This document shows positions 1 through 64,000 of a stretch of 64,000 bases of DNA, piece by piece. Every line of letters begins with the position of its first letter. Position 1 is the first letter of the stretch. The translations under genes were made by a program, and so were the position numbers. The notes beneath the pieces were generated by a model. That model did not search any database, was not told the DNA's origin, and saw only the letters and a program-made list of their open reading frames with translations. This stretch comes from Opisthorchis felineus (taxonomy: Eukaryota > Platyhelminthes > Trematoda > Opisthorchiida > Opisthorchiidae), in the NCBI GenBank assembly GCA_004794785.1, contig SJOL01008829.1, positions 322,881 through 386,880 of the forward strand, written 5' to 3'.

Positions 1-1198
1 TTTTTGTTCTGCTGACTGCCTCAACCTCACCAGGACGGTGTGCACTGTGTGGGGTGCCAAACGGCGGATCCACAAGTAGAATCCGAAGTTGATCCGTTTG
101 CTCCGCTTGAACTACGTGAATGAGATGTGATGACCGTTACTTACTTAGGCGCACGTATTTCAGTGTGTCAGGATACAAGAATGTTATCAGATACCGCGTT
201 CCTCACATCCAGTTGCCTTAAAAGTTACTTATTATAGGGCAAGACATTTACCTACTTATTTATTAATTTATCAATTTTCCATCACCTAATGTTGGTGGAT
301 TTTTAGGTTTCCATCAATCACCTTCAGATGCTTTAAACTTAGTTGGACATCCTTAATGACCGAGATACAATTAGGATTGCCGGTTGCTTTCCTTTTTTTC
401 CCTAAACAACCCTTATCTTTATGTTGTTTTTAATATAAGGTGCCTCAAGTATGTGTTGGCTTGGCCGTTCCACCATACTATGCTAATCTTCACAAATTTG
501 CTTCTGAGTTGCACATTAAGGGCTTGCCCGTTTTCTGATTGGATGATATTCTAAGTACCGTCCTCAGAAATTCGTCTCAATAAATACAATACCCTGACTG
601 TACAGAGAAGGTTTCCGATCATGTCCTCTTTTTGTCATAAATGGCTACAGCAAACCAAATATACAGGCAAAGCTCCAGTTGTTGGTTGGTTCCTGTGTTT
701 GTCATCAAATTCATCGAAGATTATTAGGCCACGACATCCCCTGTCCCAAGCGGATCTGTAACAAACATTGTGAAGCGTTCCGTTGATTTTTCATCAAACA
801 ATAACTCACAAAATAAACGACCATTGATGGTCACACAACTACGCAAATGAAGTGCGTTAAAGATTGTATCATCAGAACGATGGGTGGTGTCGTTGTAGTT
901 GTAAATCTTTTCATGCGAAACTGCATATCAACAACGTTTACAGAATTAATCATCTTCTCAAAAAAAGCATTCACTTCATTATCTTTGCTAGTCATTGCTT
1001 TCCTGGCGGTGAGATATTTTTGAAGTTTTAATAAGGATCACATATCAGGGAAAACAAATGAATCATTGTATACCGTTGAGAAACTCAAACGAGCCTCAAA
1101 TGAACCCCTCTCTTTTTCTTCTCATTCTTTTCTTAATCCTTAACTGAATGCCATGCACAAGGTCGCATCATATTTAAGTCCAAAAACAACAGTATATC
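1..1198. other. No gene seen
   Basis: I see no long open frame, strong splice-site pair or recognisable repeat here. An isolated minus-strand GTAAGT donor near 130 follows about 19 open codons, but it has no pyrimidine-rich acceptor. The stretch is read as intron or intergenic DNA. Confidence 0.5.
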
Positions 1199-1345
1199 TG
1201 TCATAAGGTTACTGAAATACCGTTGACGCTTGCAACCGGTTTCGCGCTTTTTGTAGAATCCCATAAACTAGAGATTTAGCTGGGATTCACTTTGGTCTTC
1301 CGTTGCACCAACTTATTACTCAAATGAGTATATTCGGCAAACAGC
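1199..1345. repeat. Two decayed fragments of repeat family 1, head to head
   Basis: Positions 1200-1258 match 19986-20045 (tcataaggtt, then accggtttcgc), the part that carries the 3' side of the family-1 hammerhead on the minus strand. Read on the minus strand the GAAACCGG core survives, but the cleavage-site base is T and the CTGATGA half is gone. Positions 1271-1345 resemble, in the opposite orientation, the cactcatttgcaaac to cagctgaatc segment. Homology is judged by eye and is weak in the second part. Confidence 0.4.
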
Positions 1346-2744
1346 AAACAACAATGACGTTTTTGGTAAACAAACTTCAGGAAACTTCCACAAATTCAGC
1401 TCCATACTTGTATTTTCACAGGAAGTACAGAGCGACATGCAGTTCCGTTTTGCCTGGAACCAACTACTCCTAGTCGTGTTACACATTTCTCAGTAGACAG
1501 AATGTATGTTCTTCACCGGTTTGTTGTCCGCGATCAGTCGTTAATTTTTCGTGGTGGATTAAGGAACGCTATTGGGTAGTACTTCTGGAATCAAAGATGC
1601 TTCTCTCTAGTGACCGACGAAATTAGGCCATATTTTGACAACTTGTTTTGCCAAAGCATCTGACCAAATAGTGCCTCCTTTCCTGCCAGACGTTTAAGCG
1701 TAAGCCATATTTTGAAAACCCTGCATACTGCGACAGTCAAATGAATATGTTAGACACGAATCATCAGGTATCGGGCATCACTTAAGTGTCCACTCAATAC
1801 AAGGATGTTGAGAGCCATCTGGCTCCGATATTGTCGAGATATTTCGAATCTCCTGATCTCCTGATAGGGTAAATTTGTAGCTTCCACAGCCAACCGTGTC
1901 CGACTTATTACCATGACTACTACAGCAACCGGACCAAGACATTTATGCGAGCTGTTATGACCCCCACAAGGTGCAAGTGAACTCGACTATGCGTTGCCAC
2001 CACGAGGTACATTGCTGCCAGGCCGTTGAGTCCGGGGTGGTTATGAGAGCATTGCAGCGCAATAATAAATTTAGATTTATCACCTTGATGTACACAAACA
2101 AAATGACAGTGACGCATCAATACCTGAAATCTGGGGTCAGTGGTTGCAGGCATCTGCACAACACTAAAGAACAAATCTGGAGCCACGGTGAACGCCAGGT
2201 AGTTGTAATGGTTTTTGGGTTCCACATATCTAAACAGTGGTATGTGGACACATTATTTGTTAGGACCATGAAAACAAACAGCAGGAGAAAGCCATTCAAT
2301 TTCATTCTAGTAGCACCAAATCATCAAAGATAATTTTTAAAACGTATACCAACTTGATTACGACAGATGGGCTTTACGGTAAAAAGCATATATCAAGCCC
2401 ACTCCAAGCGTATGTGTGTCAGATATGTTTATCGTCTGCAAGGAAAACGATTCTAGTTGTTCCATGCCAAACAACAGTCAAGAAATCGACGCGTGTCCAA
2501 ATAATAATAATGAATAAAAGTGCCCACGTTTTGTGTGATTCCATTGAAACTGTTTTGCGGGATGCAAATGTTGAGTGCCTTGCTTACACTGACTGCCATG
2601 AGATAGTCTCCACCGAGAATTCTTCGTGAGTCCAGTCATCCCAGTTGATGTATCCATTAGGGCAAAATCCAGAATCTGCCTAGAGAAATATGTTTCATGC
2701 GTTGCAAATGTAAGCGTTATAACCTTATACATTATATTTTGCAG
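1346..2744. other. No gene seen; chance-length open frames
   Basis: Both strands are open for 90-120 codons between about 1920 and 2780, including mutually overlapping frames. None shows a recognised motif, and lengths are within chance at about one stop per 16 codons. Confidence 0.45.
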
Positions 2745-2924
2745 GTTACTTCGTTTTATCGCAAAAGTAGTAGAGAATGTTATCAAGTCCGTTGATCTCC
2801 ATATTTCGTTTTACAGACCATGCACCGAAGTGCAGTGTTTTCAGCTGATACAGCTTCTTTCAACAACGATATGTTTATGGGATAAAGAATATCATAAAAG
2901 GCGAAAGATTCAGCTGACATTCAG
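2745..2924 (+). CDS. Candidate internal exon, unknown product
   Basis: A 180-bp segment lies between acceptor ATTATATTTTGCAG and the near-consensus donor TTCAG|GTGAGT. Only one of the three frames is open: one base, 59 codons, two bases, so the exon keeps phase. The peptide begins LLRFIAKVVENVIKSV and ends in the basic stretch WDKEYHKRRKIQLTF. I recognise no domain, signal peptide or clear membrane segment. No neighbouring exon could be tied to it by phase. An open frame of this size between two good splice signals is suggestive but can arise by chance in 64 kb; transcript evidence would decide. Confidence 0.33.
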
Positions 2925-3429
2925 GTGAGTATCCTTTGAAAACCAAACTGTAAATGAGTGTAAGGGGATAGTGTCTTATTTTCCGATGACACATTGTTGA
3001 GGTAGTAGAGTAGAAAAATTGCAGTTGAGCGGGAAGATGCGACAAGCGGCTTTTCAAAGACATCATACATAATACGTAACCAATCTGTGTTTATTGTTCT
3101 TGATATAATAGCGATGCTCATCTGACGTGATGTGAAATAATTCATTCTGCGTGACAAGGCATGCTTTCGCTTGTGTTAAACGTATCCTCGAATAAGCCTC
3201 AAACTATCTACCGCATACGACTGTGATCCGGCAAAACCTCATTAAATATGACAGCCAACATTTCAAAGGACAACAATGGCCACAGTCTGATGAATGTGCA
3301 GATATATGCTGAATACAAAACTGAATAGCCGGCTGGCTAATTTGAAGTCTACTAAACAGGGAGACCGTCAGTTTTGTATCCGCTTTATATTCGATTTATG
3401 CGACCAATAATCCTAAGAATTTCAAGGCA
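2925..3429. other. No feature seen
   Basis: Short overlapping open frames only. If the exon ending at 2924 is real, this is the start of its downstream intron. Confidence 0.4.
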
Positions 3430-3735
3430 TCAAATCGTATTGCGATATCTCGAATATTATACCAACTGAAGTGTGAGGCGGCCTGGTGCAGCGCATATCG
3501 TTTCTTAAAAAACATCATAAATGAGGGATTAAGCGGGGTTCCAGGTGATTCTCCCGCAAAACCAAACTGGTTTGCAAATGAGTGCATTTCGCTAATTTCG
3601 TGCAATTTGGGTTCACTTAGAACATGAGGTTGACAAAACTCGGGAACTGCGCCTACCTGATGAACCTTGAGAAGGGCGAAACCGGTCGTGGGCTGTCGAC
3701 GATTTTTAAGCAACCTTATGAGTGGTTGATTACGC
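3430..3735 (-). repeat. Repeat family 1, nearly complete monomer (about 300 bp)
   Basis: On the minus strand this copy runs from accactcataaggttgct through cagcccacgaccggtttcgc, catcaggtaggcgca and aaattgcacgaaattag to the cgcctcacacttcagttgg segment, ending near 3436 at atatcgcaatac. The order matches the copy at 19892-20192 over most of its length. An incidental minus-strand frame gives HEISEMHSFANQFGFAGE, close to [18 protein letters not shown] of the 20.1-kb copy. From memory, such peptides recur in hypothetical proteins of Clonorchis/Opisthorchis, which suggests a high-copy family; I could not check this. The frame is not regarded as a gene. Confidence 0.75.
3651..3693 (+). ncRNA. Hammerhead ribozyme motif, repeat family 1 copy A
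   Basis: Parts in order: helix I 5' strand GCCTAC (3651-3656); core CTGATGA (3657-3663); helix II ACCTTGAGAAGGGC (3664-3677); GAAA (3678-3681); CCGGTC (3682-3687); helix I 3' strand GTGGGC (3688-3693). Helix I pairs along all six positions, one being a G-T wobble. Helix II forms four pairs closed by a GAGA loop, but its first pair (10.1-11.1) is an A-C mismatch. Helix III would be the palindrome ACCGGT, too short for a stable monomer, as in hammerheads that work as dimers. Predicted cleavage is after C3687. The core is intact; activity is untested and the mismatch may weaken it. It lies antisense to the repeat's incidental reading frame. Confidence 0.65.
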
Positions 3736-6700
3736 TCAAAATATACTTTTTTTCGGAGACCCTAACAGGTTATTATACATCTAAGGTTGATTACGGGAAG
3801 CGGGACGCTTAGGCTTATAACTTGGAATATATTCTTTGCAGTAAATATTTCTCATACGTTTCAGTAGCCATAAAATACAGATTATTCCGCGAACTTAAGC
3901 GCTAACTCGCTGATGGACTCAAAAAATAGGAAGTGTTGCCTGCGAGAGATTGGGAAAAATGAGGTTTCAAACCGTGATTTACAGGATAGGCCATACGTAG
4001 TTTAACGTCAGAAGGAACCCCTGGAATAAACGTACAGAAATTCCGCCTAATATAGTAAGCTCTTCAAGCAGGAGCTTGATGTATTATCGACCCCCTGTAA
4101 TGAAAATTTCAGCGAAAGTTTACAACAGTTTTACAAAATCCCTATTATTTATGGACTGCGCCGAGGAACGCACATCTTTCGAATACCTTTCTCGATATTT
4201 TTACAGAAAACTTAATTAACAAATGGGTCTTGAAGCATCATATTTATATCCGTTCAACTACATCAGGCTTCATTCAGTTAACCTCTACGTACATTGCAAT
4301 TTGTTGTTGGCCAACCTCTTTGTGAATTCTATCAGTTGTTTCCATTTTCGGTCAACAATTAATGAAAATCTCCATCTCGCCGTGGCATTTTATTTTGAAA
4401 ACGGTTTTGGAAAACAGCGATCCGTATAGAAGTGAATAGTCTCAGGGATCGTAACGTTAACCATCTGCGACAGTGACAATGATAGTACGTGTGACAGTGA
4501 GTGGCAAATGGAAGTAGGTTTTGGTCCACGAAAACGTAAGAGACACATCTAATTTGTGGTGGGCTATATCAAACAAACGAAATGAGGCTGCAGCCCAGGG
4601 ATGGGAGCAAAGCGAGATCACCCAAGTTCTCTTACGCAGCTCTGTCAGAGGAAATGCAGGTTATATTATAATATAATGCATAATATAAAAGATCGAAGAT
4701 CTAATATAACATGAAAATGTATAATGTATGACAAAATTTATTTGGGATGATGAGGAAACTGTAACCATTTTTCGGAAAGTACTGTTTAGATGGATAGTCC
4801 TAATTTTTCCTTCCAAAAAGCGCAGTGCTCATTGATAAAGTTCTGGACTTCGCGAGGCCTAGACGAGAAGGGTCTAGCCTTCGTATACGCATGCGAAGTA
4901 TCTTTTCACACACACTCTCATGGACCATCAGGCATATATGCTTTAACGGAAGTAGGGATGTTAAGGAATACTGGTAACACAAAGAGGTACATAAGTTTTT
5001 GTCACAATTGCATTCTTTGCATTTGTAGATGGATGTCATGTAACAGTGAAGTGGAGTATCGGCCTAAAATCTGTGCTGAAGAAGAAGCCATAACCAGGCA
5101 GGCTCCTAATAGAAACAACAAATCACCCATTAAAACCCGAATAGTATTGAGCTCGCATTGAAAAAATGGCAAGACGCCCTTTCGGAGCGTTTGGAACTTC
5201 TGAGTTGCTCATCAGGCTATAGTTAACAAACGTTTTCTGTTGAAACGGTTATATTGTCCGTGCTTTGAAATACGTTAATGTTCCAGAATGAATGCCTACT
5301 TGGAAGTCTATTTGGTTAATGTTCGTATAAGAGACGCCGGCGGTAACATGAATAACATATTAAGAGCGGTGTGTCTCATTAGTTGTAATTCACGTCTGAC
5401 AACTGATTGTTCATTAATTCCAATTCATACAAGGCTTGCTAAGCCAGTAGATTTTAGGGACATTTCAAATAGAATCAGTGTGCCGTATTCATCAAAATCC
5501 TATTTATTCCCATCACTGACGTAGCACATCACAAACAGTTTGATGACTAACAATGTCAACGCGCAATCACAGATACCTATTTGTTTCATGCCCTTTCCAC
5601 TCAGCAGCTAACCTGAGATTATTCCGGAATCAACAGCTTTAATGATTGACTTATATATCAGGTCAAGTAGTAAATACGTGGTCATCAGATACACTTCAAA
5701 TTTTTCCGTTTGCACCGGCTAAGTTTAGTCAACTCTTTTATGTGGAAACTTTAGATTGGTGTACAATTATATTGCCCCCCTCATGCTCAAAATTAGTTTA
5801 CCAAGAAAGTTGGCGAAATTGGCCTAATTTGCGGAGAGAACATCCGACTGCCACTGGGCGGTCCTAAAAGCGGGTCACGGACAGCGGACAAAAGAAAGCA
5901 CCGGAACACCACACGTAGTAGATTGTCCAAATAAGAAACAAATGAAAAGTTTTAAATGTGGAAATTAGAATTTAATCACCTAAAAAAACTATGACGGAAG
6001 TGTAGCGCTTCAACGAAAGTCGCAATTAACTTAATAGAGCTCCAAACAAAAGCAGGCCAGTAGAAACGCGTAGACACATGACTGTAAGGAAGGGGAAGCA
6101 AACAGCACAACGCAGAGAAACCATACATTTTGCAGGTTGCCAAGTCACAGTCGGTTCGCTTACCTACTTCGCAGCTTTCAATTTGCATGGACGAATTTGA
6201 CTTCTCTCAACACTATATAAATTCAATATATGATTAATGGACTAAAATTTGAACGGTTTTAACTCTGTAATATGCTTGAAACTATCACTGAAATTTCCAG
6301 GCTTTGATAACCAAACTATGTGTTTATAGTTAATTACCAAATATAAACAGTTAACTTTTGCTTGCTCCGTGCATGGTATTAAATTATGCAAAAATGAAGT
6401 AATTGTAGAGGGCCAGGCATTGATATCAAGTGAAATCAATTGTTTATCTAGTGTCTTAACCGTTTGTAGAGACGCTAACCATAAAATTCAGACTGAATTT
6501 CTTTCTGTAGATATTGTTTGCAGCCTCAAAAGGTGTTGGCGTTCAATGTGTAGCAAAAGTCAGCCTAATTGGTTTGCACTTCCTATAAGTTACGCCTCAG
6601 ATTAAAAGCAGTCCAAAAAACCAGTATGCCTGCTCATAACTGAGGTATTGGGTATTCATCACATAAGCGCCTTGTGTACCATCAGAAATGTTCGCAGCTT

Positions 6701-9700
6701 TCTTGAAAACGATACTGAGGCCGCAAAAAATGCAAAGACTGGACTCTGTGGTTGAGGCTGTCTTATACTGAATACAAAATAAGAAAATTTGGAATCAAAA
6801 CTAGCAGCTCCAGGCTACTCACAAAAACTGTCTATTCAAATTTGACGGTAAATTAGACAACCGAAAAGGGATAGAAACTGCATGAAAAATTCCTCCTGCG
6901 GTTTTATCGACCCAAGTTTATGAGACAGTTTTCGTCCATGCTGACCACTTCAGTAATATCTCGGATAGACATGGGACACGACAACAACCCGCAATTTGTA
7001 ACACCTCACCTGACCAGCATGGACAGGTTTTAATCAGCACAGCATATGAGCCTGTTAGAATGTGATACAAGTCCTGGTTTTATTCAACAACCTGTGGTCA
7101 GTTTAGTTTGTGGTACGGAAACACAAAACCGCTAGGTCAGGTCCACTTCAGCGGACGACCGTAAATAAACCATGCAAACTTTAGCAAACCAAATTTATCT
7201 GGGAAGCATTCTGTCCTGTGAAGATCCAGCCAAATGAGATATAAAAATATACAGACTCTCCCCCATCACCAAAAACATGCAAAATGAACATGCGCGACCG
7301 AACTAAGGCATCGAGTTTTTTGAAGACTTAAAAGATAGGTTTTTTATCACAATGCACCCTGTAGAAAAGTTCCAGTTTTTATGCCAGTCCTCACCTAACT
7401 TAAGGCAACATATAGTCATACTATGACGCACTCAAAATAATAACGATAGTTATTCAAGGCAGAAAATGCATTTTGCCGGTGAGCAGAAAGGCAGTACTTT
7501 CAAAAGGTACCGGCAAGAAAGATTGAAAAACATGAAAATGTCATCTACCGGAAGCATGCCGACTTGGATGCTGTCTAGTCGCTTACAAATGGGAGCATTT
7601 GCTCGCATTCAGACAGGCTAGCAACCAGCGCACAGTAGCAACGAACTCAACTTTGGGGACAGATGTAGGCTTATTTGTGTATAATTCTGAAAATAAGACA
7701 GCAGTATCAAAAGGGTCGGAAAGAATTCAGTAACCAGGAGTAGTTGAATAACTAGATGTTTTGCTACCAACGTCAAAATCTACCAGTTCATGTTGGCGCC
7801 CAGATATTGTTTTGCTCCGATGGTTGGTGATATGACTAAAACAAAATACGTCGAACATGAAATGCAACGGAAGCAGTAGTAATAAAATGAAATCAGCGGA
7901 ACGTCTTTCATGGTACAATTGATTTTTTTACATTTTGCAAGACATGACATTGTGCTGCTCATCTGTTTGCTCGACCAATGTGCAGATGAACATTAAACCA
8001 CTAGGCTGAGCAGTAGACCTGTTGTGATCATTCCCTGCATACTATTTACAAAGGGAATCTCATCGTACTTCATCGGTGATGCAACCTCAGCACACCATAT
8101 GGGTTTTAACTAAAGCAACTTCTGCACCCGAGGTGCAGCAGAAGCCCATTTTTTCTTTCAAGCTCAGCGAAAGGATGAGGGTATTCCCACCTTCCTGGGA
8201 ATACTTTATCAGCCTTTCAACGCAAGTGCTCAGTGTTCAGTTATATTGTAGACTTCAAGGTCCCTAACTGGGTTTAAACTCTTCCGTTCCTACAGTCACC
8301 TGTTGAGCACATCCTCCATTCAAGGCCTCTTCCTTTTTTCAACTGCGCCCAGCACCCTACTGAACTGCTATTGTTTAAAACTGCCCAAAATTTAAGAGGC
8401 TTTGCTGAACCCATGTAGAGATTGGCGCGCAGCCTCTAATTACCTTGGACATTAGTAGTTGCTCGTAATAGTGGGCTTAGGAAAATAACTATCCGGTGTC
8501 CACCAAAATGGCTTTATCAGTCCTTCAGGAATCGGTCTATCTTGTGTACGACCCATCCGCAGGCAGGGCTAATTAGCACCCTGTTTTCTGGTGGCGCGCA
8601 GAAAAAACAAACAAAGAGCGTTTGCGTTCAAGACAGAATGTGTCTTTAGTCAAGTGTGCTTCCTTAAATTGCATCGCTGCAGGTAATGCTAGAGATTTTC
8701 TTTCACCAACCAAACCATGACATCATGAAATGCTAAGGAAAATTTATCACATGCGTTACCCGGCAAACGGGGCAAGCACGACAGCAGTTTAACTGCTCCG
8801 CGAATGTATCAAGAAACCCATCAAAATACGCCATCCCCTGCAAAACATGGATAGCTTTGAATATTTTGTGTTAGTGTGGTGATGTTAATCACATTATTAG
8901 CAATTACAATAACCTCTAGTATCAGGGACTGTGGTGATGGTAATAAGCTTTAAGTTGTAAAAAGCATCCAGGAAGATTTTTTAGTCAAGTTTAAGGCACC
9001 TGAAAGCAAAAACTACATAGCACAAAACAAGGATTCAGGCTACTCATCCAGAGAGTGGATGGAAAATTAAGGGTTTAGTTGGTTTTGTCTCACACAGTGA
9101 ACAAAAAATAAATCCAATAAAAGACGTTCGTAACATTCGAGCAGACCAAAAGGTCCAAAACGAACAATATATTCAAAGAGAGAACTCACTAAGACCGACT
9201 ACAAAAGCCCGGAATCATCTGTGCAAAACAGGCGCTGTTGGTGTGATTTATGGCTAACGCGCATTCGTCAGGAAGCATAATCCGGTTTTTTATTGGTCCA
9301 GAATGATATGGTTTTGATTCGTGCGTTCCTTTTCAGACAAGCTTATCATCATTGAGAATGGATGGCCTTGTCCGCATGATTTCTTTCTCCATCCTGTTTT
9401 ATTCCGCATCCACAGGCTTTGAAATTAAAAATATTGCATGTCAAACGAAAGTTCACCGGTCAGGACACTTTTCAGGTGTGATTGAATAAAGGCTTTTTTC
9501 CACTGGATTTTGAAAGCTGAAGTCTTGCTAATGTTGGATATACAAGTTAACAACTGCTTACGGTGTTGCATCACGTTAAAAATTCGAGTTGAATTCCCAC
9601 CTTGTTTTTCTCTTCTCCTGTAAACATTTCCAAGTTTTTTAATTTTGCATAGAATAGGCGCCTTTCAACTTCAAAGTAATTGACTATGAAAGCCCATTAA

Positions 9701-11008
9701 TAGGTATGCAGTTACAGTGGCGTTAAGTGTATCTCCCAGACAATTTTTTCATAATTTCCTGCCTTTTTAAAAAAATCGTAGGATGTTTACCACCTTCACA
9801 TCAATCGTCAACGAGGTGCAAATAGGTTGTCGAAGAGTAATATGCTGAATCAAGGGTGCTGCTCGTTCTTGCGAATAGTAGACAATATATATGAACAGAT
9901 TTTGAATTCGAATACGTCAGTGAAGTCCGCCTGTGAAACACAGACCATGGAAAACCTATTTCATTAAAGCAACATGCACTAGAAAAAAACAAATGATATC
10001 CACCATATACTACTGCTAATCATTTTGAACCCCACTGCTGCCTATTTCCCCGTCGCACTGCCTTACTGCGCGTTTCCCTTTGAGGTTAATTCGTAGACGT
10101 AAACTTAAAACATGTAACCTCAAGCGAAGTGGTTCCCAGCTGTTATGTCGACAGTTAAATACACGTTCGTTTGTCCTCCAACCAGACATCCGAGATGATC
10201 CCAAATATCTAGTTACTTTGTCAGGTTCACTGGTCAGTTTTGAGCGGAGAGGCTTCTTTCACGAGCACTCGTTTACGGCTATTATTACGGCTTCTCCCTC
10301 CGTGACGCACTGTACTGCAGAAGGCTACGTGCAGTTTTGGTCTTGCATCTAGCTGCAGTATAACCCTGGGTGATAAAAAGCATTTAGGATGCCATATCCC
10401 AAAACAGTACACTAATTGGATTTGAAACGACCAAGTGCAATCCACTTTGTATATGATTGCGCACTTTGCAAGGCCCGTAATTTAAAAGTCCAGGCTCACT
10501 AGTTTTATGATATTGCAGATGATGTTCAGTAACCCGGATAAATGCTCAACTACCTCTGGCAACTTAGAAATAACATTCACGCGCATGCCACGGATGAACA
10601 GCATTTTTTTGCATATCTTGGCCTCGGGTGTTTTTGTTTCTCAGGATTAACAAATAATGCTCAGATAAACAAACACTCGAATACATGAAACCGTTCAGAA
10701 TTTCCAGAAAGCTATAAAGAATTTACATAAGTTTACGAGTGCATACAATTGGAAAAGGGAAACATTTGCTGATGCACCCTTTCACCGCAGGTACAAATTT
10801 AGAATCATAAATGGAACGTTTGTCGAAACCACGATGTTTCTTGAGGGCGTGAAGGCAATTAATCGGCAAACTAGGCAACGTACCGTAGAAAGCCCGTTTA
10901 CCCAGCTACGAAAAGCAAGTTAGACTAGATTTAGGTCTATTCGTATTCTCGCTAGCAAATTTCAAAGACAACGGGTTTCATTTTATCTTTACTATGTTCC
11001 TTGTGCAG
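3736..11008. other. Long stretch without a supported gene
   Basis: Open frames occur at 4790-5161 (+, 123 codons), 5288-5524 (+) and 6369-6605 (+), none with a recognisable domain or splice pair. A perfect 16-base A/T palindrome, TTATATTATAATATAA, sits at 4661-4676. No copy of the repeat families was noticed. Intron or intergenic DNA is the simplest reading. Confidence 0.45.
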
Positions 11009-11176
11009 ATAAAGTTTACTTTTCAATGGGCTAATAAGCTACCTAAGTTCGATAACAACAACAACCACACAAATGAAGTTGCAATGAACCAACAGCTTGA
11101 TGGCTCGCGCGTTTTTATCGCTGACCGATCTTCCGTTACTTGTCAACTTTACATGTGGCGGAAAAAGGAAAAATGA
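11009..11176 (+). CDS. Candidate terminal exon, unknown product
   Basis: The acceptor TATGTTCCTTGTGCAG opens a single frame of 55 codons ending in TGA at 11174-11176, and AATAAA follows at 11207-11212, 31 bases after the stop. This order of acceptor, frame, stop and polyadenylation signal is what a 3' terminal exon should show. The peptide has an asparagine run (FDNNNNHTNEVAMNQQ), a middle part GSRVFIADRSSVTCQLYMW and a lysine-rich end (RKKEK). No family is recognised. A 3' untranslated region of about 50 bases would be short, and no upstream exon has been identified. Confidence 0.35.
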   Translation: MKFTFQWANKLPKFDNNNNHTNEVAMNQQLDGSRVFIADRSSVTCQLYMWRKKEK

Positions 11177-11206
11177 ATTAGGGCATTGTACGGTGATAAA
11201 GTGTTC

Positions 11207-11212
11207 AATAAA
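11207..11212 (+). promoter_or_regulatory. Candidate polyadenylation signal AATAAA
   Basis: Canonical hexamer 31 bases downstream of the stop of the candidate terminal exon 11009-11176. Isolated AATAAA hexamers are common in DNA this A/T-rich, so its weight comes only from the position. Confidence 0.3.
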
Positions 11213-14116
11213 AACTACGTTTACTCAGCTGGTTCGCAATAGATCTCTCGTCCGCAGTTGAGACAAGCCTCGCTGAAATATTGATTAGGTTTGCCTATAT
11301 GCCACTTGCAAGTGCGCGATGAACTATTTCTAGACAATTTGTTAGAAGTTTCCGATAAAGGTAGTCGATGGTGTCAGACAAAAACGACATGCTGTTGCTC
11401 AGCAACACAAAAGGTTTCTGGCGCCACTCAATATGGTCATAAAAACGCCCTAGAAATATTTCCCCTGGGGTAACGTTTTGTCACACTGGCCCGATGTGTT
11501 ACAACGATCCACTCGAAAAGTTTCTCTACGAGCGAGAATTTAGGAATGTTTTGTTCCTCTAATGGCTCGCTCACACTCGAACAGAAAGAACCATACTTCA
11601 GAAGCCATAAGCCACTAAAGTAGATTTACTAGTCAAACTACGGGTGCTGTTGTCGCTTCTGCTGCAATATTCCTATAAATCAGTTGGCTGAATCTCGATG
11701 GACCTATCATGCTCAATAATTCAGCCGTGCATTTGCAAACGTAATCTACAGCTGGCGTATGTTGCTGATGCACAATGAACTACAGCTAAGTAAACACAAA
11801 AGTAAGCTGCCGTGCTGCAAAATTACTTAATAATTGCTGATTTTCCGGCCACTAATATGAATTCTTATTTCGAAAGGTGAGTTGGCCGTAATATGCTTCT
11901 CCTTACGACCGATTTTAGCTATGACGTAAAAGCTTTCAACGGTGGCATTTCCGCAAGATGCGAGGATTCTCGATGCTGATCAACCAAGATGAACTTTACG
12001 CACAGAAAGAGGGGAATAATGAATATTTTTACGCATTTTCTAGGCAAACACCGTAACTCACAGTGCTCCAAAATAACACTTTCCAACAAATATATTCCAG
12101 CAGTATGTAATAGATTTGTTCAGAATTGCATGCGCTAAGAGTTATGCAAGTCATACCTACCGGCGAAAAACCACGTCCATAAGACACCCTGGTATACATC
12201 TGTTTTTTAGGCATGAAATTAGTGAACCTAGTTTTAATGCAAAGTTGAACATAGGCTCTATAGTTTGAAAATATAAAACCCCTTTTCTTCATATTTGGTC
12301 GTCAGTCTAAAAATGTTTCAAGGAAAACAGTGCGCATAGATTTGGGCACCTGCAGAACATTGACTGTTTCACTCAAACTGATTCTGGCACACGGCCTCCG
12401 CAAGCAAGTTTTTCACATAAACCTCCAAAGTCCACACAACCTAAGATTTTCTTTTGCTATATCCCAGGTGGCAAAATAACTGCCGCATTCGTAGGGAGAC
12501 CCGGATGTCAGGAATGTGAATTGACAATTCAGGGAATGAGATTCTAGGAATAAGGGAGATGGCGGTAATACGTGCACAGTGGAACAGCCTACAGTAGATG
12601 TCTGAATATGTTTACTTAATATCCATTAGCTCTTGCCAAGAGGCGATTTTTAGCACATCCTTAATATTTCCACAGGTTAGAAGTAATGAGGTATAGAAGA
12701 ACTATAACCGATTCAAACTGCATACATTTATTTAGTTTTGTATGCTTAGTACGGTCTTTCTCTTGTAAGTAACATTTCGAACTGATTGTACCGAGACTTA
12801 GTAATTAGAGCTGCACGCATCCTTCCATTTTATACCGCCATAGAATTCTTATGTCCCACAGCTCTCACACCAGCATCAGCGCATGCATAAATTGCAACAT
12901 CTACCTTTATTAAGCTTACAACATAAAAACGATCCTTTCACAAACTCATTTTCCCAGTAAACAAAAACTAATGGGCTCATTTCTCTTAGTGAAACTAGGA
13001 AGTATCTTTTCCAATATCTTTTTCGACCATCTTCTGAATCTAATACCTTATATCAAAGATGTCGAATTTAGCTTGTTCTCTCAAGATCAAATAAGTTTTG
13101 ACAAGTCAGACTAGTAACAGTTGACTGTTTACAAAAAGCGTGCTATGCAACGAGTAAAGAATCATGGTTGAGCTTAGGTTGCGATGACTATGATAATTAT
13201 AATCTTATTTAGACTCTTTTCAACTGAAGTGAATGTTTATTAGTAGGGAAGATAGTGGGAATATCATCACTACAAGTTCATACGAGGTATTATTTACTCA
13301 AATGCATAAATTGTGCACTCAAATTTTGCCTGCTTAGGCTTACATTATTATCTAGCTTTCACCGAACCCAATTCACTATTTTGTACATCTTGTCAAGCTT
13401 TTCCATCATGCACTGGATGAACTCACATGCTTGCCCGGGAAGCATCCATTATAAGCCAAAAATCTCTCTCAGAAGTTGACTTGTGTTAATAATCATGTAA
13501 ACGGTTTTTGCATCGTGGTTGTTGATTTTCTTGTCGTATTTGCAGGTTTCCGAAAAGCCTTTGTTTGCATTTGGTATAATAAGCTAAAGCATCTGTTTAA
13601 TTCTGATTAGTTCCGGTAGTGTAGGTGAGTAGGAGCGGCAAGCTTTTGTACCTTGGACTGAAATCAACCAGCAAAAACAAACCGAGCTGATTTCAAAGTG
13701 GTGTACTATCAGTTAACTACTATCCTATTATTGCTTCTGAATAATTGCAGTGATAATTTCGCCGTGTTGCTATTTGTCGTGTAAGATGTCAGTCACTCGA
13801 ACTATAAGAAAGTGTTGCACATTTATTGGTGACCGTTACGCTGGGGAATTACCGGTATCCTTTCATCCTCCACTGCGTTACTATTATTTGATTCAGGTTG
13901 TTTTGAAGGTGTTAGAGGGTGAGACCGCCGTATCTTGAGTAACCGCTGTTGATTTTGAATTGTCCGGTGAGGTTGGTCGAGTTGTTGCGTAGCCAGTCAG
14001 GGTGATATCACCATTCCCTAGTAATGTGGCGGTGAGTCAGGGCAAACTTACATTCCTTTTTCGACCCACCTCCCGATGCAACACTGAAAGGTGGCGTATC
14101 TTTTCTTTACTTCGCT
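11213..14116. other. No feature seen
   Basis: Reads as A/T-rich non-coding DNA. An open stretch at 13750-13938 (+) follows a TTGCAG but lacks a donor or motif. Confidence 0.45.
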
Positions 14117-14182
14117 CCGATAATATCATCTCATTTGGTGACGAGACATGTTACCGGGCTCAGCAAAAGGTTCAACCACCAA
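14117..14182 (+). repeat. Decayed copy of repeat family 2
   Basis: Positions 14117-14147 align with the hammerhead-like part of the 44.1-kb repeat read on its minus strand (CTGATGATGTCACC then GGTGATGAAAC): here CCGATAATATCATC then GGTGACGAGAC. The following ttaccgggctcagcaaaagg parallels ttgcccagctcagcgaacaa of the same repeat. The core has changed (CTGATGA to CCGATAA, GAAA to GAGA), so catalysis is not expected. Alignment is by eye. Confidence 0.4.
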
Positions 14183-14726
14183 ATGCATAACATGGGCTAC
14201 CGACGTCCTTCTCCATAGCACTGACGATTTTGTTAATGGTTGTTGAACGCAGCGCCCTTACACTTAATTCGAACCATACGCCTTAGTCTCGAGATAAGTT
14301 TGCATCGTTAACTAGTTGCCTCAATTAAGAGACCTTTATCATCACTTTGTTAGTTTTCCTCGCCACACAAGGACCGCTCCTTCACTTTTGGCGTCCACTG
14401 AGATACTTAGATTAGTTATTCCTAATACTTTGTTAAGGAGTAGAATCCATGAGAAATGACAGCTGCATTCGCTTGGGGTTTCTTCATTATAGCAGCCCCA
14501 ATTCTTGTGTAATGTGGTCATTCGTGCTTCATCAAACACGATGATTGACCGATAAATCTGGCATCCAATATTTGAGTGCCCGCGGCCATATATGTAGCAG
14601 TAAAATTACTTGAAGGTTGTAATCAATCGTTCACTTTTTGACTGTATTAGATCTTACCATTGAACAGTAACCGAGATTTTATGTGTACAAAAACAAAAAA
14701 ACAGTATTCAGCTACTGTTTTGAAAA

Positions 14727-14915
14727 CTTAATATAGTCCAGTGGTTAAGACGCGAACATTCTGACCGGAAGGTCAGTAGTTTGAACCCAACCGCGTCGTG
14801 CCGACTGCTACTGTCTAGGCTTGAGCAACCTGACAGAATCTCAGCCTTCGTGTTTCCTTCGCAAACATGGCGGATAGACATTGAAAGGTGCTACAGCTAA
14901 ACGATTGCTCTTATC
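14727..14915 (+). mobile_element. tRNA-derived SINE-like element
   Basis: A pol III A box TAGTCCAGTGG (14734-14744) and a B-box-like GTTTGAACCC (14779-14788, one mismatch) are about 35 bases apart, as in tRNA genes. They are followed by a non-tRNA tail ending acagctaaacgattgctc. One frame reads TDRKVSSLNPTASCRL and then LSRLEQPDRISAFVFPS, matching from memory the TDRKVRGSNPTSASRL and LSRLGQP peptides that recur in opisthorchiid gene models through SINE copies. The copy is mutated. Flanks at 14710-14735 and 14924-14947 are imperfectly similar (agctac, ttgaaaa, aatata) and may be an eroded target-site duplication. Confidence 0.65.
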
Positions 14916-14947
14916 ATTTATCTAGCTACTTGAAAAATTTCAATATA

Positions 14948-17900
14948 AGCGGATTATAGAACTCCTCTGGATAGCGTTATGTAAAATCTTGTGCCTTTAC
15001 AGACTTGTTATTGCGACCAGCTTTCAACATAAGGTGTCCCTCAAACACTCACCTCAGAGTGACGAACCCCACTCTGGATTTCGTAAACTGTCATCTAGCT
15101 ATTCTTAGCATTTTATTGTCAATTTCCTGTACCCCCCTTAAAGTTTTCCAATAAATCTATGGGAGAACTTTTTATTAAATTTGTTGTCTTAGAATCATTA
15201 TTTTGGAAGGTTAAACCATCACTTGAGAACATTGTGTAAATAGTGATAGCAAAGGCGGAAAAAAGCTAAAATACCGATTAGATTAATTACTTGTGGTGAA
15301 AATGCAAGTGCATTCGGTAAAAGGATGTTAGTTTTTCGCTTCAGTTTGCCGCAGATATGTGAATTTTTCAAATCATAGTTGTGCAGCACCCGAAGTTGCA
15401 AGCACAAGACTCCATTTATCGCGGTCAAATAGAGAAGAAATGATCACCAAAAACGGCTTCGCATGGCTGGGCTAGAACAATCCGACCTCGGTTTCAATGT
15501 GTCTGTGATACAGATTATTTACGCAGCGAATAAGGCAAATTATTTAAGACATGCATTGTCTGATAGGAATACATTATAACCGCATTACGGCACTGGGAAT
15601 AGACAGCCACTATCATCGGCTGCTCGACCGCCAATCCGTCAAAAGGCACAGTCAGTCACGCCGAACATGCTACAATAGCTCAATCAAGCAATGAGCATCC
15701 AGCAAATATTGGCTGACCAGCTACTGACCATCGGCTGCTGGCAGCGGTTTTTCACAAATCGGACGCTCGTTACGCCGTAGTTGCATTGATAGGTGCAGTT
15801 GCGATGTGTGCGTGAGGAACTGCTCTTCTACCAATTAGTCGTTGCTATAGTTTTCATTGCTTTCAATCGAATTAATCAACTTGCCAATATAGTTGCATTT
15901 TTTGAAAGCAATGTTACTTTTATGCGCACTTCTTGAGAAATCCCTTCGGGCCTTCAACAAGCTGGAGTGAACGGCTCGTTTGCACAATAAAAGCTTTAAA
16001 ATAGCTCTGGAAAGACAGACCACCAGAATAGACAACATTCTTCGACATGTAATAGGAGTTTAGACCCTAAAGAGAACCAGAGATTGTTCAACCAAAAACA
16101 AACGCTTTGATGGGAATAATTACACACAGGAAGCAAACGGTTATTTTCCACAAGGTTGTAGGGCACGCTTGTTCTATACTGTTCTTGGCAACATTGTCTC
16201 TATCGAATCCAAGTTGATCAGTATCCCCTTGCTTTGGTCGTGATTAGAATAAGAACTATTCACTTGCGCTAGTCCATGATATTAACTAAATCAATCAGCC
16301 AAAATAAGAGCGTAAGTGCGAAGCCTAACTTTTTAGTTCCGCATCTTACTTGCCGTGTCCGACAACTGTAGTTTGCACGTTGCCGGTTTTCTGGTTTAAA
16401 TGGGTTGATTTGTACATTCCTCCAGTTTAAGAAACTTATCTCAGTTGGTTTTGAGCACATAATATCTGTCATACCAATACCGGTTAACAAATGCCAGACG
16501 AATTAACCGAGAATTTTGTTTAAGAAAATCAAAGGAGTTAAAAAGCATCTAACATCTATGTCAAAATGAGGGCGCCCTGATTACCAGCTACGAACTCAAT
16601 AAGTGAGCAATTAGGCGTCCAGTTATATAGCTCCTTACACCTAAATTTCATCTATTGAGTTGTTGGAGACTAGTTGTCAATTTGAGTTTGGCAGCCTTGA
16701 TGTGCTGGTGTATGAAAACATAAGGAAAGTATAAACAAGCAGTAGATGGATTGTTTCAATAGCAATCATAAAGTACGTATTTGACACCTACTAAACACTA
16801 AAACGAGCGCATAGAAACCGCTTTGTTTGGCAAATTGTTCACTGGAGTTAACGATTAATTACGCGTTTTTATTGACGAGGCCTATGGAGAGTTTTCTATC
16901 CAAGGCTCAGGTGAACAACGTTTTCGAAATCCGTTTTTCAAGTACTGTTTGAGTGCGATACCGTCAGCCATCTCTAAAGACAACGCGCAGCATGCTAGCA
17001 TATGTGCAGTAGAGTCATGGCATGTAATTTGTGACACACCGGCGCAGAAGCTAAACTAAAATAAAGAACGCGGCCACACCTAAACGTTCATCCTAAGATG
17101 CCTTAGTGCCATATACCAGCCCAAAAGAAAACCTGTTGGCTTATCTTTCATCAGAGACAATCTATTCATGTGTTTCCGAATGTTGCAAAAAATACATGGG
17201 TCATACGTATCGATCTTCGTTAGAGTCACACAACACTACACACAAACTATAACGGCTGGAACTGGAGAGTCAAAAGGCAGCCTAGCTTCATAAAATTTTA
17301 GTTAAAGTGAGTCATTAAATAAGCTGCAAAAGCATTCCAACTTTTCCGTTGTTTTCCCAACAAACGGTTATAACTAGCTAGGTCCACCACAATCATGCTC
17401 TGGAAACTCACTTTGCGCTTAGAACGACTCCGCTATTCAGTGTGGCTCGAACCATCAAAAACGGCAGCTTTGGGCATTTGACTTGACTGGAGTCCAGTCT
17501 CTTGCTGTTCCAAAAGCTGTCTATGCTTGTATAGGCAATAGTTCATCTTTCACGTGTATTTTGCCACTGTAATAGCCAGCCGAGATAATACGGAATAGAT
17601 ATGTTTGCTTATGGATGCTTCATTCCTTCTTAGTTAACAAAGTTAAATTCATCTAATTTCAAACAGTGCAGCCCATAATTTCCGTGCAAAAGGATGAGGC
17701 AAAATTAGGAATGTGTTCTGAATGGGTGTGCTTCAAGATATCTATTCTATATTATGCTGAAAAGAAGTTTAAGATTAGTAATTCCAGTTCTTTTTACATA
17801 TATCTGTTGGCGTGACCTCAGCAGCTCAAAGAGGAATTTACAAAGCCGCAACGGTAACAATCGATCGATGTCAACGTTTTGCGAGACAGCTCTTAAAAAT

Positions 17901-19288
17901 GTAACACTGACGGATCAGTGTATTATCACCAGAGAATGAGTACAAATAATGTGTCAGCAACTAGAAGGATAAGAAGTGTCCAGATAACATGTATTACAAG
18001 TAAAAAATCGCTGAATTCACACAAACGACAAAGAAGTGTTCCGCATATGTTGGGCAATGACTCAAGCTCCCATACATTCTTCAACTGAGTAAAAATTGCG
18101 ACTGCTGCTCCTATTGTAGAGCACCACGAAGATAAAACCTGAATAATGTGAATATTAGGTATTGATGCGTTTTGCTAGTGACAACTCGCCCTTTATTTAG
18201 CTCCCTAATTGAACTGTACAGATAACTTGTTTGGAAATATGTGTTATGAAAGCAAATGTTCTGTTGCCCGGCGGCACAAAGCTTATTAAAGTTTACCTAT
18301 AAGACAATCAGCAAATCTAGCAGGAATGCTACTGAGGGGCAGCCGTACCTACCGGAACAAGTAGCCGCAAAAATCATGTTGTAGCAAAAACAACTTGGTG
18401 AAATCCATGCATCCCCACTCACTTGTTGGGTGTCGTCAAGGGAGAGAGCGCTCTTGTTGTTCAGGTGTTTGGGTTCCCATCCACTTTACAATTGAAGTAT
18501 ACTTAGTTAAAATCTTTGCACTATTCATAATTAGTGAGCTAAACATCTGAACAAGCCAGAGGCTAGTTCATACCCAATTTCACACCCAATATCATTAGTG
18601 CTTTAGTCTGGTACTGTTTCAACTCAATAAACGGGACTTTTGAAAATGTCTGGAATTTTTATTTGCCACAAAACTCAGTTAGCCACAACCCATCCTTATT
18701 TTGACATCCTTTCTTAGGTATTTCGAGATATGCTTTCTGGTGAATGTTACCTGAATGTTTAAAACAAATGAAAGACACGCGCCCACACCACAGCTGTCCA
18801 CTACAATGTATTGTTTTATTTCTCGTTCAAAACGGTCCAAGTGCGGGCACATTGTGATCATTTTATCATGGATATTATCTGTATCTTGTTGTTTTCACTG
18901 CCGTTTAGGCCATTCTCCGGAAGCCTCGACCGTTCACGCTGCACTTCGGTCTCAAAATATTAGCAAAACCTACCACGGAATGACCGTGAAATATTTCAAT
19001 TCCTAAACGAATTCGACATTTTAAGTCTTGCGTTCAAAAATTCAAATTAATTGCGAGGCTTTTGCGTTTTGTGTAACAGTGTTAATGAGTTCTTAAGCAC
19101 TATTTCCTCAGTTTTTTATCCTGTTTTTCTCCAGTTTTCAACCGGGTGCGGCTGACCTAGATTGTGACAATACAGCTGAAACTTGTAGTTAGTCGTAAAC
19201 ATCGGAATAAGAGCTGTTTAATTTTACCTGTTTATTTTCGTTGCGAGTATAGAATGGAATCGATTGATGGAGCATTAGGGCTACTGGT
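14948..19288. other. No supported gene
   Basis: Only short open frames. A minus-strand GTGAGT donor at 18417-18422 follows about 20 open codons (ending SALSLDDTQQ), but the only in-phase acceptor is poor, so no exon is called. Confidence 0.45.
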
Positions 19289-19543
19289 TCACTTCACTCG
19301 CTTTAAATGCGGATGCATTGGGCTCCTTTTCACAGTTGATGAATCGCAAACTGTTTGTATCTGAGTGAAATTGACCCTGGATGCAGGGGGTTGATGTCGG
19401 CACAGATGCAGCAGAGGAGTGATAGCGATATTTTCAGTCTCGTAGTTCAAATGAACAGTGGCTCGAGTCAGTACTTCCAACTGAGGATCCAGCGGTTCTG
19501 CCGAAGACATTTCAAACTTACAAAACTCGGTCACATTTCTCAT
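19289..19543 (-). CDS. Unrecognised 84-codon open frame, protein-like
   Basis: The minus strand is open from ATG at 19543 to a stop at 19289. The composition looks protein-like, with segments such as SSAEPLDPQLEVLTRATVHL, NYETENIAITPLLHLC and a basic end KRSPMHPHLKRVK. A GTAAGT lies inside the first ten codons, and an alternative acceptor TGTCTTCGGCAG would start the frame at codon 17. I recognise no family. It could be a terminal exon or part of a dispersed repeat. The length alone is not significant. Confidence 0.25.
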   Translation of the reverse strand: MRNVTEFCKFEMSSAEPLDPQLEVLTRATVHLNYETENIAITPLLHLCRHQPPASRVNFTQIQTVCDSSTVKRSPMHPHLKRVK

Positions 19544-19877
19544 CCACTTTTCTTCACTGCCTTATACAACTACTTTGTACACTCAATCAACCCCACATGA
19601 CAATGCCGCCTAGGTTTGTTGAAACGTTTTCAATCTGACTGCCATGCTTGGCAAACAGACCAACATCTGCTCTATACATCTAGGTGACTCAAGGCCCAGT
19701 TGTCAATAAAGTAGTTACGGACCTGTAGCTCATAAATAGATGCGATTTGTATAAAGCATGGCTTTACTACTAAACTAAGGAATACTGCACAGCAAATTCA
19801 CATATTCATCTTTCAAAGATATTTACAAGGAACCTTATACGGTTCATTACAATTTACTCTGGACTGTACCTGAAAAC

Positions 19878-20206
19878 CTAACGAAAACTAGCGAAATACA
19901 CTCATTTGCAAACAACTTTGGTTTCGCGAGAGACTTACCTGGAATCCAGCTGAATGGCGATAGATGTATATTCGTAATGCACTACTCATAAGGTTGCTGA
20001 AAATTCTTTGACAGCCCACGACCGGTTTCGCTCTTCTTGGAGCTCATCAGGTAGGCGCAATCCCCGAGTTTCCTTCAACCTTATGTTCTACATTGAGACC
20101 AAATTGCACGAAATTAGTGAAATACACTCATTTGCAAACAAATTTGGTTTTGCGAGAGATTTACCTGGAACCCAGCTGAATCCCTCATTTGACTAACGAA
20201 AACTAG
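19878..20206 (+). repeat. 301-bp insertion of repeat family 1 with 14-bp target-site duplication
   Basis: The exact 14-mer CTAACGAAAACTAG occurs at 19878-19891 and 20193-20206 and bounds the repeat exactly, as expected of a target-site duplication. The 301 bp between hold about one and a half tandem units: cgaaatacactcatttgcaaac with cagctgaat (19892-19957), a shortened linker with cataaggttgctg, the hammerhead on the minus strand (20014-20056), then a second cactcatttgcaaac with cagctgaatccctcattt. Compared with 3430-3735, the first unit lacks about 110 bp. Tandem organisation around a hammerhead is what dimeric transcripts of retrozymes or Penelope-like terminal repeats would leave. No protein gene lies within. 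Confidence 0.75.
20014..20056 (-). ncRNA. Hammerhead ribozyme motif, repeat family 1 copy B (all core bases intact)
   Basis: Read 5' to 3' on the minus strand: helix I 5' strand GCCTAC (20056-20051), core CTGATGA (20050-20044), helix II GCTC-CAAGAA-GAGC (20043-20030), GAAA (20029-20026), CCGGTC (20025-20020), helix I 3' strand GTGGGC (20019-20014). Helix I has six pairs with one wobble and helix II four Watson-Crick pairs. Every base of the classical core is present, including G10.1-C11.1 and a C at position 17. Predicted cleavage is between 20020 and 20019. Helix III is only the self-complementary ACCGGT, so two copies would pair in trans or in a tandem transcript. Activity is inferred, not shown. 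Confidence 0.75.
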
Positions 20207-20909
20207 TTTTACTCAAAAGCCGTATTTTTGACCAACTACTCGAGTAAACGTGCAGAATTATTAGTTTTTTTAAATCTACCACATCGTTGTCCGCTGTGGG
20301 GTGCGTCCAACATATTCAGGTGTGCTAAAATCGTTAGATAAGAATAAAGTTTTTACACTTGCCTCAACCGTTTGCTTGGTATCAATGTCATTAGTTCATT
20401 AAATTAGAGCAGTGATAAGTTTAGCTTCCAGATGGCTTCTCGGTTAAATTTTGAATCTACCGACTTGTCAAAATGTGTCAGCGGTTGTTTTTCGTGCAAT
20501 CAATTAGTACTTTGACGTAGGTACGTCACCCAAACGGACTTCAAAAAATGTCTAATTTTTCGAACAATCGTTCAAGAAACTTAGCTGTGAGATCTAATTA
20601 TTTTTCTCCAGTCAAATAAGCTACATAAAATTTATTCACCAATGGAAAAAATTTCCGGATCAATCACCATAACGTGGTGGAGGATGTCTGGTCACGAGAG
20701 TGCAAAACTTACCGACAGACACCGGATATCGGGTGATCAGTAGGAAAAAAATTGAAGTTCTGTGTTTTGTGCTGATTTGGGAAGTTGCACAGTAGTTTCA
20801 AAGACGTTCAAAGCCGTGGGATGAAAGCGAATGAAATTTTTTTTAGAAAATAAAAAGCAGAGTGGAAGATTCTTTGTATACTTAATCACTGCTTTAATAA
20901 TATTTTCAG
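20207..20909. other. No supported gene
   Basis: A minus-strand frame at 20737-20955 runs across this segment into the next. It has no motif and contradicts the + strand acceptor at 20908. Confidence 0.4.
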
Positions 20910-21020
20910 GCGGAAGCATTAGGCTGTCCTCCAGGAAAATTGTGCTCTGACCCAAATATAAATGACATTAGCCATTTGGACTTTATGAGCCCGAAAGAAT
21001 TACAAACGGCAGACACCTAG
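20910..21020 (+). CDS. Candidate terminal exon, unknown product
   Basis: The acceptor CTTTAATAATATTTTCAG is followed by 36 open codons and TAG at 21018-21020. The peptide starts AEALGCPPGKLCSDP and ends HLDFMSPKELQTADT. Both other frames stop within 14 codons, and no GT donor lies before the stop, which favours a last exon over an internal one. AATAAA occurs about 270 bases after the stop. The two cysteines near the start could form a disulphide in a secreted protein, but that is a guess. No family recognised. Confidence 0.28.
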   Translation, partial: AEALGCPPGKLCSDPNINDISHLDFMSPKELQTADT

Positions 21021-21416
21021 CATTCAGATGATCAGCAAGGCAGACAGATTTCTGCTATTCAGGCCCAGACGTGTCACGTAATACTGAACTGAATGTTCAC
21101 GTTGTCGAAACAGGCACTGTAGTTGACCAGATAACTAAATCTGTTGGAAGAACCTCATATCTGCTTGGAAAATAAGACAGATGTATCTCATTATTATACT
21201 AAAATTATATTCCCTATAAAGATGCTAGGCTATTTAAAGAATACTCGAAAAGCGCACAAAACACTGTTCGCATTCAGTCGTAATACCGAATAAAAAAAAC
21301 GTGACTTCATAGAAGATTTAGGGAATGAAAAATGTCACACCAGTTCCATTTGACTAACTCAGAAACCATTGCGGTTGATGACTTCAACCAGCAATATCTC
21401 GACCGTGCATGACTAA

Positions 21417-21692
21417 AGACTAAAAATTCGCCATCATGTTGGCCTTCAAACTAACTCAGGAAAGTGTGAACTCCGTTTGAGAGCATCCAAAGCTCAGACA
21501 AATGACAGGATGAACCTGCTAACACCTGTTTGTAAAGCATTGACAGTTTTGAGGGGTCAATGTCCCTCGGTACAGGCGGATCATCTGCAGTCGCTATCCG
21601 ATATGAAAGAAACGTATAAATATGCGGGACATATAAGCTTCATGACGCATTTGGATGCGGCAAATCGGGCAAGAACTTCAGTAATGCATTAA
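21417..21692 (+). other. Open frame with a faint reverse-transcriptase-like start
   Basis: About 92 codons are open, ending TAA. The first part reads HHVGLQTNSGKCELRL, which resembles the GLxLNxxKCEL stretch after the catalytic YxDD box of LINE and LTR reverse transcriptases. No YxDD box precedes it in any frame, and the following residues (TPVCKALTVLRGQCPSVQAD) do not continue the family clearly. Either a decayed retroelement fragment or chance; I lean to undecided. Confidence 0.2.
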
Positions 21693-22994
21693 GTCTTAAC
21701 CATAAAGTGAGCACAACGTTCTTGCCTCTGCAAGACGCTCATTAGGCTTTACTCAAGCATATTGGATTCTGTTGTCAAACTAGGGCATTTCAACAACTGC
21801 TGCCCAATGAATGCCTACTTATCCAGATCGGCATAGACGGCGCTGTACTCGGCACCTCCAAAGAATACATTTGGGCTAACCTAATTTGGAATAGTATGGT
21901 GTTATGTCAAATTTTGATGACACCAAAAAAATAAAAATATGATATGAGTCTTGGATACGTCATTTAGTATTGATAGGCCAGTGGTTGACCGGTAGACGTA
22001 CTTTGAATACATGTCAAGAATTTGTGTGGGTGAAATATACGACCAAAAACATGTTTCAAATAGCTAAAGAAAACCGTTGGTCTCTACTAGAGTTGACGGG
22101 AGTTAAGCAATCTCTCCTTACTCGCCGGTCGTCACGCCGGTGCCTGTTAAGCACAGCCAACTAGTACGGATGATAGGTCTCAAACGTGATGTGAAAAAAC
22201 TTGAATCTTATCCCATAAGATGACAAATTCTGATGCACCCGGGTAACATTCAAGCTGCCGGACAACAAAATCGAACAAACGTTTTGAGAACTAGGAAGCT
22301 AAATTGATATATTATGTGAAACGCCGTAAGAATACCCCTACTTAGTTGACCAATTCTCCCACCAAACTTAGTCAAACCAAACTCACAAGTAGGTTTTTGA
22401 TGCAGCAGCAATAATGTTCAGATTCATTATATTACAGAGGGGAATACCTAAACACCAAATCATCAGGTGAAACGTTGACGAAGGCTATTTGGAGCAATCC
22501 AGAAAAACCGCAAAAGTTACTACATTCCAAACTATTGCACACAATTCTCATTAAATCGTATCATAATCACAACGTCATAACGGTATTGAAAGAACTGCTT
22601 CTGCTGTATGCAAGTTTGTTGTTGTTATCCTACTAGTTTTTGGATGGCTTTATGCCACGCTTGATAGGGTATTCAGAATCAGCGTCTACTTGCCTTTGAC
22701 AAACGACATGATGAGGTGATACTGAATGTCCCGATATATGTACCAACCGTGATTTCTACTTTTTCCTCGATCTTCTGTTTATACACTGTTTCCCATATTA
22801 TCCTCAGATAAAACACTGGATATGGTGAATATTACAATTTTAACGTGCGTCATTTAGGTGAATGTATTGTCCTCATCAGCCTTACTGTTGTCTTCAAGAC
22901 CTCTTTTTGCATACATGAGTTTTCCCAAGAGCACGTCTGCAGTGTTGGCATAAAAACCTAGTGACAGAATTTCCCAAGAGTTTAAATCCTTTGG
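21693..22994. other. No supported gene
   Basis: At 21974-21995 the string taggccagtggttgaccgg recalls the SINE head at 14734, but no B box follows. Otherwise featureless. Confidence 0.4.
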
Positions 22995-23290
22995 TCATCT
23001 GTGTGCGAAATTCGGAATATCTTGGTCGTTTTTTTCGCTGTGACTTGTACAGTGAAGAACCACATGCCACATCCGAGTAGAAACTAATGATTTATTTAAA
23101 TGAAGATATTTGGGTATGCCTATATAGTGACGGGTCCAACGGGATCCCTGGTAGCTCAGATACAGATAGATATCCACCTTTGTTGGGCCCATGCCCTCTG
23201 CGCCCACCTGATGAGTCACAATTTAGAAGAAAGCGTTTGCGTACATAAAAGTTTCCGGATCTGACCATAGCCTTAGTGTGAAGCATAATA
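22995..23290 (-). repeat. Dispersed repeat fragment sharing the 5' half of the family-1 hammerhead
   Basis: On the + strand, 23200-23215 reads GCGCCCACCTGATGAG: the helix I strand, full CTGATGA core and first helix II base, as in the copies at 3651 and 20056 (GCGCCTAC there). GCCCAC would pair with GTGGGC without the wobble. Downstream the helix II and GAAA part is lost. On the minus strand the adjoining frame reads THQVGAEGMGPTKVDIYLYL, parallel in position to VHQVGAVPEF in the 3.5-kb copy. This looks like another subfamily joined to the same ribozyme module. Its ends are not defined. Confidence 0.45.
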
Positions 23291-23679
23291 TTCTTTACAA
23301 CCTGAGTGTATTTCTACCAGCTGGTCAACAGAACACTGAACCAAACATCTAGTTTGTTGCACATCTCCATTGCTCAGCCGATTATTCTTGTTCAAGGACC
23401 ACGCGAGTTTTTGATGGAAAATTTGTTATCTCACCCATTCCATCAATAAGTCAGCAGCCGGACTTCACAAATCTGTAAGTAAACGTGGTAATTTCCTGGA
23501 CAGAATGAAAGACTTTCAGAGACTTGCGCAAAATTTAGGACATTACATGGTAGGACATCTCTAAATTTGTAATTCACCTTTTGTATTTTAGGGAGTGAAA
23601 TTAACTTTCTGCATCCTATTGAAATTATCGCTATCAGCTTCCGCCCTGACTGTACTGAAAGCGGGTTCCCGGAGGACTA

Positions 23680-23970
23680 CTGCCGTGAAATCAGTCCCGA
23701 GAAGGTACAAGCTGCCGAGTCAGAGTTGGTGCTTGTTGTAAATCAAAAAGTCATCTATCCGCGAACTTTTCTACAAGAATTTGGTGGCATTTTAATTCAT
23801 ACAATCATACTCTCGGCAAAGGAGTAGTCACCGAAATTGGGAAACCCAAGTTCACAGTGCTTACTAACGAAGTTATCTGGTCCTACTTTGACGATTTCCT
23901 ATACACGTCGCAAAATATCAGTTTGTTTCTGAAACTCAGAGGAGGTTTCAAACCTAATAAAAGTTGACAA
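23680..23970 (+). mobile_element. Decayed Ty3/gypsy integrase C-terminal fragment
   Basis: Two frames must be joined. The first (about 23689-23800) reads EISPEKVQAAESELVLVVNQ and then KVIYPRTF, like the linker before the integrase C-terminal barrel (GDxVxxRxF). The second, shifted near 23800, reads LGKGVVTEIGKPKFTVLTNE and then VIWSYFDDFLYT, fitting the gypsy-type pattern WxxGxVxxxxGxxxYxVxxxxxxWxRHxDQL, with the RH pair lost. It ends in a stop at 23965. No reverse transcriptase, protease or LTRs were recognised nearby. The frameshift and lost motif residues mean a dead fragment. Assigned by pattern recall, not by search. Confidence 0.4.
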
Positions 23971-24275
23971 CTGTGCTCTGATCTATTGGTTGTGCGACGA
24001 ACTGGCAAGCACCCATTCATTCATAATCCGGGACTGATTCTAAGAATGTTTTTGTGTTTGTCTCTTGCGTGATACATGCTGGCTCCATTTGTCCCGGTGA
24101 CAAATCCAAGATACATAAATATTCCTAAAACAATCCGGTTTAAGCTACGCGTATCGGTGATCATCGGGGCGTGATGCACTGTCACGTATCCGAAGACGAA
24201 GCTGAACAATATCACCCCAAAATAGCACAATTTATGATCATAACAGGTTGCTACCTCGCTTTTCGTTAGTTAATC

Positions 24276-24500
24276 TTAGACTTTAAATTTACCGTCTCCA
24301 GTGAAACACTGTGCAGATAAACCTGTAATGATATTTTGGCCAGGGAAGTGTGACAACATAGATATGTTCGAACAGGATGGCGGCATCATTCTAGTCACTT
24401 CAACTTCAAATGAACAGATGGAACCAGGTTTGAGTGTTGCTGAACGAAACCAAATGTTCTGTGGCAAACCCAGTACTTTTCTCTTTCGATGTGTGAAAAC
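24276..24500 (-). CDS. Unrecognised protein-like open frame
   Basis: The minus strand is open for about 73 codons. It begins VFTHRKRKVLGLPQNIWF just after the donor-like sequence CTCAG|GTGAGT, has a middle part SATLKPGSICSFEVEVTRM and ends GLSAQCFTGDGKFKV. The opposite strand of the same segment is also open for 94 codons. The text reads like a conserved protein or a repeat-encoded peptide, but I cannot name it. The donor upstream has no compatible open exon. Confidence 0.22.
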   Translation of the reverse strand, partial: VFTHRKRKVLGLPQNIWFRSATLKPGSICSFEVEVTRMMPPSCSNISMLSHFPGQNIITGLSAQCFTGDGKFKV

Positions 24501-25747
24501 TCACCTGAGCTGGTGTTCGGTTGGGCTGTTGAACTACAGAATTTCATTGACCAACCAACTGATCACGATCAGAAGAGTTCAGTAGGCATGAATAAACAAA
24601 AGTCCATGATAAAAGCTCACAACTGTAGGTTTGCTGTAAAAGCACAAATGAATTTTGGTGTGATTAATTCCATCATTTTGTGTTCATCCAAGACGTCTAA
24701 CCAAAAACCGCCTCTTAAAAGATCAATTATGCCTGTTCTTCATTTCCAACCAGGCTGATTAAACCATTGAATTAATCCGTATTCTCATCCTCTCCAAGCT
24801 ACCATTTGTGATATAACTAGCTGAACATGTCTTGTGTGGGGAACGTTTGATTTTCAAGAATGCAAGACCATAAAATGATCGTTTGAAAGCTCAGTATTTG
24901 AGAACAGCTGCAATTCCACGTCGTGTTTTCCCAAGTATGAACAGCTGTGATCAGACAGTGAATCCATTTCGATCAGGTAGTAAAATTGAGATCAGTCTGT
25001 GATATAAATCTTTACAATGTGTTGGATTGTCTCGAAAGATAGGGTTCTTTTTGCTGTGCTAAAACAAGCAAGCTGAGATATGAAGTGTGCTTGGTGTTTA
25101 GTATTGTCACTTGTTGCCAGGTATGATTATTCTTGGATGTCTGAATAGGGAAGAGTGCGGAGTCTGCGGTTTTAAGACTTCGAGGCAACCGGCGATGTAA
25201 CAGCCCGCGTCAGATCATTGCAGAATGCATACAGCTGTAGTGACACTTGTTATTACTTTATTGTTCCAACAAGAAGGTGCACCGTGAGTTTCTTCGAGAT
25301 ATTTAACATTTTTGCCTTTCACTTGGTTTCTACTTCCTTAATAGAATCGATACTTCGGCCCGTTTTAGCTTTGTTAACAAGTTTCCGGGATTTTTAATAA
25401 TTCAGTCATATGTCTCGGGCTCCCTTTTCAGTCCGTTAAGAAAGTTGGACAAGGCTAGGACCAAATAAACAACTTAGCTACAGCAAACCTGATTGAGTTC
25501 TGAGCGTCTGCAGCGGTGGTGAACAATCATACTCTCACCGAAATGAAGCATCCACCTGGTGATGAAGCAAGAAGGCAGTTATTTGCCTGCTTGGTATGCG
25601 AATTAAGTTAGCTAATCTTTCAATTCAGAGGCCCCTCATCATTAGACCTTGCAGAAGAAGATCGACCCAACTATAAACACTGCAGGAAAGTTGACCCGCA
25701 CACCTTAGCAGGAAGTCCTGAAATTTCTCAATGATCCCTAGGATGAA
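24501..25747. other. No supported gene
   Basis: Short frames only; no repeat copy or splice pair worth calling. Confidence 0.4.
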
Positions 25748-25962
25748 CTAAAGTGATAAAGTCACAAATTGAGAGTGAAGCTGTTCGGCTTGGATGCAAC
25801 GCTGCATTTGGTTAACAGTTTGTCTCCTAGGCTCATCACCATGCTTCATCACCGTGATGGTGTATCGGTTGTCATTAGTTTTGCGCTTTAAGCTTCCTGT
25901 CCGCCCGTACTGAAGTTCAATAGTATTTGGTGCATTTAGCCGTGCCCATGATGGTGCACCGA
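25748..25962 (-). CDS. Candidate terminal exon or retroelement pol 3' end
   Basis: On the minus strand the acceptor TGCATTTTCATTTTAG leads into two bases plus 70 codons and a TAG stop. Notable segments are SLKRKTNDNRYTITVMKHGD and EPRRQTVNQMQRC. The pattern 'xYxIxxxxxGxxxRRQTVxxxRxxxC' is like the end of gypsy-type integrases (GPY/F module with RRxxVHxxRLK), but the GPY signature itself is not clear. It could equally be the last exon of an unrelated gene. It lies 1.8 kb from the gypsy fragment at 23.7 kb, on the opposite strand, so the two are not parts of one copy. Confidence 0.28.
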
Positions 25963-25990
25963 CTAAAATGAAAATGCATCTGTGATTCAT

Positions 25991-28900
25991 TGATAACTCT
26001 CCACGTAACTTTAGGTTGATTAAGGTCTGCTCACCAGTCCTAAGTGGGTTACTCGACTGCCTATGACCATCAGAATTACTTGTTAACAGACATAGCTTGT
26101 ACAGTTGATCATCTAGTTCTCTGACTCATATTACGTCAGATTCTAAATTCATGAAGATTTTGTGTTCACATCACTCTCGCATGATCAGCCTTCCTCCGGT
26201 CCCGTTGTAGATTGTCTGTATCGCACTGGTCACTGGGGCACCTTCCACTGAACCTGAAAACTGCCAGTTATTATAAAAACAAGCTGTCTATTAGTTAACC
26301 CTTCCGCAATTATTTTGATCTCTGTCAATAGATAAGGTGTACCTTACGATGTCAACTAGAAAAATCGCACTTCCGGAGCCATTGAGGAAGAGACCGAAAC
26401 ACTCAATATCAATTGTTCCGAAAACTAATGCTGCAATGAGTTACCAGATTGATGGGACAAGGACAAATTATGAACTTAATCATGCATTCCAACCTATGGC
26501 GTAGAAACGGTTTTCTTCTGCGTCGGTATAATGCTCATGAATTCTGCAGTATAATTCAGTTCGTGGCATTTTGGACCTTAAGGCGGCTTTGCGGTATAAA
26601 TAAGTAATGATACAGATAAGAAACGGTTTCATCCCTATCCCTATTCGATAACTTTCCGAAAAGATAACCAGCTTTCACTATACAAAGAAGTTGTTTTGTT
26701 CTCACACCTATATGCTTCTGCCATCATTCACTAGAATACCGGTTGAGACAGGTGAATATAGGTACGTCACTAGTCAATGTATTTTTTCACTAAACGCAGC
26801 AACCCCACATTTGTCAAGATCATTTAGCTGGATGACTTTTCCAAATTCTACAGCAGAGTGATTCGTGGATAAGGCTGGAAAACGTAAATGACAACTGTTC
26901 CGAAAAGACTGCATTGTTGCTAGTGAGATCATGTTACTATACCTGTTTTTTGCTTTTTATTGTTGGTCATCGTAACATTCTTGAATCAATTTCCCTTGGA
27001 ATGTTTCAGTTATTGAACAGATGTCCATTTCCATCCGCCGCCGGTTCAGCAGTGATGGAAAGCATCAGTAACACTAAGATTTCCATAGTGTTTTTATGTC
27101 CCTTCTAAATTTTAAACGTTTCTCAGGTCGATTTTCCCCACCAGACTCAGGACCCTCTGAGGAACATTCCGTCCATGCACATCATTTACGTTTTATATTA
27201 TTTCGGGGTGTATTTCAACCTACTTGTTTGGATGAACGAATGGATGATGGATGTAGTCACGACAGGGTAACAGTAACGCTGATTTACAAAAATTCAAGGG
27301 GTAACACAGCCCCTACTATTGTTCGGTCAGAACCAATATGTTATTAGTTTTCTTCACATCTGTGTCCATTTCTGTTGATAGCACAGCCGATGGATACAGA
27401 TTTGTACTACATGTCACATAATCCGTTTTCGTGAATTATTCACTACTGCCAGTTGAAAAACTCGGGTGTTCCCAAATAAGCAGAGAGTAAAAATGTTACC
27501 GGGGCGTCAAACGGTGCCAGCGGATCCATTCTACGTTTACCGGTTAACTGCAGATTTGTGAAAAACAAAGAACTTCTTTCACCATCAGTGACGTAGACAC
27601 TGAGCTTAACAACAGGCGTCATGCTATAAAGAACAAGGTTTGGGCGAGTGGGTTTTCTTTTGTTATTAAAGGCCTTGCCTCAAGTGGTAAACGCAATTAT
27701 CCTGAACGATGGAACGCCCTTGGCCAACGAACCATTGACTAAACATTATCAATGACTCCAGCAAAACGAGTGACCTCGGTTGCAATACATGGGCAGAAAT
27801 CTCTCGAACACTCGTCAGTCAGTACCAATAGACTCAGATTGGTGTCCCTATAATAGATTTGCCCGAAGGATTACCTCATTGAGCTACTGACAGGCCAAAG
27901 AGCACTTGTTTATTTTCCTTTCACAAACTATAGAGCCTATGAAATGAACTGAAACTAGATTTAAAAGCTATTTTCATTCAAAACACCAAATCTTCTTGTC
28001 CACTTCATCAAATCCTAAGAAGACATAACTGACATATTGCTAATTACGTCTTCAAACGGTCTTGATGCAATTTTGTTGTCTTTGGGCTTGCTGCCTAAGA
28101 ACTTATTTCACCGAAGAAATTGCAAACCGTATGCCTGAATTCGTAGTGCTCACATCGCAAACTGCACATTATTCTGAACAAATGCGTGATCTAACGTGAA
28201 GAGAAAATAATCTGCCCTTAAGTCGTTACTTGTTGGGCTTCCCACCCCATGCGCTATATGTGACAAAAGGATTGTACCCACTGCACGGTGCAACCTTGTA
28301 CTGCTGGGTTTTAAATAGTTATGGCTAAACGGAAATCTGATCTGTTGCCAAGTTAGAAGGGAGATCTTTGTTGTATCATCACATTTTTTATCTAAAACAG
28401 TTACATGGCTCGTTCAAGTTACCAGCTGTCAGACAACCGACCCTTTGGCAATTACCCCTCCTCAGATAGTTCTCGCAGTTTCTTTAGCTGATCGGTTTTG
28501 AAAATATATAGCCTGTACTAACGCTCTGCCCAAAGTGAATGTCCGAACATTCCGATATGTCTGCTGTGGGACTAAGTTTCATCCAAACCGTTTGCGTAGA
28601 CAACTAGATGTCGGGACGCGCCACGCACGTGTGAGTCCATATTCCTGGTACCGAACCAGTGTCAACAATCAGTAGTTTAGTAAGTGTTCTCTGAACTAAG
28701 TTCAAAGGAGTTGGATGACCTAAAACGCTGAGATTTTGGTTCATAATGGTAGTGCTCTGGAAAGAAATTTGATAAAGTAAATAAAACTTTATTGTTGCTA
28801 AGATCAAACCTGTGTAGACGAAGTGTCTCTCTGTTTGTTATATACGTTTACTGTACCGTCAGCATTTGAAATAGTATTTGCCTCATGGGTTCATATTCGA

Positions 28901-29822
28901 CTTCAAGCATCAGCTTAACAGCGCTTTTAATTCGCAGCCGGTTTGTGACAAGGAATTTACGCTTTACGGCCTGTTCACTGAATCAAGACTCTAGAACTCC
29001 AATGCTATGTAGTGTGCCTGTAAAGTCAGTGGACTTCTTCGAGCGCTAAAGTGCCCTTCTTATGTAGGAATGACAGCTCGTAATTCATAAAAGAGCATGA
29101 TCAGACAGACACATTGCTTCGTCACGAACCACAATAAAAAACTCGGGCAGTGTTATGTTTTGAAATTTTTTTGGAGGTGCGCCTTTAAATTTATGCTACT
29201 TTGTAGGGTTTAAGCGTAGATCTACGTTTTCGCAATTGTCACGATAACTGTTTTTTTTTGCGTTGCTTTAACTTCATTGGATATGCCTAGGCTGAAGAAA
29301 CATGATTGGATCGGGCTCGATCATCCAGGGATCAGGTATCCCGGGGAACAGTGCAGTTATTTTGAAACCAGATTTTAAAAAACAGATTGGAAGATTCAGT
29401 ATGGTAAACTACATTCTGGTCAGTAGTCACATGCCGTTAATTATTGACTCAGCGCAATACCACGGCTGGATGTAAACACCCTAATTGAAATGTATCCAGC
29501 GTGTATGTTTGTCACCCAGTGACAGGAAGAACTCGCCCAAATAAATACCATCTAAATCTTAAAAATATATATCTTCTTAACCTCGTGTCATCATTTGGAG
29601 CTACAGCTGCGGTTCATATTTGCTTAGAAAGTTAGTTCCCCTGTACATTTCCTTAAAGCAGAGGTATCAGGAGTGTGTTAGAAGTTCCTTTCGCAGATAT
29701 CTTTCTGGGACAGAGCTTCTGTTTTGTATGCTAGCAGCCAGCGCATAGATTGTCACATGTTTTCATTTCCGGTTTCTTAATCTTTTATTGGTGGTAAGAA
29801 ACGCAAATACCGCCGTACTTAC
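25991..29822. other. No supported gene
   Basis: Several 60-80 codon frames (for example 27096-27347 on +) without motifs or paired splice sites. No repeat family members seen. Confidence 0.45.
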
Positions 29823-29915
29823 AGCTTCTCGGCTTGTTACAAAAACCGGAGCCATACATACATGACTCAGTAAAAATGTTCCAAAAACTCTTGCAAGGGA
29901 ATTAACACCGGGTAG
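29823..29915 (-). CDS. Candidate internal exon, unknown product
   Basis: On the minus strand, acceptor AAAATGTGTTAG and donor AGCT|GTAAGT enclose exactly 31 codons with phase 0 at both ends. The peptide begins LPGVNSLARVFG, continues TFLLSHVCMAPVFV and ends TSREA. The middle is hydrophobic enough for a membrane helix. The acceptor lacks a good pyrimidine tract, which lowers confidence. No family recognised. Confidence 0.25.
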
Positions 29916-31469
29916 CTAACACATTTTAATATACTGCTGAAGGCTTAAGTGCTGCTCAACGTTTACTCCACAGAATTAAGGGAACACCCGCTCGCTTTTA
30001 GATTTCGCGTTGAATAAGTTAACAAATTTGATGAGAATCTGCACTATTCACTTACCTTTTTGCCCCACTTATTGAAAAGCTCTATGTGAATAATATGAGT
30101 ATTTATGCGAGTTGAATGGTGCCCTATTTATATGAAGGCCTATATGGGACAAATTCAGAAAAGCTTATCTTTTGCGATTGTGTCCTAGGCTAAATTCGAT
30201 TTTTTTCCTAAAAACCGGTAAGTAACTATTACTTTTGACTCACTTTAGTTGAGTGATCGTTCTCTACGCAATCAGCATAGGCTTTGTTAGCTGAAAGGAT
30301 AACTGATGAGAGTTTTTTGTCCCCTAAATTGGTTTCAAGCAAAGATTTTAAGGCACACTGTCTCTACCGTAGTGGTACTATGATCCATCAAGTAGTTTCT
30401 TTGCTAGAATCAGAGTCGTCCTGGTAGATGAACGTTCAATCCTTTTTTGACGCTCTAGAGCCTTTTATAATCCACTCAAATTCCACAGCATTCAAATCAA
30501 TTATCAAGAAATAAGGCCACGTTTCGGCTGTGCCCCGTTCATTCTAAGCAGTCTGGGGTATCAATTCAGACATCTCACTGATGACAACAATTGTTTGGCA
30601 GTTCGTCCAGCTTTCCATTTCGTGGTAGAGGTACATAAACGCGTGGAAGCCACTGCAAAATGATGACGTTTTTGACAGATAAATCGGTCTATTCGAAAGG
30701 AAGGCACGTGACAGAGAGCATCTGCAATGAAACGCTGGTGTCGAAGAAAAACCGGTTCGAGGAGTTCCGCCTTTGATTTGCGTGGCACGGTTTCGTACTG
30801 CAGTTCAATGGCTGGGGATCATCAAAAGTCGTCAACGAACAGGCATGCACTACATTCCGATGCTACGGCAGGACCAAGAAAGAAACACAACATACATTTT
30901 AATTATGGGACACAACGAGCGAGTACTGAATTTGATTGCCAAATGGGTCGCAGCTCCGCCTGTACTTTTAAGCGCTAAACATCGTTAAACAATGAAACAC
31001 TGACCTGAATTTTGCTATATTTGCTGCTATTTCGAATACTTTCAACGTCAATACTAGGAAACAAAGATGGATCGGTTCCATTGCTCCATTCACTAACGAG
31101 CTCCATTGGAGAGGATTAATCGCTCGAAGCTCCTCTTTGATAAACTATAACGAATTCTGAATGTTTTTATTATGTAACGCCTATGGGCATTAAAATATTT
31201 ACCGGATAGAGGGATAGCCCATCTGAACAGCAGGGAGCGGTAACAAATCACGAGAATAGCTATTAACAATCCGGCAAAACGGTTATGTACTAGATATCTC
31301 AGTCTGACCAGTCTTTGTAATTAGCTCAGGCGACAAATTGTGCTGGTACATTCAGAGGTGACGCGTGAACTAACGGTGACTGAGGTAGTTGTTTGCTGCA
31401 CCTAATGCGCAATTTAGGGTAAATGGGGACTTTCAAAGGGTGAAAACCATAGATGAATTGTTTCCTTAG
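29916..31469. other. No supported gene
   Basis: A minus-strand donor AAAAG|GTAAGTG near 30052 follows about 24 open codons ending IELFNKWGKK, without a good acceptor. Around 30561-30988 three frames on both strands are open together, so none can be preferred. Confidence 0.4.
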
Positions 31470-31553
31470 TTAACCTATCCAAGTGAAGCCCTTGTAAGTG
31501 TATTAAATGAATTCTTTGATTTGGCGTTAATTCTTGATCGTTATTTCGTCAAG
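31470..31553 (+). CDS. Candidate internal exon; possible GPCR helix 3 / DRY segment
   Basis: The acceptor GAATTGTTTCCTTAG and the donor GTCAAG|GTGAGT bracket 28 open codons with phase 0 at both ends. The peptide opens LTYPSEALVSVLN and ends EFFDLALILDRYFVK. The DRY tripeptide after a hydrophobic run, with the intron just after it, resembles the end of transmembrane helix 3 in class A receptors. The gene order fits too: same strand and 6.8 kb upstream of the helix-6 exon at 38310. But the rest of helix 3, including its usual cysteine, does not match well, and a tripeptide is weak evidence. Real exon: uncertain. Receptor exon: a guess. Confidence 0.3.
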
Positions 31554-34500
31554 GTGAGTAACTTTTATACTATTCCCGTTTTACCTCAAAAAAGGCTTGC
31601 GATTCTTTTGGGCTCACAGTGGCCAGTGGTTGTGCAAGGCGAAAACCGGTATGACCGTTTTATTTAGTTCACCCAATTAGGATAGACAGATATTTTGGCC
31701 ATGTATGTTTAGTACCGCGTGTAGCGCGCGCAAATTTTATCTGCACCCGTCTTGTTCGAATTACGGTAGTTAGGCGCTACCGTTCGGCATGAGTGACACT
31801 GGCACATGTTAACCAATTTGTGTAGGAATTCGAAGTCTAATCTATTTGATGAGAATATCGAGTACTTTGTCAGTTCGCGTACTACCCCATCACTGTTGCC
31901 GTCCACACACTTGTTTGATACCATCCCGTACCGGCAACTAGAGCTCCAGAACAGCGGTGAGTAACACTGGCTTGGCATGAGAGGAAATATGAAAAATCTT
32001 GATTAGGATACAACATTGTGCACCCTAAACTGATAACCGGCTGACCACGGGATTAAGTCACTTGATTAGACCAATGTAATCAGCACTAACTTCTCTAAGT
32101 CGGGGACCAATATTAGGGTCGGTCATAATATAGCTGACTTGGTGATTAACGGGATGGAAACGTTCACTGACGGAAATATAAAAGAGTAAGTGGTTGAGAT
32201 AACATCCGAAACTTGTTGCAAATAAGCTCATAGAAACCAGAAAACATTGGTACGTTAGGTACCGTAAACCAGCCGCCAGTGGTGGTTTGAGCGAAATCAC
32301 CATTCAGAATGAATAACACAATATGCCTAAAGAAACTCCCCAGGTCAGGTCTAGATGTTTTGTTATTTGCTGTGAACCCAGAATTTGTCAAGTTATTTTA
32401 GAGTTTATTTAACACTAATTTTCCATTGCAAACCTCTGCCAAACCATAATTTACTTACCCCCTTTACACTCCCCCAAAACAGCTCCAGCTCGCCGACAAA
32501 TCACACGCTTCGCTGCTCATTTGCCCTCCTAGATGAGCAAAATGGATTGCATGGTTTGCAGCTTTTTCGCCATTACTCTATCTCCTACGTTTCCGCTTTG
32601 TTCAAAAACCATATTTTTCATAAATCAAATCAGGAAGTTCACGGGTAGAGGAGTTCATATGTGTGGCGTTTGGACAAATGGGGTGGACAGTAAAAGAATT
32701 AGGATAACTGTTATAAACATGTTGAAATAAATTCGGTTAAAGGGAGCATTTCAGGTATTTGAAACTGTTCTTACAGCGGAAGTGCCGAAACTAACTCCAA
32801 GCTGGCAGCAACTTTTATTAAGCAACTTTCGGTAAACAAGCCATAAATGAGGCCACAAGCGCATCGGTGTAAAAGTGATCGATTATGACACTGTACTTCT
32901 CTTTGATGCTAGTATCCTTTAAACGGACTCAGTGGAATGCCCCATCAGCTATCAGAACGAACACAACGAATCATTTTTGACGGGTTTATCAACTGGTCCG
33001 CACACATGAGAACAAATAGGTAGCAAAGAGGTAGGCAGGAATACGGAAAAGAATATATAGTTACATCAAAAAGAGGGTGTGTGGCGAAGACAGTATTCTC
33101 CATTTATGTTAGTCTTTAACCTGCTTATAATGCCATTGTGAATATCATTTTTCGTGACCTGTGGCCATGGAAACTGTAATGTCTGTACATACTAGTCTTG
33201 CTTGCACAATGCTAGGTAGGAGGTTGTATGCTTGTAGATTCTACTGTCTGCATAATTACTATTGGTGTGCTGGGAAACGGTGCGGGCTTTTAGGGCTTCT
33301 TAACGTCTATATGGTACCCGGTTTCTACAAGGTGTGTCATTGTGAAGCTAGATGTGCTGCTTATTGTTGTATTCCCCAAAAAGTATGGGCGGTTTCCGAA
33401 GATTCTTTTTGAATGTTGCCTCTGCTTTTTACCGAGATATTCTTGTCCAGGGATACATGACGAAGTGTGCAGACCCCCTGGGCCCGTCTTTAGATCTTTA
33501 CTCTTATTCTAAAATTAGTCTACAGAGTCCCGTAAGTTCTTGCGTTCTCCTCTGTCTGTCCGTCTGTCGGCTTTCTCATTATATATATACATATATTAAC
33601 AAATTTGTTCGCTTTTTAATATTTCCACAATTTTACCGGCCAGCTGATTATTTTGTCTAAACTGATTGCTATACCCAACGTTTTGGTGTTTTAAAAACAC
33701 TCGACAATTCAATTGTTTTCCATGTTGGGCAGGAAGCATCTTCACAGCTTTCTAGGAGACCATCAGGTCCTGGATGTTTTATGGTGTCAGCCTCAATTAC
33801 CGTAACTTATCCTGAAGTATGAAGAGTGACGTTATCTAGTTGATTAACTATGATTTGGATCTAATGTTTATCTAATCAGCAGAATCTTATTGCAATGGAA
33901 AACAGGTCAGAGGTTTAAGGTATCTGCATACATCCGGCTTGATGAGTATAAGCATTGCGTACTCGTGTAGCCACCTTTTGTGGCAACTAAACTGGCGCAA
34001 GTTTGGGCGATCGCCATGCGATTTCTGAAACTGTTGGCTAGTAATCTGGGTGCTCGTGCGTGTTTTCATTTTAGAGAGATCCAGGGCTATGTGGACTCTA
34101 AAACTATTGTAAACGAGGTAGCTAAATTCCAAATGTGTAGCCTGCTGAAGGCGCTGTGTTTCTCCGTACAATTTTTCTCCATCTACACACTACAGAAAAC
34201 TCACTGTGCTATGTCAAACCTAATGAGTGTCAAGCAATCTGAATAGGTTTTTATGTGCTGCAAATTATCGGATGCCTGTTATTTTTCCTGGAGATTTCTC
34301 CGAAATTTCTGAACTTTTTGTAATGTACCATCGGTCATGCGTCACTTAAATCTGCCACGTATAACAGTGATTCTGAGTAACAGCTCGTTCAGGTGTTCCT
34401 GGTAAGAAAGTTGTTACTTATTGGGTTTTAGTTGACAAAATGCAGTGCTACGTTAGCACGATCATGCTTCTGTTCTCGTGAATCGCCTAGGGATATAACT

Positions 34501-35058
34501 GTTCTGTTCCTTATCTGTGTTTCACTTCCCTAGCATCCCTTTGGTTGTCTCATTTAGGTTGACCTGAGCCTAAGGCGAATTCTGTAATTTTTTCAACTCA
34601 CAATCTGTAGTGGGCTGATCCCTACAGGGATGAAAAAAATGCCTTTGGAGAATTCTTTCCACATCACAGGAAAAAGTAGCCGGTACAAGCTGAAAGTAAA
34701 ATCACCGTGCACCCTGGGATATGTTTTGAAACATAAGCACTACAAACTGCAACTCTCACATCCAAGCTAGATGTCCTTCCCCAGCAGAATGTTTGTTCAT
34801 GTACGGAGAAAGGATATGATACAGTTTTGTGTACATATCTGCGGCGGATCATCAAATCAGTCAGATACCGACGAACATGATGAGCTTACTTCTGTTTACA
34901 ATTCTCAGGGCATTATGCTGATGTTTTAGCACTAAAATGGTGTTCAAATATTCCACAACATTTTTCTAAAATAGCCGGTTTTATGACCCATTGCAATGGC
35001 AGATGTAAGTGAAGGGTACAGTGTTACTAAATACGAATGACAATTTCACCATCTTCAG
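31554..35058. other. No supported gene
   Basis: Open frames at 32385-32730 and 33161-33660 (+) lack consistent splice pairs. The segment near 33230-33291 reads CIITIGVLGNG and stops at once; see the rejected list. Confidence 0.4.
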
Positions 35059-35218
35059 TACCGATGCTAAACTTCACAAACGACAGCTTCAGCCGAAAGT
35101 CATTCGATCTTTCTTTCGTTTGCAAAGGGTGATATCAGTGGCTAAAGAAGCCATGAGCATCTTACCAGAGATGAAGCAGTGTTACGAGGTCGTAAACGGC
35201 TTACGCATACAAGTATAA
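35059..35218 (+). CDS. Candidate terminal exon, unknown product
   Basis: After the acceptor CAATTTCACCATCTTCAG one base and 52 codons are open to TAA at 35216-35218. The peptide begins TDAKLHKRQLQPKVIRSFF and ends KQCYEVVNGLRIQV. It is rich in K and R and reads like a soluble helical segment. No AATAAA is seen close downstream, and an alternative donor GAG|GTCGTA is poor. Unrecognised; it sits between the two possible receptor exons on the same strand, but nothing ties it to them. Confidence 0.25.
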
Positions 35219-37944
35219 TATAGTAGACATTCCAACCCACGGGCAAAGAATGCACGTGCTGTCAGCTGGAGCGTGTTCGTAAGAACGAATTCTGGCAATG
35301 CAGTACTTAAAAGACCCACTTAGGATGCCCGCATTACAGGAAACGGATCTAGCAACCCATTACAGAAAATGATAGGGAGGTTCGTGCAAAGTGATGTGAT
35401 AACCCACTCAGAGGCAGTGCAAAGGGATTATATCGTTTTTAAGCCACCTACTCACTCACTGCTACTCAAAAAGGTTCTTTCTTGTCGTCTTGCCTTTATC
35501 GCAAGCGGGAAGGCCCTTGTTTTCAGTGGGACGCTGACTGAATGTAAAATGGTAGCTAACCAGGTCATAGCAACCTTACCTAGTTATTTTTTCTGGCCCT
35601 TAGCCTGACACGTATAGATATGTTAATCACCCGCATCATTAGTATGATTCTATTCCCCTCTCTTGATTCTCCCAAGTAATTTCTACTAAATAATGTGAGT
35701 GGTAATATATGCTGATGAAAGTTTACTTCTTTGGAGGGAGAGGTGTCTCATAAGAACTCTCACTTTGGACAAAAAAGCATATTCTCTTAAGTTTCGATTC
35801 ATAATGGCGACATTTTATTTATGCAAGTGGTAATTTTCATGAAACGTCACGTCTTGTGCTAGTTTTCTGGGATGAAACGTTGTCTTATATTTGAATACAT
35901 TGAGGGTAAGTAATTATACAAATAACTTAATTTGTCCATGGCACGCAACAAACAGTAAACTGATAAGAGGAGTGGGATGGACTAAGAAAGAGAATGAATA
36001 TTTTATCCAGACATGAAATCACAACCAGCAAATCGCATTCATCTAGCTTTAAACATCACGTAATGTCGACACAATCGTGAATGAGGAATTTGAACATTTT
36101 AGACTAATACGTTACTAATTAGTTTCATATTTGTCCAATTGTTTTATCCCAGGGCATTTTAGCTCAAGCACGTTCCGATGTACTCAATAGAAAATCGCAT
36201 ATATACACACCCCGTATGGTGTTTTCATCAACCCCTTTTTCTTTCAAAATAATACCGCGCATAAAAACAGTTAGTTCATTGAAGATAGTGGGATGCCAGT
36301 ATATTCCTTCTGCGCTTACAAGTTAAAAGTTGCTTCACCAAGTACTGACGGAGAACAAACGTTTTGCAACAAATCACGGAATAATAATCTGAGGAATGAC
36401 GTATGAAATTTCATGCGCCACCATGTACAAAAAAGAATGTACTATGATAAGCTGCCAGACTAATGGAGCTTTTCGTGGGTTTTTTATACAGTAATTCTCT
36501 AAAGACTGCGCACCCTTGGTACCAGGTAAAATCTCGCTAATTTTGGAAAGGATGTCTTGAACACACACTTTGAACCGTGGGTTGTGGTTTTTCACTGTAC
36601 AATTAGAATTAGGGACAACACACCAAGCAGCGTTCCTCTCAGTTTACCAGAAAAGAAAGTGGGAACCGTCACCGTGTCGGACAAGTAAGAATATAACAAC
36701 CTAGCTTCGTTGTCGGCAATCCCCTTGCTGGCTGGATTCAGCGACGCCTGCACTAGACTCTTCTTGAACAGCCTAATCATGGCAAAAATAAGTTAGGAAT
36801 GCGGAAATATTCTAATTCAACCGTGATTTCTAGAGTAGGCTGGCTTTGGGTCTCCCCTAATGCTCTTGTTCCCGATTGATTTCTACATAATTACCAGCAG
36901 CCTGGTGCAAAGCTCATTAGGGCTTGTTCTGAGACCTGCAGAAAACTATCTATATTTCAAAGCTAATATTTTTCCAGATAGATGTATATGCCGTCTGCCC
37001 GTAACTTGTGGCAGGGTTGCATTTACAATATCCTCGTAGGGTTGAAGAAAACCGCACTTTTGGAAACATGCGAATACGGCGTTGATTTGAATGAGCTGCG
37101 AACAAAGCGTGTCATCCTTTACAGTTCCTCTCAGGTTGTAGGCGGGGGGAGGTTTTCCGATGAAGGCCCGCATTAACTTGCAAATCCGCATGATGCGTAC
37201 CGGTAAATTACAGTCCTCGGTGAATATCTAGGAATGCCAAACACATATCACAGCATGTCATCCTAACACGAATTGCGGTGCACTTTATAAATGATTAAAT
37301 GCGTGGTTATCCGTATGCATGTTATCCGAAAACTGACAAAATATTATAAGAGACAAATGTAGCCACTAGTGTGACGGTGTATACTACTGATGAAGGATGC
37401 AAGTAGCCTATGGTCTGGTGTCTACGCTCCACCCCCACATGCGATGGAAGCTAAAGGTTACTATAAAAATTATGGAACCCATTTGCAGTGTTCGTTTACT
37501 ATTGTTTAGTATTCAATGAGTGCCCAGAAAAGTTCCACAGGACGCTTGAGAATATTCACTCATCAAAAACTCTGTGCAGATGAGACGTTTACTTTCGTGT
37601 CTAATGAGTTGTAACCGCTTAGTTCGTGTTTGCCAATAAACAACATCGCAGTGTAGGACTTTACGCATTTTGCTAGTGGTATTCAATTTAAAAACCTTAT
37701 TGTCGACTTCCCAAATCCAATACTGATTTCGGTTGAATACATGAAAACTCGGGCTAGTGTTTTTGCTTATCATTTGTTATTTTGATGGGTCCCGCTTTTA
37801 GATGTGCAAATATCTGCATACCATTTATGACAATTTTTTTAAGAAACGCTGACTTTCAGTTCGACTGCTTTCAATTTTACGTACACGATACTTGTGTTTA
37901 TCACTTATCTCAGCTCGGCATGCTTTTAAGCCGTCAACTCAATG
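35219..37944. other. No supported gene
   Basis: Short frames only. The last 160 bases before the gap are open on the + strand (37782-37944) and include CIPFMTIFL, hydrophobic but without a usable splice structure. Confidence 0.4.
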
Positions 37945-38087
37945 NNNNNNNNNNNNNNNNNNNNNNNNNNNNNNNNNNNNNNNNNNNNNNNNNNNNNNNN
38001 NNNNNNNNNNNNNNNNNNNNNNNNNNNNNNNNNNNNNNNNNNNNNNNNNNNNNNNNNNNNNNNNNNNNNNNNNNNNNNNNNNNNNNN
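37945..38087. other. Assembly gap (143 N)
   Basis: A run of 143 undetermined bases, directly followed by a TA tract. The simple repeat probably stopped assembly, so the true distance between flanks is unknown. Confidence 0.98.

Positions 38088-38147
<60 letters not shown>
38088..38147. repeat. (TA)30 microsatellite
   Basis: Sixty bases of pure alternating TA adjoin the gap. The tract likely extends into the N run. Confidence 0.95.
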
Positions 38148-38148
<1 letters not shown>

Positions 38149-38309
38149 CTTCAGCCAGAACAGAAATAATTCACACGAAGTAATTTCCGACAGCGTACTT
38201 TTCTGGATAGCATCCAAACTTGCTGCCTGTGATCACCATATATGAGCTGAAGACTGCAAATTTGAAACTATTGCGTTTGATGAAAGAAGCATTTCCGCCT
38301 TTCTTTTAG

Positions 38310-38368
38310 ATCCTGGACAACTCTGAAAGCTGTGATGAGTGGATTCATATTGTGTTGGCTCCCCTCAA
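38310..38368 (+). CDS. Exon of a class A (amine-type) G-protein-coupled receptor, transmembrane helix 6
   Basis: A 59-bp exon lies between the strong acceptor CCGCCTTTCTTTTAG and donor CTCAA|GTAAGT. In the frame of one base, 19 codons, one base, it reads SWTTLKAVMSGFILCWLPS. This contains FxxCWxP, the hallmark of helix 6 (F6.44, C6.47, W6.48, P6.50), preceded by TLK and M as in serotonin, dopamine and octopamine receptors (KTLxxxMGxFxLCWLPFF). Helix 6 couples ligand binding to opening of the G-protein site; such receptors sit in the plasma membrane of neurons or muscle. No convincing helix 7 (NPxxY) exon was found downstream, nor helix 5 upstream, where the gap lies. A second frame is also open here (ILDNSESCDEWIHIV). 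A lone pseudogene piece cannot be excluded. Confidence 0.48.
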
Positions 38369-38484
38369 GTAAGTTAGGATCAGCAAACAAGCTAATTTTA
38401 AGGTCATGGTGTTTCCGACGGGTTATTCTTTGATCTCACGGTAGTAATTTCCAACTAACATCAGCGCTCCTAAACAAAACTCAC

Positions 38485-38642
38485 CGAGAAATCTAATGGC
38501 CCAACATTCCACAATTGGACAGAAATTTTTTCCTCTACCAAACACGCTTTCTGGATTTCTTCCCCGCACACGTCATTCCGCCATAAGTGGGCAATCTTTC
38601 GTAAGCACTGGAGATAATACTCAATCAACCTAATAATGGCTA
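38485..38642 (-). CDS. Candidate internal exon, pair member 2, unknown product
   Basis: On the minus strand the acceptor GGTACCTCTAG gives two bases plus 52 codons to the donor TTCTCG|GTGAGT. The two leading bases complete the codon left by the exon at 39653-39789, making a leucine across a 1,010-bp intron. The peptide includes AIIRLIEYYLQCLRKIAHLW, RNDVCGEEIQKACL and ends VQLWNVGPLDFS; it looks like a folded helical protein. A second acceptor, GAGTATTATCTCCAG, would shorten the exon to 38485-38607 with phase 0, breaking compatibility with the upstream exon. Family unknown. It lies 116 bp from the receptor-like exon on the other strand, so one gene would have to sit within the other's introns. 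Confidence 0.36.
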
Positions 38643-39652
38643 CTAGAGGTACCATCTTTCCCGCCAAGAGAAAAGCACAGTACGTACCAAAGATTTGTGT
38701 ACCCTTCGTGTCAGCGAGTAATTGATATCTCGTCAAAATGTAGATGACCGAGTTTTATAAACATTGCCTGGGCTTTGGAGATGCGGCCACTTATCTCTCC
38801 ACTAAGATCACCAGAGGCAAATAGCCTTTTTAGATATACGTATTCAGAGTGCATCTCCGTCGGAAGAAAGAGGGGGAACCTTGAATGTTCAACCTAGTAC
38901 CAGAATGTAAGGCGAAATCCAATCAAAGGTGGCGGGCGGAAGTTGTTGTTATGTCACTGGAATCCTGTGCCACATTCTCACGGTCACAAAACGGTTATCT
39001 GCATACTCGGCGTTCTGTTGGTAGTAGCTCGACGTCGGCATACGTGTGTCGGAATTTTTTGTAAATATCACCGAAAACAAAGTTATGTAGAGACAGACTT
39101 ACTGCACGGCCTTATCAAAAAGCGCCCGAAATGGAATTACACGGGAGTAATTCACCCTAAGTATGCTCAACTGTGTGCGCAAGTAGCGCCTTCCGTATGC
39201 CAACAAATTTCAAAGAAACTAAGAGTCCCAGAAAGCACTTCCACATTTTTGATAATTCTTACGGTGTAAGACGCACTTTAAACATCAAGGAAGACTAGGA
39301 GTGTCGGTCTTCGTTGTGTGTAGTGCAGCCACATCATCACTGTAGGTTTTTTCCGGCCGGATTGACATCTGGCCATATAAGTTTACCCGGTGGAGCATAA
39401 TGCAAGCACACATTTTAAAAATGACGCTGATAAAGTTTCTACCAGACTAGTTGCTTCAGTTGGTGCGTTAGCCATTCCTTTAGAAGGGAGCAATTATGGG
39501 AGTTTCTAACTGAGCCCGTATTTCTTTAACGGTCCAAGTGTCTCCCAAAAAGACAAGGTGGTGATTCTAGCGGAAGTTCATCTTAGCATTCTATCGTTCG
39601 AGATCGGCAGTTTGGCTGGAGGCTCCGGATACTGCTGGCGGTCTAAACTTAC

Positions 39653-39789
39653 AATTCATTGTGTACATGTGTTCATCTATGATGTTGCTGAGGGCACAGG
39701 GGTCAGCCAAGCTTTTGATGGCGTATTCTACCAAACGTCCAATTCGTTCAGACTTCACGGAATAGTACAAAACTTCACTGAAGTTCTCG
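39653..39789 (-). CDS. Candidate internal exon, pair member 1, unknown product
   Basis: A 137-bp minus-strand exon has a pyrimidine-rich acceptor region ending GCATTTTTAG and the donor GAATT|GTAAGT. It reads one base, 45 codons, one base. The peptide begins ENFSEVLYYSVK, continues SERIGRLVEYAIKSLADP and ends CALSNIIDEHMYTMN, with a charged helical character typical of a structured cytosolic protein. Its phase fits the exon at 38485-38642. I could not name a family. The opposite strand is also open (39558-39827), so openness alone proves little; the support is the pair of splice signals and the phase match. Confidence 0.38.
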
Positions 39790-41544
39790 CTAAAAATGCG
39801 CAACAGGGTAAAAAACAGGTTATATGACAATGGTAAAAGCAAATTCTTATGCGTACCGTTGTGTGACCACCTATAAGAATATGCTCAATCAGTGATTTAA
39901 ACAAGTACAAAAATGGTAGACTTATTCTTTCAGCATTCGTTTTTTTCGACGACATGTATACCCCCATGAATCATGGGCACGTTTGGAATACAGAAATACA
40001 AGTGCCGCGGAACCACGGCCTCAGTCCTCAGTAAGTCACAAACTTAGCCAACACTGCTGGTTATAAATCAAAGTGCCGAAATTTATATTTTTCAGAAAAT
40101 AGCACCTCGCAAAATGTCGAACGTCACCAGCCCCTAGATGGTTTCCATTCAACCTAGCATGTCTGACATCGTCCGATGAATCCGAAACCTACAATCTTCT
40201 CGAAGTGGCGGAAAATCGGGTTAATATGGTTAATATGATTTCGGGTTAGACGTCGTTTAGCTTATAACGAAATCCCCGAATTCAACAGTGGAGTAAAATC
40301 ATAATAGTGAGGGGGAAATCCTCTTATATGGACACAAACAGGTATAATACGCAGAAAGGACTCTTTTTCCGAGAGATTCTGTTCAAGTAAGTTCCTAGTC
40401 TGTGAAATGAGTAACTAATGTGGATCACATAAAAATTAACTTTAAACGGAGTATCACAGACGTGTATGTTTCAGCCTCATAAACAACAGGTTTTCATCCT
40501 TGTCTTGGAGTTACTGGAATGAAAAAAGGTGGCTCCAACTTGCTCCCAGACAGAGAAACCATGGTGTACACTAGCATGCGGGAAGTAAAATGCTGCAAAC
40601 TGCATGACCGGGAGACAGAGTGTCTGCCACAACACAAGAATTATGAAGTTTCAGCCGTCATTTTGACAATTGTTCACCGAATGGCAAGCAACTGGATGGG
40701 GTTTCAAAGTGAAATGATTGCTTTCTGAAGAACAGAAGGTTGTTATTTTTTACCCACCCAAGAACTCTACTGACGTTTTTGGCACACTGCTTATGTCAGC
40801 AGTGATAATTAAAAACCGGAAAACTTTCCATCCACAGCAAGTTCGGATGCTATTCAGAAAAGTACGCTACCGGAGATTACTTCGTGTGAAGTATTTCTGT
40901 TCTCTAGTGGACCAGTGAAATTCGGTTCGTACCATTGAACTTTAATTAAATGGAGTATTCAGTCTTCGACTGCTGAAAGCGTAGAATAAAACTTGCAACA
41001 GAAATTCAGTTTATCATCACCGTTGAACATACACAACACCGTATACTATGAATGACCCAAAACGGGCTCAGACAAAACACGTCAAAAATGGATGTGGCAG
41101 TACAATACGCCGTTTGAAGCTCATAGCCTACAAACACCTAATTGCATAAACGCAGCCGTAGTAATTCAATCTAACCACAGCACTCAAATCGGACTACACG
41201 GAAAATATTCTTTTTCGAGAAAGGGTTGAACATTATTCTGGAGTTAGTCGCATCTGACCTAAACATAAATTCAGTATTAGCTGACAATAAATTTGCTTCA
41301 TCAAGCCACCTTGTCTTAGCGAACGCTTAACAAATCTATCCAAATTAGTCCAAGTTTTATTTCCTATCGCCGATAAATTCGGATATTTTGCAGAAAACAG
41401 TGTTTAGCAACATAACTGTCATTCACGTTCAACCAGAATTTGTTACTCTGTTACTCTGCTGATCCACCATAAACATATTGGAGATGGACGTGTTTCCGCT
41501 TTACTCCTAGGAATTGCGGGGAATAATTGTTACAAGGAGATGAA
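39790..41544. other. No supported gene
   Basis: A + strand donor TTCAA|GTAAGT at 40387 follows about 40 open codons ending KGLFFREILF, but its acceptor is weak. Nothing else noted. Confidence 0.4.
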
Positions 41545-41590
41545 ACGCTACTTCATGAGCTTCCGTGATCAAGCGAAACCGGTCTCTTTG
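41545..41590 (+). repeat. Decayed family-1 hammerhead copy
   Basis: Positions 41559-41574 form helix II (GCTT, loop CCGTGATC, AAGC), followed by GAAA (41575-41578) and CCGGTC (41579-41584) exactly as in the intact copies. The CTGATGA core is altered to CTTCATGA, and the helix I strands no longer pair. Helix II has a sequence different from the other copies yet is still paired. Not expected to be active. Confidence 0.45.
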
Positions 41591-43449
41591 CAACATGTTT
41601 TTCAAATTTGACCGATAAACCGAGTGTCAAATTGATATTCGTATCTTTAAAAGACCATCGAACGAGCATTTCTGACACCTGAAGTAAATAATTTTAGAAT
41701 AATGACTGAAATTTTTCCATAAGTGGAGTCATTCTTTTGGTGAATAAGTTTTACAATGCCCGTTAGATTGTATTTTGTTATGCATTTTCAGCTTCGTCAA
41801 ATTTACTTCAAGGCGGAGATTGAGTTTTACAAATCCAGGCACTCAAGGATGCAGTCATTGTCTGAGAATCACTGTACGCTTAAAACGAAAGATTTTTGCC
41901 TTCAAGCTATCACACCTTATTGACACGTCTCTCATATGCTTTCATTTTGTTTTATGGAAGTCCTGTTTAGTACTGATCAAGCCAAAGGTCAACCTCTACC
42001 AGAAGTCTCGCATATAATTATAGGTTTGCTGAACAGTCTGCTACAATATATCCCCTTGCTGTAAAGCGCATGCAAAAAAATTGGTTGTTCTTAACAACTG
42101 GACGTGTGCGCTGACAAGTGATAACCATTTGGAAGAACTTCAATTCTGTACCTTCCCCAAGGAACATTGAGGATGAACAAAATTTGCCACTATGAGCAGG
42201 AATCAACGTGCAGTTTAGAGGATGACATAAATATGCAAGCCTGAAATCTGTACTAGAATATAGACCAGGGTAAAATTTTACTTGACATAACAGCCTGCCG
42301 AAAGGTGTTGTGGTATCACATTGCAATCTTGTCTTAATAATATTAACCTTGTTAAATTCTCTCCTAAATTGTTGAACTTCTGATTTTGGCTGCTGGCTTA
42401 ATTCTTTTTCATATTTATTCACCTGATTTGTCCAAAACGATACAGGCTTGTAAGACATGTGCAAATATCACTTCTATATAGTTTTGGGAATCCGTTTTCA
42501 TTGTCTCTTGACGCTCGAGCAAGCGTGAGTTTGACATTTTCTAAACATTTTCTTATTCTAGGGAACTTCTGTTTGTGGACATCTCCTGGAGTGTTTTACA
42601 TAATCAAAATTCACTTTTTCAATTATTGTGAGCTGATATGTATGAATGCAAAATCAAATCCAGACGGCACCTAGGCAGTGACCACAAGGACAGGTCCTCT
42701 AACAACTGAAGCACCCAGAATACTCCCTTACCTATGCATGCTTTCAACGCGGATTCCATTGGCTATTTCGAAGTTTATCGATTTCACTTATGATTTCATT
42801 TAGTTTAAATCTGTCTTTAAGTTATCTTGGCAATATCACCGCACAGTCCATCGCCGATTTCGTGCTAAGGGATCAGCAGTGACATCGACCGTTTTCGCGT
42901 TGAATCACTTGGGTGGATTCGTGAAGTTTACGTGCTTTAGATAAAGCCGAGTAGTATATAAACAAGTATGAAGACTTATTTTTTCAGACGAGCGAGATTC
43001 GACCTACCCTCGATAATGAACAGATGTTACCACTTACGAAATCTTATTGGGATAACTGTTAGTAGCCAGAATATGTAAACCTTAGTCATCCATCATTAGT
43101 GGCGTTTGGTATACCACCAGCTGCGCAAAAACGTTCGGGTGGCCCGTAGTGCTACAGCCTGAAATTGGTAAAAAGTAGCCCAGTAAAACCTTTTTCTTTC
43201 ACCTGACTGATCCCAAGAATACGATAACGATTGTGTGCCTGAGTTGTTCAGGATTGTTTGATAATGACAGTAATATGTGTTTCTTTCGAAATTAGCAATA
43301 CCTAAGGGTGTCATTTTACTTGCTAGAATGCGGGCTTAAACACTACAGTTTTGTGCACCTAAGTCTAACTCTTTGACACATTTTTTCGACTCTTGTTGTC
43401 CATGCGCACGTACCTCGTATAGTAATATAATGCGAGAAAACTAGTCAGT
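41591..43449. other. Longest open frame of the window, probably chance
   Basis: The minus strand is open for 148 codons at 42018-42464. Its composition (runs of C, S, F; no motif) and the expected maximum at this stop density argue against a gene, though segments such as EKELSQQPKSEVQQFRREF look protein-like. No paired splice sites support an exon. The rest of the stretch is featureless. Confidence 0.4.
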
Positions 43450-43870
43450 TTGCACAACGGCGCCACCGGACAGTGGCATGTTTCTCATAGTCTGAAACGC
43501 TTGGAGCATCAAGCCGCTTTCACTCGTCTAAATCTCCATGAGAACGTCCAGCATATCCTTATGCGCTCATGTGGCAACTGGCTGCTAGTAAACCAGAGCA
43601 TTTTTCTGCTCATCCTTGGTGGTGAGCTGCCATCCACTCACTACTTCACATGCAGTTTGTCATCATTGAACCCACTGGACAGTCGGTTTCACTTCGGTAA
43701 GCCCCCTGAATGGCGACCATAGGAACGACCCGCGTCTGGAACGTCGTGAGAAAATGAGATCACAAACACTTTTAGGTAGGTAGGTAAGTGACAGCGAAGT
43801 GAAAAAGCAGTGAATATGTCCGTCTGGAAATGAGTGGACAGGATGGCACATGAGGTGTCACAATCCAACC
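43450..43870 (+). other. G+C-richer patch with a 90-codon open frame
   Basis: From about 43450 to 43870 base composition rises to near 50% G+C, against about 40% around it. The + strand is open to 43722 and includes RLEHQAAFTRLNLHENVQHI, and the far end has a short TAGG repeat (near 43777-43788). Such compositional islands in this window are often repeat copies. The words CCCGC, CATCTGGAAC and similar recur at 44250, so a further dispersed element is likely. I cannot assign it. Confidence 0.3.
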
Positions 43871-44073
43871 CCTTATCGTGTCACGTGATTCCAGTTTTTG
43901 GTTTTACTGAGGACAAAGCGTAAATGCCAACAGAACCCAGCAAACGTTAGGAGAAACACAATGGGATTAGAGCATTTAGCGGTTTGCATCAATACCAACA
44001 TTACATTTTTCTAGAGGAAAATGTTGGTAGCTCAGGTAGCGTAGATGGTCGTTGGCTTGTTCACTGAGCTGGG

Positions 44074-44130
44074 CAATTTGATTGCAAACGTTTCATCACC
44101 AATCGAGGTGACATCATCAGTGCGTTATTG
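44074..44130 (-). ncRNA. Hammerhead-like motif, repeat family 2
   Basis: On the minus strand: CTGATGA (44120-44114), TG, helix II TCACC-TCGATT-GGTGA (44111-44096... ends at 44096), T, GAAA (44094-44091), then CGTT (44090-44087). Helix III would be the palindrome ACGT. Helix I has GCA/TGC next to the core, an internal loop, and CAAT/ATTG beyond it. Differences from the classical fold: an extra base at each foot of helix II, and T rather than C at the cleavage site (a permitted NUH triplet, but usually slower). The copy therefore looks weakened. The second arm at 44178 lacks the core. Confidence 0.5.
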
Positions 44131-44160
44131 GGGAGCGTAGTGGTGCGTGGCGGTGGGTTG

Positions 44161-44178
44161 GTGGTTGTGCACAACCAC
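44161..44178. repeat. 18-bp perfect palindrome
   Basis: GTGGTTGTGCACAACCAC lies just inside the right arm of the inverted dimer, at the point where its homology to the left arm ends. It may be a junction product of the inverted insertion or a small hairpin. Confidence 0.7.
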
Positions 44179-44232
44179 GTTTGCAATCAAATTGCCCAGC
44201 TCAGCGAACAAGCCAACGACCATTACATTTTT

Positions 44233-47200
44233 ATCGTCGTACATCGTGGCCCGCATCTGGAACACAAAAGTGGCATTTAATTTGCGCTGTCCTCCATGCC
44301 AGTGAATAAGTTAATTACCACGAAAATTCTAATAATCCTAATCCCACCCACTGTCAGACTTTAATATCAAAAGCTGTTTTAAAACGTATAATCCCGACAA
44401 TTAACCTCAAATTTTCCGCATCAAATAACCACCATTCTCCCTTAGTCCAGGGAATAAGGCTATGCTTTGATTATCCGGGTTGAACTAATGAGCATAATTT
44501 TCTCGCAAATAGATGCGCAACAGAAGACGTTTAATAAATGATCACTAAATGCCCCCCCCTAACCTATGGCTGAATCACACAACCCTGCTGTTGGACATCA
44601 AGTGCCAGGCAAGGCATTTTAAGCGGTTTTTTCTCCTCTCAGTAGGCACGCCTCTTCAGAGGAAATCACTGGCGTGTAGGAGAAACCGTATATTGTGAAC
44701 TGGAGCAAAAATCTGAGGAAACGTTTTCGAAGGGATATTCGTGACTAAACGAACGGTTTTGAGAATGTTTCAGAAATCAAGCGAGTACCCAAAAAACAAA
44801 AAGTAATGTTTCTATAAAAATCATAGTTATGGAATTAAAAAGCGGATTCTGTGGCTAAACATCTTTCGTATTTTTGTGTATCAGATCGGTAAATATCAGT
44901 AAATTTGGGGTTAATCGGCCACGCGTGTCCATCACCAAATGGCGAAAGGATGATAAACTGGCAATAAGTTGTCAAAACACATCTTACATAATCTAAAGGG
45001 ATGGTAAAATTAACAAGCCTATGACTAGCGTCAGCATCACTGCGACTTACAGTCAGCACGGGGCTATATAATACAGGAATCCACTTTAGGAGAAGTGTAA
45101 TCTGCTAAGGCAATGAACGCAGAGAAGCGCATTTAGCCCTTCTTCACTTGGGTAATCCCTTCAAATGTCGTTCATATAATACAAAATTTCACTAACGAAA
45201 CGCCTTGCTGGTAAGTGCTTGTGAACAAAATACGATGTTAAATTGCGAACCATCGCAACCAGATAAAAGTTCTCGTTAATTAATAGCGCGTGACTTCTTA
45301 TCATTTCTTCTGTGGTGTCTGGATGGGTGTCCCAATTACAGGGACACCGGGACTAATAGGTGTACGCTACACAGCACGAGCCTTTTCAGAAACTGTTTGC
45401 ATAATACTGAATCCCAACTTCAGCCCTGCGGGCTTCAGCACCCATGTTTGTGCTTGACTAGATTGTTCTGGATCATTCGCTTGCTTATACCATTTTCGTT
45501 CTGGAATGGTAATAGAATACCATCATTTACAGTTGCGTGCTCTTCACTCCGTGGGTGCGTTACAAGACTGAGTAGACACCACAGTATATACCAACGAAGC
45601 CACAGCTTTTGAAATAACTTGTGACATACATTCGGCACGCAGGTGCTCCCATGAAATTCACCATTTACCCATTTGCCAGTGTAACAGGGAATTCTTCAGG
45701 ATTTCTTCTAGCATTTATTTGATAAAACCTGGTCAACCCTCCCATGCGATAATGTAGACCATTTTCTATGTCGTGTCGTGCTGAACATCACTTCCGTGGT
45801 CAATAGCTGGTGCCACCAAACTAGTACACCCAACATTAAAAAACAGGATTACACTGGTAACTGTGGTGAATGGCCACTAGGCTGGTATACTTCTTTTATA
45901 CTGGATGATCATACATGCTTTCTTTTTCACTTCACCTCGTTTACTTTGTTCCTACTGAGAAGTTTTGACAGACTCGTCCTATAGCAACACATGGTACAAA
46001 AATGCCTAGCCAAGGACACTGTACATCGCGCAAAGGGTTGGGCGACAAAAAGGTTCACACAGAATAAAAAACAAGGTTAGAGAGATGCCTGGAATCAAAC
46101 CCACGCACGCAGTTCCGTGCAATGCAAGCTAAGTTGCTGGTACTGAATGCGTATGTGTTGGCATGATATACGTACCATGGAATGCGACCCTCTCGTGTAG
46201 GCGGCCGATGGCTCGTAACTTTGTGAGGATATGTCGCTTTCAATGGTGTGTTATCTTGCAGCTGCCAATGACAAACAACTTTAGGGGCAAGCTGAGCTCA
46301 AAAACGCTGTCTCCACTGCAGATCTATCAGCATAAATTCTAGTCACGGGAACAGTGCGCATCATATGAATCAGGCATTCGATTCGAATGCAAACTAGTCA
46401 TTATTACGAAATCAAAATAAATTACTTCTTCTTTTGAGTTCGTTTTTTATCCCCAATCTTCCTCACAAACAACTTCTCTAGAAACTTCGAACAATAATTG
46501 CCATGATGACCAATCCTAAATTTGTGGATGGTATAATTGTTGTTTCACTGATAACGTAAAGCAAACAAACATTTCCACGGTCAGCAGATAAGAGCTAGAT
46601 GTATTGTTTTCGTACCAGTGGCAACCCATTTAAGGGAACAGCGACTACCAAAAACTGGCTGAATAGGGCAAGATAAGACCAGATAAATAAAGATAAACGT
46701 AAGAGGACGGGCTTTATAAGTATAGTGGAATAATCTGACTTTTCGAAAGGTTTAACAGCACGAAACAACGGTTCCTGTAAGCAGAAGTGTTTAGATGAGT
46801 AATATTGGCTGAAACTGTTCTTTAATCTCTGATTGTCTGGTAGATCTGCCTGACAGTCGGTAAACATTTTCCCAATTCCTTAAGGCTAATGCTATCGTAA
46901 AGTACTCACAGAGAACTCAGAAGCAAAGCGTAAAAGTGACAGTATCCACTTTTGGATAACCTGATAATTTTGTTAAAACAGATGTGGTAAATAATTTAAA
47001 ATAGTGCATGCTGTAGGTTTTTGTGTGCTCATTCCAACCACATGCATCATTGAAGACACAGTTGTTCACGTTTGGTGCGATATAACCGTTCCTATTCACG
47101 TGTCCTCCATTCAGCAAAAAAAATTGGCTTTGGTTAAATGAAACATTTCTCCTAACCGACGGATCGCCATACGAAAAACCAAAGGTTTGCTTGACGTACT

Positions 47201-47958
47201 TTCGTTTCCTATCGTTCTTATGAAAGAATACCACAATAGGAGGTTGGCACCAGTTTTTTAGTTTGTGCGGTGCACAGCAACGTTGTCTTTGCAAACCTGT
47301 CTACCCAAATTGTGCTCTTTAAACTTTTCAAAATATAAATAGCATTCTTATTTGCAACCCTTAAACGTGCACCCCGTTTCCTGCGCTTGTAATCTAATGT
47401 AATAAGTGGGCACTGAACTAAAGCCTCCCGGAATTGTTTACTTTCAGCTGGGAAAATATTCGATCACCATTTATTTGGTTTACCGGAGGTGTTTTCTATG
47501 GTTGCCCCACGCATATTAGAACTAACTAAACATTTGCTTTGAAACAGGCGAAAGTATGTGGTTTGATGAACCGTGAATTCAACAAATCCTACAGCTGCCA
47601 ATCTAAAGCGGCAGAGCTCAGTTTGCAGACTAACTTAACAGGTCATCAATCAACGTAAAATTGTCGGGTGGATACGATAAAAATTATGTAATTCTGGGAT
47701 GTTTTTTATGGAAATATCACGTTTTATCAACAAAACAATAGTCGTAGTTAAGCGCACAGCGAATAGCCCCCTGTTGACCATGCTGCTGATTAAGTATGCA
47801 TGTGAAAAAAGCAGACTACCCAGCAAGTAAGACTGCTGTTATAGGCAGACGAAAAGCATCCGTGGTTCTGAGGTATTGATGTACAAATGTAGACATCGTT
47901 TCTAGGAAAGATGCTAAATGGAAATTTTAGCCTCGCACGCTGATTTCGGACACCTGAA
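44233..47958. other. No supported gene; one short hairpin
   Basis: GGTGTCCC at 45326-45333 and GGGACACC at 45341-45348 form a perfect 8-bp stem with a 7-base loop. A minus-strand frame of 125 codons (46917-47294) has no motif. Confidence 0.4.
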
Positions 47959-48147
47959 ATGCCCTTCCTAAAACTGCCTAATGTTACTGATGAAAAAGTT
48001 TGGTTTGTAAATGAAAACGGGGAATGGTTGACCAAATTACATAGTAATAGTTTCAAACCGCTCCGGACGTCCTTAATACGTGCACCTATCCGCGATTCCG
48101 ACGACGTATTTTTGTTCGAATTTGGCCATTCCGTCAAAACGTTTTAA
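47959..48147 (+). CDS. Unrecognised 62-codon open frame
   Basis: ATG at 47959 to TAA at 48147. The peptide carries segments PFLKLPNVTDEKVWFVNENG and LIRAPIRDSDDVFLFEFG, a composition unlike random translation (many D, E, N; few C). The opposite strand is open too. No splice signals frame it and no family is recognised; it may be a retroelement remnant or a single-exon fragment. Confidence 0.2.
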   Translation: MPFLKLPNVTDEKVWFVNENGEWLTKLHSNSFKPLRTSLIRAPIRDSDDVFLFEFGHSVKTF

Positions 48148-51100
48148 ATGGCAATGAAAATAGGAGCTCAAATCCATGAGGAAGAAAGTGCTAAGCTTGT
48201 TCTCGCCACCGGTGCAGGACAAGGATGCCGTTTATTAGCTGCCATTTAATTTTATGAGTGGTTGGATGGATTGCCATTTACATTTGCTTAAGATAACCCT
48301 TCACATTTGTCACAGTAGTCCAACACTTTGATCTAAACAGCATGTCCCACGAGTATGGATAAAACAGAGCCTTTTCACAGTACATGAAGAAGTCGTGCAG
48401 GAAAACCAAAATCAACTTTGGTACAAATGTTCATGCATGGGAAGAGAAAAATCTCCTGGCCTTGTTTACGGTCGTAAAACGTCTTCACCTATTGTTGAAG
48501 ACTTTGATGGCGTAGGATATTTTGACCAGAAGAATTCTAGGGTCATTCTGAAAATTTGATAGCTGGATGAATTTTGGCAGAAAGCCACCATGCTACTTAA
48601 AGTCAAAGGCAGCGAACTCCAAGGTACGACAATGTCCTCCTGTGAGAAAGCACTTCAAACTTGCTCTACGTTTTACGTCACATACTGATTAGCCTCACAC
48701 CTGGATTGACTCCATCAAATCAGATATAGAAATGCTTGAGGTGAGAACAGCACCTGCTATATTTTGCTAAAACAGAAATTTTGTGCTTTTGGTATCAGTC
48801 GTAGTGATTTAGAGAAAATTAAACTGTTGAGCTGTTCCCGAAATTATGCGCCATATATTCTGTTAATAATAATCAGCTCCGTAAACTACAAAACTTGTAA
48901 TTCAGACCATAGGATAATCATTATTCGTTTTTCTTCAAACAATATTCAAATATTTGCTTAATCATTGCCTGGTGGACACAGTGAAATGCATTTAACAAAT
49001 CATAGCAAATCATCACGATGCTCTTTTTTGCGCTGTGAAGCAGGTAGAAAGCTTACTGCCAGAATATAACTAAAGTGATCGCAGATTGCCTTTGAGAGAA
49101 GATCTGAATACACCGCAGCAGAAATCCACCACGATGAATTTTTCGATACACCGTATCCATAACTTCGGGCAGCCAAACAGCTAACTTTATGCAATGTGAA
49201 TAAATCTGTTGTTCATATCAGTGTGTGTGGTCGATGACCCGAATGTAGGTACAACACACCGGATCTCTTGGGCGACGTTTGGATATTTATTTGATAATTA
49301 AAGAGGATTTACTAGGAAAGAGTCTAGTAAAACTTATTAATTATAGAGTGGCGAAAACCTACTGTGGTGCACTGCATGCAAACCCGTCTTTACTCCTATT
49401 TGTTTCATTGAGCTATCCCTGAACATGTCCGTGCGATACTTGACGAGTCTTCCATATTAGGCTGGTCAAGTAATGACGGCCTGATTAACACGCCCTTTGG
49501 CTATCCCTCCTAAGGACCCAAGGATACATGATGACATGCCCTCCCCCTCCAAAAAAAAAAGTTAGACAACTATGGTACTCACACACCAACTACCGTCAAG
49601 CTTACTATCCAAAGATATTCGTGGAGTATGCTAACCCTGTTCAGCGTCGTTTGAGTACTCCGAACATGATATCGACTAACAAAGGCAACTGATATCATTC
49701 TAAACAGGCCGTTGTGCGATTTCACTCAAAAAGTCAGCTTGCTTGCTGCGTAAATCATGGCGGGTAGCCGCAAACTGGCGGCTGCCGGCATGTCCTACCT
49801 TTCACCTCAACCTCGGCTTTTCGGCAGTAAAATTTTAACAAGTTTATTTCTGAAATACGGTGACACTGTTTAATTCGCGCTACTGTAGGCAAAAACATCT
49901 ACATGTAACTTGGGCACCACAGCCTTAGACACTCAAAATATCTCCCACAAGCCTCGATGGCACTTCACTTGGCTTCATTTATTGTTCACAGTCTAGAGAA
50001 AGCAAGACAGCATGCTGTTCTTGCTCCTTAGCATTCAAGGTTTTACACTATCTCTCAGGCACGAGGACATTATCTCCAGTTATTGCGTTTGAAGCAACTG
50101 CCACATTTTTCCCATCTTTGTTTGCGCAACTTTGATGACCCAAGTACAGCTGGCTATGCTTGAATCGATGTTTTCAAGTGATCGAATGGACGGGTATCCA
50201 TTTGAGTACAAAAACACCTGCGGATAGTGCCACTTATCTTTTTTGGTACCTGCATTTGCTTACACCTCAAAGGACCGTAGGTCTGATACCCTCAAAGTGC
50301 TCTGTAGTGGTAGGTCGAAAGTTCATATACCTTTCAGACATTTGGTGATATGAGTGCACGTACAGGTAAACCTGGCGTCGCTAACACCTAACTGGGTGGC
50401 ACTTCACTGTGAATATCTGTAAACCCACAATGTAACTCTAAGCTAGTAGGCTACTTGTATGCAGCGCTGAATTCCAAAATAACAGAAATCACCCGACCAC
50501 ATAGTATCCGCCCCATAAATATCACGAGTCTCATACAAACCACATCGCTGTAAGCCATGAGTGGTGTAGATTAGTCACTGGTAGCCGCTAGTTTAGAAAC
50601 AAGAAGTTTGTCTCGGATCATTACTCCTTCTGCGGTAGCTTTACTCTTCTTTTCTTCGTGGGATACGGAGTCGGTAAATCTCATCTAGAAAGTATATATG
50701 ACACGGTTTCCGTGACAAATAATATGCGGAAACGCCCAGCTAATCTACACAGACAGACAAATTCCTACTGGGGTGAGATTTACCTAAGCGAAGACGACAA
50801 TGGATGTTCTAACTATGGACCACTAAGAAAACTTTAGTCCAGGTTGTCACAAATCGTTGCAAGTCAGCGCACCAACAGTTGGGAATCGGAGATCAGCGTA
50901 CCTTGTAACCAGACAGCACAACAAATGCGAAAATCTTTTTGGAATGGGTGGAGAAAAACGATGAAGGCATCCAAAAGATGTTACACCTTAAGCGTCCAAC
51001 ATGTCCGACCCCAAATAATTCGAAATGTCACGACGATTTCCTTACCCACATCAATAGGCTGCACTCAAAACGCTGAACCAAACAGGCCCGGAAACTATTT

Positions 51101-51939
51101 TGATGACGACCTGCTGCTTATAAGTAAAAGAACCCTGGATTGTGGGAGTAAGGCCTCTAATAAGTTCGGAGATATACGAAGTTATTTGATTCCTCAGGTC
51201 TCAACGTGCTGCTCACTCTGAAAATGTGCCACTGGTTTTTTTAAAGATGCCGACCAAATTTTCGTCAATATTTGCCTAAGTTATTTGCCCCCGGCTTGAA
51301 TAAACGGAGTCCCTTAGAAGAGGGATTAAGGAGGCGATTTCCTTGGACCTAGGTAAATGAACCGCAGTTAAATTACCAGATGCTCAGGGACGTTTCATAC
51401 GCAACTCGTCAGCTGCCTCTCCCAAATGGTGTCAAAATCAAACGTCCGAAGGTCTTGTCTATTATTGTACACTGGAAGAAGTGCGAGCGAACACTGCGCT
51501 AACACAACGTCTGGTTACAAAGAGTTATTAAAATTGGCTGGAAAATTGGAATGATAAAGATGGAAGATAATGTAACACAATGCAAATAAAAAGCACTCGT
51601 CGTACAATGAAAGAGACAACTGATGGTTTACAAAACGGTCGAGCGGTGTGCTCCAACTAAGGAGATGACTAATTCAGGTTTCTTGTTTTATCAGGTTAAC
51701 GCTGAGTTGCCAACAATTTTGATCCCGTCTATATAGTTTAGTTGTTTATGACGTCAAAAGCGTACACCATCCACTACTCATTAGGGTGCAGAAAACCTTT
51801 TGACCGCCAATGAACTAGTTCGTCCTTGAAACCTATCAATTAGGCGTAGTTCCTTGCTTTTATTATGATGTATTTGAAACTCAGTTGTGCGAATCTCGCA
51901 TAAAACACTTATTTACGCACTATTCGGTCTTAAAGAGAG
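48148..51939. other. No supported gene
   Basis: A ten-base A run is near 49551. The + strand is open for 125 codons at 50844-51221; its YFDDDLLLISKR string is discussed among rejected items. Confidence 0.4.
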
Positions 51940-52050
51940 ACTCAGTTGAATCCAGATGAATCTCTCGGATCCAGTTGAGCCTCGCTGCAAGACCAAATTG
52001 GTTTTCAAATGACTGTATTTCGTGTACAGTATTCAGTTCCAAGGACCGCG
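51940..52050 (-). repeat. Repeat family 1 fragment
   Basis: Minus-strand reading shows cgaaatacagtcatttgaaaa, ccaatttggtcttgc and ggattcaactgag in the same order as cgaaatacactcatttgcaaac, ttggttttgcgagag and ccagctgaatc of the 20.1-kb copy. No hammerhead core remains upstream, although ctgatggg near 52117 (minus) may be its relic. Confidence 0.5.
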
Positions 52051-52987
52051 AGGATCAAATTAGAGTGAGGTTGTGTTGTGAGACATTGTCCCCATGGTCA
52101 CACAATATTAGGTCCCATCAGGTCTTTGAGCGTGATGGTCTCACAACCCTCGCCGGTATGGGCGAGTGCTATATCAAAACGGGTAGCTAGTAGTGAGACA
52201 TGTGATTCAATCCAGGATAGAATCGGGTGCCGCAAACTGAAGTACCTTGGTCAGCCAACTTTTATATGGTGGAATACATGTGACTCCGTGCCTGTCTAAG
52301 AAAATCGCAAAGAATGGCGACAAACCGAAGCTACTGGGTTTCGTGTGGCCAGTTTCAGTTTTGACTGGTCGCTATTTGGCAAGCTCCCCTTGTCATGTGG
52401 TTCACACTTTGTTGCACATCACAGTTGAAGCTCATATGCGGCATTAAATCACTGGTGAGTCAGTATCTCTAATGCCATTAATGATGACGAAGATGAAGAT
52501 GATTTGCCGTTTCTACCACAGTGAGCAACTCAGCAGAAAAATCCGTGTCCCTGGTGATGAACGACAACAACCCACATGATACAGACGACGTTGAATTGTG
52601 ACCGTTCTGTGACTATAATTAGACTTCAAGAAGACATAATCAGCCTTTAAAACCATAACCAAAATGCATTTTAGCTGCGTTCCTATCCACAGCAATCTCA
52701 CTGAGGACCATTCGTACGTGGATAAGTGGAGGTAAATGTTCACATTTCTTACCGAGCTAGGTAAATCGGCCGCAGAAGTCACCTGACTAGGTTGGGTGAC
52801 ATCACCACTGATGATGAAACGCGAACTGGCGATGAGATATTTACAAAAGAATGTCTCACTAAGTGCATCATAAATGGGATTCATCGTCGGTCGGCAGCGT
52901 TTTAACGTGAAGATCAGTGTTCATTCCAACATAAGTCCTATATGTTTTTCAAGTTACGAGAAAAACTTAATCAAACTTCCACTCTAG

Positions 52988-53017
52988 GCCCACCTGATGA
53001 GCCCAAAATCAGTGAAA
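52988..53017 (+). repeat. Half-hammerhead relic of family 1
   Basis: GCCCACCTGATGAGCCC at 52988-53004 is the helix I strand, core and helix II 5' strand of the family-1 ribozyme, and GAAA follows at 53014-53017. The helix II 3' strand, helix III palindrome and cleavage site are not recognisable. This is shorter than the 23.2-kb relic but has the same left part. Confidence 0.4.
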
Positions 53018-56000
53018 TTGGAAGAGGCTGTAAGGAAAATCTCCCACTCTATGTGTGCCAAATGCATGTATTACTTACTACACGTCATTAATCCAAATGC
53101 TATGATTCTGGTCCTTTTCGACCCCGCTGTCCCAAAACCCGATAGTTTTTTTGACGACAAATATAACTTTTTGACGCTGATGATTTTGCTGCTATCAACA
53201 CTGGCAACACATTGGCAACTCTTTTTGCACATACCTGGAAATCCGGTGAGCCAGTTTGTATCAAATTGGCCTCTTAATGCAAATGATAAACTATTCCATT
53301 TCATTATGCCGGGGAAATTCTGCTGTTTACAGTATCCCACAAAACGGTAAAAAACGACCCCAATTACACACTATGTTTTTCTGGTGACCCTGATAGAAAA
53401 GTTACCATTCTATAGCCTTATGGGAATTCAGAACAGCCGATTATTCAGGATCTGTGCAACAATATAACAATTCTTTAAAATCTGGCGGCTGTCCATTGAG
53501 AATGTGCTTGCGTTTGTGAATGAATTTTTCATTTTTATAAATGGCTACCTGCTGGACTGCATCAATATTATTTCGAGAAATCCTCTCGATTGAACTTTAG
53601 GCCGGAAAATCTACTTACATCATTGCTGAATGTGGTCCATATGTATAAGGATCGTAATTTGAATATATTATTACAGTCTGCAGTTTTAAAGACATTAGCC
53701 ATTCAGAAGTCTCCATGAGATACACCAAGGGATACTAGTTTGCCGCTGATCACCGGAAGCGAGTTTGTAAATCGTTAAAGCCCTCAGAATGAATAACTTA
53801 AGATAATGGGTTCAGAATATGTGCCTAGATTTTGGAAAATGTCCTAAAAAAAACTACATTGTTAGCTATTATGGCGTTCAGAGATAAACGTCATCAAAAC
53901 GCTCTCGAATGCAAAACAGAGACGGAACTAAGCATATCCTTAAAAAAACTACAGAGAAGGGAAGTAGTCCGTAGAGATAGTTTGATTTGGAAGAAAAAAG
54001 ACCTACATAACGCATTAGGTAGCAAGAGCTTTTTTCCTGGCAAGCGCCTAAATTGTGATACATTTGTAAATGTGCGGCAGGATTTCGTTGTCTTTTGTGG
54101 AGCATTGTAACTACCACTGAGGCTGTAATGACGACAGGATTACCCAGTACTAGTTCTCGGATGTCCGTAATATATTATTTGGAATCACAAAACTAGAAAC
54201 TTACGATTTTTGCTTATCTCGTTTTCTTGAAGAATCGAGGGCGTTTTAAAAGTGCAGGTATGTCCTGACTGCGACCTTAAGCGAGCCTGCTTAGTCAGGT
54301 TGGATGGGTGTAACCTGTCCATACAGCTTTTGTCGCTGGACGAAGGCCGCCTCAGAAACTGGAGGTGTGATGCAAGTCTGGCCGGTTGTGGTCCAAGCAA
54401 ACGAGAATAGTCATGGTCGACAGCTTTTATAACCTACACGGACCGTCTTAAGCAACATTCGCAAAAACTGGTTTTTCGTCGGGCACTGTCTCACGTAGAG
54501 GCTACTCCTAAGCATTCCCATGGAGCAAAAGATTCTGAGAACTGTCATTTTGACATATACGTGGTGACCCTTAGTGGCTGGAAGTGAACAGTTAGATCAA
54601 TCAAATGGAGCGCAGTAATCCGATAATTTGATCGACATTCTATACCCCGATATTCTGTGAGAACCAGTGCAAGCGCATGCTATAGCTCTGCTGAATCCCA
54701 AATGAAAGAAAACGCCTTAAAAATAATCTGACTTCCTTGTGTAATTTGCCGAACGTTACTTGCCAGTTGATGTAAGCTTTAAATCTTTCGGAATACCACA
54801 GATAGCTGTTAAACTGGAGATGATTTTGGTGTTACAAGTCGAAGTAAGACCATGTTCGAAATTTTATGCGAAAATGTTACAAGTTTCAGATTTGGCATAA
54901 TTTGCACGATATTGATCCGTTGGAAATTTCGATGAACATTCTTGAAAGTGTCATAGGAGTATAAGTATAGTACAGTAAATAAATATTTACCGGTGTGACA
55001 CTGCGTTTAGCCTGTTAGTTTTTTGTTCTCGTCACCAGTGTCTGAAGTGTGGTCAATCCTTGGCATCCTATCATTGCTTAAGGTGCTAATCGTGGCAGCC
55101 TTGTCGGTCCTCAGGAACTATACACATATTTCACAATCCCTTGTTACTGTGAAAAGGATACGACCCGCACATCAGTGGTAAGGTTACCGGATCTGTCACT
55201 CGGGTGTATTGAGAATAGTTATCTAAGTTAACAAAACACGAATAATACAAGTGATGCACCAGAACATGCTTGGTCACTCACACTCAGCATCCTATTCCCA
55301 AATATAGGGCTATTCAATAACCTCAGTATTCACACTTTTAGAGAAGATTCCGTGTTGCGCAACCCATAAAGGCAGCAATCGCAGCGTATCCTCGTTCTTG
55401 GTGTGCCATAATCCCTCTTAAGTAGATCGAATTTTCGGAAAATAAGTATCATTTTTCGTAAACCGCTAGCAGCCCGTTCAAATGATTTGATCGGCCAAAC
55501 TAGTAAGACAACACTGTCACCAGGGCCTTATTCGAAAAGTATGCCAAACTGTTGCCATAACTACTGTTGGCATGTGTGTCACGTGGTTGCTTTAGTATAG
55601 GGTGCGGTCATCCAAGTGTTTTAACGTGGGAGGTACAAGAAACTACAGTCGATCAAACTCAGCTTCCCCTTCTGCACGTTCCGACGGTAAAACTCATTTC
55701 TAGGCAAGATGTACATGCTTACTGCCAAGAGCTTCTTCGTCTTACTTAACCACTCATCTAACGGTAGTCAGAAAGCATTTCGATATTTCGTCAAATTTTG
55801 TTCGGAAAAGCGGATAGTGACCGCGTTAGATTGAGACTGTTGTTTGGTCTTCAAATTTGGCCATCTCCAATTGTTATAATCTAGAATTTAAAATTCTCCC
55901 TCAAGCACTTGATTTCGTTTCCATTAGTTGCTATATTAGAATGCTGGCCTGATTCGGCGTAATAACCTTCAATTTTCTGATTGAAACCTCGATAAATAGA

Positions 56001-57384
56001 CATATCAAATCTCGCTTAGATCTCGACCGACCTACATGATGAACTAGGAACGATCTTCCCAAGCGCCTCTTGAGAATTTTACTATTTATATCAAAACCTC
56101 CGTCTCATATGCGTTGGTACTGTGAAAGGATTTCGGAAATTCCAATTGCGATTTCGTCCTCTAAGTGAAGCTAATCTATTTGGAAAAGCCGAGAAGCACT
56201 GTAAAGCCGTGTTATCCTTATTGAGAATCATCAGCAGTGCGTACCTCAAGAAGTTCTACAGAGTTGCCAACGCGCGACCTTCCGACTAGTAGCTCGAACG
56301 CTAAACCTTACGACTGGATCAGTGAGTTCACCTTTGCCTTTTAAGTAAGGAAAGATGCTATCTGTGTGAGCTGATGTGACTTGCGTACCCCCTTTATTCA
56401 GGTACATACTTCCTGACCCCAAATGGCAAACATTCTCACCAAACGGAAGTGAGAATTTTTACCTCTCTGACAATCCGTTATAATGACAGCAGTAAAAGGT
56501 AATAATAACCATTTGTCTTATCTTCCGCATGGACACACGGATATATTTCTGAAGAACATAACCGGTGGCTGAAGTCACCTTTTGCCTGTAAGCGGGTTAT
56601 GGAGCAAGTCAATATGCACCGGTTGACACAACACATGATTACATTTACGCTGTAAGTGTTGGCAAGAAACAAGTCACCGACTAGTGGCGGGGTGAAGATA
56701 ACCGAAGTCTCAATGTCGCAAAAAATGTGCCCTTTTAGACTATTCCAAATAAAATCCCATCCGTTTATTTGAACAAGTTGCCTTCTTTTTTCGCATGATC
56801 CAGAGAATTTATTTCTAGTCCAATGAGAGCCGGCATTTCCAGTACCGTAATCATCGAGAAAACTACGTGTATCTTAGTTACAGAACCAATGGCAGTCCCC
56901 TTGCACCTGACCCCGTTCAACGAAATACTCCACAACCAATGTAGAATGTTTTAACGGGAAAATGATTTAGCTGAGTGATTCACCGACTTGGATGGCGAAA
57001 ATATGAGTTTCTCGCTGAAGCTCGATCTTCCTAAGCTTGAACATGAAATGAAATGTCTAGTTGGTACGGCAGCAGTATCGATTCGTATTTGATGACCTTA
57101 AGTGAAAACTAGGCTGTAATTACAACAAGGTGCAACCGGAGATGCTAACCAATTTCAGGGGTTCATTCAACTTTCTGAATGAGTCACAAGGTACAGTGGG
57201 ATGTGAGTTTATGTTTTCAAACACCGACTATTAACTACTGCTGATACACTTTCAGACCTATTCAGAGAGTGTCTGTGACAAAGGTGTATCACTTGCTGTA
57301 ACTCCGTATGCACAAAGCTGGGTTGTTCGTCTTATGTGTTGTTAAGATGTATTTTATATTGCGTGAGAATTCTGCTTTTTGCAG
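53018..57384. other. No supported gene
   Basis: Both strands are open at 53071-53340 (89 and 117 codons), and 53832-54110 (+) is lysine-rich without a recognisable domain. No splice pair or repeat copy was convincing. Confidence 0.4.
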
Positions 57385-57525
57385 ACATTAGCATTCGACC
57401 TGAAAAAGGATACTAACATCGACAGGGATAAACCCTTGTGTCCTAGACGCATTTACTCCGACTTTATTATTCATTATTCTTTGGTTTACACAGCATTGCG
57501 TCAACTTCAGCCTAAAGAATGTTTG
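57385..57525 (+). CDS. Candidate internal exon, unknown product
   Basis: The acceptor GAATTCTGCTTTTTGCAG has the best pyrimidine tract in this part of the window and opens 47 codons in phase 0 to the modest donor TTTG|GTATGG. The peptide begins TLAFDLKKDTNIDRDKP, passes CPRRIYSDFIIHYSLV and ends ALRQLQPKECL. The frame stays open another 30 codons, so the donor is uncertain and the segment could be a terminal exon ending at 57615. Family not recognised. Confidence 0.3.
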
Positions 57526-59999
57526 GTATGGCTGTTTTATTGCATTCCATGGGGAACCCAAAATCAAATTTGTGTGACTAACTCAGTATATTGCTGCGCT
57601 TTATTCACCTTATGAATTCAAGCAGAACATTGAGAGATCGATAATGATCGAGTAGCAGCGTATTTTGAGAAAATCCAGGTTGTGCAACAGGGCTCTCAAA
57701 AAACCATCCTGCTTAATTCAAAGTCATGGGAAGCATACAGACCAGTTGGAAATTTAACCAAACTAACAAAGACGATAGTTTTCAGTTTAGATGTCATAAT
57801 TCTTCTGTGAAGCGATCAGCCATCACCAGGGAAAATGACACATTTGCTTGGTTCAAAATCAGTCAGTTAGTTCATAAAAGCAACAACTTCTTGTTTTCCT
57901 ACCCTCATTAGAACGGTCTGTTATCTGCTGGTACATGACTAGCTTGGACAACTCAGACGCAAATTACACAAGTGTTGGACTCGAGTTTAGCTAAGCTGTG
58001 CATACTGTTCACCCCAGCGGGCTTCGACGTTCGAAGGTCTAAAACGAGAAAGACGTAAGTTGTTACCAAACCATCACACGTTGGATACACTTGAATTAAT
58101 TTCAGCATGGAGACAACCCTGCTCACAGTGTTGCCACAAGACTGGTTTGCTCGACGGTACGAGCCGTTACATAGCAATATTCCTTGTTGTGACGATCAGT
58201 GGACACACTCAAGGAGTGAAACGTTAAGAAGTTTTAAAACTGCTCGCCTTTTAACCGAGCGAGCAACTTCTCACCAATAAGCAGCAAAAGTTGCAAGTTT
58301 CAGAATTTCAACTGTTGTCCAGAATTTTGAGCGAACACTGTTAAATATTTGTCTGCAAGTCATACAATTATGATTCGCTTCTAAAGAAACTGTATGCATG
58401 GACAAACTGAAACATATCTTACCAAAAGTACTTTTATTCCGACAGTGTCACCCTTCTTCATACATGTATTTGATGGACGTCAAATGGTGATCAAACTTCT
58501 GTGTTATAAGTATATGATTTATGCACCGTTAAAAGGAGAAAATGAGGGTCCAAATGGCTTTTCACTGAAAAAGCCTCTTCATATTAAGCCCGGAAGGTGA
58601 TACTGGACTCTTTCAGGGTAGCACGCAACTTCAAGTATACCAATTAATGATACGTATCACAACTTGAAGTCCAAAGTAGCGGTGTAAAGAGAGGTTCTTT
58701 GAGGGTTTTCCGAACAAAAGGTAATCGAACGACTATGCAGAACGGTTTTATATGAACGTAGATTGTAATAAGCATTTAATAACTTTGTACCAATGGGCAC
58801 TGATGGCGAGTTACACCCGTGCTTACATGAAACTTAAGAGCCTCTTCTTCACATCTGCAAATCTGTATAACTGCATTATTCGTTTTCCCGTTTACAGGCT
58901 ACCACTGATTCAAGCGTGTAAATTACCTGGTAGCATTTGTCGACTGATTAAACGACTGAATTCAGAGTGAGCTGACAACGTTTTATTGATTTTCCCCTTT
59001 TTAATTTGCGTGTGTTGATGTCATTTTCACAATGGAGCCAGATGGCCAGCATCTAGCTCAGTTGGGTGTATTTCCGGTTTTACTACAGCGTACGAAACAG
59101 TTCTCCCAGGTCCAGAGAAGTTCTACTCAAGTGGAGGAAGAAAGGATATTTACAGCCCACAAATTTGGGGAGGAATACAACTGAATAGTAACTAACAGGG
59201 TGAGAGTCGGAGGACCGCCAAAGATTGGGTACAGATTTATTATCGACTCAATAAAGATGCTATCTTTTGTAAAGTTTACCTCGATCCCAGTAGGAAAAAT
59301 AATTTTTATTGAAGTTTTGTGCGTCATCTGTACATGTGCTCGTAGCAATTAATTTTTTGAATAAAAATGCCTCAAGCCGAATCTAAGAAAAGTAAGGGGA
59401 ATTTTACTGCTTGTTTCGGGTAAACTTAGCTATTTTTTAGGATGCAACGTTCATGTAATATCTATCAACAGGGCAAGCCGCTGGAGTCAAACAATCCTAT
59501 ATCTGGTAAATCGTTGCTTCCCACAACTGTGACCGTCACTGAAGTAGCCCATGATGGCCAAGTGAATGGTAACTTTTTAGTCCACAGAAGTGTGCTGCTG
59601 CAACAAAGATGCAAAAATGTCAGAATATTAATGTGAGATTACACTGGGTCCACACCCGATTCCAAAGTTGCGTTTGAAGCACAGTTCTTTACCCCAGGTT
59701 TTTGAAAACTCCGCTGCCATTAAAAGTTGCGCAGAAGTACCACCCCAGTGGTATTACCGACAATCCCACTTGAAAAATAAATGTAAGAGATGGTAACTTA
59801 ACGTCAAAAAGGAGGAACGGTGGGATTATTAGTTATCGCCAATCTCCAGATTCAGTAGTTTGGTACACTCCACTATACTCGTCAATTTGGTTATCCTCAG
59901 GTTTTTCTGTAAGCTTTCTTTGGTCTTATAATATAAGACAAGGCGAAAAAATTTTGCTGGCAAATTTTCAGAGGAAACCCTGCATCCTCACACTGCCTT
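57526..59999. other. No supported gene
   Basis: Contains a lone pol III A-box-like string at 59054-59065 without a B box, and short frames. Nothing else noted. Confidence 0.4.
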
Positions 60000-60356
60000 G
60001 TGCGTCGGACTTTTGAGTCAAAGGCTCAAGGTGGGCTACCTCAACTAAACCCCTTCTTCGGCCTGGGCAACCGGGAAGTATCATTTGTCCTTACAGGCCT
60101 TCGCTCACCGGTCTTCTCCCACATTCCCTCCCCACTCATCGTACAATGCAGTACAATCAACCACTTCCACCTTGGGTGCAAAAACGTGAATGGATGCAAA
60201 AGAACATGCGAACTAACGACCTGGGGGAATCAGCAACGACTGAGCAGGGCAGAGACGCTGAAAAACAATTATATGCGAATGTGCTCGCTTGTTAATTCAT
60301 GCCGGTGTTACAAATGGGACGTTTTTGAAGGCCAGGTCTCTGGTTTTACCAAGTAG
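60000..60356 (+). other. 118-codon open frame in a G+C-richer segment, possibly repeat-derived
   Basis: The segment has higher G+C than its surroundings and one long + strand frame (GGLPQLNPFFGLGNREVSF, later HLGCKNVNGCKRTCEL). The style, with C-rich and basic stretches, resembles peptides predicted from dispersed repeats in fluke genomes, but I cannot name the element. Chance length is not excluded. Confidence 0.25.
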
Positions 60357-60615
60357 GAGAAAACACCATGCGTTTTCTCAAAATGTCACCCTGAGGCTAA
60401 ACATAACGTGACTGGAAGCCAAGAAAGCGGGATAACAAATTTCTGGCAATTTAGCTCCTGTATACGGACTTTTAAAGCTGTAGTGCGATATCTTAGGCTT
60501 ACTGATGTGCAGCTTTCACATCCCCTAGTGCAGGATATGGTCTGATGACAGCAGAATCGTCTGCAAGCTACATTTAGACCCAGTATTTCTTTCAGTTTTT
60601 AAAAGATCTGTGTAG

Positions 60616-60873
60616 GAAGTATACAAAAACGTTGATACACTCACCAAAGAGCGTCTCGGGCTACTTTCCATCAATCTGGACTTATTGCTTTTGGTCGGAA
60701 AATTAATTGCGCAGGACGTGCAGAAGGACATCTTCCATTTACGTCGTGGAAATCTCAAGTATCTAGAGTTTTTGATCAACTGCACTCAAGGCCCCATTGA
60801 AATCTATACAACAGGCACACTGTATTGTTCTCACGCTCAAAGCCTTCGGAATTATGCGAACAAATCAACCTAG
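60616..60873 (+). CDS. Candidate terminal exon, unknown product
   Basis: After acceptor AAAGATCTGTGTAG a frame of 85 codons is open to TAG at 60871-60873. It begins EVYKNVDTLTKERLGLLSIN, passes LLLLVGKLIAQDVQKDIFHL and ends SHAQSLRNYANKST. The amphipathic leucine-rich start looks like real protein. A competing acceptor TATTTCTTTCAG about 20 bases upstream opens a different frame (FLKDLCRKYTKTLIHSPKSV) for 36 codons, and the minus strand is also open. Three simultaneous readings make the choice unsafe. Confidence 0.28.
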   Translation, partial: EVYKNVDTLTKERLGLLSINLDLLLLVGKLIAQDVQKDIFHLRRGNLKYLEFLINCTQGPIEIYTTGTLYCSHAQSLRNYANKST

Positions 60874-63800
60874 CGCATCTGTAGTAGGTCACTTCACCTG
60901 TGTAAATTTGCTACACCTGCGAGTACTCAATGAGAACTTGGCGTGGCTAAGCAGTTATCGCCTCATTACTTTCAACAAAAATGGAGTGCACGAAATTGGA
61001 CTAAATTTAGGTGTTCTCAGGCCTTAAATAAAACAGTTATTCTGATGATTTCCAACCCGTTGACAATGCAGAATGTTTCTAATACACGACTGGACGACTG
61101 ATACGGGCACAGGTTCGCGGGACATACAGTTTTAACACCAGCGGGGAAAGTCTGCTTGAGAATAAAATTCTTTCTGAATAGCGTTGTTGCTTGAATATTT
61201 GGCCTCTGTTGTACAGTTTATTCATACAAACGCACGGCAATAAAAAATATTTTTCAACAAAGAGTCCTAGATAAATTGACATCTGTGATAGTCACGGCGT
61301 TTCCCATTTTTCGGCATAAAAGTCTTCCTACTGTCCGCTCCTACACTTATCCCAAAAGGAGAGAAGATCTTCGTGCAAATGTTTACCATCCCGGACATTT
61401 CTGACTATAAGTGCAACTGTACGCTTTGAACTTATTTCTGGCCCTGTTGACATAGTCGATAGCACCACATACATTTTTTGACAAAGATGAGGTAAAACGA
61501 TCTAGGCTTACATATATCGATTCTCACAGGCAACGCAAATCCAGGTAAAACCCAAGGTAGCAAATATCCAAGTGCAATGATCGGAGGGATTCACTTTTTC
61601 AAAACGGCGAATTGCATGTTATCTACTATACGCCGAAATGGTCAAAGGACTGTGTGGTCAAGAGCCGCATACGAATGCAGCGTTCCTGATTTCGAATTTT
61701 CAGCATGAAGCAGAAGTTAGGCGAAACTCAGGCGATGCAGTGGCAGGACGTAAGCAGAGGGGCGTGGCGGGCATATAAGACAAGTTTGTTGATGAAAACA
61801 TGGTAACGACTTGCTTGACCTCAGATTGCAAAGTTTGCGACGTTTGTTAATCAAGGTAGCCAGGCCAACATAAACCAAAAATGACCACTTTTAATTTCGC
61901 TGCAAAAATCTTCCATGTGGTGGGTATCTACTTTTCAGGACAGCATATATGGTACTGAGGGGCCGATGTCAGTCAGCACACGGTAGCCAAAATTAAAACT
62001 GACTAAACAGTTTGAGAACCAGTGACAAATTGTGTGCATCATCGTAAATTTTTGTGTCAGCTGTATCTGCACCCGCTCCGACTAAAAACAGCAGATATTT
62101 GTGTACTATATTCCCATGAAAAGATTAGTGGATCGTCAATTTTCCCCCAGGATAATCGCCATGTTGAGTGAGTACGAAAACGGTGACCGTTTGTCTGTTC
62201 TTATCCACTATTGCGTTTGTTCTGCGATTACCCATGTGACGCATTTTAAAGGATTCTTTCAATTAAGAATAATTCAACTGATCACAAGTTCACGGGGAGC
62301 ATACACACAAGGGTGAAACCATGTGGTTTTTTGGCCTGTCAATTCAAGTTATGGGTAACGCAAATTGACTGATGTTGGAAAAATTGGTGCGGCCGACGTT
62401 TAACTTCCACTAAGTGTGTGTCAGCGTATGCTTTGCCAGCCTGTGAAGAGCTGGGGAAAAACTCTGCAGAACTTACATTCTTGGTGCACCAGCGATCATA
62501 TTAGCCAGCCCAGTCAGTTTCACTGCATCTTTACATAATGGATTGAGTGACACAAGCGTGATCGGAAAACACCGCCATGCAAATTTTGAATAGATTATGA
62601 TTCTTCTCTTTTTGGATTACTTTACTTTACTTTACTTTACTTTTTAGATTACTCCCCCTAAATCTTGGTTAGCATCTGCAACCTGAAGAAAGTACCAGTG
62701 TGTGGAAAGGACCAGAATTAGACTAAGAAAGAAAGAGCCGAATAAGTGTGTCGTATATTCCGTATCACAGCTGGTAGAATGAATCCTGACTAGAAAAATG
62801 TAATATAATGTTTAAGGGAAATTAGCTTGGTTCACAAGTATATACAGCAAACTTGGTCGTTTCTTCTGGTCTGGGCCATAAGAGTGGAGAGAGACTCCAA
62901 CAGCATCCATGTCAATGAAAATTGTACTTGTGTTAATCATCTCTCTAGGGAGAGTTTACTCAGTGCGCTCTTTCTTGGCACCATTAAGACATAACCAAAG
63001 TTGTTCTCAGATTTTTAGCCCACTGGGTATGTTGATCTGGTTATGACAAAGTTGCTAATTTGTACTTCGATCATATTCCCGCTGCCAGTGTTTTCCAAAT
63101 GAGTTTTAATTTGAAAGGTAATTTTTTGCCGAAGTCTCACCTTTTATAACTTTTTGTTTCCGTATCTTACGCAGAGAAAACCCATGCACTACTTTATCCA
63201 TCTTCCACAAAATAACATACAGTGCAATGCAGTTTATGGAAAACGTGAATTTTGTCTAGTTCGTAAACGCCCAATCGGATGTGATGAGAATTCAGACTGA
63301 CATTTTCCGCGCCTCTCTCCTTTGAAATTATCAGCCTATTAGTACTAAAAGTTTGTTCGTTATTCCGACGGAAGCTAGCAGGGATTATGCAAGCCTCCAG
63401 GTTATTCCAGATGCCTGAAAAAAACGGAGCTCAAACGTATTGAAACAATTGTGGATTTTTCGAGGATTCTTACCAAGTAGCTGTTGCCTAAAATCCGTTT
63501 CCACATTTAGACTAAACCCAGAGGATAGTCCCTTCAGTGCAATTGTCTGAAGACTTCAAAAACGGTTTGAATTTGCTCATTAGATTCTTCACTAACTGAA
63601 ACAATACAGTAGTTGAATCCCCCTACAAAGGATTCGCCTAACGACAGTCTCATAAACACGTTTCCCATGCATGCCTCCAAAGGGAGTACTGGATAAGTAT
63701 AAGGATGCGTTAGGAAGGTTTTCACAGGCCATACAGTTGCGAACGTTGTGACAGCAGTATTTAACACAGTTTAGGGGGACAATAGATACAAAAAACGGGG

Positions 63801-64000
63801 AAGAGTTGGCCTTGGCTGTCTGTCAAGGAACATCTATTTCGAGTCAATAAGCGGATGATCTGGGCATTTCAGTGCAAGCTGCGTAGTGGGTGTTTGTTTT
63901 GCTTAGGATGTGTCTGTGGGGGGATGGGCTGGACCACGGTAAGCTCAGCATAGGAGCAAAGGAATTTTGTTGACAGAAAATCAGGTTGAAATGCCCAATG
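60874..64000. other. No supported gene; one pentanucleotide microsatellite
   Basis: Frames up to about 77 codons without motifs. Apart from the TTTAC tract at 62616-62645 nothing stands out to the end of the window. Confidence 0.4.
62616..62645 (+). repeat. (TTTAC)n microsatellite
   Basis: Four perfect TTTAC units at 62621-62640, preceded by ATTAC and followed by TTTTT. Confidence 0.9.

Follow-up and report, generated by a model that had tools for sequence, protein, structure and literature searches.

A type I hammerhead with a palindromic helix III in a dispersed family of animal retrozymes

Animal retrozymes carry type I hammerhead ribozymes in tandem repeats and are found as linear and circular RNAs of 170–400 nt, with a GC content below 50% and direct repeats of more than 4 bp (PMC7229834). 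According to the same account, repeats of the retrozyme type occur in platyhelminths, among others, and in the axolotl the hammerheads act as dimers, one helix III being reduced to a single pair plus a palindromic tetraloop. Penelope-like elements (PLEs) have been named a strong candidate for retrozyme mobilisation (PMC7229834). A purified PLE protein of an anole is reported to cleave both strands of the DNA, to extend each of them and to initiate at two sites within the RNA, with the intervening stretch making up the "tail" of genomic copies (PMC11167929).

The element described here lies in a window of 64,000 nucleotides, which is the whole stretch of DNA analysed. With a probability of roughly 0.85, we read it as a single copy of an animal retrozyme, a non-autonomous non-LTR retrotransposon, with the cycle proposed below and an enzyme that is probably that of a PLE. 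This explanation rests on sequence, a structure accompanied by covariation, copy number, one tandem array, terminal direct repeats and insertion geometry. An earlier, sequence-only reading, which had seen a complete minimal hammerhead in a dispersed repeat, was partly supported. The relevant features of the window are the following.

19878–19891 (+): left target-site duplication, CTAACGAAAACTAG, of a perfect 14-bp direct repeat
19892–20192 (−): whole inserted element of 301 bp, consisting of an end part, the hammerhead block, a shortened middle part and the end part again, from copy comparison
19991–20081 (−): long helix I of 22 pairs surrounding the core and interrupted by internal loops, from alignments of copies
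20014–20056 (−): core of a type I hammerhead ribozyme, from the sequence and a match to RF02275 (E 7.1e-7, under the cut-off)
20021–20026 (−): helix III, ACCGGU, palindromic and loopless, from the sequence and a domain-swapped dimer fold
20193–20206 (+): right target-site duplication, CTAACGAAAACTAG, of the same perfect 14-bp direct repeat
3437–3734 (+): second copy, with a core complete except for an A–C mismatch at the foot of helix II, from an RF02275 match and copy comparison
51769–52022 (both strands): degraded copy whose two 3′ ends point outward, with the hammerhead block on the minus and the end part on the plus strand, from covariance model R2 (25.6 bits, E 4.6e-4)
1201–1256 (−): small, degraded piece of a hammerhead block, 77% over 57 bases, absent from the stricter list
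43999–44232: Penelope-like remnant with inverted 3′ ends outward, a hammerhead at 44120 (−), a 34-nt one-sided tail and 12-bp direct repeats, CATTACATTTTT

The hammerhead and the element around it

On the minus strand, helix I is formed by GCCUAC (20056–20051) and GUGGGC (20019–20014), CUGAUGA occupies 20050–20044 and GAA 20029–20027, and helix II pairs GCUC (20043–20040) with GAGC (20033–20030) across a CAAGAA loop. With CUGAUGA and GAAA, helices I and II and H at position 17 all in place, the presence of a real type I hammerhead at 20014–20056 (−) was confirmed; its cleavage is a prediction, with C17 at 20020 and the cut between 20020 and 20019. The sequence-only reading had placed the cleavage at 20019, in agreement with this, and its claim that every type I core base is present on the minus strand was borne out, C17 included. 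Its statement that all helices are present was correct for helices I and II; helix III is loopless, so that the statement holds only when two copies are considered together.

That reading had also named a covariance search with Rfam models as a check. At gathering cut-offs, this search returned no matches in the window, whereas the top match by E-value, Hammerhead_HH9 (RF02275) at 20001–20068 (−), was significant at 7.1e-7 with 40.6 bits against a cut-off of 52. A second RF02275 match, at 3640–3706 (+), was not significant (18.9 bits, E 6.5). The pattern CTGATGA-N14-GAAACCGGTC was found exactly at two places in the window (3657+ and 20020−) and at three in all when up to three mismatches were allowed, against a chance expectation of 0.13; three matches were reached in one of 100 shuffles.

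In alignments of 11 and 39 copies, the core is embedded in an elongated helix I, which is interrupted by internal loops and comprises 22 pairs, next to four in helix II. The 39 copies were aligned by model R2, while the 11-copy alignment was made separately, with no model fitting. Over the 39 copies, 87.9% of cells pair, compared with 31–52% in slid controls, and both-sided changes occur at 15 of 26 pairs (7.2 in shuffles, with 0 of 500 equally high), in an alignment that leans towards the structure because it was fitted to R2. The unfitted alignment shows four such pairs against 2.1, a value equalled in 20 of 500 shuffles. The most variable pair is found in helix II, where C–G is replaced by U–A in 6 of the 39 copies. 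The window motif is a type I hammerhead in which helix I is extended and loops 1 and 2 are present, and the label "minimal" given earlier had to be dropped in view of the 22 pairs, the internal loops and the covariation. A minimal PLE hammerhead was rejected on the same grounds, and because the PLEs found in this genome have a different motif. Accordingly, of the known arrangement invoked by the sequence-only reading, the kinship with retrozymes stood and the assignment to PLE-type hammerheads fell.

Helix III has six bases and no loop and therefore cannot close within one molecule, so that the window hammerhead can probably work only as a dimer, as had already been proposed from the six-base palindrome. 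When two molecules of the 49-nt core of the window copy were folded, the minimum was a domain-swapped double hammerhead (−35.3 vs 2 × −15.6 kcal/mol), and the same held for the 92-nt stem (−63.5 vs −59.4 kcal/mol for two monomers). This preference is slight because longer and related pieces fold otherwise: at 105 nt, the free dimer of the window copy prefers two separate hairpins (−66.0), with helix III in trans at about 0.5%, and the dimer fold of a 50-nt piece of the 3.65-kb copy was not a double hammerhead. When a single molecule is folded, part of the core pairs with helix III. For a 61-nt hammerhead stretch, the minimum fold of one molecule was other than the hammerhead; the fold energy was unremarkable (z −0.15) and was left out of the evidence.

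Comparison of the window copies with loci L001 and L003–L008 gave the order of the unit as hammerhead block, middle part, end part of ~80 bp and next hammerhead block. The unit measures ~307 bp, has a GC content of 47%, with 43% across the examined stretches of the genome, and is strongly self-paired. A natural unit taken from cut site to cut site at L047 (307 nt, GC 46.6%) folded as a circle at −100 kcal/mol (z −4.5), as against −78.0 (sd 4.9) in 60 dinucleotide shuffles; this circular fold leaves the core of the hammerhead blocked. The window insertion amounts to ~1.2 units, with one hammerhead, the end part twice and the middle partly missing. A Pfam scan gave no match for 10 of 19 listed open reading frames of the window. 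Elsewhere in the window, a run of N at 37945–38087, either a gap in the assembly or withheld sequence, adjoins a (TA)30 repeat at 38088–38147.

Copy number and state of the copies

The pattern CTGATGA-N14-GAAACCGGTCGTGG occurs 2090 times in forward and 2146 times in reverse orientation, 4236 in all, in the 630,098,494 bases of the genome, while the backwards control pattern yielded 0 matches in either. A chance match was rejected on this comparison, and the dispersed, high-copy nature of the repeat asserted by the sequence-only reading was upheld. Among the matches listed, 11 follow each other on C14 with a spacing of exactly 307 bp; there are also a few pairs, separated by ~290–305 bp on the same strand or by ~200 bp on opposite strands. 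On C14, 11.5 units of 307 bp form an array at 131600–135700 (L047), next to an assembly gap, and the 10 complete units that run from one of its hammerheads to the next are identical. Most of the copies that were listed or sampled are dispersed.

The total size of the family was estimated by sampling, with 20 random 10-kb stretches scanned with R2; L036 was dropped, as it overlaps L017, leaving 19 stretches or 190 kb. These contained 14 matches of at least 44 bits, corresponding very roughly to 46,000 in the genome, an estimate that may be too high because the sampled contigs were already known to hold a hammerhead match. By the criteria set, 0 of these 14 copies were intact, as against 13 of all 39 aligned copies; most of these 13 had come from an Rfam search and were thereby preselected. 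The earlier expectation of many self-cleaving RNAs has to be qualified: the exact core pattern is kept in 4236 copies, but in none of the random copies is the hammerhead intact. The latter, together with a window copy that departs from the array unit in its helix II and has a shortened middle, would suit a family of fossils, in which the ribozyme no longer works or matters. We consider this unlikely in the face of the many exact cores, the ten identical array units, the perfect 14-bp repeat around the window copy and the paired changes in helix II.

The Rfam type I model, with 74 of 115,518 candidates scored, reported 21 matches genome-wide, of which 16 were over the cut-off; some of these, at L002, L009 and L010, belong to other hammerhead families. 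The relatives at L003, L006, L007, L013 and L014 reach RF00163, while the L047 array units do not: the family consists of dimer-type hammerheads whose intact array units stay under the curated Rfam cut-offs.

Several side observations were made. A second hammerhead family, with a helix III of ACUCGAGU or near it, is found at L002:1470–1560, L010:1490–1580 (−) and L020:1480–1550; upstream of the L002 hammerhead lies a B-box-like stretch, which we take to be reminiscent of the Sm-alpha SINE of schistosomes. Other type I hammerhead-like motifs occur once each, at L009:1491–1535, which passes the Rfam type I cut-off, and at L018:1542–1578. Near-equal retrozyme copies at L011:1443–1733 and 7264–7554, 5821 bp apart, apparently represent one duplicated stretch. 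L038 holds an animal-type phosphofructokinase exon, from which the genome is taken to be that of an animal; similar repeats, the genome size and the GC content of 43% suggest that it may be a fluke. A search of the assembly for COX1 found none.

Insertion geometry and the mobilising enzyme

Direct repeats of at least 8 bp were found near the ends of 9 of 34 insertions, compared with 1.26% of position pairs drawn at random from the window; clusters lacking a hammerhead block of more than 60 bases were skipped in this list, in which 16 of the 34 insertions have parts on both strands. For the geometry count, 37 insertions were mapped onto the natural unit, leaving out L036 and L047 (the ruler) and skipping clusters of fewer than 60 aligned bases. 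The two L011 copies entered the insertion counts as two. Outer 3′ ends numbered 51 and outer 5′ ends 23, and 14 of the 37 insertions are head to head with both 3′ ends outward, while none has both 5′ ends outward. Within two 20-nt windows (31–50 and 199–218) fell 39 of the 51 3′ ends, against a mean of 15 and a maximum of 19 in 60 uniform controls; the 5′ ends spread as in the uniform control (9 of 23 vs a mean of 8.3). These two internal 3′-end sites read ATGAGTAGTGCATTACG and ATGAGTGTATTTCG and are evidently similar. Double-ended insertions had one end of each site class in 12 of 13 cases (permutation mean 6.7, P 0.005), with classes set after the data had been seen and L040 excluded, being cut by the locus end. 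Some insertion ends are blurred by decay, and ends beyond the hammerhead are favoured because many loci were chosen for holding one. Taken together, this geometry suggests PLE-type priming on both target strands.

It also bears on a different origin, namely a LINE-mobilised SINE resembling Sm-alpha, in which the hammerhead would be carried along as a passenger. Direct repeats of 8–14 bp and LINE-like RVT_1 pieces at L023 and L025 would be expected of such an element, and schistosome hammerheads do lie in tRNA-derived SINEs (PMC2770079). Yet the exact 307-bp tandem array, the two internal 3′ sites and the paired outward 3′ ends are at odds with it, and no tRNA-like part was seen by eye in the unit; a SINE is rather improbable. 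ARAGORN, applied to L002 only, returned 0 genes.

A search of the genome for GIY-YIG domains, with 150 of 553 candidates scored, gave six matches, including L041, which looks to us like a cellular GIY-YIG gene. L043, L044 and L046 are PLE-like, with GIY-YIG passing the cut-off in the three pieces tested. The RVT_1 match of L044 was just under its cut-off (26.5 vs 29.6 bits), and there was no Pfam match for the reverse transcriptase piece of L043 and no PDB match for that of L044; otherwise, we take these three loci to encode reverse transcriptases on the strength of sequence motifs. All three carry a different hammerhead, CTGATGATGT..., which is located downstream of the open reading frame and was also found at L024 and at window 44120 (−). 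Both ends can be seen in two PLE insertions, at L044 and at 44.0–44.2 kb of the window; these have inverted 3′ ends outward, 12-bp direct repeats (at 473/2231 in L044 and at 43999/44221 in the window) and, on one side only, a tail of ~29–34 nt.

Such elements might suggest that the repeat is simply the pseudo-LTR of an autonomous PLE, with no separate retrozyme: GIY-YIG PLEs are present, bear hammerheads and share the insertion geometry. This is very improbable, however, given that the hammerhead of L043, L044 and L046 is another one, placed downstream of the open reading frame, and that the 307-bp array unit contains no coding sequence between its hammerheads and no RT-GIY-YIG frame.

For the retrozyme reading, the following cycle is proposed. 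Copies would be transcribed, and two hammerheads, in the same or in separate transcripts, would pair via ACCGGU, swap their helix I strands and cut after C17 to free monomers of ~307 nt, which a host ligase may close to circles. Either the circle or a tandem transcript would then be copied into staggered DNA breaks by a reverse transcriptase, probably that of a PLE, which would initiate on both strands of the target and at two sites within the RNA. That a PLE-type enzyme moves the retrozymes is an inference from the likeness in insertion geometry; no evident sequence is shared between the 3′ end of the PLEs and the start sites of the retrozymes, and the other reverse transcriptases of the genome, at L023 and L025, count against a PLE enzyme. 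Retrozyme insertions resemble the behaviour of the anole PLE, but their sites are further apart (PMC11167929).

More generally, we tentatively propose, at somewhat less than even odds, that animal retrozymes are inserted by Penelope-like machinery, which would use two internal RNA start sites, ATGAGT-N0-3-GYATTWCG, open both target strands and make one cDNA on each, usually one per site, joined head to head. If true, this genome would supply the missing link that joins hammerhead retrozymes to Penelope elements, which have long been suspected of mobilising them. The 37 insertions match both the behaviour of a PLE protein in vitro (PMC11167929) and the two PLE insertions found here; owing to this match, the question of which enzyme returns hammerhead retrozymes to animal DNA can be tested by counting insertions.

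Comparison with described systems

A literature search covering Clonorchis and flatworms, with most subscription papers outside its coverage, found no earlier description of this retrozyme family. The Sm-alpha SINE of Schistosoma is likewise a high-copy, dispersed element with a type I hammerhead, but has a tRNA-derived part (PMC2770079, PMC4918200), none being recognised by eye in the window family. PLE hammerheads share with the latter a short or palindromic helix III, the expected dimeric action and, in this genome, the same insertion geometry. They differ in being minimal, described as lacking helix III or the loop contacts (PMC7761336), and in adjoining an RT-GIY-YIG open reading frame.

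The closest likeness is to the metazoan non-LTR retrozymes (Cervera and de la Pena 2020, PMC7229834), with which the family has in common a type I hammerhead, repeats of 150–450 bp, tandem copies and paired RNA. A GC content of 46.6% and a z of −4.5, both from one natural unit, and direct repeats of more than 4 bp, reaching 14 bp at the window copy, are likewise in keeping with them. Helix III of the axolotl HHR_Amex1 is similarly short, with one pair plus a palindromic tetraloop (PMC7229834), whereas here the palindrome ACCGGU makes up all of helix III, in an apparent invertebrate. The family further differs in having its own sequence, in being largely dispersed among the copies examined and in its two-site, 3′-outward insertion geometry, which is without counterpart in the available portions of the PMC7229834 account. 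The element appears to represent a new family among animal non-LTR retrozymes, with a well-preserved copy in the window.
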